Made by a program: the position numbers and the translations under genes. A stretch of 64,000 bases of DNA from Arcanobacterium sp. GTDB lineage: Bacteria; Actinomycetota; Actinomycetes; Actinomycetales; Actinomycetaceae. Each line of letters begins with the position of its first letter. The first letter of the stretch is position 1. The stretch spans positions 62,001 to 126,000 of the forward strand of contig JALFSN010000001.1 in NCBI GenBank assembly GCA_022778805.1, read 5' to 3'. Below are positions 1 to 64,000 of the stretch, one piece after another. The notes below the pieces were generated by a model that worked only from the letters and a program-made list of their open reading frames with translations, searched no databases and had not been told where the DNA came from.

Positions 1-863
1 TCGCGCCGCTGCTGTCGCGCTCCTTGCTGCTCACGCTGCACCCGCTTTCCGAAGCACACATCTCTGAACTGCTCTCACGTGCTCTGTCTGACCCGCGCGG
101 TTACGGTGGCACGCGGGAGCTTGCCGACGACGCCCGCGAAGCGGTGATCCGACTCGCTGGCAACGACGCTCGCCGTTCGCTCACTATTTTGGAAGCAGCC
201 GCAGGCGCGGGGCACAATCCGATCACGCTTGAAGATGTCGAAGAAGCTGTCGATGTCTATGCGGTGCGCTACGATCGCTCTGGCGATCAGCATTACGACG
301 TCATCAGCGCTTTTATCAAATCAATTCGTGGCTCCGACGTCGATGCTGCCATACATTACCTGGCGCGGATGCTGGAAGCGGGAGAAGATCCGCGCTTTAT
401 CGCGCGCAGGCTCATGATCAGTGCAGCAGAAGACATAGGCATGGCAGACCCCTCAGCGCTGCAGACAGCTACGGCTGCCGCACAGTCGGTCGCTCTGGTA
501 GGAATGCCAGAAGCGCGCATTATTCTCGCTGAAGCCGTGGTGTATCTAGCTACTGCGCCGAAATCAAACCGCGCGTATCAGGCGATTAATGCCGCGATTG
601 CCGACGTGCGCAGCGGAAGAATTGGTGCTGTGCCAGTGCATTTACGCGATAAATCCGTGAAGGCGTCACGGATTGCTGCCGAACAAACGGGGCATGACGC
701 TGACTATCTGTATGCTCACGACCAGCCAGGGGCAATTGCGCGCCAACAGTATTTGCCTGACGAGCTCAAAGACGTGCGCTACTACGAGCCGACGCAGCGA
801 GGTTTCGAGGCCAACATCACGCAGCGACTGGCCGTTATCAATGACGTGCTGGGCAAGGAGTAG
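1..863 (+). CDS. rarA: Replication-associated recombination protein A (RarA/MgsA), C-terminal part
   Basis: The gene enters from the left edge; the reading frame is open from base 3, so the N-terminal AAA+ ATPase core with its Walker motifs lies outside the window. What remains (about 287 codons) begins with the sensor-2 region (LLSRSLLLTLHPLSE) and continues through the AAA-associated and MgsA C-terminal domains, including RYDRSGDQHYDVISAFIKSI and the motif EDIGMADPSAL typical of the tetramerising C-terminal region. RarA acts at stalled replication forks. Its position upstream of rpsD and alaS is the usual actinobacterial order. The TTG at 24 is internal to the gene and not a real start. Confidence 0.93.
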   Translation, partial: APLLSRSLLLTLHPLSEAHISELLSRALSDPRGYGGTRELADDAREAVIRLAGNDARRSLTILEAAAGAGHNPITLEDVEEAVDVYAVRYDRSGDQHYDVISAFIKSIRGSDVDAAIHYLARMLEAGEDPRFIARRLMISAAEDIGMADPSALQTATAAAQSVALVGMPEARIILAEAVVYLATAPKSNRAYQAINAAIADVRSGRIGAVPVHLRDKSVKASRIAAEQTGHDADYLYAHDQPGAIARQQYLPDELKDVRYYEPTQRGFEANITQRLAVINDVLGKE

Positions 864-1032
864 TGCTATCCTTGAGCAGTTGCTACCTCGGTGGCGTGTA
901 GCTGCAGATGTGCTTAGCTACCGTTCGCGAGCGAGGAGTGACGATACCAACCTGGGATCTTAGCTGATGTTGATCCCGCAGCAGGTGGCACCGTGCCGCT
1001 CGCTGTGCCATAGATGCGACAGGAGATAATAT

Positions 1033-1653
1033 ATGGCTGGAAATCGTGCCCGTAAGGCCGTGCGTCAATCGCGCGCTTTAGGAATCGCTCTCACCCCTAA
1101 GGCAGAGAAGTATTTGCAACGTCGCCCGTATCGTCCAGGTGAGCATGGACGTGGCCGCGTCAAGGATTCCGACTACTCCATTCGTCTGAAAGAGAAGCAG
1201 CGCCTGCGTGCCCAGTATGGCATTCGCGAAGCTCAGATGCGCAAAGTGTGGAATGATGCTCGCCGTATGGATGGGATGGCCGGTGAAAACCTCGTGAGTT
1301 TGCTTGAGCGGCGTCTGGATGCTCTAGTTTTGCGCGCTGGCTTTGCCCGCACGATTGCACAGGCACGCCAGGTAGTCGTGCACCGTCACGTGCTGGTGGA
1401 TGGCCAGCTCGTAGACCGGCCGAGCTATCGCGTAAAGCCTGGCCAGATTATTCAGATAAAGCCCAAGAGCCAGACCTCGCCGCAGTTTGTGGCGGCTGCT
1501 AAAGGCCAGCATGCAGACGTCCTGCCAAAGGTGCCTGAATACCTCAAGGTGGATCTGACGAAGCTCCGCGCCGAATTAGTGCGTGAGCCAAAGCGCGCTG
1601 AAGTGCCAGTCCAGTGCGACGTTCAACTCGTGGTTGAGCACTATTCACGCTGA
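1033..1653 (+). CDS. rpsD: 30S ribosomal protein S4
   Basis: 206 residues, normal length for S4. It starts MAGNRARKAVRQSRALG and contains YLQRRPYRPGEHGRGR and the RNA-binding S4 domain at about residues 95-155 (SLLERRLDALVLRAGFARTI). It binds 16S rRNA early in small-subunit assembly. The N-terminus lacks the zinc-binding cysteine cluster, so this is the cysteine-free S4 type. The ATG has a good ribosome binding site (AGGAG, 8 bases upstream). It stands alone between rarA and alaS and is followed by a strong hairpin terminator, so it probably forms a single-gene transcript. Confidence 0.97.
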   Translation: MAGNRARKAVRQSRALGIALTPKAEKYLQRRPYRPGEHGRGRVKDSDYSIRLKEKQRLRAQYGIREAQMRKVWNDARRMDGMAGENLVSLLERRLDALVLRAGFARTIAQARQVVVHRHVLVDGQLVDRPSYRVKPGQIIQIKPKSQTSPQFVAAAKGQHADVLPKVPEYLKVDLTKLRAELVREPKRAEVPVQCDVQLVVEHYSR

Positions 1654-1683
1654 TGCTAAACCGGCATAGCTAAACTGGGGGCA

Positions 1684-1719
1684 AGCGCGCCACGGCTCAG
1701 CCGCGGCGCGCTACCTTTT
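1684..1719 (+). terminator. Intrinsic terminator after rpsD
   Basis: Arms AGCGCGCC (1684-1691) and GGCGCGCT (1705-1712) pair perfectly. An inner CGG/CCG stem closes a short loop, and ACCTTTT follows. This is a typical rho-independent terminator 30 bases after the rpsD stop codon. The remainder of the rpsD-alaS gap shows nothing I can name. Confidence 0.8.
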
Positions 1720-1890
1720 CGCGGAGCGGTATGCGTGGCGGCGAGCATCTGCGAAGACCGAACAGCCTTACGAAGGCCTAGCAGCTCTACGAAGATGCTG
1801 CAGAGATAATGCTGCGGTGTCGCATGATGTGCCCCAGTGAGACTAGGCTGATAGATAGCGAAACATACGGATACAGTGAAGGAATTGTTC

Positions 1891-4563
1891 ATGCGCAGTG
1901 CGGAAATCCGAAACCGTTGGTTACATTACTTTCAGGAACATGGTCACACGATCAAAGAGAGCGTGCCACTGGTTTCTCCAGATCCCTCTATTCTCTTCAC
2001 GATCGCCGGAATGGTGCCCTTTATTCCCTACATTGTGGGCACGGAGCCAGCTCCTTTCCCACGGGCAGCTTCAGTGCAGAAGTGTATCCGCACGAATGAC
2101 ATCGACAACGTTGGGCACACCACTCGGCATGGCACGTTTTTCCAGATGTGCGGCAACTTTTCTTTCGGAGATTATTTCAAAGAAGGAGCGATTGACCTCG
2201 CTTTTGACTTGCTCACGACGAGCCAGGCAGAGGGCGGCTACGGCTTAGATGGCGATCGCCTGTGGGTGACGATTTGGGAGCATGACGACGTCTCCTACGA
2301 TCACCTGACGAAGACGGTGGGTCTCGACCCGCGCCACATCGTCAAGCTCAAGCGTGAAGAGATTTTCTGGAGTACCGGACAGCCAGGGCCAGCAGGATCG
2401 TGCGCCGAGATTCACTATGACCGTGGCCCTGAGTATGGCCCAGAAGCAGTGGGTGGCACAGTCGATCCAGGCGGAGATCGCTACCTGGAAATCTGGAATT
2501 TGGTATTTGACGAGTTCTTACGAGGAGAGGGAGAGGGCAAAGACTTTCCGCTGCTGGGCAAACTCGACCAAACTGCAATTGATACTGGCGCTGGCTTGGA
2601 GCGCATCGCATTCCTGCTCCAAGACAAGCCGAATATGTATGAGATCGACCAAGTATTTCCGGTGATTGCAGCTACAGAAGAAATGACCGGTAAGAAATAC
2701 GGTGCTCATCCTGAGGATGACGTGCGTATGCGAGTCATCGCCGATCATGTGCGCAGTGCCTTGATGCTCATTGGTGACGGCGTACGCCCTGGTAATGACG
2801 GGCGCGGCTACGTGCTGCGCCGGTTGATCCGCAGAGCAGTGCGCTCTGTGCGGCTGCTGGGAGTGGATGCTGTGGCTCTGCCAGAGTTGCTCCCTGCCAG
2901 CATGAACGTCATGAGTGAGACGTACCCCGAGTTGCGCACCAACTTTGACCAGATCTCTGCTGTCGCTTACGAAGAGGAAGCAGCATTCCGACGCACGCTG
3001 AGCTCCGGCACGCAGATCTTTGATCTCGCCGTCACGAAAGCGAAGAAACAGGGACACGACCTATCAGGTTCTGATGCATTTACGCTGCACGACACCTATG
3101 GTTTCCCGATTGATCTCACTTTGGAGATGGCAGCCGAACAGGGTGTGCACGTAGATGAAAAGCAGTTCCGCGCGCTGATGCAAGAGCAGAAAGATCGCGC
3201 GCGTGCAGATGCCCAGGCTAAAAAGACCGGACACGTGGACGCCACGATTTACCATGAGATTGAGGCGCGCACCGGCGGGGCAACGACGTTCTTAGGCTAC
3301 AGCGAAAGTGCAGCAGAGGGCAGCGTGGTAGCACTTCTCGTCGATGGTGAGCCGGTGCCAGCAGCCGAAGCTCCAGCTGACGTGGATGTGATACTTGACC
3401 AAACGCCGTTCTGGGCAGAGCAAGGTGGACAACTCGCCGATATGGGTACCATTTCAGTAGCTGGCGGTGGAATGCTCGACGTCACAGATGTGCAGATGCC
3501 AGTGAAAGGACTCCACGTGCATCGTGCACATCTGACAGAGGGGAGCGTCGCTCTCGGCGACAAAGTCTTTGCGCAGATCGACGTGGATCGCCGTTCTCAA
3601 ATCGCGCGGGCACACACAGCCACTCACATGGTGCACAAGGTCTTACATGAGTTCTTAGGCGATCAAGCTACTCAAGCAGGTTCAGAGAATTCCCCGAGTC
3701 GGCTGCGTTTCGATTTCCGTCACGGCAGCCAAATTCCAGCGAGCATGATGGCAGATATGGAGGCGCGAGCGAACGAGCGGCTACAAGATGATTTGCATGT
3801 GACTGATGAGCAAATGCCGATCGAGGAGGCAAAAGCTGCTGGAGCGATGGCTCTCTTTGGCGAGAAATACGGCAATATCGTGCGCGTGGTGAGCATTGGC
3901 GGAGATTGGAGTAAAGAGCTGTGCGCTGGTACGCATGTGCATGATACGGGTGAGATTGGCCTGATTACGCTGCTCGGCGAATCCTCGGTTGGTTCGGGAG
4001 TACGGCGTATTGAGGCGCTCGTTGGCCCTGGTGCCTATGCGTCTGGTGCCAGAGAGCGGGCAGTGCTCTCGCAGCTCTCCACGCTCACTCACGTGCGGAC
4101 GGAGGAGCTCCCCGAACACATCAACTCGCTACTCATCAGGCTCAAGGCGGCAGACAAGGAGATTGCGGCGCTGCGCAAAGAACAACTGCGGGCCTCGTTT
4201 GCCACGATTTTGAACGAGCGCGAAGAGATCGCAGGGGTGAGCGTCGTAGCGGCAGATCTGGGCGCCGTGGGGAGCGGCGATGATGTGCGTTCTGCAGCTA
4301 TAGAGTTGCGCCAGCGCATGGGAGATGCGGCCGCCGTGGTGGCTCTCACCGGAACTGCCAACGACAAACCAATAGTGGTTGTGGCAACGACTGCGCAGGC
4401 GCGGGACGCCGGCGTCAAAGCCGGAGCGCTCGTGAGAGCGGCAGCTCAGGTTCTTGGCGGCGGCGGCGGCGGCAAAGATGATCTGGCTCAGGGCGGCGGC
4501 TCTGACCCCGCCCAGACAGGGGCAGCCGTGACGGCGGTAAAGAATGCGATTGCACACCGCTGA
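1891..4563 (+). CDS. alaS: Alanyl-tRNA synthetase
   Basis: 890 residues from the ATG at 1891, which follows a GAAGGA ribosome binding site; the in-frame GTG at 1876 is less likely because the family begins at MRSAEIRNRWLHYFQEHGHT. It charges tRNA-Ala. Class II catalytic core: FTIAGMVPFIPYI and TTRHGTFFQMCGNFSFGDYF within the first 100 residues. The editing domain shows the zinc-binding HTATH motif near residue 575 and CAGTH near 677. The C-terminal DHHA1 domain ends in the glycine-rich stretch before KDDLAQGGGSD. The stop overlaps the putative ruvX start, so alaS, ruvX and mltG are probably one transcript. The DUF948 gene often found between rpsD and alaS in actinobacteria is absent. Confidence 0.97.
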   Translation: MRSAEIRNRWLHYFQEHGHTIKESVPLVSPDPSILFTIAGMVPFIPYIVGTEPAPFPRAASVQKCIRTNDIDNVGHTTRHGTFFQMCGNFSFGDYFKEGAIDLAFDLLTTSQAEGGYGLDGDRLWVTIWEHDDVSYDHLTKTVGLDPRHIVKLKREEIFWSTGQPGPAGSCAEIHYDRGPEYGPEAVGGTVDPGGDRYLEIWNLVFDEFLRGEGEGKDFPLLGKLDQTAIDTGAGLERIAFLLQDKPNMYEIDQVFPVIAATEEMTGKKYGAHPEDDVRMRVIADHVRSALMLIGDGVRPGNDGRGYVLRRLIRRAVRSVRLLGVDAVALPELLPASMNVMSETYPELRTNFDQISAVAYEEEAAFRRTLSSGTQIFDLAVTKAKKQGHDLSGSDAFTLHDTYGFPIDLTLEMAAEQGVHVDEKQFRALMQEQKDRARADAQAKKTGHVDATIYHEIEARTGGATTFLGYSESAAEGSVVALLVDGEPVPAAEAPADVDVILDQTPFWAEQGGQLADMGTISVAGGGMLDVTDVQMPVKGLHVHRAHLTEGSVALGDKVFAQIDVDRRSQIARAHTATHMVHKVLHEFLGDQATQAGSENSPSRLRFDFRHGSQIPASMMADMEARANERLQDDLHVTDEQMPIEEAKAAGAMALFGEKYGNIVRVVSIGGDWSKELCAGTHVHDTGEIGLITLLGESSVGSGVRRIEALVGPGAYASGARERAVLSQLSTLTHVRTEELPEHINSLLIRLKAADKEIAALRKEQLRASFATILNEREEIAGVSVVAADLGAVGSGDDVRSAAIELRQRMGDAAAVVALTGTANDKPIVVVATTAQARDAGVKAGALVRAAAQVLGGGGGGKDDLAQGGGSDPAQTGAAVTAVKNAIAHR

Positions 4564-5107
4564 AGACGAGATGGACGAGGAAGCACGCGCCGATAGCGTC
4601 CGGCGCGTGCGCGCTGGCGTGCGCATCGCCGTCGATCTGGGGCGCGTGCGAGTGGGAATTGCCAAGAGCGATGCGCACGGGATTATGGCAGTGCCAGTGA
4701 TGACCGCACAGCGCGGAAAAAACGATATGTCAGCGCTCATGCGGCTGGTACGCACCGAATCTCCGCTGGAAATCTATGTGGGATACCCGCTCAATATGGA
4801 CGGCTCGGCCGGCCCTGCCGCCCGCGCTGCCCGAGCCTGGGCGCTGCGATTGGCAAAAAGAGTGGCACCACTTCCAGTGCGAATGATAGATGAGCGACTC
4901 ACCAGCGTGATCGCTCATCGTCAGCTGCACGAGGCTGGCCGAAAAGAGATCAACCACAGAGCTGTCGTTGATCAAGTGGCAGCCATAAATATCTTAGAAT
5001 CTGCTTTAGAGCAAGAGCGGGTATCTGGCGGTGAACCTGGCATCGCCGTCACCGCACTATCAGCCAGCTGTGAAGCAGATCAACGAGCGGAGAGTGAGCA
5101 TGACTGA
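4544..5107 (+). CDS. ruvX: RuvX/YqgF-type Holliday junction resolvase homolog (pre-16S rRNA nuclease)
   Basis: The RNase H-like YqgF fold is recognisable from RIAVDLGRVRVGIAKSD (first catalytic Asp), DERLTSVIA and the terminal VVDQVAAINILESAL. The family is implicated in maturing the 16S rRNA 5 prime end and was first predicted to resolve Holliday junctions. 187 residues from ATG 4544, overlapping the alaS end by 20 bases. An alternative ATG at 4571 gives 178 residues and no overlap; neither has a clearly better ribosome binding site. Standard YqgF proteins have about 140-160 residues, so the N-terminal 25 residues are probably dispensable or not translated. It overlaps mltG by 8 bases, suggesting translational coupling. 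Confidence 0.9.
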   Translation: MRLHTAEDEMDEEARADSVRRVRAGVRIAVDLGRVRVGIAKSDAHGIMAVPVMTAQRGKNDMSALMRLVRTESPLEIYVGYPLNMDGSAGPAARAARAWALRLAKRVAPLPVRMIDERLTSVIAHRQLHEAGRKEINHRAVVDQVAAINILESALEQERVSGGEPGIAVTALSASCEADQRAESEHD

Positions 5108-6239
5108 GTTTTTTGATGCACCCCCCGAGTCCACCCGTCAGAGCCGCCGTAGCACGCGAGGCCATCGAATATGGCATACCTTGCGCGTAGGGCTGGTGCT
5201 GCTAGTAGTGGCCGCATTCGTCACTTTTGCAGGCACATTGGCCTGGCCGCATGTGCGAGACGTATTTATCCCTGAAAAGGCGGCGGATTACTCTGGTACT
5301 CCTGGGAAAGAAGTGCTGGTGGCCATTCCAGAGGGCTCGACGGGGGCGCAGATGGCAGACGTCTTACTCAAGGCTGGAGTAGTGGCATCAAAGCAGGCTT
5401 TTGTGGACGCTTTTACCGCTAATCCGAGGTCAAATTCTATCCAGCCAGGCACCTACTATCTCAAAACTCATATTTCAGCTGCCGATGCCGTGACGGCGCT
5501 GCTCGATCCTGCCGCCCGAGCTGAATACACCGTCACGATTCCCGAGGGATTTACGACGGCGGCGATCTACGAAAAAATTGCCAACGTCTTCAAGCTGAAC
5601 GTGAACGACGTCACCAAACAGGCTAAAGACGTGCAGGCAATTGGCCTGCCAGCTGAAGCTAAAGGCAACCTGGAGGGCTGGCTCGCTCCTGGGCAGTACA
5701 TTTTCATGCCTGATACTAGCGTCGTTCAGGCGCTGAAACAGATGGTGGCGAACCGCGTCAAAGAGCTTGAAGCGTCGGGGATTGCGCGCGATCAGTGGCA
5801 GCGCCAGCTCACTATTGCTTCTATTGCAGAAAAAGAGGTCAGCAATCCTGACGATCTGCCGAAAGTGGCGCGCACAATCGAAAATCGCCTCAATGAAAAG
5901 CTGTGGCCCGAGGGGCTTTTGAAAGTGGATTCGAGTGTGCTGTATGGGCTTGGAAAGTCTCTTGACACTGCCACGAGTGAAGATTATAAGAAAGACACTC
6001 CCTACAACACCTACATTCATCCAGGACTGCCACCCACGCCCATCTGCAATCCGGGCATCGCCGTGGTGAAAGCCACTGTGAATCCTCCGGCGGGCAACTG
6101 GCTCTACTGGGTGACCGTCAATCTGGATACTGGAGAGACGCATTTCTCTACCACGCTCGACGAACACGAGAAATACGCGAAACAGTTCCAGGAATGGTAC
6201 GCGAAGAACCGACCGGCTGAGCAAGAGAGCGCTCAGTAG
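5100..6239 (+). CDS. mltG: Endolytic murein transglycosylase MltG (YceG-like)
   Basis: 379 residues from the ATG at 5100, which follows GGAGAG; an upstream in-frame GTG at 5031 would add 23 residues overlapping ruvX and is less likely. A short charged cytoplasmic segment is followed by one membrane segment (about residues 28-48) and an extracellular LysM-like plus YceG domain. The catalytic glutamate is in IASIAEKEVSN, and the family signature YNTYIHPGLPPTPICNPG is complete. MltG cuts nascent glycan strands and sets their length. Located after ruvX and before aroE, the usual actinobacterial arrangement. Confidence 0.94.
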   Translation: MTEFFDAPPESTRQSRRSTRGHRIWHTLRVGLVLLVVAAFVTFAGTLAWPHVRDVFIPEKAADYSGTPGKEVLVAIPEGSTGAQMADVLLKAGVVASKQAFVDAFTANPRSNSIQPGTYYLKTHISAADAVTALLDPAARAEYTVTIPEGFTTAAIYEKIANVFKLNVNDVTKQAKDVQAIGLPAEAKGNLEGWLAPGQYIFMPDTSVVQALKQMVANRVKELEASGIARDQWQRQLTIASIAEKEVSNPDDLPKVARTIENRLNEKLWPEGLLKVDSSVLYGLGKSLDTATSEDYKKDTPYNTYIHPGLPPTPICNPGIAVVKATVNPPAGNWLYWVTVNLDTGETHFSTTLDEHEKYAKQFQEWYAKNRPAEQESAQ

Positions 6240-6305
6240 TGCGTGGCGCTGCGCCCTCAGGCAGATAGCACGAAACGAAGAGTGAAGAGCGGAGAACTGA
6301 GAGCG

Positions 6306-7259
6306 ATGTCGCTGCACACACACGTGGTAGGCCACCCCATTGCCCACTCCTTGAGTCCCGTCATTTTTGCGGCTGCTGGAGTGGATATTCACTGTGAGCG
6401 AGCTGATGTGGAGCGCGGGCATTTAGCGGATTTTTTGGCTGGGCAAGGGCGAGAAGATCGCGGTTTGAGCGTCACGATGCCGCTCAAAAAAGAGGCGTTG
6501 AGCGTCTGTACGCACATCGATGACCTCGCTGTGCGCGTAGGGGCAATCAACACCATCGTTGTGGGAAAGATAGACTGTGCGGAAGATGTGGGCGCTCAGC
6601 GCGGGCGACAGTATCAGTGGATACCGAATGCTCATCGCAGGCAGCTCGCTAATACTCCGGTGGAAGATACTGCCGTCTATGGATGCAACACTGACGTAGC
6701 TGGCATTGTGGCAGCTATACGTGAGACGCTGGGAGATGAGGCCACATTCAGCAATGCCGTAATCCTCGGCTCTGGAGCGACGGCCAGCTCAGCACTCGCC
6801 GCTGTGCAAGAATTAGGCCAGCCCCACACTCTCATCTGCTCACGTCGGCACGTGATGCAAGGAAGCGTCTTTGCCGTGGCTCAGCGCCTCGGAGTGCCTG
6901 TCGAATACGCGCCGCTCACTCACGCCCATGAGTACATGGAGCACGCCGATCTCGTGATTTCCACGCTGCCAGCGCACGTAGCTGACACATTAGCGCAGCG
7001 CTTGCGCGGTGCTCATGTACCGAATCTCGCCGTGCTCGATGTCTCCTACGACCCTTATCCCAGCGCACTGAGCACTGCGGTGATCGCTGCCGGCGGCATC
7101 GATATTCCTGGCTACGAAATGCTGATCCATCAAGGAATAGAACAGGCGAGGATATTCAGTGGACGCGAGCCAGATGCAGACGCCATTCACGCTACGGTGC
7201 TCGCTCACGTGCAGCGACGTCACGCGGCAGATCAGGATAGTGCACAAGAGGGCAGGTGA
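6306..7259 (+). CDS. aroE: Shikimate dehydrogenase
   Basis: 317 residues from ATG 6306, chosen because the family begins MSLHTHVVGHPIAHSLSP; an upstream GTG at 6243 would add 21 unrelated residues. It reduces 3-dehydroshikimate with NADPH. Visible motifs: substrate-binding HPIAHSLSP, catalytic lysine in MPLKKEAL, VGAINTIV, the NTD motif (YGCNTDVAG) and the nucleotide-binding GSGATASSA. The stretch between AINTIVV and GCNTD is about 30 residues longer than usual (roughly residues 85-120, with IDCAEDVGAQRGR), a lineage-specific insertion next to the active site. The shikimate genes aroC and aroKB lie downstream, separated by a prepilin peptidase gene. Confidence 0.94.
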   Translation: MSLHTHVVGHPIAHSLSPVIFAAAGVDIHCERADVERGHLADFLAGQGREDRGLSVTMPLKKEALSVCTHIDDLAVRVGAINTIVVGKIDCAEDVGAQRGRQYQWIPNAHRRQLANTPVEDTAVYGCNTDVAGIVAAIRETLGDEATFSNAVILGSGATASSALAAVQELGQPHTLICSRRHVMQGSVFAVAQRLGVPVEYAPLTHAHEYMEHADLVISTLPAHVADTLAQRLRGAHVPNLAVLDVSYDPYPSALSTAVIAAGGIDIPGYEMLIHQGIEQARIFSGREPDADAIHATVLAHVQRRHAADQDSAQEGR

Positions 7260-7469
7260 GCGTGCCTCTGTTTTTGTAGCCCAGCGTGCTTTCTATCTCC
7301 ACAGTTCACAGTACCCGCAGGGCGGCAGTGCCGCAGTGTCCGCAAGGCTACGCTCTCTCTGCACGCTACAAGAGCTGCTGTGCCACGATACAAAGAGCTG
7401 CTGCACACAGCTGCTTGCCACAGCGGGCTTAGTTATCCACAGGCGCCGTGACGCGTAGCGCCGTTCTCC

Positions 7470-7475
7470 TAAGCT
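7470..7475 (+). promoter_or_regulatory. Candidate -10 element for a leaderless prepilin peptidase mRNA
   Basis: TAAGCT ends 6 bases before the ATG at 7482, and no ribosome binding site is present. This matches the -10 spacing expected when transcription starts at the A of ATG. No clear -35. Confidence 0.4.
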
Positions 7476-7481
7476 GAGTGT

Positions 7482-8204
7482 ATGAATCAGATGTGTGCGG
7501 ATGCCGCCGCGGCACTGCTCCTTGGCGCTCTGACGCCGCGCCGTGCCGTCTGTGTGTGGAGCCTCGCAAGTGTGGTGACGGCGCTGGCGTGGGCTGCGCA
7601 GGGACGAAATTTTGCGACGTGCGCGCTGGGAGGAACAGCGATGGGCTGGTGTGTCCTCAATGCCGCTATTGACAGCCGCACCATGCTGCTCATCCCCATG
7701 TGGAGCCATGCGGCGGCACTCATGTGGTGTGTTCAGGCGGGAATCCTCATCGGCACCGGAGGCATACTGGCCGTGATGCAGGCGGCTGCGTGTGCTGGCG
7801 GGGTGAGTCTCTGGATGGCAGGGCTAGCCCTGACTGCCCCGCGTAGTCTTGGCAGGGGCGATGTTCGCCTGATAGCCGTGCTGAGCGCGTGGGTGGCACT
7901 CCTTGATGCAGAGCAGCTGGCAGTGCTCGATACTTTGGCACGGCTCGCACTATTTTTAGGACTCGCTTTCACGCTGCAACTACTGGGCTTTGCCACGCGG
8001 AGGCTCGCGCGCCTCATGCGTTCTCGTCAGATACACTCTGCAGAGCCAACCGCTGAGAAAAAACCCACCGAGAAAAAGCCCACTGCTGGGAAGAGGAGGC
8101 GGACATCTGGCGAGAAAAATTCCGCTGGCCACCTCGCATTGCCTTTCGGGCCAGCTCTGGTGTGCGGGGCGTGGATCACCTGTGCGATCGCGTGCGGCAT
8201 ATAG
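7482..8204 (+). CDS. A24-family prepilin peptidase-like membrane protease
   Basis: 240 residues, several hydrophobic segments and the two aspartates of the A24 family: one in AIDSRTMLLIP and one in LGRGDVRLIAVLSAW (the GxGD motif), followed by the C-terminal signature LPFGPALVCGAW. Such enzymes cut type IV prepilin or pseudopilin leaders at the inner membrane. It lacks the N-terminal methylase domain, as is common in actinobacteria. Unusual is a lysine-rich hydrophilic insert (about residues 185-215, with repeated EKKPT) before the last membrane segments. No pilin, tad or com genes lie nearby. There is no Shine-Dalgarno; TAAGCT sits 6 bases before the ATG, suggesting a leaderless mRNA. Confidence 0.85.
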   Translation: MNQMCADAAAALLLGALTPRRAVCVWSLASVVTALAWAAQGRNFATCALGGTAMGWCVLNAAIDSRTMLLIPMWSHAAALMWCVQAGILIGTGGILAVMQAAACAGGVSLWMAGLALTAPRSLGRGDVRLIAVLSAWVALLDAEQLAVLDTLARLALFLGLAFTLQLLGFATRRLARLMRSRQIHSAEPTAEKKPTEKKPTAGKRRRTSGEKNSAGHLALPFGPALVCGAWITCAIACGI

Positions 8205-8279
8205 AGCCGTTATAGAGCCGTGCGTATTCCTAGCTGGGCACGGCGGGGCTTTCACGGATAAACGTGGCACAATCGACGT

Positions 8280-9503
8280 ATGATGCGTTGGAGTACAGCG
8301 GGGGAGAGCCACGGGCGAGCTCTTCTTGCGCTCATGGAAGGAGTGCCCGCCGGCGTTAAAATCACGAGCGCCGAGATAGAACGCGAACTAGCGCGCCGCC
8401 GCGCTGGATATGGGCGTGGCTCACGGCAGAAATTTGAGCAAGACGTGCTCACGCTGCTCTCTGGCATTCGGCATGGGGAGACACTTGGCAGCCCGATTGC
8501 CGTGGAAATTGCCAACTCTGAATGGCCAAAATGGGAAGCTGTGATGGCTCCAGACCCGGTGCCGCCAGCGGCATTGATGGTGGATGCAGGCAGAGGAGAC
8601 ACCCGTGAAATTGCCCGCAACAAACCACTCACACACCCACGCCCAGGGCATGCAGATCTGGTGGGGATGAATAAATTTGGCTTTACTGATGCGCGGCCAG
8701 TGTTGGAGCGAGCTTCAGCACGGCAAACGGCAGCGCGAGTGGCTCTGGGCAGCATTGCTCGTGCTTTTCTCGCGCAGGTTGGCGATATTCACGTCGTATC
8801 GAGAGTCGTCCAAATCGGGACGGTGAAAGCAGACGCTCCCCAGCCACTTCCGCGTCCTGACGACGCCGCTGCTTTGGATGCTTCGCCCGTGCGTACGCTG
8901 GATCCTGAGTTGGAAGCAGCTATGATGACGCACATTGACCAGGCGCACGCTCAGGGAGATACTCTCGGCGGCGTCGTGGAAGTGATTGCTTGGAATCTGC
9001 CGCAGGGAATCGGCTCCTATACCGAGGATGATCGGCGCTTAGATGCCCGTCTCGCTGCTGCTGCTATGGGGATTCAAGCAGTAAAAGGAGTGGAGCTGGG
9101 AGATGGCTTCACCCAGGCGGCGCTGCGCGGCAGCGTGGGACACGATGAGATCGTGCCCAATCCGCATGGTGAGGGGATTCGACGGCTCTCCAATCACGCA
9201 GGCGGAGTCGAAGGGGGTATGTCGAATGGTGAGCCGCTCGTCGTGAGGCTTGCATTTAAGCCGATTTCGACTGTGCCCCACGCCTTGCGCACAGTCGATG
9301 TGGCAACAGGTGAGGCGACCACGGCTCAGCATCAGCGCTCAGATACCACCGCCGTCGTGCCAGGGGCAGTGGTGGCTGAGGCGATGGTCAGTTTAGTGTT
9401 AGCTCAAGCGCTCTTAGAGAAATGCGGTGGAGATTCACTCGTGGAGACGCGCCGCAATCTCAGAAGCTACTGCGAGAGTATCCCTTCTGTGAGGCGCCGA
9501 TGA
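8280..9503 (+). CDS. aroC: Chorismate synthase
   Basis: 407 residues; converts EPSP to chorismate using reduced FMN. Signatures: [66 protein letters not shown] and [15 protein letters not shown]. It starts [12 protein letters not shown] (ATG at 8280, a second ATG at 8283). No ribosome binding site is visible; CACAAT lies 6 bases upstream, so translation may start on a leaderless mRNA. The stop overlaps the aroKB start (ATGA), indicating coupled translation with the next shikimate-pathway enzyme. Because the enzyme needs FMN, its activity depends on flavin supply, relevant to the riboflavin uptake locus at 22888-25160. Confidence 0.97.
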
Positions 9504-11083
9504 GTCCGCTCGTTGTCTTTATTGGTATGCCAGGTGCTGGCAAATCTACAGTAGGGCGCGCTGTGGCGCACTTGCTCAATGTCCCGTTTGCCGATTCAGA
9601 TTCGCTCATTATTCAGCGCACGGGACACTCTATTCCTGAGGTCATTGAGCAGTTTGGAGAAACTGGATTTCGCACGATTGAGGCAGACGTCATTGCGAAA
9701 GCGCTGCGGGATTTCGGCGGTGTCCTCTCTTTGGGTGGAGGATCTGTGATATCTACCGATACACAGCGCGCCCTCAGCGGACACAGAGTGATACTCATTG
9801 ACGCCGATGATGCCGTACTCGCTGAACGCATTGCGCACTCGCACACTGCGCGTCCGCTGCTGCGCGATGATCCCCGTAGCGGTATAGACCGGCTGCGCTC
9901 GGAACGTGATACTCTCTATCGCCGCCTCGCTACCGACGTCGTCTATTCCAGTGCAGGGCCAGTAGCTGAGGTGGCGCAAGAAGTGCTGAGGCTGCTACGC
10001 GGAGCCTACACCCCGATCCACGTGGGAGGTGAGGATGGATATACCGTACACATCGGGCGCCAGCTGCGCTATCGAATTACGAACGCCACAGCTGGAGCAC
10101 CGGCAGCGCTCATTGTGCATGCTCCAGAAGCGCCGCTGCGCCGCTATGCTCAACAGGTGGCGAGTGATCTGCAGCGAGCGGGGACGACAGCGCATCTTTT
10201 TGAACTCCCACGCGCAGAAGCGGCTAAAGACATCTCTACTGTGCAAGCCGTGTGGGACTTTGCCGGAGCTCAGCAACTCGGCCGAGACGCGGTGTTGATA
10301 GCCATTGGCGGAGGGGCGACCACGGACGTCGGCGGCTTTATAGCGGCCACATGGCTACGTGGCATTCCGCTCATCAACGTCTCTACCACGCTCTTGGGAA
10401 TGGTCGATGCCGCAGTGGGAGGAAAAACTGGCATCAACACCAGCCATGGAAAGAACTTAGTGGGTTCTTTCTATCCGCCCCGATCAGTGCTGTGCGATCT
10501 GGATGTGCTCGCGAGCGTGCCGAGAGAAGAAATCCGTTCAGGGCTCGCAGAAGTGGTGAAATGCGGATTTATCCGAGACCGCGGAATTTTGGAGCTCGTG
10601 GCTCAGCACGGGCAAGGAGTGCTCGATGTGGGGCCAGATGGGCCACTACAGGAGTTAGTCGCTCGCTCAGTGGCAGTGAAAAGCGCCGTCGTCAGCGCCG
10701 ATTTGAAAGAATCGGGTCTGCGCGAGATTCTCAACTACGGGCACACTCTCGCCCACGCGATTGAGCTGCACGAACACTATCAGCGGCGCCACGGCGAAGC
10801 GGTTGCTATCGGCTGCGTTTTTGCCGCTGCCCTGGCGGAGGCATTGAAGATTGCTCCAGAAGGGTTTACCGATTTACACCGCAGTGCCTTTGCAACAGTG
10901 GGTTTGCCAGTGAGCTACAGCGGAGTCTCACGCAAAGAGCTACTCCATGCCATGTATTCGGACAAGAAAGTGCGTGGCGGGCACCTACGCTTTGTGGTGC
11001 TCAAAGAGATCGGTGAACCGAGCGTCGTCACGGATCCACCCCGTGAGGCATTGGCGAAAGCCTTTGCAGCAGTAGGGCTGTGA
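9500..11083 (+). CDS. aroKB: Bifunctional shikimate kinase / 3-dehydroquinate synthase
   Basis: 527 residues from ATG 9500 (ATGA overlap with aroC). Residues 1-165 are shikimate kinase: P-loop [11 protein letters not shown], shikimate-binding DSDSLI and GGGSVIS. Residues about 175-527 are 3-dehydroquinate synthase: [38 protein letters not shown], and the metal-binding residues in [18 protein letters not shown] and HGEAVAIG. Fused AroK-AroB proteins are known in bifidobacteria and some other actinobacteria; in most relatives the two are adjacent separate genes. No stop or frameshift is seen at the junction, so the fusion appears genuine. Confidence 0.95.
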
Positions 11084-11246
11084 GGGCGCTATGTGCCGCG
11101 CCTGCACTAGCGGTTGGACGTGTGACAGTAGAGCTGCGACGTGCAGGCAACGTTATTCCGCTCATAGTGCGCGAGTGAAATGCACACAAAACGTAGTGAG
11201 CAGCTATCCTTAGGTAAGTGTGTGCACTGGCTGGATATCAGTAGAG

Positions 11247-11298
11247 AGACATCACATATGAATGCATCATATATGGATGTCTAGCTGCAACGGCAGCT
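11247..11298 (+). promoter_or_regulatory. Two dyads in the efp leader region
   Basis: An imperfect AT-rich dyad with arms AGACATC (11247-11253) and GATGTCT (11276-11282) is followed directly by a perfect hairpin, AGCTGC AACG GCAGCT (11283-11298), ending 31 bases before the efp start. Neither is followed by a T-run. They may be an operator plus a leader hairpin, or a terminator remnant for aroKB. The rest of the 11084-11329 gap shows nothing I can name. Confidence 0.35.
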
Positions 11299-11329
11299 GG
11301 TGCGAAAAGACGGAGCAGATGGGAGTGCA

Positions 11330-11887
11330 ATGGCAACCACGAATGATTTGAAGAATGGCATGGTGCTGAAAATTGACAATCAGCTTTGGCAAGTGGTGGA
11401 GTTCCAGCATGTCAAACCAGGGAAAGGCCCTGCTTTCGTGCGCACCAAGCTCAAGAATGTGCTCTCAGGTAAGAACGTCGATAAGACGTTTAACGCTGGC
11501 ATTAAGGTGGAAACTGCCACGGTTGATCGCCGCGATATGCAGTATCTGTACAACGACGGCTCCGATTACGTCTTCATGGATCTCGATACCTATGAACAGC
11601 TTCCGGTGAGCGCCGAGGTAGTGGGTGATGCCAAAAACTTCTTGCTCGAAAATCAGAACGTGATCGTCGCTCAAAATGAGGGCACCGTGCTGTTTATCGA
11701 GTTGCCGGCGTCTGTCGTGCTAGAAGTGACGTTCACAGAGCCTGGCTTGCAAGGGGATCGCTCCAATGCTGGTACTAAGCCAGCTACGCTCGAAACTGGC
11801 TATGAGATTCAGGTGCCGCTCTTCGTAGAAGAGGGGACGAAGATCAAAGTCGATACCCGCACCGGCGAATATATCAACCGCGCCTGA
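11330..11887 (+). CDS. efp: Translation elongation factor P
   Basis: 185 residues, exact family length, from ATG 11330 ([13 protein letters not shown]) with GGGAG just upstream; an in-frame GTG at 11300 is rejected. EF-P relieves ribosome stalling at polyproline. The KOW-like N-domain carries the P-site loop KPGKGPAF with the conserved lysine at its tip. The OB domains end at [17 protein letters not shown]. No EpmA or EpmB modification genes are seen in the window. nusB starts in the efp stop (TGATG), so the two are co-translated. Confidence 0.97.
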
Positions 11888-12621
11888 TGAACGAGCAGCT
11901 TTCCCAACCTGAGCAGCAGGCGGAGCATACTAGCCGGCATGCCAGGCATCGAAACAAGCGTCGCAAAGGGCGTTCGTTGCAGCGTCAGAGGGCTCTTGAT
12001 GTGCTCTTTGAGGCTGATGTGCGTCGGCTGCGTGGAGCACGGGCGCAAGCACTTTTGGATGAGCGGCGGCAGGTATCGACGGCTCAGCAGCCGATACAGG
12101 CGTACGGAGTTCAGATTGTGCAGGCATATCTTGAGAACGCCCAAGACGTCGATGCTTTTATTGACGCCGCCTCGCCAGCGTGGTCCGTGGGACGCATGAG
12201 CGCGGTGGATCGCAACATTCTGCGCATTGGTACCACCGAAATCGTCTATCTCGGTGTAGAGCGGCCGGTGGCCGTGAAAGAAGCTGCAAGTCTGGCGCGA
12301 GAATTTTCTTCCGATAAATCTGTGGGATTCACGATGGGCGTGCTCAATCGAGTGGCTGACATCCGAGAGTTGGAGACATCTGGCTCTGGTCTGGGCGACA
12401 GTTTGAGCAACAGCTTGAATGACGTCGATGACTTGGATAGCGCTCCTGACACTGCACTCTCTGACAGCGGTGCTAACGCCGGTGACACTGATGACAACGC
12501 CGATATATCTACCAATTATGATGCGTCCGCTGCTACGAACGTCACTTCGGCAGATACTCCTGTCGATGCGTCTGCAGATGAATGCGGCGTTGTAGCAGAG
12601 GAAAAGAACGACGAAAAGTAA
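11887..12621 (+). CDS. nusB: Transcription antitermination factor NusB with an acidic C-terminal tail
   Basis: 244 residues. The NusB fold covers about residues 25-165: RSLQRQRALDVLFEADV, VDRNILRIGTTEIVYL and PVAVKEAASLAREFSSDKS followed by VGFTMGVLNRV, which binds boxA RNA with NusE/S10. Typical NusB has about 130-160 residues. Here the last 80 residues are a low-complexity tail rich in Asp, Ser, Asn and Ala (for example NDVDDLDSAPDTALSDSGAN), with no predicted fold. The N-terminus has a basic stretch (RHRNKRRKGR). The ATG overlaps the efp stop by one base. Confidence 0.95.
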   Translation: MNEQLSQPEQQAEHTSRHARHRNKRRKGRSLQRQRALDVLFEADVRRLRGARAQALLDERRQVSTAQQPIQAYGVQIVQAYLENAQDVDAFIDAASPAWSVGRMSAVDRNILRIGTTEIVYLGVERPVAVKEAASLAREFSSDKSVGFTMGVLNRVADIRELETSGSGLGDSLSNSLNDVDDLDSAPDTALSDSGANAGDTDDNADISTNYDASAATNVTSADTPVDASADECGVVAEEKNDEK

Positions 12622-12752
12622 TGCGCCCTGGTGGACGATTCGACCGTTGTGGGCAATTTCGGAAATTTCTGGAGAAAACTCGACAAATCGCCAGCAAAAG
12701 AGCCTCATCTCGTTTACGATGAAACCATCGAATAAAATGTAGGGAGGTTCAC

Positions 12753-13067
12753 ATGGCTCAACCACCACCACTGACTCCGGAACAGCGTGCTGCTGCACTG
12801 GAAAAAGCTGCACGCATGCGTCGTGCCCGAGCTCACGTAAAAGCGGAACTCAAGAGCGGTTCGCTGAAACTGTCGGAGGCACTGGAGCAGGCTAAAGACA
12901 ACGATATTGTGGGCAAACTCAAAGTGAAGGCGTTACTCACATCTCTTCCAGGAATCGGCGTGGCAAAAGCTGACGCCATTATGCAAGAAATCGGGATCTC
13001 GGCAACGCGCCGCGTAGCTGGCCTCGGAGCTATCCAGAGAGAGAAAATGATCGCACTGTTTGGCTGA
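12753..13067 (+). CDS. mihF: Integration host factor, actinobacterial type (mIHF)
   Basis: 104 residues. The protein has an N-terminal basic helix (AALEKAARMRRARAHVKAEL) and the H2TH-like DNA-binding core VKALLTSLPGIGVAKADAIM, ending VAGLGAIQREKMIALFG as in mycobacterial and streptomycete IHF. It is an essential nucleoid-associated, DNA-bending protein unrelated to alpha/beta IHF of proteobacteria. A strong ribosome binding site (GGGAGG, 7 bases before ATG) fits high expression. It lies directly upstream of gmk, the conserved actinobacterial neighbour. Confidence 0.96.
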   Translation: MAQPPPLTPEQRAAALEKAARMRRARAHVKAELKSGSLKLSEALEQAKDNDIVGKLKVKALLTSLPGIGVAKADAIMQEIGISATRRVAGLGAIQREKMIALFG

Positions 13068-13114
13068 TGCAGCTAGCTCTCATATCTCCCTGTAAGTTCA
13101 GCACATGCACAGTA

Positions 13115-13161
13115 GATGAGAAACGGCAGGTCTGGAAATGCCAGGCTTGTCGTTTCTCATC
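13115..13161 (+). terminator. Long hairpin between mihF and gmk
   Basis: Arms of 11 perfectly complementary bases (13115-13125 with 13151-13161) continue inward through ten further pairs including G-T wobbles, giving a stem of about 21 pairs closed by the loop AAATG (13136-13140). There is no T-run. It may terminate or stabilise the highly expressed mihF mRNA. The probable gmk -35 element lies within its right arm. Confidence 0.6.
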
Positions 13162-13176
13162 CGCCGCGCTTATCGT
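13147..13176 (+). promoter_or_regulatory. Candidate gmk promoter, leaderless
   Basis: TTGTCG (13147-13152) and TATCGT (13171-13176) are 18 bases apart. The -10 ends 6 bases before the gmk ATG and no ribosome binding site is visible, so transcription probably starts at the start codon. Confidence 0.45.
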
Positions 13177-13182
13177 TAATGC

Positions 13183-13740
13183 ATGGGAAATCCTCGCGTA
13201 TTTGTGGTCACTGGGCCGACGGCAGTAGGTAAAGGGACGATTATGAAGCGCCTTGTCGCGCGTTTTCCCAACGTCTGGCTATCAATTTCTGCCACGACTC
13301 GCCCTCCACGGGCAGGCGAGAGAGATGGCATCGATTATTATTTCGTCTCCGAGCAAAAATTCGACGAACTCGTGGATTCGGGGGCCATGTTGGAGTGGGC
13401 GACGGTGCATGGTCTGCACCGCTATGGCACTCCACGTACAGCCGTCCAGCAAGCATTACACCAAGGTAAGACGGTTGTTTTGGAACTAGATCTAGCCGGA
13501 TCTCGGCAAGTGCGCCGCTCCATGCCAGAGGCCGTTCACATATTTTTAGCTCCGCCCTCATGGGACGAACTTGTGGGGCGGCTCGCTGGACGGGGCACAG
13601 AAGATGCCAGTGAGCAAGCCCGCCGGTTGGAGACTGCCCGAGTGGAACTCGCCGCCGAAGACGAATTCGATATTGTCATCGTCAATACCACGGTCGAGCA
13701 AGCTGTGAGCGACATGGCACATGCGATGCAACTCGCATAA
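13183..13740 (+). CDS. gmk: Guanylate kinase
   Basis: 185 residues, standard length. It phosphorylates GMP to GDP. P-loop GPTAVGKGTI, GMP-binding SATTRPPRAGERDGIDYYFV, EWATVHGLHRYGTP and LELDLAGSRQVR are all present. Followed by rpoZ, as in most actinobacteria, where gmk-rpoZ-coaBC-metK-priA-fmt form a conserved block; the whole block is intact here. Confidence 0.97.
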   Translation: MGNPRVFVVTGPTAVGKGTIMKRLVARFPNVWLSISATTRPPRAGERDGIDYYFVSEQKFDELVDSGAMLEWATVHGLHRYGTPRTAVQQALHQGKTVVLELDLAGSRQVRRSMPEAVHIFLAPPSWDELVGRLAGRGTEDASEQARRLETARVELAAEDEFDIVIVNTTVEQAVSDMAHAMQLA

Positions 13741-13821
13741 GCGCAGATCGTGGCTTAGACTTGGTCTGTAGTGTGCAATGCGAGTCTGGCAGTGCACAAG
13801 TATGACGATGAATGAGGTCTT

Positions 13822-14091
13822 ATGATCGGAACAACTGCTGATCCACAAGGTATTACGAAGCCCGCTATCGACGATTTGCTGTCAAAAGTGGAGTCGAAAT
13901 ACACATTGGCCGTGTACAGCGCTGCCCGTGCTCGCCAGATTAATTCGTATCGCCAAGAGATGAAGTCAGGTGATGGAAATATCACGAGCGTGGGTCCACT
14001 TGTTCCTTCCACTCCGGATGATAAACCGCTCTCGGTAGCGTTGGAAGAGATTGCGGAGGATAAACTCAGTTTAGAGACGTCCAACGAGTGA
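13822..14091 (+). CDS. rpoZ: RNA polymerase omega subunit
   Basis: 89 residues. GITKPAIDDLLSKVESKYTLAVYSAARARQINSY is split here as the conserved omega core (residues 10-44), and the tail is the usual KPLSVALEEIAEDKL. It stabilises beta-prime during RNA polymerase assembly. ATG 13822 follows a GAGG ribosome binding site. Located 81 bases after gmk and 88 before coaBC. Confidence 0.95.
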   Translation: MIGTTADPQGITKPAIDDLLSKVESKYTLAVYSAARARQINSYRQEMKSGDGNITSVGPLVPSTPDDKPLSVALEEIAEDKLSLETSNE

Positions 14092-14179
14092 TTCCGAGAA
14101 ATATCTGGCAGGACGTACTGAGCTAGCGGCAGCTGAGTGCCAGCAATCTCAACGGCACAGCTCTGAGATAGGGGCAGCA

Positions 14180-15505
14180 ATGGCGAAAAGCGACACCGAC
14201 GAGCGCACCGCAGGTGGAGATATGCCGCGCGTGGTGCTTGGCGTCACAGGAGGAATAGCCGCCTATAAGAGTGTCGCTATCGTACGCGGATTGCGAGCTG
14301 CTGGCTGCGATGTACACGTCGTTCCCACTCCTGACGCTCTCACCATGGTGGGCATCACCACCTGGGAGGCCATCAGTGGGCATCCTGTGTACACAGCAGT
14401 GACGGACGCTGCCGCTGAAGTGGCTCACGTGCGCATGGGCGGTGAAGCAGATCTGCTGCTCATCGCTCCGGCCACAGCTAATACCTTAGCGAAACTGGCT
14501 TGTGGACTGGCTGATAATCTGCTGACGGCGACGGCTCTCGTCGCTACCTGCCCAGTGCTCATTGCTCCGGCTATGCACACGCAGATGTGGAACCATCCGG
14601 CCACTCAGGCTAACGTCTCCACACTGCTGCGCCGCGGAGTGCAGATAATCGGCCCTGATGTCGGGCGCTTGACGGGCGCCGATTCAGGACCTGGCCGCAT
14701 GAGCGAGCCAGATGAGATCGTGCGCGCAGCTTTGGATATCGTGCGTACATTGGATACAGCGACCACGCAAGCTGGCATTTCACAGCGCGGTGGCCGCTCA
14801 CAGCAGACCGATGAGGCGCTCGCCGGTCTGCACATTGTGATCAGCGCTGGCGGTACCCATGAACCAATTGATCCAGTGCGGTTTATTGGCAACCGCAGCA
14901 CCGGACACATGGGAGTGGCACTGGCGAATGCGGCGCAGCGAGGCGGAGCAAACGTCACTCTGGTAGCTGCCAATCTCAGCCGCGACGTGTACGGCGGCAT
15001 TCATCCTGGTGTAGACGTGCACTCCGTCGTCACCGCGCAGGAGCTGTATGAGCAGATGTGCAATCTGGCTCAGCAGGCAGACGTCGTGGTGATGGCCGCT
15101 GCGGTGGCAGATTATCGACCAGTGAGTCAATCGCCGAATAAAATCAAAAAGAGCTCTGGCGGCATACACACTCTCACCTTGGAAGAGACTCCAGATATTT
15201 TGGCTGAGTTAGCTCACCGTCGTAGCCGTCCCGAGCAGCTCATCGTCGGGTTTGCAGCTGAGACGGGAGATGATTCCCACACTGCGCTCGACTATGGAAA
15301 GGAAAAAGCTGCCCGCAAAGGCGCCGATATGATCGTCGTCAATGAGGTTGGGCAAACGACTGGCTTTGGAGCAGTGCCCACATCTGTGACGCTGATTGAC
15401 GCCGACGGACGTGAATTGACGGCGGCCACTGGCTCAAAAACTACCGTGGGAGCTGCGATTATGGGCTGCATCGCTGCAGCAGCTCGGGATCGTGGGCTGC
15501 TCTGA
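14180..15505 (+). CDS. coaBC: Bifunctional phosphopantothenoylcysteine decarboxylase / phosphopantothenate-cysteine ligase
   Basis: 441 residues. The N-terminal CoaC flavoprotein domain (to about residue 200) has GVTGGIAAYKS, the region with the catalytic histidine (VAHVRMGGEADLLLIAPATA) and APAMHTQMWNHPATQ. The C-terminal CoaB domain has SAGGTHEPIDPVRFIGNRST, the NKIKKSSG lysine loop and DMIVVNEVG. It carries out two successive steps of coenzyme A synthesis. ATG 14180 has a purine-rich (AGGGG) site; an internal ATG at 14222 is possible. The CoaC half needs FMN. Confidence 0.96.
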   Translation: MAKSDTDERTAGGDMPRVVLGVTGGIAAYKSVAIVRGLRAAGCDVHVVPTPDALTMVGITTWEAISGHPVYTAVTDAAAEVAHVRMGGEADLLLIAPATANTLAKLACGLADNLLTATALVATCPVLIAPAMHTQMWNHPATQANVSTLLRRGVQIIGPDVGRLTGADSGPGRMSEPDEIVRAALDIVRTLDTATTQAGISQRGGRSQQTDEALAGLHIVISAGGTHEPIDPVRFIGNRSTGHMGVALANAAQRGGANVTLVAANLSRDVYGGIHPGVDVHSVVTAQELYEQMCNLAQQADVVVMAAAVADYRPVSQSPNKIKKSSGGIHTLTLEETPDILAELAHRRSRPEQLIVGFAAETGDDSHTALDYGKEKAARKGADMIVVNEVGQTTGFGAVPTSVTLIDADGRELTAATGSKTTVGAAIMGCIAAAARDRGLL

Positions 15506-15605
15506 GTGGGTGTACTGAAGACGAGTAGTGACGGCGTCACTGACGTAGATAGACCCGCGAAATGTGAGTAGAATAGCGCGGTACAGCACAGCATAGAAGG
15601 TGGGC

Positions 15606-16790
15606 ATGATGCAACTATTTACTTCTGAATCGGTGACGGAAGGTCACCCTGATAAAGTGTGCGATCAGATCTCTGATGCAATTCTCGACGCGATGCTTGC
15701 CGAAGATCCACATTCGCGAGTGGCAGTGGAGACGCTCGCTACCACTGGTCTCGTGCACGTGGCAGGAGAAGTGACTACGCAGACATACGTGGAAATTCCG
15801 GAGCTGATTCGCTCGGTGTTGAAAGACATCGGATACGTCTCTTCTGAGATTGGTTTTGACGCCGGATCGTGCGGTATTGAGCTTTCTATTGGTCAGCAGT
15901 CGCACGATATTGCCGATTCCGTGAACGACTCACTGGAGATGCGGTCAGGAAAAGTCACCGACCGCTACGACCGCCAGGGGGCAGGCGATCAGGGCATGAT
16001 GTTTGGATATGCGACCAACGAGACGAAAGCATTTATGCCCATGCCTATCTATCTCGCCCACCAACTCGCCAAGCGGCTTGCTGATGTGCGCAAGAGTGGT
16101 GAAGTGGCAGGCTTGCGTCCAGATGGCAAGACTCAGGTGACTGTGCGCTATGATGACGCCGGTAAACCCGCTGGTATCGAGACAGTCGTCGTCTCGACTC
16201 AACACCATCCCGATTTTGCCCAGGCTGACCTCAGCCGAGAGATTGAGCAGCATGTGGTGAAACCGGTGCTCTCGGAATTAGTACCCGACTTCACCGATTA
16301 TTCCACGTTGGTGAACCCTTCAGGACGATTCGTCATCGGCGGACCAATGGGAGATGCGGGGCTCACTGGCCGTAAAATCATCGTCGATACCTACGGTGGC
16401 TTTGCCCGTCACGGCGGCGGGGCATTCTCCGGAAAAGACCCATCGAAAGTGGATCGCAGTGGCGCTTATGCCGCGCGGTGGGTGGCCAAAAATGTGGTCG
16501 CTGCAGGGCTGGCTGACCGCTGTGAAGTGCAGGTCGCCTACGCGATTGGGCGGGCGACGCCAGTCTCATTACTGATTGACACATTTGGGACAGAAAAAGT
16601 AGAGCTTTCCCGTATCACCAACGCCGTCCACAAGGTCTTTGATCTGCGTCCAGCAGCGATTATTGACGCGCTTGATCTCCTGCGGCCGATCTACCGCAAG
16701 ACGGCATCTTATGGGCACTTTGGACGAGATGATGCAGACTTCACCTGGGAACGTACTGACCAGGTCACTGCTCTCTTGGCCGCGATATAG
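15606..16790 (+). CDS. metK: S-adenosylmethionine synthase
   Basis: Makes SAM from methionine and ATP. 394 residues from ATG 15606, which follows AGAAGG; a second ATG at 15609 and a GTG at 15600 are possible alternatives. All signatures are present: [56 protein letters not shown] and [19 protein letters not shown]. Acts in the cytosol as a tetramer. SAM made here serves the downstream methyltransferase RsmB among others. Confidence 0.97.
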
Positions 16791-16946
16791 CCACCCGTGA
16801 TATGGCCGCCGCGGTTGTGGGCAATCTGCAAGTGTTGTTGGCAATCTACGGCGGCTGGACGATCCGCATAGCGCTGTTGGCACGGGCAGGCGTGACGGTT
16901 CGCGTACGTTCGACTGGGAGCCTGCGCGCGCAAAAAGCAGAAAAGC

Positions 16947-16971
16947 CTGTGCGCACAGCCTGCGCGCACAG
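16947..16971 (+). repeat. Palindrome and tandem copy in the metK-priA gap
   Basis: CTGTGCGCACAG (16947-16958) is a perfect 12-bp palindrome followed directly by a near copy, CCTGCGCGCACAG. An A-rich stretch and ATTTTTTC follow (16973-16994). It could act as an operator or as a weak terminator for metK; nothing else is recognisable in 16791-17020. Confidence 0.3.
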
Positions 16972-17020
16972 AGAAAAGATTTTCCGATTTTTTCACCAAG
17001 GTAGATGATTCAATAGAACC

Positions 17021-19186
17021 GTGGATATCTCTCAACGAACACCTGTGCAGCAGACGTCTGAGGCTAGTTTATTCGACCTGCCTCAGTTTGCTCAGCAAGA
17101 AGAGCTCATGAGTTTTCCGCTGCCTGAAAAGGCTGCTGTGTCTTCGCCAGTGGCGCTGCCAGTAGCACAGGTGCTCGTCGATGCTCCAGGGGCGCAGTGG
17201 AATCCTATCTACGAGTATGAAATCCCACATCAGCTAGCACAGCAGGTGAAAATTGGCTGCCGTGTACGTATTCCCTTCAGCTCGCTGCGGGCAGAGGGCT
17301 TCGTTATCAATCGCAGCGCTGAGGCTACGCAGGGTCTGCAGCTTCGCCCCCTTGACTCCGTCGTATCTTCTCTGCCGGTGCTCACCGAGCAGATTCTTCA
17401 GCTGTGCAAGCGGCTCGCCAAGCGCCAAGCTGCCCCATTGATGGACGTCGTACGGCTAGCTGTGCCCACTCGCCACGCCCGAGCAGAACGTGATGTCACT
17501 GCCTTGGCAGCGCCAGTTTTCCCCACTTTTACACCGCCAGCTCCAGGAGCGTGGGACGTGTATGAGGGCGGATCATCGGTAATTGCCGATCTGAGCTCCG
17601 GTGTGTCCGTGCGAGCTGGGTGCATACTCGCTCCGGCGCACGGCTACAGCGCACTGCTTGCTCCGGCTGTGCAGGCGGTGTTGGCTGCGGGGAAGAGCGC
17701 ATTGATCGTCGTCCCTACTCCGAGGGACGTCGAGCAGTTGGCTGAGGAATTGCGCACATGCCTCGTGGGCGAGCCGCTCGGACTTTTTACGGCAGAACTC
17801 GCTCATGCACAGCGCTATCAGACGTTTGTGAGCATTGTGCAAGGGCGTACGCGCGTCGTCATTGGCACCCGCTCTGCTGCATATGCACCGCTGCCGCACC
17901 TGGGGCTGGTCGTCGGGATTGACCTCGCTCATCCGGCACAGCGAGAACGGCGCAGCCCGTATATTGAGACCTCTCGGGTACTTCTCGAACGAGCTGACAT
18001 AGAAAAGACGAGTGCACTCTTTTTCTCTCGTTCTGCGTCACTCAATATGGCGCACCTGGAACAGATCGGATGGGCGCGGCCGCGCATTACGGTGGCAAGT
18101 CCGTGGAGACGAGCGCTGATGCCACGCATGATCTTTGCCCAAGATGCGGCCTTTGAAGGTGCTCCGTGGGCTCGGCTGCCCGATTCGGTCTTTTCCACTA
18201 TTCGCAGCGGGCTCACAGCTGGACACGTACTCGTCACGGTTCCCCACAGTGGTTACATCCCACGTGTGGCGTGTGCCCGATGCGGCACTATAGCTCAGTG
18301 CCCGCAGTGCAGCGGGGGACTGGCCATCACGGATCCAGATACTCCGCCTGTGTGTACCCGCTGTGGGTGGCGCGGAGTCACATTCGTCTGTACCCAGTGT
18401 GGCTTTCGCGCACTGCGGCCTATGCAGGTGGGATCGGCACGCACCGCCCACGAAATTGGCCGAGCTTTTCCAGGGGTCTCTATCGTGACGGCGCGAGATG
18501 CCAACGAGCAGATCAGCACGCCCCGTCGGCATTCTATTGTGGTGGCAACTCCAGGCCAGATTCCGCGTCTTAGCCAGCCGTATGCGGCAGCTGTCATTCT
18601 CGACGCTGGAGCAGTACTGCGCGCCCCTGCCCTCGATGCTCCGCTGAATTTTTTCCGGCTCTGCACTGCGGTGGCAGAGCATGTGCGCTCTCGGGAGGCT
18701 GGAGGTACCGTTCTCATCGTAGGGGCAATTGCAGATGATATCGCTGCTACTGTGCGCGAAGGACGCTGGCAAGAGTGGGAAGAACACGCCTATCAGGAAC
18801 GGGCGGCGTTGGCACTCCCACCCACTGCCGCCTGGATTGCCTTAGAAGGGCAGTGGGAACACGTGCGCGAATTACTGGCTCTGATGCGCGCTATCTCGAT
18901 GAGGGAAAGCGGAGCTGCTATCGCCGAACATGCCCCCAGCGCAGGGGTGATGAGTGAGCAGACTCCTCTCGATGCGCTCTTAGCTGGCGGTGTCCACCAG
19001 CTTCTCGCTCACGCCGCCGTGCTTGGCCCGACACGTCGCCCAGATGGCACGACGCTTACATATGTGCGCTGCAGCGAAGAAAACCGTCCATGGTGCACTC
19101 GGATTGTACGTCTAGCGCGCAGCGAAGTGGCGCTGAAGGCGGGCCAGAGTTCGCGCGTGAAAGTGACGGTCGATCCGCAGCTGTAA
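17021..19186 (+). CDS. priA: Primosomal protein PriA, degenerate actinobacterial form lacking helicase motifs
   Basis: 721 residues. The N-terminal DNA-binding domain (about 50-150) and the zinc-binding insert are present (CARCGTIAQCPQC, then CTRCGWRG and CTQCGFRA). The Walker A site expected before the helicase core reads LAPAHGYSALL and the DEEH box position reads GIDLAHPAQR, so ATPase and helicase activity should be lost. Actinobacterial PriA proteins commonly lack these motifs and are thought to act as replication-restart or primosome scaffolds. The start is a GTG at 17021 with no ribosome binding site; TTCAAT lies 6 bases upstream. Position between metK and fmt is conserved. Confidence 0.88.
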   Translation: MDISQRTPVQQTSEASLFDLPQFAQQEELMSFPLPEKAAVSSPVALPVAQVLVDAPGAQWNPIYEYEIPHQLAQQVKIGCRVRIPFSSLRAEGFVINRSAEATQGLQLRPLDSVVSSLPVLTEQILQLCKRLAKRQAAPLMDVVRLAVPTRHARAERDVTALAAPVFPTFTPPAPGAWDVYEGGSSVIADLSSGVSVRAGCILAPAHGYSALLAPAVQAVLAAGKSALIVVPTPRDVEQLAEELRTCLVGEPLGLFTAELAHAQRYQTFVSIVQGRTRVVIGTRSAAYAPLPHLGLVVGIDLAHPAQRERRSPYIETSRVLLERADIEKTSALFFSRSASLNMAHLEQIGWARPRITVASPWRRALMPRMIFAQDAAFEGAPWARLPDSVFSTIRSGLTAGHVLVTVPHSGYIPRVACARCGTIAQCPQCSGGLAITDPDTPPVCTRCGWRGVTFVCTQCGFRALRPMQVGSARTAHEIGRAFPGVSIVTARDANEQISTPRRHSIVVATPGQIPRLSQPYAAAVILDAGAVLRAPALDAPLNFFRLCTAVAEHVRSREAGGTVLIVGAIADDIAATVREGRWQEWEEHAYQERAALALPPTAAWIALEGQWEHVRELLALMRAISMRESGAAIAEHAPSAGVMSEQTPLDALLAGGVHQLLAHAAVLGPTRRPDGTTLTYVRCSEENRPWCTRIVRLARSEVALKAGQSSRVKVTVDPQL

Positions 19187-19295
19187 GAGCTAAAGTGGCT
19201 GTAAAGGCAGGGGCATAAAGGCGTAACTATCGGGAGGTGGTGTGCGTGCGCCCCGCAGCGCTATGCACATGTTTAAGCCAGACCAGGGCACATCG

Positions 19296-19301
19296 TAGAA
19301 T
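19296..19301 (+). promoter_or_regulatory. Candidate -10 element of a leaderless fmt mRNA
   Basis: TAGAAT ends 7 bases before the fmt ATG (19309), with no Shine-Dalgarno in between. Confidence 0.45.
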
Positions 19302-19308
19302 ACGAGAT

Positions 19309-20448
19309 ATGAGAATTATTTTTGCTGGAACTCCAGCTGTAGCGGCACTGGCTTTGAGCGAGTTAGCCATCCACCATGATGTGGCAGCGGTGCTCACTCG
19401 CGCCCCAGCTCCACGTGGACGCAAGCGAGTGCTCACTCCCTCACCAGTGCATGAACGGGCACAGGAATTAGGCTTGAGAGTGCTCACTCCCCGCACGTTG
19501 AAAGATCCGGCCGTGCTCGCAGATCTTGCTTCACTGCACGCTGATGCAGTAGCGGTGGTGGCATATGGCTTAATGGTGCCACCGCAGGCTTTGGAACTCA
19601 CTCGCTACGGGTGGTTCAATTTGCATTTTTCTGCCTTGCCGCAGTGGAGAGGAGCCGCTCCAGTGCAGTATGCCATCGCCGCAGGTGCCCACACGATTGG
19701 TACGTCAGTCTTCCGCATTGACCACGGCCTTGATACCGGCCCTATCGCGAGTCTCGTCGAGCATCCTGTGGATGCCCAGGCCACAGCGGGGGAAATTTTA
19801 ATCGATCTGGCTCACAGCGGTGCAGAGCAACTCTCGGCTACGCTTGACGCCATTGCGGCAGGAACGGTGCAGCTATTACCGCAGCAGGGCACGGCCACAT
19901 ATGCTCCTAGCCTTTCCACGCGAGACTCTCAGATTCCCTGGGATGCTGCTGCTGAAGAGATCGTCAATATCGTGCGGGCATACACGCCAGAGCCAGGCGC
20001 GTGGAGCACAGTGAATGGGCAGCGCGTAAAAATTTCACGCGCTGCTGTGGCTCCAGCTGCATTGCCAGCTGTAGGGCAAGCCTCCTTACCAGTCTCAGAT
20101 GCTACTGTCGTAACGACTGCAGCGGATAGCGCCGTCCAGCAGGCGCATTCTCCCATACCGGAGCCTCTGCAGCTACAGCCTGGGCAGATATATCGCGGTG
20201 CAGGTGGGTATCCACTCGTCGGCACTGCTACAAGCGCTCTGGAGCTTCGAGAGGTGACGCCGGCTGGTAAGCGCACAATGGATGGCGCGGCTTGGGCACG
20301 TGGTCTGCACGGGGAACATCTGTCGTTTGAGTACCGTGAAAGTGAGCAGGGAGAGAGCGGAGAGCGTACATCGGCGCGACGTGGGGGTACGGCGTACACT
20401 CGCACTGCGGAGCGCACTCGCATTGCACGGGAAGAGAGTCAGCTATGA
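19309..20448 (+). CDS. fmt: Methionyl-tRNA formyltransferase
   Basis: 379 residues from ATG 19309 (MRIIFAGTPAVAALAL), the family N-terminus; an upstream in-frame start at 19237 is rejected. It formylates initiator Met-tRNA. The active-site Asn and His lie in FNLHFSALPQWRGAAPVQ and the Asp in HGLDTGP. The protein is longer than the usual 310 residues: an Ala/Ser/Val-rich insert (about 245-290) interrupts the C-terminal OB domain and the last 35 residues are hydrophilic and repetitive in Arg, Glu and Ser. Its end overlaps rsmB (ATGA). Confidence 0.95.
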   Translation: MRIIFAGTPAVAALALSELAIHHDVAAVLTRAPAPRGRKRVLTPSPVHERAQELGLRVLTPRTLKDPAVLADLASLHADAVAVVAYGLMVPPQALELTRYGWFNLHFSALPQWRGAAPVQYAIAAGAHTIGTSVFRIDHGLDTGPIASLVEHPVDAQATAGEILIDLAHSGAEQLSATLDAIAAGTVQLLPQQGTATYAPSLSTRDSQIPWDAAAEEIVNIVRAYTPEPGAWSTVNGQRVKISRAAVAPAALPAVGQASLPVSDATVVTTAADSAVQQAHSPIPEPLQLQPGQIYRGAGGYPLVGTATSALELREVTPAGKRTMDGAAWARGLHGEHLSFEYRESEQGESGERTSARRGGTAYTRTAERTRIAREESQL

Positions 20449-21884
20449 GCAATCGTCGCCCCACCCATTGGCGCCCTGGACGCCAAGATTCTGACCCCGC
20501 TCGACTGGTGGTATTCGAGACACTCATGGCGGTGCACTGTGACGGCGCCTACGCCAATATTGAGCTGCCTCATCAGATTCGCCGCGCACACTTGAATCGG
20601 CAAGACTCCGCTTATGCGACAAATCTGTGCTACGGCACGCTGCGTATGCAGGGGCGATGGGATGCCATTGCAGAGCACTGCACCGGAGGGCGCGCCGTCG
20701 CATCTCTCGATTCTGACGTGCTCGTCCTCGTGCGCATGGGGATACATCAACTGCTGGGCTTGGGCACCCCTGCTCACGCGGCTATTTACGAGAGCGTCAA
20801 ACTTGCCCGTAATGAAATCGGCACCGGAGCATCAGGATTTGTGAACGCCGTGTTGCACCGCGTGAGTGAACGCAGCGAACGGCAGTGGCGAGATCAGCTC
20901 ATCGCCGATGCTGGCGGGCACATCAATTCGGCACAATTCCTCTCCCAGTGGTTTTCGCATCCGAGATGGATTGTGCGGGCGATAGATGAGGCTTTGAAAG
21001 CGAATGGTCGTACGCATTCGGAGCTGCTCTCCGTGCTGGCAGCAGACAATAAGCCGGCTCCGGTAGCACTGGCTGCCCGTGATATCTCCGTGCAGGATTT
21101 GCGCGCAGATATTGAACGTGGCCATATGAACAGCACTCCTGGCTCGCTTGTAAGCAGCGCCGTGCGGCTCGATGGGGGAGATCCTGGTCGGGTGTTTGCA
21201 GTGCGTGATGCACGCGCGGGGGTGCAGGATGAAGGTAGCCAGTTAGTGGCGCGCACGTTTACGGCAGTGCCGATAGCCGGACGCGACGAGCTGTGGCTCG
21301 ATATGTGTGCTGGCCCAGGTGGAAAGACTGCTACCATTGCGGCCATCGCTGGCCAACGAGGAGCGCAGGTACGAGCTAATGAACTCCATGAGCACCGCCT
21401 CGATTTGGTGGAGCAGGCGGTGGTTCCGTGGAATGATATCGTGCAGCTGCGCTGCGGTGATGGACGTGACCTCGCAGCGATGGAGCCAGGCGTGTACGAC
21501 AGAGTGTTACTTGACGCTCCCTGCACCGGAATTGGTGCACTGCGGCGGCGTCCAGAGGCGCGCTGGCGAAAGCGTGCTGGTGACGGCATTGATCTAGCCC
21601 AATTGCAGGGAGAGTTGCTCGACGCTGCGCTGACGTGCACGAGAGCGGGAGGAATCATCCTGTATTCCACGTGCTCGCCGTATTTGCGTGAGACTCGCGA
21701 CGTCATCGAGAATTTTCTCGCGCGCCATCCTCACGCTGAGCTGCTCGATGCGCCAGCTATTGCGAGTGGACAATCGCTCATGGAGCTCACAGGCGTGGGC
21801 GGGCATCTGCAGCTGTGGCAAGATAGACACGAGAGCGATGCCATGTATATGGCGATTGTACGTAAAACCAACGACGCTGAGTGA
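20445..21884 (+). CDS. rsmB: 16S rRNA (cytosine-967-C5) methyltransferase RsmB
   Basis: 479 residues. The N-terminal NusB-like RNA-binding domain (about 20-150) is followed by a SAM-dependent methyltransferase: DMCAGPGGKTATIAAIAG, LLDAPCTGIGALRRRPEARW (motif IV with Cys) and LYSTCSPYLRETRDV (catalytic Cys in motif VI). It begins in the fmt stop, indicating co-translation. fmt-rsmB-rpe is a conserved actinobacterial order. Confidence 0.94.
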   Translation: MSNRRPTHWRPGRQDSDPARLVVFETLMAVHCDGAYANIELPHQIRRAHLNRQDSAYATNLCYGTLRMQGRWDAIAEHCTGGRAVASLDSDVLVLVRMGIHQLLGLGTPAHAAIYESVKLARNEIGTGASGFVNAVLHRVSERSERQWRDQLIADAGGHINSAQFLSQWFSHPRWIVRAIDEALKANGRTHSELLSVLAADNKPAPVALAARDISVQDLRADIERGHMNSTPGSLVSSAVRLDGGDPGRVFAVRDARAGVQDEGSQLVARTFTAVPIAGRDELWLDMCAGPGGKTATIAAIAGQRGAQVRANELHEHRLDLVEQAVVPWNDIVQLRCGDGRDLAAMEPGVYDRVLLDAPCTGIGALRRRPEARWRKRAGDGIDLAQLQGELLDAALTCTRAGGIILYSTCSPYLRETRDVIENFLARHPHAELLDAPAIASGQSLMELTGVGGHLQLWQDRHESDAMYMAIVRKTNDAE

Positions 21885-21923
21885 TGATGTGAGTGTCCGT
21901 TGGGGCGATCGTTAGACTTGTCG

Positions 21924-21968
21924 GTAGCCGAACTGCAAGTAGCCAGAGCGCAAATAGCGAGCGCTAGA
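21924..21968 (+). repeat. Degenerate 15-bp tandem repeat between rsmB and rpe
   Basis: Three consecutive 15-base units (beginning GTAGCCGAACTGCAA, GTAGCCAGAGCGCAA, then ATAGCGAGCGCTAGA) resemble each other. The function is unknown; it may be replication slippage in a non-coding gap. Confidence 0.35.
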
Positions 21969-22048
21969 GTGCGAGTAGTTCCGCAGGTGGCGTCGTGGTT
22001 GCGACAGTGAAACTGGTAGCAGTGAGTCTGATAGCAGAGTGAGGTTGT

Positions 22049-22768
22049 ATGAGCGTGCGGATTAGCCCCTCAATTTTGACTAGTGATTTTGCAAATTTGA
22101 GCGCAGAGCTGAGCAAAATCAGCAGTGCAGACTGGGCTCACATCGACGTCATGGATGGACATTTCGTGCCTAACTTGACCTTAGGCGTGCCAGTGGTGGA
22201 GTCGATTGTAGCTGCCTCGCCGCTGCCAGTGGACTGCCATCTGATGATTGACGATCCTGATCGTTGGGCGCCGCAGTACGTCGAGGTGGGAGCTCGTTCC
22301 GTCACGTTTCATGCGGAAGCGGCACATGCTCCGATCCGTCTTGCGCGTGAGATTCGCTCTATGGGAGCTCGCGCTGGTCTCGCCGTCAAACCTACGAGCG
22401 CTATCGAGCCATATTTGGAGCTCCTCGACGAGTTCGACATGCTTTTGATTATGACGGTGGAACCTGGCTTTGGCGGCCAAAAGTTCATCGAGCAGATGAT
22501 GCCTAAAGTGCGCCGGACGCGCGAAGCGGTGGCACGGAGCGGGCTCGATGTGTGGATTCAGGTAGATGGCGGAATTTCGCGTACGACGATTGAACTCGCT
22601 GCAGATTCTGGTGCAGACACGTTCGTGGCCGGCTCGGCGGTGTTTAATGCGCAGAGCGCCAGCGATGAGATTGCCGCACTGCGCGATGTGGCGCTCCAGC
22701 ACAGCTGCGGCAGCTCCCGTTCCTCGTTACGTGCTAAGAACGTTACTGGGCAAAACGTTGCCGAGTGA
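22049..22768 (+). CDS. rpe: Ribulose-phosphate 3-epimerase
   Basis: 239 residues; TIM-barrel enzyme that interconverts ribulose-5-phosphate and xylulose-5-phosphate in the pentose phosphate pathway. Motifs: [29 protein letters not shown] (metal-binding His and Asp), [19 protein letters not shown] and VDGGISRTT with VAGSAVF. About 20 residues longer at the C-terminus than the standard enzyme. ATG 22049 follows a GAGG ribosome binding site. It is the last gene of the fmt-rsmB-rpe block, upstream of the FMN riboswitch. Confidence 0.96.
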
Positions 22769-22846
22769 TGATGTGTCATGCTGTGTGCGGATGCATAGAG
22801 CGTGCCCGTCCTATTGCGAGGTGCATTGCGAGAGGCGAGACGCTCT

Positions 22847-22874
22847 TTGAGAAGAGAGCTGGCGGGTCTATACT
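22847..22874 (+). promoter_or_regulatory. Candidate promoter of the FMN-riboswitch operon
   Basis: TTGAGA (22847-22852) and TATACT (22869-22874) are separated by 16 bases. The predicted transcription start falls at about 22881, immediately before the first riboswitch helix, so the whole aptamer would be transcribed. Confidence 0.55.
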
Positions 22875-22887
22875 GAGGGGGCACATG

Positions 22888-23008
22888 CGTGCGCCAGGGT
22901 CAGTGAAAGTCTGAACCGGCGGTGATAGTCCGCGAACCAAAGCACTCGCTTTGGCCGATGGGGTGAAATTCCTCAACCGACGGTTAGAGTCCGGATGGGA
23001 GGCACACG
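22888..23008 (+). promoter_or_regulatory. FMN riboswitch (RFN element)
   Basis: The conserved blocks occur in the right order: GTGAAAGTCTGAACC, GGCGGTGATAGTCCGCGA, a variable stem, GATGGGGTGAAATTCCTCAA, CCGACGGTTAGAGTCCGGAT. The closing helix P1 pairs CGTGCGCC (22888-22895) with GGCACACG (23001-23008), with one mismatch. The family binds FMN and normally switches riboflavin synthesis or transport genes off when FMN is plentiful. A terminator hairpin follows directly. Confidence 0.95.
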
Positions 23009-23039
23009 GCGTGGCAACTGCTGTTGCCGCGCACTTTTT
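23009..23039 (+). terminator. Riboswitch expression-platform terminator
   Basis: A 10-pair stem (23009-23018 with 23023-23032, one G-T wobble) with loop TGCT, then AC and five T residues (23035-23039). It begins the base after P1 of the FMN aptamer, so FMN binding would be expected to favour premature termination before the ABC transporter gene 67 bases further on. Confidence 0.85.
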
Positions 23040-23106
23040 GCTCTCCCCATGACGCCTGGCGGGCGTACGCGCAGATGCGTGATATGCAGTCGAGAGGCAC
23101 GGGGAA

Positions 23107-23868
23107 ATGAAACGAGCATCATGGGTTCCTCCACTAGTTGTGGCTGCCGTGCTGCTCGGAGCATGGGTCGTGACGACGGCATGGGGGATCGTCCCCGCTT
23201 TTGCTCTTCCCAGCCCACATATGGTGCTGCAGCGGCTCATGGCCGGTTTTACAGGAGGCTACCTGGGGCAGGCTCTGCTATCCACCGTGCGCGAGGCGTC
23301 GCTGGGCTGCGTGACGGCGGCACTAATCGGGATTCCGCTCGGCGTGGCTATCGCGCATTTTAGACTGTTCAGCGCCGCCGTCGAGCCTTACTTAGCGGCG
23401 TCTCAAGCCATTCCAGCTATTGCCATCGCTCCGCTGCTCGTCACCTGGGTGGGCTATGGCACGACGGCGATCGTCGTGCTGTGCACGATTATGGTGGTCT
23501 TTCCCGTCATCGTCTCAACTGCTGTGGGCATACGGCAGATCAGCACTGAAGTGCTGGAGGCGGCGCGCCTCGATGGAGCCGGAGGCCTCACGCTGGTGCG
23601 CCGCATTGAAATTCCGCTGGCGGGGCCAAATATCATGGCAGGTCTGCGCACCGGATTTACCTTAGCCATGACGGGCGCCGTCGTGGGAGAGATGGTGATT
23701 GGCGGGGAAAGAGGACTTGGCATCGAGCTTGTGAGCGCCCAGCACGTGAACGATGTCCCTGGCATGTTTGCCACGATTACTCTGCTGGCCGTGGTGGCAG
23801 TTGGGATTTATCTCGTGCTGCGCATCTTGGAAAATATTGTGCTCGCAGCCACTCAAGAGGCGGCCTAG
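23107..23868 (+). CDS. ABC transporter permease, predicted riboflavin importer (RibX-like)
   Basis: 253 residues with about six membrane segments and the BPD-type permease EAA loop (EAARLDGAGGLTLVRRIEIP LAGPN, about residues 155-180). It resembles SsuC/ThiX/TauC-type permeases. Because it is the first gene behind an FMN riboswitch and is followed by a THI5/NMT1-type binding protein, I assign it to the predicted RibXY riboflavin transporter type. No ATP-binding protein gene is adjacent. GAGAGG 9 bases before the ATG is the probable ribosome binding site. An alternative substrate (a thiamine precursor or sulfonate) is made unlikely by the riboswitch. Confidence 0.85.
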   Translation: MKRASWVPPLVVAAVLLGAWVVTTAWGIVPAFALPSPHMVLQRLMAGFTGGYLGQALLSTVREASLGCVTAALIGIPLGVAIAHFRLFSAAVEPYLAASQAIPAIAIAPLLVTWVGYGTTAIVVLCTIMVVFPVIVSTAVGIRQISTEVLEAARLDGAGGLTLVRRIEIPLAGPNIMAGLRTGFTLAMTGAVVGEMVIGGERGLGIELVSAQHVNDVPGMFATITLLAVVAVGIYLVLRILENIVLAATQEAA

Positions 23869-23869
23869 T

Positions 23870-24070
23870 ATGAACTTCGCCGGTGAATCTTCTGCGTCGA
23901 TATATCGGTGCATACCGCTCACTATCCCGTATGCCGATGCCGCCCTCGTGAATATCAACGTCGCATCTGCACGCACCGACGTCGCACCGGCGCTCACAGC
24001 GGTCATGAGGCACAGATATCGCTCATCGGGTGAAGCGCCATGCGCCAAGCTAAGCGCCATTATGCAGTGA
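23870..24070 (+). CDS. Possible small ORF between the permease and binding protein genes
   Basis: 66 codons starting one base after the permease stop, with AAGAGG about 9 bases upstream. It contains CIPLTIPYADAALVNINV but no motif I recognise and no ATPase feature. It may be a small coupled protein, the decayed remnant of a lost gene, or chance. Confidence 0.25.
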   Translation: MNFAGESSASIYRCIPLTIPYADAALVNINVASARTDVAPALTAVMRHRYRSSGEAPCAKLSAIMQ

Positions 24071-24078
24071 AAATTGAC

Positions 24079-24116
24079 AGACCTCATGTAATGAAAAAAG
24101 ACCTCATGTAATGAAA
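24079..24116 (+). repeat. Two tandem 18-bp direct repeats upstream of the binding protein gene
   Basis: AGACCTCATGTAATGAAA occurs at 24079-24096 and again at 24099-24116, period 20 bases. The second copy ends 18 bases before the ATG at 24135. It may be a slippage product or a protein-binding site. Confidence 0.6.
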
Positions 24117-24134
24117 TACGGAGAAAGGAACACC

Positions 24135-25160
24135 ATGAAAAAGTGTATGAGCAAGACTCTGGCACTCCTCGGGGCAGGATTGCTCGCGTTAGCTGGCTGC
24201 AGTGACGCTACTGTACCGGCGGCGCACAGTGGCTCTGGCGAGGCCTCACCTGCTGACAATGCCTCCATAACGGTTGGTCTCACGTATGTGCCAGATGTTC
24301 AATTTGCGCCGCTCTATGTGGCTGCAGAAAAGGGATACTTCACCAAGCACGGCGTGAACGTCACACTCCGTCACCACGGCGCACAAGAGTCGCTGCTCGG
24401 GGCGCTTGCAGCAGGGGAGGAAGATATCGTCTTTGCCGGTGGAGATGAAATGCTCCAGGGGCGTTCCACAGGGATTGACGTGGTGAACTGGGCGACGATG
24501 TACCAGCGCTATCCTGCAGTGCTGATTGTGTCGGAAGATTCCGGCGTCACCTCGTGGGAGGATATGGCTGGAAAAACTGTCGGCTTGCCTGGAGAATACG
24601 GCGAGAATTATTATGGCCTGCTCGCAGCCCTCAAAGATCACAATTTAGAGGGCAAAGTGACTGTGAAATCCATTGGATACACGCAGACGGCAGCTGTGCA
24701 AAACAAGCAGGTGGATGGCGTCATCGGGTTTGAAAATAACGACGTCATCGCCATGGAAAATGCCGGCCTGAAAGTGCGTGTTATTCCGCTCGTCTCGGGG
24801 GATCTGCCGCTGATCGGAGTGGGCTTTGGTTCGTTGAGCACCAATATCCGCCCGCAGGTGTACAAAGAATTCTTAGCAGCCGTGTATGAGGGCGTACAGA
24901 GCGCAAAGCAGGATCCTGAAGCGACGCTGACCATCACCGCGAAGCAGGTGCCATCGCTCACTGACCCTGACAAACGTGCCGTGGCGAAGAAAGTGTTGGA
25001 TGCCACCTTGAAGCTCTATGAGGGAAGCAGTACTTTTGGCCAGCAAGACGGCGCAAAATGGGATGCCATGGCACAGTTTATGCTCGATCAAGGACTCATC
25101 AAACAGGCCGTACCGGCAAAAGAGGCATTCACCACTGACGTAGTTTCAGCCCAGGAGTGA
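24135..25160 (+). CDS. ABC transporter substrate-binding lipoprotein, predicted riboflavin-binding (RibY-like, THI5/NMT1 family)
   Basis: 341 residues from ATG 24135 with AGAAAGGA upstream; ATG 24111 is rejected because the signal peptide begins MKKCMSKTLALLGAG. The lipobox is LALAGC, so the mature protein is anchored on the outer face of the membrane at that Cys, acylated in part by Lnt (33067). The body shows the NMT1/THI5 pattern: VGLTYVPDVQFAPLYVAAEK, GAQESLLGALAAGEEDIVFAG and AGKTVGLPGEYGENYYGLLA. Co-regulation by the FMN riboswitch points to riboflavin as ligand. Related proteins bind thiamine precursors or nitrate, so the ligand remains inferred. Confidence 0.85.
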   Translation: MKKCMSKTLALLGAGLLALAGCSDATVPAAHSGSGEASPADNASITVGLTYVPDVQFAPLYVAAEKGYFTKHGVNVTLRHHGAQESLLGALAAGEEDIVFAGGDEMLQGRSTGIDVVNWATMYQRYPAVLIVSEDSGVTSWEDMAGKTVGLPGEYGENYYGLLAALKDHNLEGKVTVKSIGYTQTAAVQNKQVDGVIGFENNDVIAMENAGLKVRVIPLVSGDLPLIGVGFGSLSTNIRPQVYKEFLAAVYEGVQSAKQDPEATLTITAKQVPSLTDPDKRAVAKKVLDATLKLYEGSSTFGQQDGAKWDAMAQFMLDQGLIKQAVPAKEAFTTDVVSAQE

Positions 25161-25186
25161 AAATTCTGCTCAGATGAGAATTCTTA

Positions 25187-25192
25187 TAGACT
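25187..25192 (+). promoter_or_regulatory. Candidate -10 element for leaderless hisE
   Basis: TAGACT ends 6 bases before the hisE ATG (25199), and no ribosome binding site lies between. Confidence 0.4.
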
Positions 25193-25198
25193 GGCGCT

Positions 25199-25462
25199 AT
25201 GAAGACTTTTGACCAACTCTTTGAAGAGCTTTCAGATAAAGCGACAACCCGTCCCGTGGGTTCTGGCACCGTGAACGAACTCGATGCCGGAATCCACGCT
25301 ATTGGAAAGAAAATTGTGGAAGAGGCCGGAGAGGTGTGGCTTGCGGCTGAATACCAGAGCGATGATGAACTCGCTGAAGAAGTATCGCAGTTGCTCTATC
25401 ACGCGCAGGTGATGCTGCTGGCGCGAGGGCTCACACTCGCTGACGTCTACCGCTATCTTTAG
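25199..25462 (+). CDS. hisE: Phosphoribosyl-ATP pyrophosphatase
   Basis: 87 residues, standard size for the stand-alone enzyme. It performs the second step of histidine synthesis. MazG-like four-helix motifs are visible: [15 protein letters not shown] (metal-binding EEAxE) and [22 protein letters not shown]. Together with hisG downstream it forms the hisE-hisG pair that in many actinobacteria sits apart from the other his genes and next to the riboflavin region. Confidence 0.95.
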
Positions 25463-25603
25463 TCTCGCTAACGTCTACAGTCATTTTTAACGACGTAATT
25501 ATTTTTTAGTGACGTAAGTAAAACAGCTGATACCGATGAGCTGATACGATATGTGGCTACTGCCATACCAGCAAAGGTGAGCGCCGATCAGAGGGAGAGA
25601 GAC

Positions 25604-26449
25604 ATGTTGCGCATTGCCGTACCGAATAAGGGATCACTGTCCGAGCCAGCCATCTCGATGCTCAAGGAAGCTGGTTACCATCAGCGGCGCTCCACCAGGG
25701 AACTCTCTTTTCGTGACGACGAAAACGGCGTGGAGTTTTTCTACATTCGTCCTCGTGACGTCGCCGTCTACGTCGGTGCTGGCACCGTCGATGTGGGCAT
25801 CACCGGCCGCGATTTACTGCTAGATTCGGGGGCCCACGCCGTCGAACACCGCCCACTTAACTTTGCCCGTTCAACGTTCCGCTTTGCCGCTCCTGAGAAT
25901 ACGGCTCGCAGTGTGCGCGAGCTAGACGGAAAACGGATTGCCACCTCCTACGACCACCTGCTCACCACCTACCTTGCTGCGAAAGGGGTGAACGCCGAGA
26001 TCGTGCACCTCGATGGAGCAGTGGAATCATCCGTTCGCTTAGGAATTGCCGACGCGATTGCAGACGTCGTAGAAACGGGCACGACGCTGCGGGCAGCGGG
26101 TCTGGAGGTCTTTGGCGATCCATTGCTGACGTCTGAAGCTGTACTCATTCGCCGCGATGGTGCTGACGTGACGCGGGAGCTGCAGATTCTCGACGGTCGA
26201 CTAGAGGGCGTCATTATGGCACGTTCGTACGTGGTGATGGACTACGATTGCCACCAAGATTTACTGGCGCAAGCAGTTGAGGTGGCTCCAGGGTATCAAA
26301 GCCCGACGATTTCTCCGTTGCATGAGAAAGGTTGGTTTGCGGTGCGCACCATGGTGGAGCGGGCGAAGATGAACGCCGTCATGGATGAGCTTCACGCTCT
26401 TGGAGCTCGCGGGATTATCGTGACGCCGATCCTCACATCTCGCATCTGA
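25604..26449 (+). CDS. hisG: ATP phosphoribosyltransferase, long form
   Basis: 281 residues from ATG 25604 (MLRIAVPNKGSLSE), with GGGAGAGAG upstream; the upstream start at 25553 is rejected. First step of histidine synthesis. Visible: GTVDVGITGRDLL, the PRPP-binding region AIADVVETGTTLRAAGLEV, and a C-terminal regulatory ACT-like domain (about 210-281) ending GARGIIVTPILTSRI, typical of the histidine-inhibited long form that needs no HisZ. Confidence 0.96.
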   Translation: MLRIAVPNKGSLSEPAISMLKEAGYHQRRSTRELSFRDDENGVEFFYIRPRDVAVYVGAGTVDVGITGRDLLLDSGAHAVEHRPLNFARSTFRFAAPENTARSVRELDGKRIATSYDHLLTTYLAAKGVNAEIVHLDGAVESSVRLGIADAIADVVETGTTLRAAGLEVFGDPLLTSEAVLIRRDGADVTRELQILDGRLEGVIMARSYVVMDYDCHQDLLAQAVEVAPGYQSPTISPLHEKGWFAVRTMVERAKMNAVMDELHALGARGIIVTPILTSRI

Positions 26450-26470
26450 ACGCATCTAAAGATGTGTTCA
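26447..26470 (+). terminator. Hairpin overlapping the hisG stop
   Basis: TGAACGCATCT (26447-26457) pairs with AGATGTGTTCA (26460-26470) over 11 pairs with one G-T; the stop codon is in the left arm. There is no T-run. Probably a terminator or mRNA-end stabiliser. Confidence 0.45.
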
Positions 26471-26505
26471 GCGCATGCGTGATAAGTGCGGCAGCGTCAC
26501 TGGGC

Positions 26506-26511
26506 TAAACT
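26506..26511 (+). promoter_or_regulatory. Candidate -10 element for leaderless pafBC
   Basis: TAAACT ends 6 bases before the pafBC ATG at 26518; no ribosome binding site. Confidence 0.45.
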
Positions 26512-26517
26512 GAGACT

Positions 26518-29034
26518 ATGGCACAAGGACGGCGCAAGCAGCAGCGGGGACGAACTGCGGCTGTCGCTGCACACGATCTCCCAGGCCACCGCAGGTTTGG
26601 CTTAAAAATGGCTCTGCGCCACAGCCCATTGTCGCTCACGGAGATTGTGGATGACGTCCCCGTCTATCGTCATCTCGGCGAGAATATGGCTCGTGAGGCG
26701 GTGAAAGAGACTGTGCGTGCAGACATTGCTACTCTGCGCGCCGGAGGAGATCTCATTGATTACCACAGGCGTGAGAGCGATCATGAGTACGCCTATCACC
26801 TCGACGATTCGGCCACTATCGAGGTAGATACCAGTGGGCTCAATCTGGCTTTGCTGCTGCCGCTGCTCGATTTTAAGGGGCGCTCGCAGCCGGAAGTCTT
26901 TGCACAAATCGGGGTGCGCAGAGCTTTGGAAGCTGGCCAGCGGGGCGCTGAGAGCGATGAGATCACTGCCCGCCGACCACTGATCGCCACTGTGCCTCGC
27001 GGACACTTCGCTCCAGTGGTGGCGACTGCTATCCAACATCACGATCTCATCGCTTTTAGCTATCAAAGTCTCAGCCAGTCCCAGCCCTCCGAGCGGCTGG
27101 CTAGACCGCTAGCTCTCGAAGTACACGGGGGCGAATTCTATGTGCGTGCCATCCCATGCGATGCGGACACAGCAGATGTGGATAACGGCATGGCAAGCAC
27201 AGAGGACATGGCAAGTACAGAGGGCGCAAAAGGCACGGCGAACGAAGCGGACAATACAGCGCAGAATACAGCAGGCATAGAGAACGCAGGGAGCACAGAT
27301 AGCCCGAAGCAGCGCAGCGGCGAATACGCTTCAGCCCAATCTGAAGTGAATAAGTCTGAGCCGGACAGATCTGAACTGCTCGGATCTGAGGCGCGGCTGC
27401 GCACGTATAAAGTGGCGCGCATGGAATCGTGTGACGTCGTACCCGCTGCGCAGTCTCATTGCCGAGACTGCGCAGATCAGCACTCCGCCCTCGCCGCAGA
27501 GGTAGATTCTACAGAGAAGACTTCCGCAGAAAAGGCTTCCAGGCAGAAAACTCGCAGCGCCACTGCAGCATCATGGTTTGCACCCATCACGGTGATATTT
27601 GCAGTGCGCCCTGGTACCTGTGCTCCGCTCGTAGCTCGCAGCGAGCGCTGCGTGTGGGATGAGACAGACCTCCCGATAGCTGAGCACTGCAGCACCTCCA
27701 CATGGCAGCATTATTGCCTGCGTGACGTCGATCCACTCGCGTTTTTAGAGGAGTGCGCCTTCTATGGAAGCGATATGCGCGTCCTCGCTCCAGTGAAGTA
27801 TGCACATGACATTCTCAGGCGTTTAGAGCACGCTGCGCGTATCGTGGCGCCATCGCCGCCGCTCCCGTCCCCATCCTCGTCCTCGCAGCCATCATCACCT
27901 GCGTCACCGACACCAGCGTTGCCAACCGCTCCCGCAGAATCTGCTCATGCACGAAGGTCTGCCCCGATCGTGCCGACCGGTAAAAGCGTGGATGCTAGCG
28001 TGCCGCGCCGCGAATCATATTTTACGTATTTACTACGCCACGGCCCTGCTACCCTCGGAGAACTGGCCGAGCATTTTTCGCTGACTCCGCTCACGGTGCG
28101 CCGCGAATTGCGCGATCTTTTCACTACTGAGATTGTGATTGATGGCCAGCCACAGGCTCCCTACGATCTCGTGATGCCGCCGTGGGAAGAGGGAGAAGCT
28201 ATTAATACAGCGTGGGTTATAGAAGCCCACGGGCATGGAACGGCGGAAAAAGACAGCCACTATCCGACGGCGAGTTTCACGTTTGCGGAAGTGATAGCGC
28301 TACTTGGTGCTATCGATTCGCTGCTGGCCGTGGCCATCGGAGATCACCAGCGGGCTTTGCTCGATATGCGCACAGTATTTACTCAGGCTGCAGCGGAATC
28401 TGGCTATGCGGACGCCATGTGGGCGCCGCCCACTGCCCGCTTTTCCCCGACGATAGCGGATGCCGTTTTCAGCGCCATCGAGCGGCGTAACGCCGTCACT
28501 ATCTGCTACTGGCAGGCCGCAGCAGATGGCACAGCCGGCTGCCAGCATATACGAGTCCGGCCGTTCGCCGTCGATCCAGGGATGAATCCGCTGCTAGTGG
28601 CAACTGGTGACGACGGCATCATACGCACTTTTCGGCTGGATCGGATCTCTGCAGTCCTGCCCACAGATGAATACTCGACGAAAATGGTGGTGCGCAGCTG
28701 GGCACAACAGTATCGGAGAGCACCACGGCATTTTACGGGTACGCAGATACACCTCGTGTGCGCTCCGCGTGCGCGATGGGTGCTAGAAGAGATCCCCGAA
28801 TCCCACATAGAAGCAGATGTAGACATCGGAGAAACGGGTGAGGATACGGACACTCACACCGGCGTGGGCAATCAAGCACATGTGATATCTCTCAGTGTAC
28901 ACAACGTGCAGTGGTTGCGAACCTTGCTCGTGCGGCTTGGCCGTGATTGTTACGCTGTATATCCCGCTTCTATACGGGCGCAGCTGGCTCCCGCGCTGAC
29001 CGCAATCGTGCAGGTTTATCATGGAGAATCGTGA
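26518..29034 (+). CDS. pafBC: PafBC fusion: WYL-domain transcriptional activator of the DNA damage response
   Basis: 838 residues, equal to fused PafB and PafC plus linkers. The N-terminal half has a winged-helix region (residues about 20-110) and a WYL domain (AIQHHDLIAFSYQSLSQSQ, RLARPLALEVHGGEFYVRAI). The second half has its own HTH (YLLRHGPATLGELAEHFSLT) and a WYL domain (ERRNAVTICYW, IRVRPFAVDPGMNPLLV, RTFRLDRISAV). PafBC in mycobacteria activates LexA-independent DNA repair genes. Long low-complexity linkers (about 220-300 and 440-490) with short repeats (MASTED, SEPDRSE, PSPSSSSQPSSPASP) separate the domains. No proteasome or pafA gene, and no tatA/tatC (usual neighbours), are present here. 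Confidence 0.85.
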   Translation: MAQGRRKQQRGRTAAVAAHDLPGHRRFGLKMALRHSPLSLTEIVDDVPVYRHLGENMAREAVKETVRADIATLRAGGDLIDYHRRESDHEYAYHLDDSATIEVDTSGLNLALLLPLLDFKGRSQPEVFAQIGVRRALEAGQRGAESDEITARRPLIATVPRGHFAPVVATAIQHHDLIAFSYQSLSQSQPSERLARPLALEVHGGEFYVRAIPCDADTADVDNGMASTEDMASTEGAKGTANEADNTAQNTAGIENAGSTDSPKQRSGEYASAQSEVNKSEPDRSELLGSEARLRTYKVARMESCDVVPAAQSHCRDCADQHSALAAEVDSTEKTSAEKASRQKTRSATAASWFAPITVIFAVRPGTCAPLVARSERCVWDETDLPIAEHCSTSTWQHYCLRDVDPLAFLEECAFYGSDMRVLAPVKYAHDILRRLEHAARIVAPSPPLPSPSSSSQPSSPASPTPALPTAPAESAHARRSAPIVPTGKSVDASVPRRESYFTYLLRHGPATLGELAEHFSLTPLTVRRELRDLFTTEIVIDGQPQAPYDLVMPPWEEGEAINTAWVIEAHGHGTAEKDSHYPTASFTFAEVIALLGAIDSLLAVAIGDHQRALLDMRTVFTQAAAESGYADAMWAPPTARFSPTIADAVFSAIERRNAVTICYWQAAADGTAGCQHIRVRPFAVDPGMNPLLVATGDDGIIRTFRLDRISAVLPTDEYSTKMVVRSWAQQYRRAPRHFTGTQIHLVCAPRARWVLEEIPESHIEADVDIGETGEDTDTHTGVGNQAHVISLSVHNVQWLRTLLVRLGRDCYAVYPASIRAQLAPALTAIVQVYHGES

Positions 29035-29262
29035 GGATGAGCTGCAGTAGTGAGCCGATGGTGGTGCCGGTTGGCTAGCTCTCAGCACTAGCGTGACGTG
29101 GCAGATCATGAGATGGTAGACAGGGTTTGTTTCTGCAGCCCGAGCGCATTGCATATGACGGCGTAAGGGCGTGGCGAAATTACCGCAGCTGGGCAACGCG
29201 CGCGGCGGCGTCACGAGAGGAACATAACGTAGCGCTGACTATAGCGGAAAGGTAGGTGGAGA

Positions 29263-30174
29263 ATGATCGTTGGCGTAGCAATCAACCCCGACTCTGGAAA
29301 AGGTCGAGGACGTACCTACCGTGATGAGATGGCTCATTTACTCGCTGCATATCCAGTAGAAGTGGTGTGGTTCAACAGCGATGATCCCGCCGTACTCAAG
29401 GGCGATATGTTTGGGGCCGCCGAAACGGGGATGATTGACGCGCTCATTGTGGCTGGGGGAGATGGCATGATCCACCTCGCAGTGAATGCTCTCGGAGATT
29501 CTCAAATTCCGTTGGGGATTGTAGCTACCGGATCGGGAAACGACATTGCCAGAGAATTCAGTTTGCCGACACACCGTCCCGACGAGGGGCTCCACCAGGT
29601 GATGAGCGCTCTTTTCACGCGCAAGTTCCGTCAGATTGACGTGCTGGAAATTGAAGGTGGAGGGAAAGTTGAGCGAGCCCTGGCGATGGCCAATATGGGG
29701 CTTGATTCGGATGCCAACTTTCGTGCGAACCAGTTTCAGTGGCCGAAAGGAAACGTGCGTTACGTGCGTGGGCTGATCAGTTCGCTCATACACTATCGCC
29801 CGTATGGCGTTCGGCTCACGGTGGATGGGGTGCGTATGAGCGGCTCAATGGTGCTGCTGCTGGCGGCGAATACTCGCTTTGCCGGCGGGGGATTTAATCT
29901 CGCTCCGCACGCAGACCCCACGGATCATGCACTCTCCGTAGTGCTGTGTCGAGGGCTTTCAACGCTTGAGTTTCCATCATTGCTCGGACGATTGGCGCGT
30001 GCTCGCCACGTCGATGATCCACGGGTGCATGAGATGACGGCGCGCGAGATTGCCGTCGAGCCAGATACGAGGATGGGGATTGCTCCACCTCCGGTGATGG
30101 CAGATGGGGAATTGATCTGCGATCTGCCAGCGCGCATACGCATTCTGCCCAGTAGAATACGGATGGCGCTATGA
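29263..30174 (+). CDS. Diacylglycerol kinase family protein (lipid kinase)
   Basis: 303 residues. The DAGK catalytic domain is clear: AINPDSGKGRGR, ALIVAGGDGMIHLAVNAL (GGDG nucleotide site) and IVATGSGNDIAREF, then a C-terminal beta-sandwich (MANMGLDSDANFRAN, ADGELICDLPARIRILP). It probably phosphorylates diacylglycerol or a related lipid at the membrane; the exact lipid cannot be told. AGGTGG precedes the ATG. It overlaps the helicase gene by 4 bases. The 228-base gap before it (29035-29262) holds no gene or hairpin I can support. Confidence 0.88.
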   Translation: MIVGVAINPDSGKGRGRTYRDEMAHLLAAYPVEVVWFNSDDPAVLKGDMFGAAETGMIDALIVAGGDGMIHLAVNALGDSQIPLGIVATGSGNDIAREFSLPTHRPDEGLHQVMSALFTRKFRQIDVLEIEGGGKVERALAMANMGLDSDANFRANQFQWPKGNVRYVRGLISSLIHYRPYGVRLTVDGVRMSGSMVLLLAANTRFAGGGFNLAPHADPTDHALSVVLCRGLSTLEFPSLLGRLARARHVDDPRVHEMTAREIAVEPDTRMGIAPPPVMADGELICDLPARIRILPSRIRMAL

Positions 30175-33026
30175 GAAATGACGATGCGATGAGCTCTAGC
30201 CGCGAGCGTCACGAGAGCCACGACAACCGCGAGACCGCCGCTTCTGGTGAATGCGCCTATCGCAAACGCTGCGGAACCTCTGAAAACCGCGAGCCTGAAG
30301 GTCGCGAGGACAACTCCGCTGCCCACGCCGTGATAGCGAATTTTATTGATCAGCAAGCGGCTCGTGGGATAGTGCTCGATTCGGTGCAGCGCGAAGCCTT
30401 GTTTTCTCTCAGCGCCGATCGGGATGTGCTCATGTGTGCGCCCACTGGCTCAGGGAAGACGATGGTAGCTCTTGGCGCCGTGGAATTGGCCTTTGCTCGC
30501 AGCCAGCGCTGTGTCTATACTGCCCCTATTAAAGCGCTCTCGAATCAGAAATATCGAGAATTGTGCGAGAGCTACGGTGCAGAGCACATTGGGCTGCTCA
30601 CGGGAGATGAGACGATCAACCGTGATGCCCATATTATTGTGGCCACCACTGAAGTGCTGCGCAATATGCTCTATGCCCACGATACGGCAGTGGCCGATAT
30701 TGGGTACGTCGTGCTCGATGAAGTGCACTATCTGGCAGATCCGGTGCGCGGGCCAGTCTGGGAAGAAATCATCGTGCAGCTTCCAGCACATGTGCGGCTT
30801 GTGAGCCTCTCAGCTACCGTTGCCAATGCGGATGAGCTCACTGCCTGGCTACGTTCCGTGCGTGGCCCGACGAGCGCCGTAATTTCCCACAAACGGCCAG
30901 TACCGCTCATCCAATATGTGTACAGCAATGGTGAACTCACTGAGCTTCTGACGAAAAAAGGGCAGCTATCCCCAGCGGCACGTTCACTTTTCAAAGAGCT
31001 AGATGCCGCCGAACGCCGCAGCCAAAATTCCGGCGAGGGCTATTATCGAGGGAATCACTCTCACGGGGCTGCCGACCGCTATCGGCGCCGCAGACGCACG
31101 AGTGCCTCCAGCGTCGAACGGCGACGAGTCATCAGCGCTTTGGAGCGTGCACAGATGCTGCCCGCAATCGAATTTATTTTTTCTCGCAAAGGGTGCGATC
31201 GTGCGGTAGCAGATTTGCTCGATAGCGGAGTGAGCTTTACGAGTAAAGCCCACGAACGCCGCATTGATGAAGCACTCATGCGTCTGCGAGAGCAGCTCAC
31301 TGACGCCGACGCTCAGACGGTCCGCTTCAACTTTTGGGCAAAAGCTCTGCGCCGCGGTTTTGCCGCTCACCACGCTGGCATGTTTCCTCCGCTCAAGGAG
31401 CTCACGGAAAAGCTGATGGGAGAGGGGCTGCTGTCGCTGGTCTATGCTACCGGCACGCTCGCACTGGGGATTGATATGCCGGTGCGCAGCGTCGTCATAG
31501 AAGAACTCCGCCGTTTCGACGGCACCGACTTTGTAGACCTCTCTGCCACCGAATATACCCAACTCATTGGAAGAGCCGGACGCCGTGGAAAGGATGCTGT
31601 GGGCTATGCAGTCGTGCTCGCTGGCGTCGATCTTTCACGCCAGCAGCTCCTCTCGGTGGCTACTGGCGGATCAGAACCGCTCAAGAGCGCCTTTTTCCCC
31701 TCATATAACACCGTGATTAACCTCTTGCAGTTCTCTGATTACGCCGCTGCCAGAGCTATTATGGGCACCTCTTTCGCCCAGTTCCAGGCTAATGATCAGG
31801 TGGCACATGCCCAGGTGAAAGCGCGTCGAATCCGCGGGCGTATCGCCGAGATTGAGACCGAGCTATCAGGGACATGCGAGCGTGGCGACATCGTGGAATA
31901 TGCACGGCTGCGTGCCAGTGCCCGCCGCGCTTCTAAGGCGGAGCGCAAACGTGCCAAAGCCGACTACCGAATCCGCATAGAACGCTCATGGAAGCGGGTG
32001 GAGAGCGGAAAAGTTTACGTGTGTTCCCTCGGTGGTGAGCTGGAATACTTCGGGGTGCTCTCCACGCATGACGATCGTATTCGAGTGGTGACGATTGACG
32101 GAGCATTGCGCTGGATACGGCGGCGCGATGTCAGCAGTGAAGTGCGCGAATTGGGCGTATTCACCGTTCCCTTTGGCATAGGGGCAAAAGATCCGCGAGG
32201 GCGCACTCACATTGCCAATGAAATTTTTGAACTCGCAGCCGAGCGTATCGATATGGGAGCTGACACCGATCTCACTAGTTCGTGGGATCGGGGAGCCACT
32301 CCTCACGATCCCGCCGTGCTCTCTCATCCTGTACATTCGTGTCCGGATGTAGCTACGCATGTGGCCAGCACCCAGGAACTGCTGACTCTCGATCGTCAGC
32401 TCGCCCAGTTAGAAAAGACGATGAGCGCTGCTGCTGATTCTGTAGCTCGGGAATTTGATATAACTGCGAGCATATTAGCGTATGTGGGATACCTACAGGG
32501 AGTGCCGGAGAATCCTGCTGGAGCTGCTCGGGTGTACGTTAAACTCTCTAGTGGAGCCCCAATGCTAGCTCGCATTCACAACGAGAGCGATCTACTGATG
32601 ACGCTCTGTTTGCGAGAGACAGCTCTGAGCGAACTCTCCGCCCCTGAATTTGCAGGGATCTGTACCGCTTTCCTCTCTGATCGGCGTCTGGGGGAACGCG
32701 TAGGAGTGTTGAACTCGGCGAGCGAGAATGCCTGGAAAGCTATTCGGAGCAACTACGATTTTTTGCATCAGATTGAGTTGCAGCGGGGAATCATGCGCAC
32801 ACCAGAGCCACAAGGAGGGGGAATAGTTCCGTTCACCGAATGGGCATCTGGTATGTCACTCGCGCGCATCCTCAAAGCGCACCGATTAGATGTGGGAGAT
32901 TTCATGACGGCGCATCGTCGCCTCATTGATCTTTTAGGGCAAATCGCTCTGGCCGTTCCCGCCACGGCAGTAGGGGAGCTAGCCGAGCAAAGTATTCACC
33001 TCCTCAAACGCTGGGAATGGCTGTGA
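30171..33026 (+). CDS. helY: Ski2-like DEAD/DEAH-box RNA helicase (HelY type)
   Basis: 951 residues, full length. Helicase motifs: I MCAPTGSGKTMVALG (near residue 90), Ia AAPIKALSNQKY-like region, II VVLDEVHYLADPVRG, III SLSATVANADELTAWL, V/VI YATGTLALGIDMPVRS and EYTQLIGRAGRRGKDAVG. The C-terminal DSHCT domain ends near EQSIHLLKRWEW. Homolog of mycobacterial HelY, presumed to act in RNA metabolism. The N-terminal 45 residues are charged and disordered. Its place after pafBC and before lnt matches other actinobacteria, minus tatA and tatC. Confidence 0.92.
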   Translation: MRNDDAMSSSRERHESHDNRETAASGECAYRKRCGTSENREPEGREDNSAAHAVIANFIDQQAARGIVLDSVQREALFSLSADRDVLMCAPTGSGKTMVALGAVELAFARSQRCVYTAPIKALSNQKYRELCESYGAEHIGLLTGDETINRDAHIIVATTEVLRNMLYAHDTAVADIGYVVLDEVHYLADPVRGPVWEEIIVQLPAHVRLVSLSATVANADELTAWLRSVRGPTSAVISHKRPVPLIQYVYSNGELTELLTKKGQLSPAARSLFKELDAAERRSQNSGEGYYRGNHSHGAADRYRRRRRTSASSVERRRVISALERAQMLPAIEFIFSRKGCDRAVADLLDSGVSFTSKAHERRIDEALMRLREQLTDADAQTVRFNFWAKALRRGFAAHHAGMFPPLKELTEKLMGEGLLSLVYATGTLALGIDMPVRSVVIEELRRFDGTDFVDLSATEYTQLIGRAGRRGKDAVGYAVVLAGVDLSRQQLLSVATGGSEPLKSAFFPSYNTVINLLQFSDYAAARAIMGTSFAQFQANDQVAHAQVKARRIRGRIAEIETELSGTCERGDIVEYARLRASARRASKAERKRAKADYRIRIERSWKRVESGKVYVCSLGGELEYFGVLSTHDDRIRVVTIDGALRWIRRRDVSSEVRELGVFTVPFGIGAKDPRGRTHIANEIFELAAERIDMGADTDLTSSWDRGATPHDPAVLSHPVHSCPDVATHVASTQELLTLDRQLAQLEKTMSAAADSVAREFDITASILAYVGYLQGVPENPAGAARVYVKLSSGAPMLARIHNESDLLMTLCLRETALSELSAPEFAGICTAFLSDRRLGERVGVLNSASENAWKAIRSNYDFLHQIELQRGIMRTPEPQGGGIVPFTEWASGMSLARILKAHRLDVGDFMTAHRRLIDLLGQIALAVPATAVGELAEQSIHLLKRWEWL

Positions 33027-33066
33027 GAAGAGTTCGTACAGAAAAGACGCAGAACGGAATAGCCAG

Positions 33067-34626
33067 ATGAAACTGATCAGGGGAGCACTGCCGTTTTTGT
33101 TTCGCCTGTTGCTCAGCGTGGCAGCTGGAGTGGGCCTATGGGCAGCGGGGGCTCCGCGTTCGTGGTGGGTTTGCGCTTTGATAGGGGTGGCACTGCTGTG
33201 GTTCACTGTGTATCGTGCCACCTGGCCGCGGGCTTTTTTCTGGGGCTTCGTGGCGGGGTTTGTCTTCTTCTATCTGCATTGTGATTGGGCTGTGACTGCT
33301 AGTGGTTTGCTGGCTGCGCGAGTGGTGCTCGCGGGGATTGAGGCTGTTTTTATCGGTGTCGTAACGGCGCTGTGGGCTGGTATATGGAGATTCCGCAGAG
33401 TGCATCACGCTGGCGTGATGACGTTAGCAGCGCTCGGTGCCTCAGCGCTCGTCTGGGTGGGAAGTGAAGTGCTTCGCTCCATGCTGCCTTTTGGCGGACT
33501 TCCCTGGGGATTATTGGGCTATCTTCTGGTCGATTCGCCGTTGGTACACCTGGCTCCGCTCGGTTCGACGGAACTAGTGGGAGCAGCTGGAGTTGTGTGC
33601 GCTATAAGTGGGGCATTGGCAGTGCGCAATGCGGTGACGATTCATCCTTTCCGCACACTCAAAGCAGCTGTGCTCTGCATAGCAGTAGTGCTCATTCCTC
33701 TGCTCGTTCCGCTTCATGCTCCCGCTAGTGGGCAACTGAAAGTGGCTGTCGTTCAAGGAAATGCTCCCCACCTTGGCAGCGTTCCAGATTCTGCTTGGAG
33801 CACGATCACTACAGAAAACCAGGTGCAGGCTGCGCAAAGCGTGCTGAAAGAACACCCCGATCTCTTTGTTCTTCCTGAATCCACGTCTGACTACGACTAT
33901 CGGGTGGAGCAGTATCCACACGATCTCATTATGGGGCTAGCTCGCGATGCTGGCGTTCCACTGCTGCTGGGCACTCAGCGTTATTTTACCGAACACGGCC
34001 GACAGCTACGCACGAATGACTACGTGGTGCAATATCCAGATGGTTCGCTGCCAGCGGTAGAAGATACGTATAGTAAACAGCATCCTGTCCCGTTTGGCGA
34101 ATACGTGCCGCTGAGAAATGTAGTTGAAAAACTCACAGCAAAAATTGAAGAGATTTCTATTGATATGGTGGCGGGGGAGAAGCCTGCTCAGCTCGCCGTA
34201 CACCTGCCTGATCGTGATTTGAAGGTGGCGGTGCCCATCTGCTTTGAAGTGGCATACTCAGCCATCGTTTCGCAGGGAGCTGCCAGCTCTGAGCTCCTGG
34301 TCGTGCCGACGAGCAACGTCACGTTTGGATACTCATCTGAGGCTTTCGAGCAATTTGCGATCACGAAATTTCGAGCCATTGAGAATGGCCGCACTGCAAT
34401 CCAGGTCTCCACGATGGGAACGTCTGGCGTGGTGACGCCGAACGGCACCGTCCAATATCAGACGGGACTTTTTGAACGCGATGCCAGAGTGGTAACAGTG
34501 CCACTATACCGGCACGTGACGCCTGCTGCTAGTAGCTATCAGCTGCGCATGGTCATTGTGCTCATGGGCTCTATAGCAGCTAGCCTGTGGGGTATCTGGG
34601 GGCTGTGCCGCTCGCCGGCGCGCTAA
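33067..34626 (+). CDS. lnt: Apolipoprotein N-acyltransferase
   Basis: 519 residues. About six N-terminal membrane segments (residues 1-225) and an extracellular nitrilase domain (about 230-490), with a last membrane segment (about 490-510). The catalytic triad is visible: Glu in LFVLPEST, Lys in DTYSKQHPVPFGEYVP and Cys in VAVPICFEVAYS. It adds the third acyl chain to lipoproteins such as the lipoproteins at 24135 and 41021. ATG 33067 has only a weak purine-rich site. It has no dolichol-mannose synthase fusion as seen in some mycobacteria. Confidence 0.93.
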   Translation: MKLIRGALPFLFRLLLSVAAGVGLWAAGAPRSWWVCALIGVALLWFTVYRATWPRAFFWGFVAGFVFFYLHCDWAVTASGLLAARVVLAGIEAVFIGVVTALWAGIWRFRRVHHAGVMTLAALGASALVWVGSEVLRSMLPFGGLPWGLLGYLLVDSPLVHLAPLGSTELVGAAGVVCAISGALAVRNAVTIHPFRTLKAAVLCIAVVLIPLLVPLHAPASGQLKVAVVQGNAPHLGSVPDSAWSTITTENQVQAAQSVLKEHPDLFVLPESTSDYDYRVEQYPHDLIMGLARDAGVPLLLGTQRYFTEHGRQLRTNDYVVQYPDGSLPAVEDTYSKQHPVPFGEYVPLRNVVEKLTAKIEEISIDMVAGEKPAQLAVHLPDRDLKVAVPICFEVAYSAIVSQGAASSELLVVPTSNVTFGYSSEAFEQFAITKFRAIENGRTAIQVSTMGTSGVVTPNGTVQYQTGLFERDARVVTVPLYRHVTPAASSYQLRMVIVLMGSIAASLWGIWGLCRSPAR

Positions 34627-34678
34627 CGTTGTACGCGGCACCGATAGAAGATAGAAGATGGTCAGAGATCTCACGAGC

Positions 34679-34723
34679 CGGCGGCGTTCGTTTTAGATAG
34701 GTTTGCTTTAGCTAGCGCCGCCG
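34679..34723. terminator. Inverted repeat between convergent lnt and rbpA
   Basis: CGGCGGCG (34679-34686) and CGCCGCCG (34716-34723) form an 8-bp GC stem with a 29-base T-rich loop, located between two convergent genes. Possibly a bidirectional terminator. Confidence 0.35.
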
Positions 34724-34746
34724 TATCCAGCATCGAATACGATACG

Positions 34747-35097
34747 TCAGTGCATCCGCTTGTAAAGTTTCCCAGAGCGCAACAGAGCCAAGCGTTCGTC
34801 AAGCAGTACTTGAAGTTCCTCTTCGCTGCGCCGTTCCAGCAACATATCCCAGTGGGTACGCACAGCTTTGGCTGGCTTCTTTTCTTCGTCGTCACCCGTT
34901 CCAACGAGATGAGCAACTGCGCCGCACTTACATTCCCAGGTAGCTGGAGCATCGGCGTCCACCGCTAATGTGACGTCAAATTCGTGGCCGTTCTCGCACA
35001 GATATTTCACTTCTCGGCGTTCGACGAAAGCCACACCTTCATCTGACTCCAAAGAATTCGCACCGATTTTCATACCGCGCAGTGAACGCTCAACCAT
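34747..35097 (-). CDS. rbpA: RNA polymerase-binding protein RbpA
   Basis: 116 residues. It begins MVERSLRGMKIGANSLESDEG and has a zinc-ribbon (YLCENGHEFDV and WECKCGAV) and the sigma-interaction helix RTHWDMLLERRSEEELQVLL, near-identical to streptomycete RbpA. It binds sigma-A group factors and stabilises open complexes; restricted to actinobacteria. ATG 35097 follows GAAGGA. A perfect TATAAT lies 50 bases upstream. Linked to lnt as in mycobacteria and streptomycetes. Confidence 0.96.
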   Translation of the reverse strand: MVERSLRGMKIGANSLESDEGVAFVERREVKYLCENGHEFDVTLAVDADAPATWECKCGAVAHLVGTGDDEEKKPAKAVRTHWDMLLERRSEEELQVLLDERLALLRSGKLYKRMH

Positions 35098-35146
35098 TCA
35101 AATTCCTTCTTCCGAGCCGAATTCATTATTTCTACTACTACAGCGG

Positions 35147-35152
35147 ATTATA
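35147..35152 (-). promoter_or_regulatory. rbpA -10 element (TATAAT)
   Basis: On the minus strand TATAAT, preceded by a TG-rich context (GTTG), lies at 35152-35147 and would give a leader of about 40 bases before the rbpA ATG. No good -35 is seen. Confidence 0.6.
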
Positions 35153-35493
35153 CAACGCGCAGTGACGGCGCATTGTTCCCGTTGCGGCTCACCACAGTGT
35201 ACCGAGAGCACGGACACTAGAGCGAATCTATGGATGATTGCAGTTCAATTTCGTATGCTCGTCACTCATTCCTCGTCACTATCTGTCAATTACCGATAAT
35301 GTATATTATGTCAGATTACTGGAAGAGAGCAATCACTCCCTCAGGCCTACGTTATCCGCTGGTGCGGATTGAGGTTTGTTTGGATAAGGACAAGGACGCC
35401 GAACAGGCCACCCCCTACCCAGTCGTTATGTTCGCGTCCTACAACGGGCCGCTCATCAAAACAGCGAACGATCCGTGACGTGATTAGTGATGC
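35153..35493. other. Gene-poor stretch between rbpA and hicB
   Basis: About 340 bases without a convincing gene. An open frame on the plus strand (35299-35478, beginning MYIMSDYWKRAITPSGLRYP) has no ribosome binding site and no recognisable domain. The composition is less GC-rich than the flanking genes. Taken with the adjacent hicAB pair this may be the edge of an acquired segment or a gene remnant. Confidence 0.3.
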
Positions 35494-35874
35494 TCAGGCT
35501 TTGGCCAGTTGAGAAATACGGCCTTTCGTCAGGCCGAGTAGTTCAGCAATATCGGCAAGTTTTAGTCCCTTTTGACGTAGGTCATGGACGACCGAGCGTT
35601 GCCGCTGGTTCACCTGTGTCTGTGCCCGCTCTAGGTCACGTTGGGCGGTTTTCACGGATGTGGTCGCTTGTGCAACATCATCGGCAAACACAAGAATAGG
35701 GTCAGGGTCTGGGGTGGGAAGGTCGGGTTCGTCCCGTGCAATAGTGAGGACGTCAGCAATCATTGCACGGGCTTCTCTCAGATTCCGTCCTTGAGTGTGG
35801 AAAGTGTGATCCCCTAACGTCACGGCCACTTGCCACCAGCCGTCCTCGAAATGGAGAGTTGCTGTTGCTTTCAT
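35494..35874 (-). CDS. hicB: HicB-type antitoxin with C-terminal DNA-binding helix-turn-helix
   Basis: 126 residues. The N-terminal half is HicB-like (MKATATLHFEDGWWQVAVTL, TQGRNLREARAMIADVL); the middle is a coiled-coil-like stretch (TAQRDLERAQTQVNQRQRSV) and the C-terminus is an HTH (LKLADIAELLGLTKGRISQL). It should neutralise the toxin encoded just upstream and repress the operon. The start codon overlaps the hicA stop by 4 bases (ATGA). The pair sits between rbpA and the merR-ftsR-garA cluster, in a less GC-rich stretch. Confidence 0.8.
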   Translation of the reverse strand: MKATATLHFEDGWWQVAVTLGDHTFHTQGRNLREARAMIADVLTIARDEPDLPTPDPDPILVFADDVAQATTSVKTAQRDLERAQTQVNQRQRSVVHDLRQKGLKLADIAELLGLTKGRISQLAKA

Positions 35875-36059
35875 TGCTTCTGAGCCTCTTTCAGTATCCC
35901 GTTCGCTGTTGTTTCTTTAATCTCACGATGCCGTGGCACCATCATGAAGCGGTTGCCGATTCGTACTTTTGTGTGAGCGCCTCCCTCACTGATAGTAATG
36001 GGAAGATCTCGCTCGACGGCGATCTGTTTCAGTTGTTTCATAAGGTCTTTCCGCTTCAC
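35871..36059 (-). CDS. hicA: HicA-type mRNA interferase toxin
   Basis: 62 residues, normal toxin length. The double-stranded-RNA-binding-like fold is indicated by KDLMKQLKQIAVERDLPI, GGAHTKVRIGNRFMMVP and RHREIKETTANGILKEA; the catalytic His is in GGAHTK. It cleaves mRNA when free of HicB. hicA precedes hicB, the common order. A promoter with a palindrome between -35 and -10 lies directly upstream. Confidence 0.8.
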   Translation of the reverse strand: MKRKDLMKQLKQIAVERDLPITISEGGAHTKVRIGNRFMMVPRHREIKETTANGILKEAQKQ

Positions 36060-36065
36060 ACTATA

Positions 36066-36095
36066 AGTATATCAAACTAAACACTTTAGGTAAAA
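36066..36095 (-). promoter_or_regulatory. hicAB promoter with embedded operator palindrome
   Basis: Minus-strand -35 TTTTAC (36095-36090) and -10 TATACT (36071-36066) are 18 bases apart. The spacer contains the palindrome CTAAAGTGTTTAG (36089-36077), a plausible binding site for the HTH of the antitoxin and thus for autorepression. Confidence 0.5.
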
Positions 36096-36151
36096 CAGAT
36101 TAAACACATCCTGGGCGTGAACGATTTGCCAGTGCAAAAGCCCCCAGCCGC

Positions 36152-36721
36152 TTATCCCCGAGCGCGTCTTTGGGCGCGGCGAAGAGCGAGCTCATCAACC
36201 ACGTGATCTGCCACAGAATCACTACCCTCGACAGGGAGCTCTGTGAGTGATCCTTCCACCTCACGCCACACTTTTCCGAGAGCGATACCAAAGACCCCTT
36301 GGCCGCCGTTAATAAGATCAATGACCTCATCATTCGATGTACACAAGTACACGGATGCTCCGTCGCTCATCAGCGTAATTTTAGCGAGGTCATCGACGCC
36401 AAAATCTTCCAACTGCGCCACAGCCGTGCGAATCTGCTGTAGCGAGACGCCAGTATCAAGCAAGCGTTTAACGACCTTGAGCACCAAAATATCGCGGAAT
36501 GAATAGAGCCGCTGCGTGCCTGAACCTTGCGCAGTGCGCACAGTCGGCCCTACCAATCCTGTACGATCCCAGTAATCGAGCTGGCGATAGCTAATCCCCA
36601 CTGCCCTGCACACAGCTGGCCCGCGATATCCGCGACCGTCAGCGAGCTGCGGAAGTCCATCGTTAAACAGCATCTGCTGCTGCGGTGCATGCTCTTTGTC
36701 GTGCGTGGACGGATCGATCAT
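36152..36721 (-). CDS. MerR-family transcriptional regulator (Rv1830/McdR-like)
   Basis: 189 residues. A winged HTH of the MerR type spans about residues 30-105 (GPAVCRAVGISYRQLDYWDRTGLV, then RLYSFRDILVLKVVKRLLDTGVSLQQI). The C-terminal part (LMSDGASVYLCTSNDEVIDLINGGQGVFGIAL) matches the domain seen in mycobacterial Rv1830 homologs rather than a metal-binding tail. In mycobacteria the order is garA-Rv1828-Rv1829-Rv1830; here garA-ftsR-merR is kept but the DUF151 nuclease gene is missing. Role probably in cell division or growth control. Confidence 0.85.
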   Translation of the reverse strand: MIDPSTHDKEHAPQQQMLFNDGLPQLADGRGYRGPAVCRAVGISYRQLDYWDRTGLVGPTVRTAQGSGTQRLYSFRDILVLKVVKRLLDTGVSLQQIRTAVAQLEDFGVDDLAKITLMSDGASVYLCTSNDEVIDLINGGQGVFGIALGKVWREVEGSLTELPVEGSDSVADHVVDELALRRAQRRARG

Positions 36722-36823
36722 GACGCTCGCCTTTCCTTAAAAACCTACTGACAAGCGTAAGCCTGTTGCAACAGAAACACAACGACATCATTTAACTAAT
36801 ACCGGCGTGTCCTTCAGGTGTTT

Positions 36824-36852
36824 CTTAAAGTAAAAATGGCCATAACTTTAAG
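36824..36852. promoter_or_regulatory. Inverted repeat in the merR-ftsR gap
   Basis: CTTAAAGT (36824-36831) and ACTTTAAG (36845-36852) form a perfect 8-bp dyad 13 bases apart, in an AT-rich region 103-131 bases upstream of the merR start. It could be an operator for one of the two MerR-type regulators. The remainder of 36722-36918 shows no gene. Confidence 0.4.
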
Positions 36853-36918
36853 TTTTTACTCTTATCAGCATCTTTACGCAGTCGCTAGTGCCGCTGTATA
36901 ACTTTGACACTGTGGGAT

Positions 36919-37683
36919 TTATCGCAATTCCACATCGATGCTTTCCAGTAGCAGTGCGTGGTAATAGTGCGTGAGTAACGCTGAGAGCTCCCCTGTTGCA
37001 GCTGCTACTCGCTCTTGTGCCAGCGGGGTTTTGCGAGAACGCTCTAGCGCCAACATGTTTACCAGCGCCACGGCGTGGGCATGAGCCGACGTGCGCACCG
37101 CCCGCAGCTGCTGAGACGGCATTCCTGCTTCCTCTAATGCGGCGGCATATCGCACAATATCAACGGCTTGAGCAGTGAGCCGCCCACGCGCGTCAGTCGT
37201 GAGCAATCCCGATTCAATATAGGATTCAATGCGCTGGATCGATACTCCCACCAGCTGGGATAGCTCATTCTTCGTCAGTCGCGTGCCAGGGCGTACTGCT
37301 GCCGGTTCTCCCCCATCGACGACGTGCATTCTGCTCGGATGCTCATGGGTTGCCACGCCCATATCAAGCTGCCGCAACATCTCCTTAATTTGGGCGAGAT
37401 GCGCATAGCGATCTCGCTGTTCAATCAGGATAAAGCGCAACCGCTCCACGTCTGCGAGAGAAAAAAGACGCTGATTCGACGGCGTGCGATGCGGGGTGAT
37501 AAGACCCTCATTCTCAAAGTGTCGGATCTTTGAGGTAGCGAGAAATGGAAATTCCCCACTCATCATGGCGCGAACTTCCCCAATTTTCAATGTGGGTTCA
37601 TGCGAGACGTCTTGCGGCCAACTGAGCTGGGCGGCGGCGTCATCTCCCGACTCAGCTGGGATAGAAGCTGGATTATTCACCAT
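36919..37683 (-). CDS. ftsR: MerR-family regulator FtsR
   Basis: 254 residues from ATG 37683, one base after the garA stop, with AGGCGG upstream; a farther ATG at 37731 lies inside garA. The N-terminal MerR HTH (TLKIGEVRAMM, FLATSKIRHFENEGLITPHR, LADVERLRFILIEQRDRYAHL) is followed by a second HTH-like region (LTKNELSQLVGVSIQRIESYIESGLL). It matches the FtsR/Rv1828 family, which in corynebacteria activates ftsZ. Co-transcribed with garA. Confidence 0.88.
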   Translation of the reverse strand: MVNNPASIPAESGDDAAAQLSWPQDVSHEPTLKIGEVRAMMSGEFPFLATSKIRHFENEGLITPHRTPSNQRLFSLADVERLRFILIEQRDRYAHLAQIKEMLRQLDMGVATHEHPSRMHVVDGGEPAAVRPGTRLTKNELSQLVGVSIQRIESYIESGLLTTDARGRLTAQAVDIVRYAAALEEAGMPSQQLRAVRTSAHAHAVALVNMLALERSRKTPLAQERVAAATGELSALLTHYYHALLLESIDVELR

Positions 37684-37684
37684 G

Positions 37685-38152
37685 CTATACCGCCTGAGTA
37701 GAGGCAAAATAGGTGAACTGATATTTGCCAATACGCACTTCGTCGTTAGTTTGCAGCTGTGCCTCGTCCACTAATTCCCCATTCACGTACGTGCCGTTGA
37801 GAGAGCCCATATCTTTGACGAAAAAGACTCCGTCACGGCGCAGAAAATGGGCGTGCCGCCGCGAAACCGTCACGTCATCAAGAAAAATATCCGACTTGGG
37901 GTGCCGCCCTGCCGTCGTCTCATCTGAATTGAGCAAAAAACGCGCCCCAGCATTGGGGCCACGCCGTGCAATGAGCAGCGCACTCGTGGGTGGAAGCGCC
38001 TCAATAGCAGCGAGATCGTCAGCGTCTAAACCGTGCAGGGGAACCGGCACTGAGATATCTGCAGAACCGTGCCGAATGGCCGAAAAACGTGAGGTGGCCG
38101 TGGGATCTGGTGTTGCTGAAGCTGGTGTCGCAGCTGATTCATTAGCGCCCAT
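37685..38152 (-). CDS. garA: FHA-domain protein GarA/OdhI-like
   Basis: 155 residues from ATG 38152, preceded by a strong GGAGGAGAG site. The C-terminal FHA domain (about 60-150) is highly conserved: TSALLIARRGPNAGARFLLN, TAGRHPKSDIFLDDVTVSRR, MGSLNGTYVNGELV and DEVRIGKYQFTYF. GarA and OdhI regulate 2-oxoglutarate metabolism when unphosphorylated. The N-terminal ETTSV motif phosphorylated in mycobacterial GarA is not found; the closest segment is PTATSRFSAI, so the kinase switch may be altered. It is the first gene of garA-ftsR. Confidence 0.9.
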   Translation of the reverse strand: MGANESAATPASATPDPTATSRFSAIRHGSADISVPVPLHGLDADDLAAIEALPPTSALLIARRGPNAGARFLLNSDETTAGRHPKSDIFLDDVTVSRRHAHFLRRDGVFFVKDMGSLNGTYVNGELVDEAQLQTNDEVRIGKYQFTYFASTQAV

Positions 38153-38499
38153 GATCTCTCCTCCACCTGCCCTATAAACAGGCATATACACTCGCTTACT
38201 CTGAGCTACTACCCTAGCGTAGTCATCTGGCGTCGCGTTATGCAATTGTGACCTTGCTCGATGCGCTAATGGCATTATCGCGATGCGCTGTGGTGCACCA
38301 GCGAGGCCGCCGCGGCGCAATACAGAGATGTGCAATACAGAGGCGAATGCGATTGCACAAGCGAATAGATCACGCGGGAAGCGGGAAGCGGGAAGCAAGA
38401 TACCCCCTGCCTCCCCTGTGTTAGCGCAACGATGCCCAATGATGCGAGAAGAACGCATGAGACTGCGCACGAAGCAGGCACGTGAGACGAGCCACTTTT
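38153..38499. other. Divergent intergenic region between garA and the htaA-like gene
   Basis: No convincing gene. Holds the garA leader, a repeat GCAATACAGAG twice (about 38318-38345) and three tandem GCGGGAA units (38374-38394). Short open frames here lack ribosome binding sites and family features. Confidence 0.4.
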
Positions 38500-38514
38500 T
38501 TGACAAGTTATAAT
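38500..38514 (+). promoter_or_regulatory. Promoter elements upstream of the htaA-like gene
   Basis: A perfect TTGACA (38500-38505) and a perfect TATAAT (38509-38514) overlap too closely to be one promoter. Either TATAAT acts as -10 with a weak -35, or TTGACA is a -35 whose -10 (around CAATAA, 38526-38531) abuts the DtxR box. Both place the DtxR operator at or just downstream of the start point, where bound repressor would block transcription. Confidence 0.5.
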
Positions 38515-38532
38515 CAGCAGTTGCTCAATAAT

Positions 38533-38551
38533 TTAGGTTAGCCTAACCTAA
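38533..38551. promoter_or_regulatory. DtxR/IdeR iron-box, consensus palindrome
   Basis: TTAGGTTAGCCTAACCTAA matches the 19-bp DtxR consensus at every position and is extended by three more complementary bases on each side (38530-38554). DtxR-type repressors bind it with ferrous iron. It predicts that the htaA-like gene, and perhaps the downstream heme genes, are expressed only under iron limitation. Confidence 0.92.
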
Positions 38552-38602
38552 ATTTCGTGCGGCAATTCTGCTGGCACTCACACGATTAAAGGACTACACA
38601 CA

Positions 38603-40786
38603 ATGCAGATGAAAAAAATAGCGGCCGCGTTTGCGGCGTGCGCCGTGAGCATTGCTGGCGCATGTATTTTACCTGCAGCGGCAATAGCTGATGACGGCGC
38701 GAAGCCCACGACTGCGGTGGAATCAGGAACATTGACGTGGGGCGTCAAAGATTCATTCCGAAACTACATTATGAACTTCGCGGTATTCAAAGGGCGCACC
38801 ACCGCCATACCTCCTGCTGTGATCAATCCAGCTTCAGCAGCAGCGGAGAATGCGAAAGAACATGCGATCCTCGATTATCCAGTGACGCCTGGAACGGAAT
38901 ATCAGGGGGACCCTGCAGGAACGCTCGCGGCCACTGGAGCAGTACATTTCCAGTCTCATCCCGATAATGCCGGTGGATACATTCTCGACCTCACCTTCAG
39001 CAACCCGCAGGTGACGATTTCCGATAAATCGGCCACACTATCCGTAGAAGCCAAAGGATATAAATTCGTCAGTATGACGGAAAAAGGCCCCTTTAAGAAT
39101 TATGGCCGCGTCGATATTGCCCACTTTGGATCAGCTGTTTCCCAGCGTACTGGCGATACTGTGACTGTTCATCTCACCTCTGGAACACTGACGAAAACTG
39201 GCGCTTCAGCATTCGGTACGTTCTATGAGGCAGGGACACCTCTCGACGACGCCACCCTCGTGCTCAAGGTGAAAGACAAGGCTCCGAGCGAAGCAAACCC
39301 GAATGCTCCTCACGAAAATGCTGGCGAATCCGCTTCAGAGAAACCTGGCACTGGCGAGGGATCCGCAAGCGAAACTAGCGAGACTGGCAGTGCGAATCCT
39401 GGCGGCGCAGACGTGCATACACCATCGGCTACTGCTCCCGCGAGCAATCTTGCCTGGGGATTCAAAGAATCATTCCGCACATATATCGTCAATAAGTGGG
39501 CAGCTGGGACGCAAACGCTCTCGGGTGGTGCCACCGACTCTCAGGGACGATCAGGAGCTATTCGTGACGCCGTCACGGAATATCGTTTCCCGCTGTCTGC
39601 TGATCAACGCATCGATCTCGCAGCTGTGAGCACAATTCATTTTGATGGAAGCGTCACTTTCACAGCACACGCAGGAGCGATGAACGAAACGCTTAAGGAT
39701 TTTCAGCTGGTGCATGACGCTTCTGGATGGCACCTTGTAGCAACCGTCACTCGGCATGACGGCGTGACGACGACGGACACATTTGTCACCTTTGACACTG
39801 ACCCTACAATCAGCACTGCTGCAGATGGGACGGCTACGCTGACTTTTGCTGCAGGCACTGTGAAAGCTGCTCAACTCGTGGAAGATACATTTGGAACGCA
39901 CTACAAAGCAGGGACGGAACTCGATCCTCTCACTGTGACGTTGGCGCCTGAGAATCAAGCGAAGCCAAGCTCTGTGCAGCCAGAACGTCAGCCGAATGAA
40001 GCTGGGCAGACGCCAGGTGCTGCTTCACCCAACAAGAGTGACGGGAAGACTCTCTCCTCCACCCCGAAAGCGCAGCCCAAGGCACAACCAACAATTGATA
40101 CAACGAAGAAATGCGTCGTCAGCGGCAGCTTGAACTGGGCAATTAAAGATTCTTTCAATTCTTACGTACAGTCGAGCATCGCGCATGGATCTATCACGTT
40201 GTCAGGGGTGAGCGGAAAATTCACCTTCCCTATCAGCGGAGGAAAGTTCGATACGAAGGCCAAGCAAGGCACGTTCTACTACAGCGGGTCAGTGCACTAT
40301 AGCGGGCACCAAGGAGTGCTTGACGTCACCGTTAGCAATCCGATATTGGAAGTGAATGGCACGTCTGGCGTGCTGTATGCCGACGTCAAGACCTCGGATA
40401 TGTCGGGCAATAAGAAGACGCTCGGGCGGGTAGCTTTTGCGGACGTCGCATTCAGCCGCGTGTCGGTGCTCGATTCCAGCTTTGCCCTGGAAGCCTCGTC
40501 CGTGACGCTCACGGCTGCCGGCGCCCAGTCTTTTGTCGGCTTCTACTCTGCTGGCCAGCAGTTGGCGCTACTGTCTTCGCAAGGATCAGTGCAGAACTGC
40601 CAGTTTGTTGATAAGAACGGCACCGTGATGGAACGCGATGCCTTTGGCAGTACGCATGAGGCGTCTACGCTCGCCGCTACTGGAGCGCAGACCGTGACGT
40701 CCACTGCAGCTGCTGGATTAATAGCGGTCGTTGGCGTGGCCCTCGTGGCTCTGGCTCGGCGCAGAAAAGCTGACGAGCTACTATAG
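38603..40786 (+). CDS. htaA: Cell-wall heme-binding protein with three HtaA domains
   Basis: 727 residues. A signal peptide (1-29, cut after AAAIA) is followed by three HtaA domains at about 40-225, 280-450 and 503-665. Each keeps the SF..Y heme-ligand motif (DSFRNYIMNF, ESFRTYIVNK, DSFNSYVQSS) and the following His (FQSHPD, FTAHAG, YSGHQG). Disordered Pro/Glu/Ser linkers separate them. The C-terminus has LAATGA, a hydrophobic helix and RRRK, a sorting signal of the LAxTG class used by class E sortases. The family captures heme from host hemoproteins and passes it to HmuT. AAAGGA precedes the ATG; the operon is controlled by the DtxR box. C. diphtheriae HtaA has two such domains. Confidence 0.92.
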   Translation: MQMKKIAAAFAACAVSIAGACILPAAAIADDGAKPTTAVESGTLTWGVKDSFRNYIMNFAVFKGRTTAIPPAVINPASAAAENAKEHAILDYPVTPGTEYQGDPAGTLAATGAVHFQSHPDNAGGYILDLTFSNPQVTISDKSATLSVEAKGYKFVSMTEKGPFKNYGRVDIAHFGSAVSQRTGDTVTVHLTSGTLTKTGASAFGTFYEAGTPLDDATLVLKVKDKAPSEANPNAPHENAGESASEKPGTGEGSASETSETGSANPGGADVHTPSATAPASNLAWGFKESFRTYIVNKWAAGTQTLSGGATDSQGRSGAIRDAVTEYRFPLSADQRIDLAAVSTIHFDGSVTFTAHAGAMNETLKDFQLVHDASGWHLVATVTRHDGVTTTDTFVTFDTDPTISTAADGTATLTFAAGTVKAAQLVEDTFGTHYKAGTELDPLTVTLAPENQAKPSSVQPERQPNEAGQTPGAASPNKSDGKTLSSTPKAQPKAQPTIDTTKKCVVSGSLNWAIKDSFNSYVQSSIAHGSITLSGVSGKFTFPISGGKFDTKAKQGTFYYSGSVHYSGHQGVLDVTVSNPILEVNGTSGVLYADVKTSDMSGNKKTLGRVAFADVAFSRVSVLDSSFALEASSVTLTAAGAQSFVGFYSAGQQLALLSSQGSVQNCQFVDKNGTVMERDAFGSTHEASTLAATGAQTVTSTAAAGLIAVVGVALVALARRRKADELL

Positions 40787-40813
40787 CTCTCCGGCGATCG
40801 GAGTATGAAGAAT

Positions 40814-40846
40814 GGTGTGTGGGCAGTATTCCCCTGCCCACACACC
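40814..40846 (+). terminator. Hairpin after the htaA-like gene
   Basis: A perfect 13-bp stem, GGTGTGTGGGCAG with CTGCCCACACACC, and a 7-base loop, 28 bases after the stop codon. No T-run. It may terminate or attenuate read-through from htaA into hmuTUV, giving more HtaA than transporter. Confidence 0.65.
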
Positions 40847-40847
40847 G

Positions 40848-41002
40848 GTTACTTCCCCGCTCTTTTCCTGCCTCTTGCTTCCCTGTGCGATATTTCTATC
40901 CGCCGCTGCGGCCTCCGTCAGGGCCTCTATAACTTTCTTCTCTGTCTTTGATTATCTGCGATTTTCTCTCCTGTATTTATTTCCTCTGTATTTATTTATC
41001 TC
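40848..41002 (+). other. Pyrimidine-rich leader upstream of hmuT
   Basis: About 150 bases in which the plus strand is strongly C/T-biased, ending with a direct repeat CTGTATTTATTT (40971-40982 and 40986-40997). No gene. The stretch would form an unstructured U/C-rich leader of the hmuT mRNA. Confidence 0.5.
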
Positions 41003-41020
41003 ACGAAAAGATTATTCTTC

Positions 41021-42109
41021 ATGTTTTATCGCGTATTTCACTGGAATTTCTTGCGGCTACCGCTGGCACTCATGGCAAGCGTCGCGCTGTTAGCATCGTG
41101 CGCTACTTCGCATTCCCCCGATACTGCACAGTCCTCTTCACCTTCTGATTCCACGGCAAGCAGTGCATCGCTCCCCGATCCGCGCACATTAACGGGGCTA
41201 TCCGTGGTGGAATCTCTGGGTGACCCAACGCCGATCAGCGGAACGTTCACGCCACGGTTGCCAGCATCGATTACCGACGTACAGGGGAATGCCGTCACCG
41301 TCACAGACACGTCTCGAATACTTCCCCTCGATCTCACTGGCAACATTTCGCGTACGCTTATCGCCCTGGGTTTAACTGATTCCATCGTTGGTCGCACTGT
41401 GAGTTCTACCGAGACCGCGCTGGAAAAACTTCCCGTCGTGACGGAGAATGGGCACTCTATCAATGTGGAAGCTGCCTTGGCATTGCACCCCACGTTAGTG
41501 CTCACCGATCTGTCTGTCGGGCCGGTAGAGGCTTTTGACCATATGCGCGCCTCCGGTATTCCCGTCGTAGTGCTCGATTCCAAGCACTCATTGAGCACGG
41601 TAGAAGCGAGCATTCAGGCGATTGGTGATGCGGTGGGAATGGGCGAAGCCGCCCAGGCATTGGGCAAACGTACTCGTGCAGAGGTGGATAAGGCACAAGC
41701 CCAGATAGCTCAATGGGCGCCCAAAAATCCGCTGAATATCGCATTCTTGTATGTGAGAGGTACCGCTGGGGTGTTCTTCATCCTCGGCTCAGAAGAGGGA
41801 ACGTCGTCACTCATTGAAGGTGTGGGAGCGAAAGATATCGCCACTGCCAATGGAATTACGTCCACGACTCCAGCTAGTGCTGAAGCGCTGCTCAAAGTCA
41901 ATCCCGACGTGTATTTCACGATGAGCGGAGGGCTGGAGTCTACGGGCGGTCTCGATGGTCTCCTCTCCCACCCAGGGGTATCAGACACGTCGGCTGGCCA
42001 GAAGCAGCGGGTGATCGCCATTCCCGATGGCATGTCGCTCTCATTCGGGCCGCAAACTGGCGAGGTACTGTTGGCGGTAGCTCGCGCTCTCTACGGTGTA
42101 CAGGAGTGA
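41021..42109 (+). CDS. hmuT: Heme ABC transporter substrate-binding lipoprotein
   Basis: 362 residues with a signal peptide and lipobox LLASC (Cys near residue 27). The TroA/FepB-like fold typical of hemin-binding proteins follows an unstructured Ser-rich linker: GRTVSSTETALEKLPVVTENG, INVEAALALHPTLVLTD, and the C-lobe MSGGLESTGGLDGLL with VIAIPDGMSLSFGPQTGE. It accepts heme from HtaA and delivers it to HmuUV. The ATG at 41021 has only a weak A-rich ribosome binding site. Confidence 0.92.
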   Translation: MFYRVFHWNFLRLPLALMASVALLASCATSHSPDTAQSSSPSDSTASSASLPDPRTLTGLSVVESLGDPTPISGTFTPRLPASITDVQGNAVTVTDTSRILPLDLTGNISRTLIALGLTDSIVGRTVSSTETALEKLPVVTENGHSINVEAALALHPTLVLTDLSVGPVEAFDHMRASGIPVVVLDSKHSLSTVEASIQAIGDAVGMGEAAQALGKRTRAEVDKAQAQIAQWAPKNPLNIAFLYVRGTAGVFFILGSEEGTSSLIEGVGAKDIATANGITSTTPASAEALLKVNPDVYFTMSGGLESTGGLDGLLSHPGVSDTSAGQKQRVIAIPDGMSLSFGPQTGEVLLAVARALYGVQE

Positions 42110-42118
42110 TGCCACCAT

Positions 42119-43168
42119 ATGTCGTTTTCCCACGATTGGCGTACCCGCAGACGCTGCATATTGCTGTGCGTGTTCGTCTTTTTACTCATCGGATTTGTCG
42201 TCTTCTCTATCGCTCACGGCCAGTTCACTATCGCTTTTCTTGACGTCCTGCGCGCGCTCGGATATCCGCTCGGCTTATCTCCTGAGCCGTCGGATCCGCT
42301 CATCGTATCGACTCTGTGGAATATTCGCCTTCCGCGTATTGCATTAGGAGCACTGGTAGGGGCGTCGCTAGCCGCGGCAGGCGCCGTCATGCAAGCTGTT
42401 TTCTCTAATCCACTCGCGGAACCGGGAGTGATTGGGGTGTCAGCGGGAAGCGCAGTGGGAGCATCGTTAGCTATTGTGTGCGCGCCATATGCCTTAGGTG
42501 GGTTTAGCGTTCCTCTCGCTGCATTTATCACGGGTCTGGGAGCTGCTTTTCTCGTCTATGTGCTGTCCTCACGCGCTGGAAAAGCGGAGCCGCTCACTCT
42601 GGTGCTCACGGGCATTGCGCTCACGGCAGTTGCAACTGCATTGACGTCGTTCGTCACGTATATCGCTCCCACCACGGCACGTGATCAGATCGTCTTTTGG
42701 CAGATGGGATCGCTTGCCAGCTCATCGTGGCAGCGCGCCGGCATCGTGGCCATCGTGAGCGGCGTCGGCTTGCTCTGGGCGGTGGTGATTGCCAAAAAAC
42801 TCGACATTCTCGCCCTCGGAGATGAGCCAGCCACCCACGTGGGGGTGAACGTCAGGGCGATACGTATGAGTGCTATTGCACTCTCAGCACTGCTCACTGC
42901 TGCAGCAGTAGCCTATGCGGGGGTCATTGCATTTGTTGGCTTGATTGTGCCGCACGTGGTACGCATCGTCGTGGGTCCGCTCAACCAGTATCTCATCCCA
43001 TTCTCGATGCTGGGAGGAGCACTTCTCATTACGATGGCCGATCTTGCAGCGCGCACATTGATCCCCTTTGCTGATCTTCCCATCGGAATTTTTACAGCTC
43101 TCGTGGGTGGGCCAAGTTTCTTTATCATTCTTCGCTACAGCACCCGCAACCTCAGGAGTGTGCAATAA
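42119..43168 (+). CDS. hmuU: Heme ABC transporter permease (FecCD family)
   Basis: 349 residues with about ten membrane segments. Family motifs: LRLPR-type segment NIRLPRIALGALVGASLAAAG, SNPLAEPGVIGVSAGSAVGA, and IAFVGLIVPHVVRIVVG near the C-terminus. AGGAG lies 12-16 bases before the ATG at 42119. Starts 9 bases after hmuT and ends 2 bases before hmuV. Confidence 0.93.
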   Translation: MSFSHDWRTRRRCILLCVFVFLLIGFVVFSIAHGQFTIAFLDVLRALGYPLGLSPEPSDPLIVSTLWNIRLPRIALGALVGASLAAAGAVMQAVFSNPLAEPGVIGVSAGSAVGASLAIVCAPYALGGFSVPLAAFITGLGAAFLVYVLSSRAGKAEPLTLVLTGIALTAVATALTSFVTYIAPTTARDQIVFWQMGSLASSSWQRAGIVAIVSGVGLLWAVVIAKKLDILALGDEPATHVGVNVRAIRMSAIALSALLTAAAVAYAGVIAFVGLIVPHVVRIVVGPLNQYLIPFSMLGGALLITMADLAARTLIPFADLPIGIFTALVGGPSFFIILRYSTRNLRSVQ

Positions 43169-43170
43169 GA

Positions 43171-43941
43171 ATGAGTATTCTCGAAGCGCGTCACGTCGTC
43201 TTCCGATATGGGAAGCGATCGATTCTCTCCGACGTGAGTCTCTGCGCCGATCGGGGGAAGATGATCGGACTGCTCGGCCCCAATGGAGCTGGAAAATCAA
43301 CTCTCTTAAAAGTTCTCTCCGGTGATCTTATCCCCTCATCAGGTACGGTACTCATCGACGGTCTCCCCCTAGCGAGTTACTCGCGTGCCTCTCTCGCTCA
43401 GATGCGCGCCGTCATGCCGCAGTCATCAACTTTTCCGTTTGCCTACCTCGTGCGCGATATCGTCGCTATGGCACGTACAAGTTGGGATACCAGCCGCGAG
43501 TACGACGAACAGCGCGTAGCTCAAGCCCTGGACGACACGGGAATCACGCACCTGCGTGAGCGTGACGTCACGACACTATCTGGCGGAGAAAAGGCCCGCG
43601 TCACACTTGCTCGCGTCATTGCGCAAGAATCCACAGTCGTGTTTCTTGATGAGCCTACTGCTGCGCTAGATATCGCCCATCAGGAGCGCACAATGGAACT
43701 GTGCCGTGAGCTCGTGGCACAAGGATGTGCACTCGTCGCAGTGATGCACGATATCTCCTTAGCTGCGGCTTACTGCGATCAGCTGTGCCTGCTAAGCGAC
43801 GGTGAGATAGCTGCTATGGGAGATCCGAGCGACGTCCTCAAAGACGATATTCTATCGACCGTCTACCACTGGCCGATCTCAGTACACCGCAGTGGAGGTG
43901 AATGGTTGGTGCAGCCGCGACGCACAGCGTCAGTATGCTAA
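43171..43941 (+). CDS. hmuV: Heme ABC transporter ATP-binding protein
   Basis: 256 residues. Walker A GPNGAGKSTLLKVLSG, Q-loop MPQSSTFPF, signature TLSGGEKARVTLARV, Walker B TVVFLDEPTAALD and H-loop VMHDISL are intact. It powers HmuTU. Third gene of hmuTUV. Confidence 0.93.
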   Translation: MSILEARHVVFRYGKRSILSDVSLCADRGKMIGLLGPNGAGKSTLLKVLSGDLIPSSGTVLIDGLPLASYSRASLAQMRAVMPQSSTFPFAYLVRDIVAMARTSWDTSREYDEQRVAQALDDTGITHLRERDVTTLSGGEKARVTLARVIAQESTVVFLDEPTAALDIAHQERTMELCRELVAQGCALVAVMHDISLAAAYCDQLCLLSDGEIAAMGDPSDVLKDDILSTVYHWPISVHRSGGEWLVQPRRTASVC

Positions 43942-44016
43942 GAGACGGCGCCGGTATGCCAAGAATATGCGTAATCAGTACAAGCACCATGAAAGTAGTG
44001 TGTGTAAAATGCAGCG

Positions 44017-44044
44017 TTCACGCTAGAATTCTGCGCTGTATTCT
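44017..44044 (+). promoter_or_regulatory. Candidate promoter of the ABC exporter pair
   Basis: TTCACG (44017-44022) and TATTCT (44039-44044) are 16 bases apart, about 140 bases before the chosen GTG start. No DtxR box was seen here. Confidence 0.35.
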
Positions 44045-44191
44045 GCATGTGTGAGCGCATTGGTTCTCCATGTACAGACGCAGCTCACACGACTCACGCG
44101 ATCAACACAGCTAGCCCACTGCGATAGCGCAGCATGGTACATCTACTGCCATCACACGAAAGAGAATACCCAAGACGAGGAGAGAGCTCAC

Positions 44192-46042
44192 GTGATACGA
44201 CGTTCTCACAATTCGCACACGACCGCTGCAATGTCCCATTCGGAGCATCGAGCGCAGCGGCGCAGCACACCCCAGCGTACGCCTCATGGCAGTACTTCTC
44301 TGCCGCTGCACGCTCCTGCGCCACCTGCCCCGCCAGTGCGGGTCATATCGCGGCAGGGGCAAAAAGCGACCGTAGCAGTGGCGGCATTGTCAGTGCTCAG
44401 CTATATATCAACTGGCGTCGTCTTGGTGCTCTCGGCTCATCTTCTCGCTGATAATGCACTCGGACTTCCTCTGCGCCACGGCTATGTGTGGGGAATCGTC
44501 GTAGGACTCGTTGCCGCATGCACCTGCGCAGTGCTGGATATCACTACGGGGGCGCGGGAAGCGCGCAAAGAAGAACAGCGCATTCGCACTCGCGTGTTGC
44601 GTTCCCTGTACGAGCACACGACGATGTCCATTCGAGATGAAGCTGATTTCCAGCCGGCACAGATCGTCACGCTCATGAACGATAACGCCGAGAGACTCAC
44701 CGAATACCGCCAAGCCTATCTGGGCTCTGCCCTGGCAGCTTTCAGTATTCCTTTTATTTCCATCGCCTATATCACCTGCGCTATCGATTGGGTACTCGGC
44801 GTGGGAATGCTGCTGGGCTTCGTGATGGTTCCCATCCTTTTCCTTGCGTTTATGCGCTATTTTCGCAAGCGGAGTTCCGCCTTTCGCCGTCAGCGAGCCA
44901 CGCTCTCATCAAAGTATCTCGACGCTATCCGCAATCTTACGACGGTCAGCCTCATCGGAGCTGGCGAGCGCATCGAGCGTGATTTGCGCGCTGAAGGAGA
45001 GCGTAACCGCGGGGCGATTATGCACATTCTCGCTGGCAACCAGCTCGTCATTATCGTGGTCGATTTCTCGATTTCGCTGTTTATCTTGTGCCTAAGCATG
45101 TGGTTGCTCACTGTGCGTATCGCTGCGGGAGCGATTGCTCTTCCTGGAGCTTTAAGTGCGGTGTTTCTTTTGGTGCTGATCGTGGCACCAGTGACGACGG
45201 TAGCAGGCTTTATGTATGTGGGGATGGGAGGCATCGCAGCGCAGAAAGCCATCAAGCGCTATCTAGCTACTCACGGACATGCTACCGGACAGGTATCCGG
45301 ACACACATGCGTAGATGCCGTCAGCGAGAACGCGCCGCAGCTGCGTCACGGCGAAGAAGAAAGGCAGACAACTGCTCCCCTCGCTGTGCGCGTCGATCAT
45401 GTGAATTACAGTTACGGCGAGCACCACGTACTTCACGATATTCACATGTATGTACCGCAGGGTGCAAAAGTGGCTATCATCGGGCCTTCCGGTTCGGGAA
45501 AGTCCACCCTCATGAATATCTTGCGCGGTCTGCTGCCGCTGCAAACGGGTGCGGCTTATCTAAATGAGTGCAATCTTGCCACCGAACGTCTCAGCACAAT
45601 TCGCCAGGCATCTGCATCTGTGGCACAGAGAACGTGGCTCTTTACCGGAACTATTGCCGACAATCTGCGTTTTGCGCGCGCTGAGGCGAGCGATCGCGAT
45701 CTTTGGGAGGCTCTCGAACGCGCCCAGTTAGCTGACGACGTGCGTGCTATGCCGCAAGGTCTCGCAACTGACGTGGGCGAACGTGGCGCTTTTCTCTCAG
45801 GTGGGCAGGCGCAACGTCTCGCACTGGCGCGTGCTTTCCTCTCTCAACGCACCGTTCTTCTCCTCGATGAGCCGACATCTCACGTCGATCTTGAGTCGGA
45901 GAACCTCATTATACAAGCCATCAAAGAGATACCATCCACCATCACAGTCGTGATGGTCACCCATCGACAAGCACTGCTCGTGGCGGCTGATACAACATAC
46001 GTGATGAACGCAGGCACACTTCAGGAGGCACACAATGATTAG
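44192..46042 (+). CDS. Heterodimeric ABC exporter subunit, CydD-like
   Basis: 616 residues from GTG 44192, chosen because GAGGAGAG lies 7 bases upstream; the frame is open back to a GTG at 44051. A basic, Pro/Ser-rich N-terminal segment precedes an ABC membrane domain with about six segments (approx. 60-340) and a nucleotide-binding domain: Walker A GPSGSGKSTLM, signature LSGGQAQRLALARAF, Walker B VLLLDEPTSHVD, H-loop VTHRQ. CydDC in other bacteria supports cytochrome bd assembly and has been linked to thiol and heme transport. No cydAB is in the window; the neighbours are heme genes. Overlaps the next gene by 8 bases. Confidence 0.8.
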   Translation: MIRRSHNSHTTAAMSHSEHRAQRRSTPQRTPHGSTSLPLHAPAPPAPPVRVISRQGQKATVAVAALSVLSYISTGVVLVLSAHLLADNALGLPLRHGYVWGIVVGLVAACTCAVLDITTGAREARKEEQRIRTRVLRSLYEHTTMSIRDEADFQPAQIVTLMNDNAERLTEYRQAYLGSALAAFSIPFISIAYITCAIDWVLGVGMLLGFVMVPILFLAFMRYFRKRSSAFRRQRATLSSKYLDAIRNLTTVSLIGAGERIERDLRAEGERNRGAIMHILAGNQLVIIVVDFSISLFILCLSMWLLTVRIAAGAIALPGALSAVFLLVLIVAPVTTVAGFMYVGMGGIAAQKAIKRYLATHGHATGQVSGHTCVDAVSENAPQLRHGEEERQTTAPLAVRVDHVNYSYGEHHVLHDIHMYVPQGAKVAIIGPSGSGKSTLMNILRGLLPLQTGAAYLNECNLATERLSTIRQASASVAQRTWLFTGTIADNLRFARAEASDRDLWEALERAQLADDVRAMPQGLATDVGERGAFLSGGQAQRLALARAFLSQRTVLLLDEPTSHVDLESENLIIQAIKEIPSTITVVMVTHRQALLVAADTTYVMNAGTLQEAHND

Positions 46043-47804
46043 TGACGACGCGCGCACCTCCACTCTATCCTCCACATCCGGTGATTCTGCCCCCGTGTCG
46101 GTGCAGAGCGCTGCGCCAAGCACCACGTCGATACGCACCGTTTTGCCGTGGATTCTCGGCGTGACTCGGCCAGTACATGCGCCGCTGTACTTCTCAACGC
46201 TCATGCGCATCGTCGAGCTGAGTTTGAATGTGGTGCTGTTCGGTTTTCTCATGCGAGAGGTACTGACGCTGGCTTTTGACCCTGCTCATGAAGCACTGCT
46301 ACGCGTCGTCGGTATCATCCTCGCTATAGCGTGCGTGAAAGCACTCGCCTACTATCTAGAGCAATTTTCTGGGCATTTTGTCGCATTTAAGGCTCTAGAA
46401 CTGCTGCGGGCACGAGCCTTTGCCAGTCTATGGCCTAAAGCGCCAGGGGTGCTGCGACATGCGACCTCTGGCGATCTCATCGCCTCCCTCACGAGGGATA
46501 TTGACCGTATTGAAGTGCTGTATGCACACACACTAGCACCCGTAATAGCGGGCATTATCGTACCGCTAGGACTGGGGGTGAGCTGTGCTCTCATATGGGG
46601 CTGGCACATCGCTTTGCCAGCTTTCATATGCTCGATGCTTTCAGCGTGCGTCGTTCCGCTGATTGGGTTCCAATCCTCCCTTGCATCCACTAGCGAATCG
46701 CTACTATCTCGCCGCCGTCTCTTGCAGCACGTGACGGATTCCGTCTTTGGCGCCGAAGAAGTTGTGAGCTATGGACGGGAAGCGGAACGCCTGGAAGAGA
46801 TGAGCCATATTGATGTGGATATTCGCCACGGTTACGCGCGCCCTAGCCGCTATCGAGCACTGCGCCGAGCCGCTAATATCATGCTCACGTACAGCGCGAT
46901 CGCCTTGACGGTACTCATCGGTATTGGCACTCACACATCTCCAGAAATCATTGCTTTTATAGCCGGTGGCTGCATGGTTCTCTTTGACGCCCCTCGCGGA
47001 TTGGAAGATGCCGTTGGAGCCTTGGATCATTCTCTTGCTGCCGCTCGCCGGCTCTACGATATCTGCCATATTCCGGCATTAGTCGATGACGGTCCGCATG
47101 AACTTCCACCGGCGTCCGCCCATCGAGACTCTTCGCTGTCACCGACACATTCTGATGGCGATTCTCTCGGCGTGCGGTGGGATCACGTGAGCTATGCCTA
47201 TCCAGATGCACGGCGTACACCCGTCCTTCACGATTTTTCTGCCGAAGCTCCAGCAGGAAAGCACACGCTGATAATTGCTCCCTCCGGCTCTGGAAAATCA
47301 ACAGCTGTGCAGCTGCTCGTCCGTTACGACGATCCAACATCAGGCACGGTCTATCTCGGTGATTCTCCCGTGACGGACTATACGCTCACGTCGTTACGGC
47401 GCTCTGTGGCTCTCGTTCCGCAGCGGCCTGAACTTCTCAACACAACTATTCGAGATAATCTCCTGCTGGCAGCTCCAGACGCTACCGAATCCGAACTGTG
47501 GCAGGCGCTAGCTCTCGCCCATATCGACGATGACATTCGACAGATGCCCGCTGGCCTCAATACTCCTACTGGAACGGAAGGCTCTGGCCTTTCGGGAGGA
47601 CAGATGCAACGGTTGTGCTTGGCACGTGCCCTGCTCACATCACCGCGCGTACTTGTGCTCGACGAATTCACTGCAAACGTCAATAGTGAACTGGATGAGG
47701 CGATTCATCGCTCTTTGCAGCAAGCGCTCCCCCATCTCACCATTATTGAGATCACTCATCAGCGAGATATGTGCAGCCGTGCCGATCACGTGATTGAGCT
47801 CTAG
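46035..47804 (+). CDS. Heterodimeric ABC exporter subunit, CydC-like
   Basis: 589 residues. About six membrane segments (50-330), then a nucleotide-binding domain: Walker A APSGSGKSTAVQLL, Q-loop VPQRPELL, signature GLSGGQMQRLCLARAL, Walker B VLVLDEFTANVN, H-loop ITHQRD. The usual DEPT...D reads DEFTANVN here: Pro is replaced by Phe and the D-loop Asp by Asn, so this half-site may be of reduced activity, as is common in heterodimeric exporters. Translationally coupled to the CydD-like gene. Heme, thiols or a siderophore are possible substrates; context favours heme or iron. Confidence 0.8.
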   Translation: MISDDARTSTLSSTSGDSAPVSVQSAAPSTTSIRTVLPWILGVTRPVHAPLYFSTLMRIVELSLNVVLFGFLMREVLTLAFDPAHEALLRVVGIILAIACVKALAYYLEQFSGHFVAFKALELLRARAFASLWPKAPGVLRHATSGDLIASLTRDIDRIEVLYAHTLAPVIAGIIVPLGLGVSCALIWGWHIALPAFICSMLSACVVPLIGFQSSLASTSESLLSRRRLLQHVTDSVFGAEEVVSYGREAERLEEMSHIDVDIRHGYARPSRYRALRRAANIMLTYSAIALTVLIGIGTHTSPEIIAFIAGGCMVLFDAPRGLEDAVGALDHSLAAARRLYDICHIPALVDDGPHELPPASAHRDSSLSPTHSDGDSLGVRWDHVSYAYPDARRTPVLHDFSAEAPAGKHTLIIAPSGSGKSTAVQLLVRYDDPTSGTVYLGDSPVTDYTLTSLRRSVALVPQRPELLNTTIRDNLLLAAPDATESELWQALALAHIDDDIRQMPAGLNTPTGTEGSGLSGGQMQRLCLARALLTSPRVLVLDEFTANVNSELDEAIHRSLQQALPHLTIIEITHQRDMCSRADHVIEL

Positions 47805-47820
47805 ACCTCGGGATGAGGTC
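47804..47820. terminator. Short hairpin at the end of the exporter operon
   Basis: GACCTC (47804-47809) and GAGGTC (47815-47820) with a 5-base loop, immediately after the stop and before the convergent toxin gene. No T-run. Confidence 0.3.
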
Positions 47821-47830
47821 AGCACGTTCG

Positions 47831-48127
47831 CTAGCAGAAAATGTCATCGTGGCTGCCAGTGCGCTGAAACACCGCTATCCCGTTTCCGGTGCTCCACACT
47901 AAGAGCCAGTCGCCGGCGTTCGCCACATGGCATTCGTTGCTTCCTACCCAGCTGCCCTTTAGCACGTGAGCATTATAACGTCGGCGCAGCTCATCTTTCG
48001 CCTGCTCGGTATTATCTAGAACAAGCTCCATCACCTCTCGCAACGGCGACATATTTCGATGCTTTCGTCGCAGCGTTTTCACGTCGCGACGAAAGCTGCT
48101 GGTGTAATCCGGGGTCAGCTTGGACAT
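47831..48127 (-). CDS. YafQ/RelE-family mRNA interferase toxin
   Basis: 98 residues. The YafQ signature is clear: a basic N-terminal half (FRRDVKTLRRKHRNM), HVLKGSWVGSNECHV, DWLLVW and the C-terminal RTGSHDDIF. The family cuts mRNA on translating ribosomes. The antitoxin gene lies 12 bases upstream on the same strand. Confidence 0.88.
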   Translation of the reverse strand: MSKLTPDYTSSFRRDVKTLRRKHRNMSPLREVMELVLDNTEQAKDELRRRYNAHVLKGSWVGSNECHVANAGDWLLVWSTGNGIAVFQRTGSHDDIFC

Positions 48128-48139
48128 TGCGTGCCAGTC

Positions 48140-48406
48140 TTAGATTCCCAGATCGGCGAACATTTCTTCTGCGTTATTGAACCGTCCAGTGCCGCCTGTG
48201 GCAATAATCGCGTCAGCCTCGCGAATCGATTCCTCAGATTCCGCATTCGGTTCTGGATAAGACAGTGTCAGAGGGATACGCCGTTCACGCACAATCTGCT
48301 TATAGAAAGCTCGGGTGATTGTTGACAGATCAAAACCGAAATCCTCAGCGATAGCGGATGCGGCTTTCTTTGTGGACTCATCAACCCGCACAGTCACTGA
48401 ACTCAT
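48140..48406 (-). CDS. RelB/DinJ-family antitoxin
   Basis: 88 residues. An N-terminal ribbon-helix-helix (MSSVTVRVDESTKKAASAIAE, DFGFDLSTITRAFYKQIVRE) followed by an acidic neutralising tail (AESEESIREADAII). It pairs with the YafQ-like toxin downstream and should repress its own promoter. The 156 bases upstream (48407-48562) hold no gene I can support. Confidence 0.87.
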   Translation of the reverse strand: MSSVTVRVDESTKKAASAIAEDFGFDLSTITRAFYKQIVRERRIPLTLSYPEPNAESEESIREADAIIATGGTGRFNNAEEMFADLGI

Positions 48407-48562
48407 AATCTCCCCTATACCGATCAGCGTCTTACATAGTCATATTAACGACGCACAAATGTCAGTACAACCATTGAGGCCACTTTTGCAGACAGCACCA
48501 CCATCGCGACCAAAGTACCGAAGAAAAGAAAGGAGTGGCTCGCGCAGTAGAGAGAGGTTACG

Positions 48563-48793
48563 CGCCTCGAACGCAAGCGTTCGGGCGTATACGGAATGGA
48601 TAATAATGGTCGGGCCTTAGGAAAACACTGGCGTGTTTTCCACGCCCTTCCCTCGTCAAACGCCTCGAACGCAAGCGTTCGGGCGTTCACAATGTTGTCA
48701 AAATCAGGATTAGTCGGGCCTTAGGAACAACCGCTTCGCGCTTGTTCCACGCCCTTCCCTCGTCAAACGCCTCGAACGCAAGCGTTCGGGCGT
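48563..48793. repeat. Tandem composite hairpin repeats next to tRNA-Pro
   Basis: Element A (26 bases, with CGAACGC AA GCGTTCG hairpin) occurs at 48563-48588, 48661-48686 and 48768-48793. Element B, starting GTCGGGCCTTAGGAA and ending TTCCACGCCCTTCCCTCGTC AAA, occurs at 48609-48660 and 48713-48767, each followed directly by A. The two B copies share flanks but have different internal stems: GGAAAACAC/GTGTTTTCC in the first, GGAACAA/TTGTTCC plus CGC/GCG in the second. Unit spacing is 98 and 107 bases. The array is downstream of tRNA-Pro on the minus strand. Confidence 0.9.
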
Positions 48794-48802
48794 TCTCCTC
48801 GG

Positions 48803-48876
<74 letters not shown>

Positions 48877-49023
48877 TTCGTCATGCGACTAGTTGATAGT
48901 AGCGCATGCGCTGGGTAATCGCCAATTATGGCCAGCTGTAAGCGGCGCGCCTCGCCCGTACGCGTGCGTGCGCCCGCAGCTGGCATACACACAAGTGCAA
49001 CTGCGCAATCACCACAGCTGCAG

Positions 49024-51156
49024 TCAGCGCCTCCGCGCATTCTTCTTGTTCTCTCGCCGCTCTCGCACCCGCACCGAAATCTGAATCGGGGTACCGCGAA
49101 AACCATATTCTTCGCGCAGCTGCCGCTCCAAAAAGCGGCGATAACCGTGCTCAATAAAGCCGGTCGCAAACATCACAAAACGCGGGGGACGATTCCCCAC
49201 CTGCGTCGCAAACAATATGCGAGGCTGCTTTCCCCCGCGCACGGGATGCGGGTGCGCAGCAGCCACTTGGCCAAGAAAAGCGTTGAGCTTGCCCGTCGGT
49301 ATCCGCTGATCCCACGAGTGCAGCGCCTCGCGTATTGCCCGCGTCAGTCTGTTTGTATGCCAGCCCGTCTTGGCAGAGAGGTTCACGCGCTCCACCCACC
49401 GGATTTGCGAAAGATCGCTCTCTAGTTCGCGTTCTAGCTCATAGCGGCGTTCGTCATCGACCATATCCCATTTATTCGCCACGATGACCATTGCCCGTCC
49501 AGCATCAACCACCTGCTGCATCACGCGAATATCTTGCTCTGTGAGTGATTCTGAAGCGTCGAGGAGCACCAAACCCAACTCCGCTTTCTCCAACGCATTC
49601 TGCGTGCGGATGGAAGCGTAATAATCAGCCCCACTGGTGCGATAGACTCGCCTGCGAATCCCCGCAGTATCGACGAATGTCCACAGCTCACCATCCAGTT
49701 CAATCACTTCATCGACGGGATCGCGGGTGGTACCTGCGAGCGTATCCACAACCACGCGTTCCTGCCCCGCCAGCTTATTAAGCAACGAACTCTTGCCCAC
49801 ATTTGGCCGCCCCAGCAGCGCAATTCTCCGCGGCCCAGCCGTCTGCACAGCGGGTGCGACGGCGGAAACTTCGGGAAGTACCCGCAGCGCGGCGTCAAGA
49901 AGATCGCCCGTCCCTCGCCCGTGCAAAGCACTCACAGCAATCGGCTCTCCTAAGCCCAAACTCCACAGCGCGGCAGCATCGGCTTCTCCCGCCTCAGAAT
50001 CGACCTTATTGGCTGCGAGCACAACGGGCTTTCCAGAGCGTCGCAGCAGCTGGACGAATTGCTCATCCGTGGCCGTCACTCCCACCGTCGCATCGACGAC
50101 AAACAGCACCGCATCAGAGTTCTCAACGGCGAACTCGGCTTGATCAGCCACTGATTTATCAATGCCGGAAAGCCCGCGCTCCCAGCCGCCAGTATCGACG
50201 AGCGTAAAGTTGCGTCCCGCCCAGTTTGCCTCGTAACGCACGCGATCGCGGGTGACGCCAGGCGTATCTTGTACCACTGCCACCCGCTTCCCTACGATAC
50301 GGTTCACCAGCGTGGATTTGCCCACGTTTGGCCTGCCGACGACGGCCAACACAGGGGCACCGGCAGCAGCAGTAGCTTCGCCGTCGTGAAAGTCCCCAGA
50401 GATGACACTGCGATCGTCGTCATCCAGCTCAAAATCATCGAGCAGATCGCGGAGCATCACTTCTCGCTGTGCATCCTCGGCAAGCTGCACAATAGTGGCT
50501 ACTACCTGCTCAATACTGAGAGCGGTGGAATCAATGGTGGTCACCCCCTCAGCGGCTTGCATAAACTCCACCACTGTAGAATCGTCTCGATCTCGGCGCA
50601 GCACTTCATCTTTCGTTGCTTCCAGTGCCTCAGCATCCGCACTTCCGCGATTTTCTTGTGCCCGCCGAGCGAGCCGCACGCGCTCATCGGCCGTCAAAAG
50701 CACCCGCACTGAGGCGTCAGGAGCCACGACCGTCGTGATATCACGCCCCTCAGCGACGATTCCGCGTCCCTCGGAAAAACTGGATGGGTCAGACTGCTCG
50801 TGGATAATCTCGCGTTGCCGGCGTATGAGCTCGGCGCGCACGTCCATATTGACGGCCACTTTCGAGACGAGACCGGCAATGTTCGACGTGCGGATTTCCG
50901 CTGTGATATCGCTACCATCGCAGATTAGCTGCTGATCGTCAGGATCAAGATGAAGCGTCAGTGGCATCTGGGCTACAGCTGCTGCTACAGCTGCTTGGTC
51001 GTCGAGATTAATCCCGTTGTGCAAAGCCCACCAGGCAGCCGCCCGATACATTGCTCCGGTATCGAGATATGCCAACCCTAACTGCCGTGCCACGCGCTTG
51101 GAAACCGTCGATTTTCCAGATCCTGCAGGCCCGTCAATCGCAATCGTCACGGACAT
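49024..51156 (-). CDS. cmk-der: Fused cytidylate kinase / GTPase Der (EngA)
   Basis: 710 residues. Residues 1-225 are CMP kinase ([47 protein letters not shown]). After an acidic linker (about 225-265, [13 protein letters not shown]) comes Der with two GTPase domains ([18 protein letters not shown] with DTGGW and [22 protein letters not shown] with DTAGI and NKWD) and the KH-like C-terminal domain ([18 protein letters not shown]). Cmk makes CDP; Der acts in 50S assembly. The two are separate adjacent genes in most actinobacteria; fusion occurs in bifidobacteria and Actinomycetaceae. Ends in a basic tail. Confidence 0.95.
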
Positions 51157-51160
51157 CGGT

Positions 51161-52258
51161 TCACTCCTCTTCTCGCTCAGTGCTCACCACTTGCCAACCG
51201 CGCTCATCCAGACCGCGCTCCAGTTCAGCCGTTCTTGCAGGCTGGACGAACACTGCTGCCCGCCCGACCGGCTGCGCCATCGAATGCTCTAGGCTAAAAT
51301 CTTCGATATTGACGCCGATGGCACCAATATCGCTGAAGAGCTGGCCAAGCCGACCAGGCTCATCCGGCACCAACACCGTGACTTCACCATAGTGAGCTGG
51401 TGCTCCTCCGTGTTTGCCAGGGATGCGTGCCACGCCAAGATTTCCCTCGTGAATGATGCCCGAAATCGTATCCAAGCCGCCCTCAGACTCAATCGCGGCA
51501 ATGAGCGCTTGCAAATGCTGCTCGATTCCGCGCAATACTGCAGAAATCTCGGTGCGGTTCCCGTCGATAATAGCCGCCCACAGCAGCGGATCAGAGTGAG
51601 CAATACGAGTCACATCGCGCAGTCCTTGCCCTGCCAGATCGAGAGCTTGAGCAGGCTCATCGCGCAGCGCTGCCCCCACTAACGAGCTCATAAGCTGCGG
51701 CATATGAGACATCACGGCCACCGCATGATCGTGCTGTGCAGCGCTCATGGCGATGACGGATGCCCCCATGTCTGTGGCGAGATTTCGCACGCACAGCACG
51801 GCTTCCTGATAAGTCTTCTCACTGCTGATAATCACCCATGGGCGCCCCATAAAGAGGTCGGCATCGGCGGCTATCCCTCCAGAGCGCTCTTTCCCCGCCA
51901 TGGGGTGGGAACCAACCCAGCGGCTGATATTCGGATCATCTGCTAGCTCGGTGGCAATAGTATTCTTGACCGACGCCACATCAGTGACGACTGCATGTGG
52001 ATACTGCGCGAGGGCTGTGCGTACTACCTGCGCCGTCACATCGGGTGGCACAGCCACAATCACAATTTGCGGCTCGGCCACCGGATTAATGCTCCCCGCT
52101 CCGAGATCGCGCGCCAGACCTGCTGCCACCGGCGAGGCATCTTGTATATGTACCTCGACGCCTCCGCTGCGAAGCCGCAGTGCAATGGACGTGCCCAGCA
52201 GACCGGCGCCAATGACCAGCACCGGCCCCGTGGTCGTCAGCAATGCAGTTGCATTCAT
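51161..52258 (-). CDS. tyrA: Prephenate dehydrogenase with C-terminal ACT domain
   Basis: 365 residues. The NAD-binding fold has [17 protein letters not shown]; catalytic-site motifs include [24 protein letters not shown] and [19 protein letters not shown]-terminal ACT-like domain (about 295-365, [20 protein letters not shown]) suggests tyrosine feedback control. It uses prephenate derived from the chorismate made by AroC. It ends 4 bases before cmk-der. Three 19-bp tandem repeats lie 43-99 bases upstream of its ATG, and GGCGGGGG is the likely ribosome binding site. Confidence 0.93.
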
Positions 52259-52300
52259 CGAGTATCCCCCGCCTCAGCGATTATCAATTCCCATCGGTGT

Positions 52301-52357
52301 ACGTTTCGCAAGCAAGCACACGTTTCACAAGCAAGCATACGTTTCGCAGACAAGCAC
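52301..52357. repeat. Three 19-bp tandem repeats upstream of tyrA
   Basis: Units ACGTTTCGCAAGCAAGCAC (52301-52319), ACGTTTCACAAGCAAGCAT (52320-52338) and ACGTTTCGCAGACAAGCAC (52339-52357) differ at 1-4 positions. They lie in the 173-base gap between tyrA and rluB, at promoter distance from tyrA. A stacked operator or a variable tandem repeat are both possible. Confidence 0.9.
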
Positions 52358-52431
52358 GTGCGCGCATGTGCTCTCATCGCAGTCCGCGTGAACGCGCATT
52401 CGCATTGAATCCTCAAGCGTCTATCCTGCCG

Positions 52432-53187
52432 CTATAAGCCCACCATATGCATGAGTGCACCTAATTCTGAGCCGGCGATCACGCGCGTCTGCCCAGGTTT
52501 GAGATGCCCTGCCGTGATGTTGGCAAACTGCATACGGACGAGTTCCATCACGGGGTGCCCCACTTCTTCCATCATGCGGCGCACAATCCTATTGCGCCCT
52601 GAATGCAGCGTGATTTCTACAATGGAATTCTTCGGCTGAGACTCGCGCAGCACGAATTTATCCACCTTGATCGGCCCGTCTTCAAGAGTAATGCCCTTTT
52701 CCAGTACCCGCCCCAGACCGCGCGTCACTGGTCCTTCCACGCGCGCAATATAGACCTTGGGAATGCGGTACGAAGGATGAGTGAGACGGTGAGTGAGCTC
52801 GCCGTCATTCGACAGTAGAATCACGCCCTCCGTGTCCACATCAAGACGCCCCACGTGAAAGAGTCGCTGCGGGTAATCGCCGACGAAATCCTGGAGCGTC
52901 TGCCTGCCCTGATCGTCGTTCATCGTGCTGACGACCCCTGGCGGTTTGTAGAGCACAATCGTGAGCAGATCAGTTTTCGTAGGGATAGTTATGCCATCTA
53001 CTTTGATAGTGACGGCGTTGGGATCAACGCGCAATCCTAGATGCGTGATCTGCACATCGTCTATGCTCACCCGTCCGGCGGCGATCAGCTCTTCAGCTGC
53101 CCGCCTACTGGCCACACCAGCGTGTGCCAGAATTTTTTGTACCCGCTCCCCTTGAGGGTTGTGCAGCGATTGCTCTGCTCGGCTCAT
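52432..53187 (-). CDS. rluB: Ribosomal large subunit pseudouridine synthase B
   Basis: 251 residues. An N-terminal S4 RNA-binding domain (RVQKILAHAGVASRRAAEELI) and the RsuA/RluB catalytic domain with LFHVGRLDVDTEGVILLSND (catalytic Asp) and SGRNRIVRRMMEEVGHPV. It modifies 23S rRNA in the peptidyl transferase region. The start overlaps the scpB end by 4 bases, so scpA-scpB-rluB are co-translated, the usual actinobacterial order. Confidence 0.94.
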   Translation of the reverse strand: MSRAEQSLHNPQGERVQKILAHAGVASRRAAEELIAAGRVSIDDVQITHLGLRVDPNAVTIKVDGITIPTKTDLLTIVLYKPPGVVSTMNDDQGRQTLQDFVGDYPQRLFHVGRLDVDTEGVILLSNDGELTHRLTHPSYRIPKVYIARVEGPVTRGLGRVLEKGITLEDGPIKVDKFVLRESQPKNSIVEITLHSGRNRIVRRMMEEVGHPVMELVRMQFANITAGHLKPGQTRVIAGSELGALMHMVGL

Positions 53188-53891
53188 GGTAGCTCACTTT
53201 CAATTTCTTCAAGTTGTGCATCATCAGGAAGATACGGCGCCAATGGGGCCAGTTCACTGAGTGAATTCATTCCCATCCGCTCCAGGAACAGCTCCGTCGT
53301 GCCATAGAGAGCTGCCCCAGTAGCAGCTGTGGCCCCCATGCGCTGAATGAGGCCCCGCGTTTCCAATGTGCGAAGTACAGAGTCTACATCAACCCCGCGA
53401 ATAGCGGCCACTTGCGCTTTCGTCACCGGCTGTTTATAAGCCACCACGGCGAGCGTTTCCAGCGCTTGCACTGAAAGTTTATTCGATTGCCCCGCCGTCA
53501 CAAAAGCTGCCACTTCCGTGGCATAGCGTGGATGTGAGTAGAAGCGCCATCCTCCAGCTACTTCACGAAGTTGAAAACCCCGCGGAGCCGGCCCGCTCTC
53601 ATATTCACGCGCGAGAGCACGCAGCAGCGTATCGACGTGAGCTTCGGTGACGCCGATAGCAGTGGCGAGCGCCCGAGTTGAGACTGGCTCTGGCGTCACC
53701 ATCAAAATAGCTTCGAGAGCCCCGCGCACGGCGGCGGTATCAGGAACCGGCTGCGATAGTGAAGCGGGCGTAGGCAGTGAAGCGGATGCTGGTAGCGAAG
53801 AGAGCTCCGCGGAATCTGATGGTGCTGAGCCTGGCGGCATTGCCGGCGTTGCTGGCGTCAGGGGGCCATCGGCCACGTCGTCACTCATCAT
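53184..53891 (-). CDS. scpB: Segregation and condensation protein B
   Basis: 235 residues from ATG 53891, chosen because GGAGG lies 8 bases upstream; ATG 53909 is an alternative with no good site. Two winged-helix domains: AVRGALEAILMVTPEPVSTRAL and KLSVQALETLAVVAYKQPVT with AQVAAIRGVDVDSVLRTL. ScpB binds ScpA and SMC to form the condensin ring. The N-terminal 45 residues are Pro/Ser/Ala-rich and disordered. It overlaps the scpA end. Confidence 0.94.
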   Translation of the reverse strand: MMSDDVADGPLTPATPAMPPGSAPSDSAELSSLPASASLPTPASLSQPVPDTAAVRGALEAILMVTPEPVSTRALATAIGVTEAHVDTLLRALAREYESGPAPRGFQLREVAGGWRFYSHPRYATEVAAFVTAGQSNKLSVQALETLAVVAYKQPVTKAQVAAIRGVDVDSVLRTLETRGLIQRMGATAATGAALYGTTELFLERMGMNSLSELAPLAPYLPDDAQLEEIESELP

Positions 53892-54780
53892 ACTGATCGC
53901 CTCCGTCATCTCTCTCAGCTATGTCGTCCCCATGCCAGCTGTCGCGCGGTGCGTAGTCTGCAGCTGTCTGTTCAGCACTCGCTACACGCACTATCAGCAG
54001 TGGAGCCAACGCATGTTCCTGCTCTACCCGCACTTCTGAACGCCGCAGCAAATCTAAGACGGCGAGGAAACGCGAAACCACCGTCGCCACGTTCGGAGCA
54101 TCTTTACACAAGTCGTGAAAACTCATGCGGTCCCCGATAGCCAGCCGCTCATAGATAGCGTGCACTTGGCTCTCTACCGACACCAGTGGATCGTGGATAT
54201 GATCGAGAGTGATCTGCGGCTCCTTGCGCGTCAGTGCTTGAGCGGCCAGCATAGCCAAGTACTGAGGGGTAATGCCGAGTTCGACCTCCGGCAACAGCCC
54301 CCGAAATGGCTCTTCCAGCGGCACGCTGCGCGGCACGAAAAGCATCTGGGCGCTCAGCCGCTCCGCTATGTCCGTGGCTACCTCTTTGAAAGCCCGATAT
54401 TGAAGCAGTTTAGCGAAGAGCAAATCTCGCGCTTCCAGCAGCGCCACATCTTCTTCGTCGTCATGTGTATTCGGCAGCAAGCGAGCCGCTTTCAGATCGA
54501 GCAGCGTGGCCGCCACCACGACGAATTCGCTCACCTGCGAAAGATCCGCTTCACTTTGCGTGGCTACGAACGCCAGAAACTCATCAGTCACTTCGGAGAG
54601 CGCCACCTCGGTAATATCGAGTTTGCGCCGGTTAATGAGCGAGAGCAACACCTCAAAAGGCCCCGAAAAAACGGCGAGCGAGACGGCAAAACCTCCCTCA
54701 GCCACCGGTGCGGACAGTTGAACAGGCGGATCGGCAGGCCGCTCGCGCGTGCGCAGATTAGGCACTGGCACCACGGGCAA
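53881..54780 (-). CDS. scpA: Segregation and condensation protein A (kleisin)
   Basis: 299 residues. The kleisin N-domain reads VFSGPFEVLLSLINRRKLDI and the motif EFVVVAATLLDLKAARLLP; the C-terminal winged helix is about 220-270 (VVSRFLAVLDLLRRSEVRVEQ). It bridges the SMC heads with ScpB. The longest frame starts at a TTG at 54780 that overlaps parA; GTG codons at 54774, 54771 or 54765 are equally plausible starts. The tail is acidic. Confidence 0.93.
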   Translation of the reverse strand: MPVVPVPNLRTRERPADPPVQLSAPVAEGGFAVSLAVFSGPFEVLLSLINRRKLDITEVALSEVTDEFLAFVATQSEADLSQVSEFVVVAATLLDLKAARLLPNTHDDEEDVALLEARDLLFAKLLQYRAFKEVATDIAERLSAQMLFVPRSVPLEEPFRGLLPEVELGITPQYLAMLAAQALTRKEPQITLDHIHDPLVSVESQVHAIYERLAIGDRMSFHDLCKDAPNVATVVSRFLAVLDLLRRSEVRVEQEHALAPLLIVRVASAEQTAADYAPRDSWHGDDIAERDDGGDQYDE

Positions 54781-55615
54781 TCAGTTCTCGCGCCAGACGC
54801 AGATATGACTTTGCCCCTTGATGGCCAGGGGCGTAGGTCGTAATGGGCTCAGCGGCAATCGTGGCATCGGGGAACTTCACAGTGCGGGCAATCTGGGTGT
54901 CAAAGACTTGAGTTCCGAATTGATCACGCACCAGTTGAATGACTTCTCGGGCGTGAATCGTGCGAGTATCGACCATCGTGAGCAAGACGCCATCTACCGT
55001 CAGACGCGGGTTGAGACGCTCTTGTACTCGCTCAATCTGCTCCATCAGCAGCGCCACACCGCGCATGGCGAAAAATTCTGCCTCCAGGGGAATAATCACG
55101 CCGTGAGCTGCCGTGAGCGCATTGACGGTGAGCAACCCGAGAGAGGGCTGACAGTCAATAATAATGACGTCGTACTCCCCCAGCACCGGACGCAAGACGC
55201 GCGCCAGCGTCTGCTCGCGCGCCACCTCATTAATCAGCTGAATCTCAGCAGCGGACAGCTCGATATTAGCCGGCACCAGATCGAGGTTTTCCACGCCGGT
55301 GGGCTGGATGATTGCAGTGACGTCTGGCCGCGCCGCCAACATTTCGTTGTAGATTGTGCGTTCGAGCGCCATCGCATTCACACCTAAACCAGCCGAGGCG
55401 GCACCCTGCGGATCGAAATCAACGAGCAGCACCTTACGCCCGTAGCTGGCCAGTGCCGCCGAGAGGTTGATGGACGTCGTCGTTTTTCCCACACCACCCT
55501 TTTGATTGCACATAGCGATAATGCGCGCTGGGCCATGGGTGGTAAGTGGCTCAGGCAGCGGGAAATCGCTTCCTGGATTCAATTCGCCAAGGATATCGGT
55601 CTGATGAGAACTCAC
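54758..55615 (-). CDS. ParA-family ATPase (Soj-like), scpAB-linked
   Basis: 285 residues. The deviant Walker A is intact (CNQKGGVGKTTTSINLSAAL), followed by LLVDFDPQGAASAGLG and DVIIIDCQPSLGLLTVNAL. The protein is the ParA paralog that is found between xerD and scpA in actinobacteria, without a ParB partner gene adjacent; the oriC-linked parAB is elsewhere. It probably participates in chromosome segregation or positions another cargo. It overlaps the scpA start region. Confidence 0.92.
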   Translation of the reverse strand: MSSHQTDILGELNPGSDFPLPEPLTTHGPARIIAMCNQKGGVGKTTTSINLSAALASYGRKVLLVDFDPQGAASAGLGVNAMALERTIYNEMLAARPDVTAIIQPTGVENLDLVPANIELSAAEIQLINEVAREQTLARVLRPVLGEYDVIIIDCQPSLGLLTVNALTAAHGVIIPLEAEFFAMRGVALLMEQIERVQERLNPRLTVDGVLLTMVDTRTIHAREVIQLVRDQFGTQVFDTQIARTVKFPDATIAAEPITTYAPGHQGAKSYLRLARELIARGASA

Positions 55616-55696
55616 ATTCCTAATTTACTAGATTTTTCTCGCTTCCCCCGAAAGCTACGCGAGATCTTTTTCGCGCGGCGTTCTCACAGCGCACTG

Positions 55697-56830
55697 CTAC
55701 TCGTGCCGAGCGCGTGGGTGAGCGCTGGCATAGACTTCTTTCACGTTCTCCGGCGTCACCTTGGTGTAGATCTGCGTCGTCGTCACTGATACGTGCCCGA
55801 GCAACTCCTGCACAATTCGTATGTCCGCTCCCCCCTGCAGCAGATGAGTGGCGAAAGAGTGACGGAACGTGTGCGGCGAAATGTGCTCAAGGCCAGCACG
55901 CTGGGCGATACGCTGGATTTCTTCCCACGCCGACTGCCGAGAGAGAGCAGCCCCGCGCTTGTTGAGAAAGAGAGCCGGCACTCCCGTACCGCGAGCCGCT
56001 AAAGCTGGTCGTCCGCGCACAAGATAGCTGTGTAGTGCAGTCACCGCGTAGGAGCCTAAAGGCACCACTCGCTCTTTGCTCCCCTTTCCGAAAAGTCGCA
56101 CGGAAGCGTGATCAAAATCAATATCGTCTGCCGTGAGCCGCACAGCTTCCGAGATGCGTGCCCCCGTGCCATAGAGCACCTCCACAAGGGCGCGATCGCG
56201 CAAAGAGATAGGATCATCCGCTAGTGCTGCAGCATTGATGAGCCGCTCCATCTGATCAATCGTGATAGCTTTCGGCAGTCGCTGCGGCACTTTGGGAGGA
56301 TGGATATCGTGAGCCGGATCGCTGGCGGTCATACCCTCGTCATATAAAAATTTGTGAAAACCACGCACCGCCGTCACCATTCGCGCCACCGATGCCGGAG
56401 CAAAAGGAGCAGTGACGGCGTTCGCTGCAGCACCTATATGAGTGGCGTCACGCTGAGGGGAGCCAGAGAGACGATCGACGAAAGTTTCCACATCCACAGG
56501 GGTGATGTCTGCGGGGCTCTGCACAGCTCGGGAAGCGAGATGCTGTAGGTAGCGAGTGAGATCACGGCGATAGGATGAGACTGTGTGCTCAGATAGCGAA
56601 CGCTCAACGGTCAGATGAGCAAGATATTGATCGAGGGCGCGCTGCATGCGCGGATTCCCAGAGGGGGCACTAGAAGCGCTAGAAAGGGGTGCAGCAGAAG
56701 AACCCACATCAAGAGTAGGCTTAGCGGCGGCACGTTTACCAAGGGCACTTTTCGTATTTGATATAGGATTTTTGGCGCGGCTCTTTCTCGTTGGTAGAGC
56801 GCCATTATCTCCACGCTGATGTGCACTCAT
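55697..56830 (-). CDS. xerD: Site-specific tyrosine recombinase XerD
   Basis: 377 residues. A core-binding SAM-like domain (about 65-175) and a catalytic domain with the full set of residues: Arg in YGTGARISEAVRL, Lys in GKGSKERVVPLG, HTFRHSFATHLLQGG, LLGHVSVTTTQIYT with the nucleophilic Tyr. It resolves chromosome dimers with XerC at dif. It is about 70 residues longer than usual at the N-terminus (basic, Ser/Ala-rich); translation could start near residue 62, but an ATG at 56830 has AGAG upstream. First gene of the xerD-parA-scpA-scpB-rluB transcript. Confidence 0.94.
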   Translation of the reverse strand: MSAHQRGDNGALPTRKSRAKNPISNTKSALGKRAAAKPTLDVGSSAAPLSSASSAPSGNPRMQRALDQYLAHLTVERSLSEHTVSSYRRDLTRYLQHLASRAVQSPADITPVDVETFVDRLSGSPQRDATHIGAAANAVTAPFAPASVARMVTAVRGFHKFLYDEGMTASDPAHDIHPPKVPQRLPKAITIDQMERLINAAALADDPISLRDRALVEVLYGTGARISEAVRLTADDIDFDHASVRLFGKGSKERVVPLGSYAVTALHSYLVRGRPALAARGTGVPALFLNKRGAALSRQSAWEEIQRIAQRAGLEHISPHTFRHSFATHLLQGGADIRIVQELLGHVSVTTTQIYTKVTPENVKEVYASAHPRARHE

Positions 56831-56897
56831 CTGCTCTTTTCACGCCTCTCAAATCACCACGTACCCGCGCTAACACGATATAGTTAGGGTGCATTAC

Positions 56898-56927
56898 TTG
56901 TGGCCGCATGGCCTCATTCATCATACT
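56898..56927 (+). promoter_or_regulatory. Candidate tkt promoter
   Basis: TTGTGG (56898-56903) and CATACT (56922-56927), 18 bases apart, 19 bases before the ATG and divergent from xerD. Confidence 0.4.
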
Positions 56928-56945
56928 GTGAAAGGCGGCTCCTAG

Positions 56946-59048
56946 ATGAGCACATTAGAGTGGACGGACGTAGATCAAAAGGCAGTAGATACCAGTCGTG
57001 CACTTGCCGCAGACGCCGTACAGAAAGCTGGAAATGGTCACCCAGGAACGGCTATATCGCTGGCGCCGGCAGCATATCTGCTCTTTCAGAAAGTGATGCA
57101 GCACGATCCTGCCGATAGCGCGTGGCTTGGCAGGGATCGTTTCGTGCTCTCGATTGGGCATTCCTCGCTCACGCTCTATACCCAACTTTTCCTCTCTGGC
57201 TACGGGCTGGAGCTGGCTGATTTGAAAGCGTTGCGCACCGAGGGTTCGCTCACTCCAGGCCACCCAGAATACGGCCACACCAACGGCGTGGAAATTACTA
57301 CTGGCCCGCTTGGCCAAGGGTTCGCCTCCGCAGTGGGAATGGCGATGGCAGCTCGGCGAGAGCGCGGCCTACTTGATCCAGATGCCCCATTAGGACAGAG
57401 TCCTTTCGATCATTTCATCTACGTCATCGCAGGTGAGGGCGATATTGAAGAGGGAATCACAGCTGAGGCCTCATCGCTCGCCGGCACCCAAAAGCTCGGC
57501 AATCTCATCGTCATTTTCGATGACAATCGCATTTCTATCGAAGACGATACCAGTATCGCCCTCACCGAAGACGTCCTCGCCCGCTACCGCGCATACGGCT
57601 GGCACACTCAGCATGTGGCCTGGCGTGACGACGAAACTGGCCACTATCACGAGGATCTCGATGCGCTCTACCAGGCTATTGAAGAGGCCCAGAGCGTCAC
57701 GGATAAGCCGTCCATTATTCAGCTATCTACTATCATGGCTTGGCCGTCTCCAGGTGTGCGTGGCAGTGCGGCAGCTCATGGCAACGCCCTCGGAGAGGCT
57801 GAAGTTCGAGCGCTGAAAGAAACCCTCGGCTTTGATCCGGATGCCTCTTTCATCGTCGATCCAGAGATTCTCGCCCACACCCGCACCCACTCGGCACAGC
57901 GTGGGCAGGATTGTCATGCGGCCTGGGATGAGAAGATGACGGCGTGGCGCTCTCAGCATCCGCAGCAGGCACAGCTGCTGGAACGGCTGCGCGCTCATCA
58001 GCTGCCAGAGAAGTGGACAGATGCACTACCAACTTTTGAGCCTGGGACGGCGATGGCGACACGCGCTGCTTCCGGTGCCGTGCTGAATGCCGTCAAGGAT
58101 GTGCTGCCGGAACTTTGGGGCGGCAGCGCTGATTTAGCTGGCTCCAACAACACCACCATGAAAGGCGAGCCGTCGTTCCTGCCGCCAGATCGCTCCTCGA
58201 AAGCATGGCCAGGGCAATGGTATGGCCGCACGCTCCACTTTGGCATCCGCGAGCACAGCATGGGCGCCATTCTCAATGGCATGACACTGCATGGTCTCAC
58301 TCGCCCCTACGGCGGTACGTTCTTCGTCTTCGCCGATTATATGCGTCCTGCTGTGCGGCTAGCAGCCATTATGAAAGTTCCCTCCATCTTTGTATGGACG
58401 CACGATTCTGTGGGGGTGGGCGAGGATGGCCCCACTCATCAGCCAATTGAACATCTGTGGGCCTACCGTATGATTCCCAATCTGGATATTGTGCGCCCAG
58501 CGGATGCCAATGAGACGGTCTGGGCGTGGCGCGGCATTCTTGAGCACACTGACCGGCCAGCAGGGCTGGTGCTCACCCGCCAAAACCTGCCAGTGATTGA
58601 ACGAGCTGCTGACGCTGCCAGCGCCGCTCACGCCGATGCATATGCTGATGCTTCCGGCGTGCTCAAGGGCGGGTACGTGCTGGCAGAGGGAACGGACGTG
58701 GTGCTGATTGCCACCGGCTCAGAAGTGTCTGTGGCGCTGGCAGCGCGAACTCACCTCGCCGAGCAAGGGGTGAGCGCCCGCGTGGTATCTCTGCCGTGTC
58801 TCGAATGGTTCAATGAGCAGGAGCAGAGCTACCGCGATTCAGTGATTCCGCCGAGCATGAAAGCCCGCGTCTCCGTAGAGGCGGGGCTCACATACCCGTG
58901 GAAAGCTATCGTAGGAGATGCCGGTCAGTGTGTGGGTATTGACCACTTTGGCGAATCTGCGCCAGGGGGACGGCTCATGGAGAAGTACGGCATCACCGCT
59001 GAGCACGTGGCGGCGGCTGCGCTGGCGTCAATTGAAGCGGTACGCTGA
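56946..59048 (+). CDS. tkt: Transketolase
   Basis: 700 residues, normal length. It transfers two-carbon units in the pentose phosphate pathway with thiamine diphosphate. Motifs: AGNGHPGTAISLAPAAYLLF, GHTNGVEITTGPLGQGFA, the TPP-binding GEGDIEEGITAEA, DSVGVGEDGPTHQPIEHLW and the C-terminal IDHFGESAPGGRLMEKYG. ATG 56946 follows an AAAGG site. No transaldolase, zwf or pgl genes follow, although they often do in actinobacteria. Confidence 0.97.
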   Translation: MSTLEWTDVDQKAVDTSRALAADAVQKAGNGHPGTAISLAPAAYLLFQKVMQHDPADSAWLGRDRFVLSIGHSSLTLYTQLFLSGYGLELADLKALRTEGSLTPGHPEYGHTNGVEITTGPLGQGFASAVGMAMAARRERGLLDPDAPLGQSPFDHFIYVIAGEGDIEEGITAEASSLAGTQKLGNLIVIFDDNRISIEDDTSIALTEDVLARYRAYGWHTQHVAWRDDETGHYHEDLDALYQAIEEAQSVTDKPSIIQLSTIMAWPSPGVRGSAAAHGNALGEAEVRALKETLGFDPDASFIVDPEILAHTRTHSAQRGQDCHAAWDEKMTAWRSQHPQQAQLLERLRAHQLPEKWTDALPTFEPGTAMATRAASGAVLNAVKDVLPELWGGSADLAGSNNTTMKGEPSFLPPDRSSKAWPGQWYGRTLHFGIREHSMGAILNGMTLHGLTRPYGGTFFVFADYMRPAVRLAAIMKVPSIFVWTHDSVGVGEDGPTHQPIEHLWAYRMIPNLDIVRPADANETVWAWRGILEHTDRPAGLVLTRQNLPVIERAADAASAAHADAYADASGVLKGGYVLAEGTDVVLIATGSEVSVALAARTHLAEQGVSARVVSLPCLEWFNEQEQSYRDSVIPPSMKARVSVEAGLTYPWKAIVGDAGQCVGIDHFGESAPGGRLMEKYGITAEHVAAAALASIEAVR

Positions 59049-59052
59049 TAGC

Positions 59053-59373
59053 ATGGCTATTCCAGAACACGTTGTCAGTATGCGCGTGCAGATAGACCCT
59101 GGGAAAGTGGCTGCCGTGCAGCGCGCCTGCGATAAAAACGCCTGGCTCTACGCCGAAAGTGGAGGCAAGGACGGCATCGTTCCCGTGATATACAAGGTGT
59201 CTCGTCGCCACACATCTGAGGAGATCTTTGCTCGCATCGTGCGGCTGTGGCATGCCATTGATCGGCCGAATGTTCAGATCCAGCTCGTCGCCTCTGAGCT
59301 GGCTCAAGGCGTACTTCGCCGCACGAAAAATACTGCCATCCGCATGAGGATTATCGACCGAGCAGCAGAGTGA
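59053..59373 (+). CDS. Small hypothetical protein downstream of tkt
   Basis: 106 residues, starting 4 bases after the tkt stop. I do not recognise the family. It is soluble, basic and looks like a folded alpha/beta domain: VVSMRVQIDPGKVAAVQRAC, GIVPVIYKVSRRHTSEEIF and IQLVASELAQGVLRRTKNT. There is no ribosome binding site, so expression probably depends on translational coupling to tkt. It is followed by a hairpin. Confidence 0.75.
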   Translation: MAIPEHVVSMRVQIDPGKVAAVQRACDKNAWLYAESGGKDGIVPVIYKVSRRHTSEEIFARIVRLWHAIDRPNVQIQLVASELAQGVLRRTKNTAIRMRIIDRAAE

Positions 59374-59406
59374 CCGAGCAATAGAGTAAAGGCGAAAGAA
59401 TAAAGC

Positions 59407-59450
59407 TGACTGAAGTGCAGCTCACACGAGTGCGGCTCGCACTTCAGTCA
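59407..59450. terminator. Bidirectional hairpin between tkt-linked gene and secG
   Basis: TGACTGAAGTGC (59407-59418) and GCACTTCAGTCA (59439-59450) pair perfectly over 12 bases. Seven A residues follow on the right and T-rich sequence follows on the minus-strand side, so it can end transcription from both convergent units. Confidence 0.7.
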
Positions 59451-59518
59451 AAAAAATAGCGTGTGGTTTGCGTAGCGTGGGGGCTATCGGCTTACCCCAC
59501 TACATTATTGGTGCTCCA

Positions 59519-59764
59519 TCACATCCAGAATTTCGTGATGAGACCAATAGCCACCACGACGGCAAACCATACGAGTGCCACACCGACGGTGATGCGGTTC
59601 AAATTGCGCTCGGCCACGCCGGATGAACGCATAGAGGTAGACAGCCCTCCCCCAAACATGTCTGAGATGCCGCCGCCACGACCTTTATGCAGCAAAATGG
59701 TGGCCATTAAGAGAAGGCCCGTCACGACCAGCAGGACATCTAACACAATTAATACCACATTCAC
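59519..59764 (-). CDS. secG: Preprotein translocase subunit SecG
   Basis: 81 residues with two membrane segments (VVLIVLDVLLVVTGLLLMAT and VGVALVWFAVVVAIGLI) and the family loop LLHKGRGGGISDMFGGG. It stimulates SecYEG translocation. The start is a GTG at 59764 behind AGAAGG. It follows tpiA with a very strong terminator in between, so it may have its own promoter. The position next to tpiA is conserved in actinobacteria. Confidence 0.94.
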   Translation of the reverse strand: MNVVLIVLDVLLVVTGLLLMATILLHKGRGGGISDMFGGGLSTSMRSSGVAERNLNRITVGVALVWFAVVVAIGLITKFWM

Positions 59765-59900
59765 CGAATTCTAACCTTCTCACTCGTCATCAGCGCGCCT
59801 GCGCTGGCACGCACCGCTGCCAGCATACAGCAATGCATCCGTTTATTAGTGCTCACCAGCTAGCGGTGAGCAGCGTCATCTTATCCTAACAAAAGCCGCT

Positions 59901-59947
59901 GCGCTACGCGGCTATGCCACAGGTATTATGGCATAGCCGCGTAGCGC
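59901..59947 (-). terminator. Strong terminator after gap-pgk-tpiA
   Basis: An inverted repeat of 19 perfectly paired bases (59901-59919 with 59929-59947) with a loop of 9 bases. In the minus direction it is followed by AGCGGCTTTTGTT. It lies 41 bases after the tpiA stop. Confidence 0.88.
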
Positions 59948-59988
59948 ACTGCACATTCGCTCAGCTCTTCGCTATTGAATCATCACTC

Positions 59989-60765
59989 TCAGGCTTGGTA
60001 GGTGACGATCTTGGCGAACTCTTCAGCCTTGAGCGACGCTCCCCCGACGAGGGCGCCATCCACATCTGGCTGAGCCATAATCTCGACCACATTCGAGCTC
60101 TTCACCGATCCGCCGTACTGGATGCGCACCGCGTCCGCTACGCTCTGATCGAACATCTGTGCCACTTTGCCGCGGATAGCGCCGCACACTTCCTGAGCAT
60201 CTTGCGGAGTGGCAACTTCGCCGGTGCCAATAGCCCAAATTGGCTCATAAGCAATCACGCTCTTAGCCACTTCCTCGCCAGAAAGGGAGGCGAGCATGTG
60301 CTCAATCTGGCCGAGCACGAACTCGACGTGGGTACCAGCTTTGCGCACATCGAGAGCTTCGCCGCAGCACATAATCGGAATTAAGCCAGCGTCGAGAGCT
60401 TTCTTCGCTTTCTGCCCCACCAGTTCGTTGGTCTCACCGTGATATTCGCGGCGTTCGCTGTGCCCAACGACCACATATGTACAGCCGAGCTTGGTGAGCA
60501 TAGCCGTGGAAATCTCGCCGGTGTAAGCGCCGTTGTCGTGAATCGACACGTCTTGGGCACCGTATGGAATCGGAATCTCATCGGCCTCAATGAGGGTCTG
60601 CACGCTGCGAATATCTGTGAATGGCACCAACACCGCAGCCTCTACTGCAGCATAATCGTGTTTGAGATCCTGGAGAGTCCACGCGAGCTTCTGCACGAGG
60701 GCTGTAGCCTCCATGTGATCGAGATTCATCTTCCAGTTGCCGGCCATCAGCGGTTTACGAGCCAT
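59989..60765 (-). CDS. tpiA: Triosephosphate isomerase
   Basis: 258 residues from ATG 60765, with GGAGG 7 bases upstream; the frame's TTG at 60771 is rejected. Glycolytic TIM-barrel enzyme. Lys in MAGNWKMN, His in [13 protein letters not shown], catalytic Glu in [11 protein letters not shown] and phosphate loop [11 protein letters not shown]. It starts 2 bases after the pgk stop, in the gap-pgk-tpiA operon. Confidence 0.97.
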
Positions 60766-60767
60766 GA

Positions 60768-61961
60768 TCAATCCTCCAATACTGCAATGCCTGGGAGTTC
60801 TTTACCTTCTAGGAACTCCAATGACGCACCGCCACCTGTCGAAATATGATTAAACTTTGCTTCATCAAAGCCGAGGGTACGCACAGCGGCAGCACTATCT
60901 CCACCGCCTACGATCGTGAAGCCCTCAGCATCCTGCATAGCCTGTGCGACTGCGCGTGTCCCCTTCGAGAATGCCTCAAATTCAAATACTCCCATCGGGC
61001 CATTCCACACCACCGTCTTAGATTCAGCAATGGCCTTGGCGTAGAGCTCAGCCGTCTTAGGGCCGATGTCAAGTCCCATCTGATCGGCTGGCATGTCCGC
61101 ATTATCGACCACGGTAGCTGGCGCATCTGCCTTGAACTCTGGAGCGACGACGCCGTCCACGGGGAGCAGCAGTTGCACCCCCTTCTCAGCGGCCTTGGCG
61201 AGATATTCCTGTGCAGCTGGGATCTGATCCTCTTCCAGCAGTGAATTACCCACTTCAAATCCTTGAGCTTTCAAGAATGTGTACGCCATGCCACCACCGA
61301 TGAGGAGCCGGTCAGCTTTCTCGATGAGATTGTTGATGACGCCGAGCTTATCACTCACCTTTGAGCCACCGAGCACTACAGTGTATGGACGCTGCGGATT
61401 TTGAGTGGCCTTGGAGAGAGAATCAATCTCCTTGAAAACTAACTCGCCAGCAGCACTGGGCAGTTTCTTGGCGATGTCGTATACCGAAGCCTGTTTACGG
61501 TGTACAACGCCGAAGCCGTCAGAGACGAAAGCGTCTGCCAACGCAGCATACTCGGCAGCCAGTTCTTCGCGCTCTGTATCCACTTTAGATGACTCGCGCG
61601 GATCAAAACGCACATTTTCCAGCAAGACGACATCGCCATCGTTCATAGCTGCTGTAGCAGCGCGAGCACCCTCCCCCACAGTATCGGGGGCGAGGGTCAC
61701 ATCTTTGCCGAGCAATTCGCCAAGGCGCTTCGCTACTGGAGCGAGCGAAAATTCCGGATTAACTGTGCCTTTCGGACGGCCGAGATGAGCCATGACAATG
61801 ACTTTGACATCAGCGTCCAGCAGACGCTTCAAGGTTGGCAGAGCGGCGCGGATGCGGCCATCATCAGTAATGTTTTTATCAGCGTCGAGCGGCACGTTGA
61901 AATCCGAGCGCACGAGCACCTTCTTACCGGCGACATCGCCGAGGGTATCAATTGTCCTCAT
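60768..61961 (-). CDS. pgk: Phosphoglycerate kinase
   Basis: 397 residues, standard. [29 protein letters not shown], the hinge region, [32 protein letters not shown] and [13 protein letters not shown] followed by [16 protein letters not shown]. It makes ATP from 1,3-bisphosphoglycerate. Middle gene of the operon. Confidence 0.97.
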
Positions 61962-62026
61962 AAAATAAGCCCTTTCGCGGTCACGATGAGAGAAATTCTT
62001 ATGAAATGTATGTGTATCTCATGCCT

Positions 62027-62070
62027 ATGAATATGGGTGCCCGTACACATGCACGGACACCCATATTCAT
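62027..62070 (-). terminator. Intercistronic hairpin between gap and pgk
   Basis: Arms of 13 bases (62027-62039 with 62058-62070) pair perfectly and continue after one mismatch with CCGT/ACGG around loop ACACATGC. No T-run. It lies 23 bases past the gap stop. Rather than a full terminator, it may be a partial terminator or an RNA-processing and stability element that raises gap mRNA over pgk-tpiA. Confidence 0.6.
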
Positions 62071-62092
62071 CATGCTTGAAGCTCTCTTACGC

Positions 62093-63118
<1,026 letters not shown>

Positions 63119-63298
63119 CTATGCACATTCACTAACTACTGCGCGAGAAGAATCTCACGCCAGTCGAAAAGAGGCGACGAAATGCCTCTTTCTCGATCCG
63201 CAAACCATTTTACCGACAGATGAGCAATATTCACAGGACTAATGACTGTGAGCTAAGCCAAGCCGGTGTGACGTATACCGCCAAATATCTCCAGCGCT

Positions 63299-64000
63299 TC
63301 AGTCTCTGCGGTGCTCAGCGGCGGCCACGGCGTCAAGCGTATTGGGAATCCCCAGTTCCTCAGCGCGTTTGTCAGCCATCGTGTTGAGCCGCCGCAGTCG
63401 GCCGGCCACAGCGTCTTTCGTGGCTGGAGGGGTGAGACGCTCCCCTAATAAATTCAGGGAATCGTCGGGATAGTCAATGCGGAATTGTCCGGCCTGCCGC
63501 AGATTCTGGGGTACGTCGTCACCCAAAATTTCAAAAGCCCGCTTCACGCGGATCACCGCCACTACAGCAGCATCTGCGCTGCGACGCATATTAGCATCGT
63601 CAAAATTCGCCAAGCGATTAGCCGCTCCATGCACTTCTCGCTCAGTGCGCAGCTCTTCCCACTGTAAGACGGCATCGTTTGCCCCCATACGGGCAAGCAT
63701 CGCTGAAATCGCATCCCCCTCGCGAATATCCACTCGGTGAGCTCCACGCGATTCGCGAGCCCGATAGGGAATGTCCATGCGCCGCGCCAAACCTCCGATA
63801 GCGTACGCCGCCTCTAAGGATGGACACGTGACCTCCAGTGAAGCGTTTCTCCCTGGCTCCATGAGTGTGCCCCGCGCTAGGAACGCTCCACGCCACGCCG
63901 CTGCCGCATCAGCCTTGGAACCTCCCACGATGTGAGCAGCTAGGCCGCGCACTGGTCTCCCTTTCGCGTCCAGCAAGCCTACGCGCCGAGCGAAACGCTC
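63299..64000 (-). CDS. whiA: WhiA sporulation/division regulator, C-terminal part
   Basis: The gene runs off the right edge; 233 codons of its 3 prime part are visible. It includes the LAGLIDADG-like domain region ([59 protein letters not shown]) and the C-terminal HTH ([22 protein letters not shown], ending [19 protein letters not shown]). WhiA is a conserved DNA-binding regulator of cell division in Gram-positives; whiA next to gap is conserved in actinobacteria. Its start is outside the window. Confidence 0.95.

Follow-up and report, generated by a model that had tools for sequence, protein, structure and literature searches.

A putative FMN-riboswitch-controlled RibXY riboflavin importer between rpe and hisE in a predicted riboflavin auxotroph of the Actinomycetaceae

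Analysis of a 64,000-nucleotide stretch of an Arcanobacterium sp. genome (hereafter, the window) revealed a locus between rpe and hisE that very probably encodes a riboswitch-controlled RibXY riboflavin importer, in an organism predicted to be a riboflavin auxotroph. The transporter type is already known; the locus adds to it a predicted dependence on the vitamin that extends across nearly the whole family. RibXY was described in the Chloroflexi in 2013 (PMC3766115). According to a 2015 study (PMC4418817), an E. coli delta-ribB strain grows again at low riboflavin when given RibXY of Chloroflexus aurantiacus, RibY of the same organism is cited as flavin-binding, and the transporter is widespread; Table 2 of that paper, as we read it, includes Actinobacteria carrying RibXY, some with and some without the biosynthesis pathway. 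Its starting criterion for RibXY was an identity of at least 38% over 80% of C. aurantiacus RibY. The occurrence of RibXY in both prototrophs and auxotrophs is also stated in PMC6593275.

The ribXY locus and its leader

All features of this locus, including its flanking genes, lie on the forward strand of the window. The leader of ribXY contains an FMN riboswitch aptamer (22886–23010), which matched Rfam model RF00050 over its full length (model positions 1–138) with 90.6 bits (E 2e-19), well above the gathering score of 66.2, and which confirms the RFN element of the original prediction. This was one of two matches in the Rfam scan of the window and the only RF00050 copy found in the genome, where the search revealed no second FMN riboswitch. 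At the 3' end of the aptamer, an intrinsic terminator (23009–23039) constitutes the putative expression platform, with a 10-bp stem (23009–23032), a 4-nt loop and the sequence ACTTTTT after the stem (T run at 23035–23039); its predicted folding energy is -19.5 kcal/mol (z -3.95), a value equalled in none of 200 shuffles. Comparison with the relative G002 revealed a compensatory C-G to T-A change in the stem.

When evaluated by one simple criterion, such a hairpin accompanied 14 of 35 ribXY riboswitches; among other riboswitches it was present in 1 of 29, and among control stretches in 18 of 190. The "perfect terminator platform" originally proposed fits this genome and its close relatives G002 and G005, but as a family-conserved trait it was rejected on these counts. 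Since, by this criterion, the terminator accompanies only a minority of ribXY riboswitches, control in other ribXY loci may work on translation. Upstream of the aptamer, a promoter-like element, TTGAGA-16-TATACT (22847–22874), was recognised as a consensus match only, with 11 nt between the end of its -10 and the aptamer. Four promoter-like sites occurred in the 3-kb region versus 1.6 in shuffles, and sites of this kind were found upstream of 13 of 64 riboswitches versus 4 of 64 control stretches. As judged from the sequence, the promoter-like element and the terminator right behind the aptamer would suit an FMN-off switch acting by termination. A regular expression for RFN elements, which recovered 27 of 51 known ones, was excluded from all counts, and the RFN marks that it set in loci L124–L203 are incomplete.

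The two genes behind the leader correspond to the permease and the THI5/NMT1-type lipoprotein of the original prediction. The ribX gene (23107–23868) encodes an ABC permease of 253 aa (PF00528, 96.1 bits) belonging to the taurine/sulfonate/thiamine-precursor type (BPD_transp_1), and ribY (24135–25160, with a possible alternative start at 24111) encodes an NMT1/THI5-type substrate-binding lipoprotein of 341 aa (PF09084, 114.1 bits). They are separated by 266 bp (23869–24134), an interval exceeded in none of the 32 other loci measured, which contains a 66-codon open frame, a TTGACA hexamer (24074–24079) and, just before ribY, a 17-bp direct repeat (24080–24096 and 24100–24116). The lipobox cysteine of RibY, Cys22, is invariant in 33 aligned RibY sequences; a larger alignment of 56 sequences (A2) has 27 invariant columns, and a GLTY.P..QF.P.Y stretch and an RHHG motif are invariant or nearly so.

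A motif search identified no ABC ATPase gene adjoining ribXY in the window. A BPD_transp_1/COG0600-type permease beside a COG0715/NMT1-type binding protein, behind an FMN riboswitch and with no ATPase gene in the operon, is the arrangement of the Chloroflexi RibXY loci; unlike these, the locus described here occupies the rpe–hisE interval of an Actinomycetaceae genome. As with RibXY of Roseiflexus castenholzii, the transporter would take the place of an absent rib operon. A scan of named genomes yielded 290 RibY-like places, and among the best 80 the nearest was in an Actinomycetaceae MAG (82% identity), several of the next-nearest were in Arcanobacterium and Trueperella, others were in Propionibacteriaceae, Georgenia, Occultella and Streptomyces, and none was in the Chloroflexi.

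Riboflavin genes and transporters in the family

The genome (1.99 Mb in 10 contigs, 99.82% complete) was searched for the biosynthesis genes, and no match was found to lumazine synthase (ribH), riboflavin synthase (ribE), ribBA (searched by its DHBP synthase part) or ribD (RibD_C), while the FAD synthase gene ribF is present (148 bits). The same searches were positive in 14 of 14 control genomes for ribH, ribBA and RibD_C and in 11 of 14 for ribE, and the absences are strong but not absolute in a genome of 10 contigs. The RibU and PnuC/RibM families were also searched without a match, leaving ribXY as the sole riboflavin transporter recognised. By this gene content, with the four biosynthesis genes missing and ribF and a transporter present, riboflavin auxotrophy is predicted for the organism, as had been originally proposed; the vitamin may come from its host or community, as was also suggested there. 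An assembly gap hiding the rib genes of a prototroph that has an extra importer would accord with the 10 contigs and with the existence of five family members holding both systems, but we consider it extremely improbable in view of the completeness of the assembly, the concurrent absence of matches to four enzymes of one pathway, and the single-contig relatives, such as G009 (100% complete), that also gave no ribH, ribE or ribBA match.

The survey was extended to 59 genomes, 37 of them from the family (this genome, nine of the same genus and 27 others) and 22 from the same order. Thirty lack a ribH match, namely 28 of the family and two of another family (G038 and G054), the latter two with no ribE or ribBA match either. 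A transporter behind an FMN riboswitch was found in all 30, ribXY in 28 and ribU in the other two. In both ribU loci (L060 of G038 and L061 of G054), the riboswitch is followed by an ECF component of the RibU type and by a large ATPase protein. An orthologue of ribX lies behind a riboswitch in 33 of the 37 family genomes; 28 of the 37 carry only ribXY, five carry both systems, four carry only a rib operon, and none carries neither. In one of the ribXY genomes (G005), a contig end cuts the locus after ribX, and a RibY-like match is located on another contig. Within the family, ribXY and ribH are inversely associated, with a Fisher p of 0.0019 when kinship is ignored. An rpe tree, built from the 37 genomes of the family plus 10 of the remaining 22, provided three independent pairs differing in ribXY, too few for significance (median p 0.25); averaged over 200 pairings, ribH went the opposite way in 2.7 of the three pairs and showed no difference in 0.3. 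Natural comparisons are offered by close relatives that have both systems, by those that have the importer only, and by those whose rpe–hisE interval is emptied while they hold a rib operon. In G045, where ribXY is present and neither ribE nor ribBA gave a match, a ribH-like match (C42:17978-18372) is broken by an in-frame TAG; it is perhaps a remnant of a decaying pathway or the product of a contaminated bin (6% contamination).

The ligand of RibY is predicted to be a flavin on the basis of the FMN riboswitch and this co-occurrence. The solved structures closest to the RibY profile are 3ix1, a thiamine-precursor binder (E 4e-28), 4nmy, an unassigned binding protein, and THI5 (4h65), and RibY is related by profile to the binding proteins of ThiXYZ (ThiY) and to THI5. 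This kinship, together with the membership of RibX and RibY in the taurine/sulfonate/THI5 class and the mention, in PMC4418817, of homologues controlled by TPP, ykkC or T-box elements, would agree with the import of another compound, such as a thiamine precursor or a sulfonate, with flavin entering through an unrecognised transporter and the riboswitch coupling uptake to flavin status. We regard this as very unlikely, since an FMN-riboswitch transporter is present in each of the 30 genomes without ribH, ribXY, the rib operon and ribM alternate in a single slot under one class of riboswitch, and the Chloroflexus transporter rescues a riboflavin auxotroph. Unlike ThiXYZ, whose operon includes an ATPase gene, ribXY is preceded by an FMN riboswitch and, by motif search, has no adjoining ATPase gene.

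As a riboflavin importer, the system would work as follows. RibY, held by its lipidated cysteine, would capture riboflavin or another flavin outside the cell and RibX would pass it inward, the import cycle being driven by an ATPase encoded elsewhere; RibF would then convert the imported riboflavin into FMN and FAD. Plentiful FMN would bind the nascent leader, the terminator at 23009–23039 would form and ribXY would be switched off; when FMN is scarce, transcription would read through and import would rise.

The rpe–hisE slot and the history of the locus

The position of ribXY between rpe and hisE-hisG, noted in the original prediction, was supported by Pfam matches for all three genes: rpe (22049–22768; PF00834, 244.3 bits) forms the left border of the slot, hisE (25199–25462; PF01503, 42.9 bits) the right border, and hisG follows (25604–26449; PF01634, 150.3 bits). 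Among the 33 ribXY loci of the family, rpe is the next upstream marker in 28, and rpe and hisE-hisG both flank the locus in 19. The claim that a rib operon behind an FMN riboswitch lies beside rpe in other actinobacteria also held, with such an operon in this same slot in seven genomes of other families (G039, G040, G049, G050, G052, G057 and G058; split over two contigs in G049). The slot operons of G039, G040, G052 and G057 include a ribM-like gene. In three further genomes of other families (G041, G046 and G051) the slot holds ribM alone, and in G048, also from outside the family, it holds ribXY. RibM/PnuX and, in G038 and G054, ECF-RibU are also found behind FMN riboswitches in order-level relatives; both belong to protein families unrelated to RibXY.

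The slot is empty in three of the four family genomes that have only a rib operon. The distance from rpe to hisE is about 53 bp in G003 (L234), 49 bp in G015 (L235) and 127 bp in G020 (L236), and neither ribX nor ribY gave a match there. The rib operon of these three genomes is located elsewhere; a riboswitch precedes it in G003 and G020, and no riboswitch match was found for that of G015. In the fourth, G036, rpe is present and no hisE or hisG match was found in the 9 kb fetched.

It had been proposed that the biosynthesis genes were replaced while the riboswitch was kept. The part of this claim concerning the slot stands, the same place holding a rib operon in other genomes. In its strict form, in which ribXY displaced the rib operon here in one step and the original riboswitch stayed as its leader, the proposal would be in keeping with the rpe–riboswitch–rib operon–hisE–hisG order of the seven genomes, with the three slots containing ribM alone, and with the mean identity of the ribXY riboswitches, which reaches 82.4% with the riboswitches of slot rib operons versus 79.8% with those of rib operons elsewhere (81.3% among themselves). 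We consider the one-step replacement rather unlikely, as six genomes contain, apart from a riboswitch-ribXY locus, a rib operon at another place that is preceded by a riboswitch as well (G001, G012, G017, G022 and G031 of the family, and G048), and the riboswitch tree does not separate an aptamer kept in place from one that travelled with ribXY. In three of the six (G001, G017 and G048) ribXY is located between rpe and hisE, in G022 and G031 only hisE-hisG adjoins it, and in G012 the neighbourhood is rearranged; the two riboswitches of G031 are 9.7 kb apart.

With both systems together in these six genomes, import and synthesis coexisted; import was probably gained first, and the loss of the rib operon probably followed. 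Early in the family, ribXY would have entered the rpe–hisE slot or its vicinity while a riboswitch-controlled rib operon lay elsewhere; afterwards, the rib operon would have been lost in most members of the family, and the riboswitch-ribXY cassette in a few that hold the rib operon.

The two lumazine synthases of G003 and G015 share 66% identity. Their identity with the enzymes of the 22 remaining genomes in the RibH tree is 34–45%, and the tree separates the pair from these with full support; five of the 29 ribH-positive genomes (G044, G045, G047, G051 and G056) are outside this tree. Compared with solved structures, the G003 enzyme scored 234.6 bits with 4v7g, 220.6 bits with 1rvv, which we take to be the Bacillus subtilis enzyme, and 90.0 bits with 1w19, presumably from Mycobacterium tuberculosis. 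The riboswitch of G003 has a long branch too. This pattern fits an uptake of the rib operon from a Bacillus-like donor and a loss of the ribXY cassette in G003 and G015, a direction and order of events that we infer.

Candidate ATPase partners and other features of the window

In the fetched stretches, the motif search revealed no importer-type ABC ATPase in ribXY operons. Among the 80 fetched RibY loci, searched up to 5 kb on each side and less in some, the only ATPase-like frame was a divergent one in L152, a locus apparently of the G025 organism. ATPase frames near ribXY were noted in G022, beside a second, divergent NMT1-type system, in G025, where the frame is divergent, and in G029, where it is UvrA-like. 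The genome of the window itself contains, on contig C5 (L092:6111-7942), a second NMT1-type binding protein and permease, encoded convergently and 21–26% identical to RibY and RibX; no ATPase frame was found by this system in a 15-kb stretch.

Searches of 11 genomes with the NtrCD model TIGR01184 gave no match above its cut-off, a threshold that says little, since the control, a TauB/SaoA-like ATPase of G020 (L217) adjoining the NMT1 system of that genome, scored 145 bits only. As the matches were listed down to about 102 bits, an ATPase of the TauB/SaoA-like type should show among them. RibY is the only NMT1-type protein (E 0.001) in seven relatives (G006, G018, G019, G024, G026, G032 and G033). 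The best 6 of 42 ATPase matches in G006 were all of other types, none of them taurine/sulfonate: one UgpC-like and one that lies beside permease-like frames and has PhnT2 as its best model (the two typed with NCBIfam), and, by reading, FtsE-, MacB-, MetN- and ZnuC-like proteins. In the remaining relatives, two (G018, G024 and G032) or three (G019, G026 and G033) of the best matches were typed, and none had TauB, SsuB or SaoA as best model; this typing left out L098 of G018 (frame overlong), C1:180673 of G033 and L109 of G032. The three best matches of the own genome (177, 155 and 147 bits) had PhnT2, UgpC and EhuA/GlnQ as best models. A UgpC/MsiK-like ATPase was best or among the best in every genome typed except G018, where it was not scanned.

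The likeliest partner of RibXY is a shared ATPase of another class, and the UgpC/MsiK-like sugar-import ATPase is only a candidate for this role. Because RibY is the only NMT1-type protein in seven relatives, and the matches listed for G006 include no taurine/sulfonate type, the old open point of how RibXY is energised without an ATPase gene becomes testable. A broader proposal joins two claims: that the rpe–hisE interval of the Actinomycetales is a swap slot for FMN-riboswitch riboflavin modules (rib operon, ribM, ribXY or nothing), and that the importer of the auxotroph, a member of the taurine/sulfonate class, lacks an ATPase belonging to that class and borrows one of another class, e.g., a UgpC/MsiK-like one. 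Taken as a whole, it is offered tentatively and is more doubtful than probable. Among open-licence papers, we found none that deals with the rpe–hisE slot or with how RibXY is energised in these bacteria.

AroC and CoaBC, which the original prediction had named as flavin-dependent neighbours, are both present in the window. Downstream of hisG, an 838-aa protein (26518–29034) combines a WYL domain with a weak WCX match and is possibly a fused pair of WYL regulators. A heme-uptake-like cluster (38603–43941) encodes an HtaA-domain protein, a Peripla_BP_2 protein, a FecCD permease and an ATPase; behind it lie two ABC proteins that have membrane domains (44051–47801).
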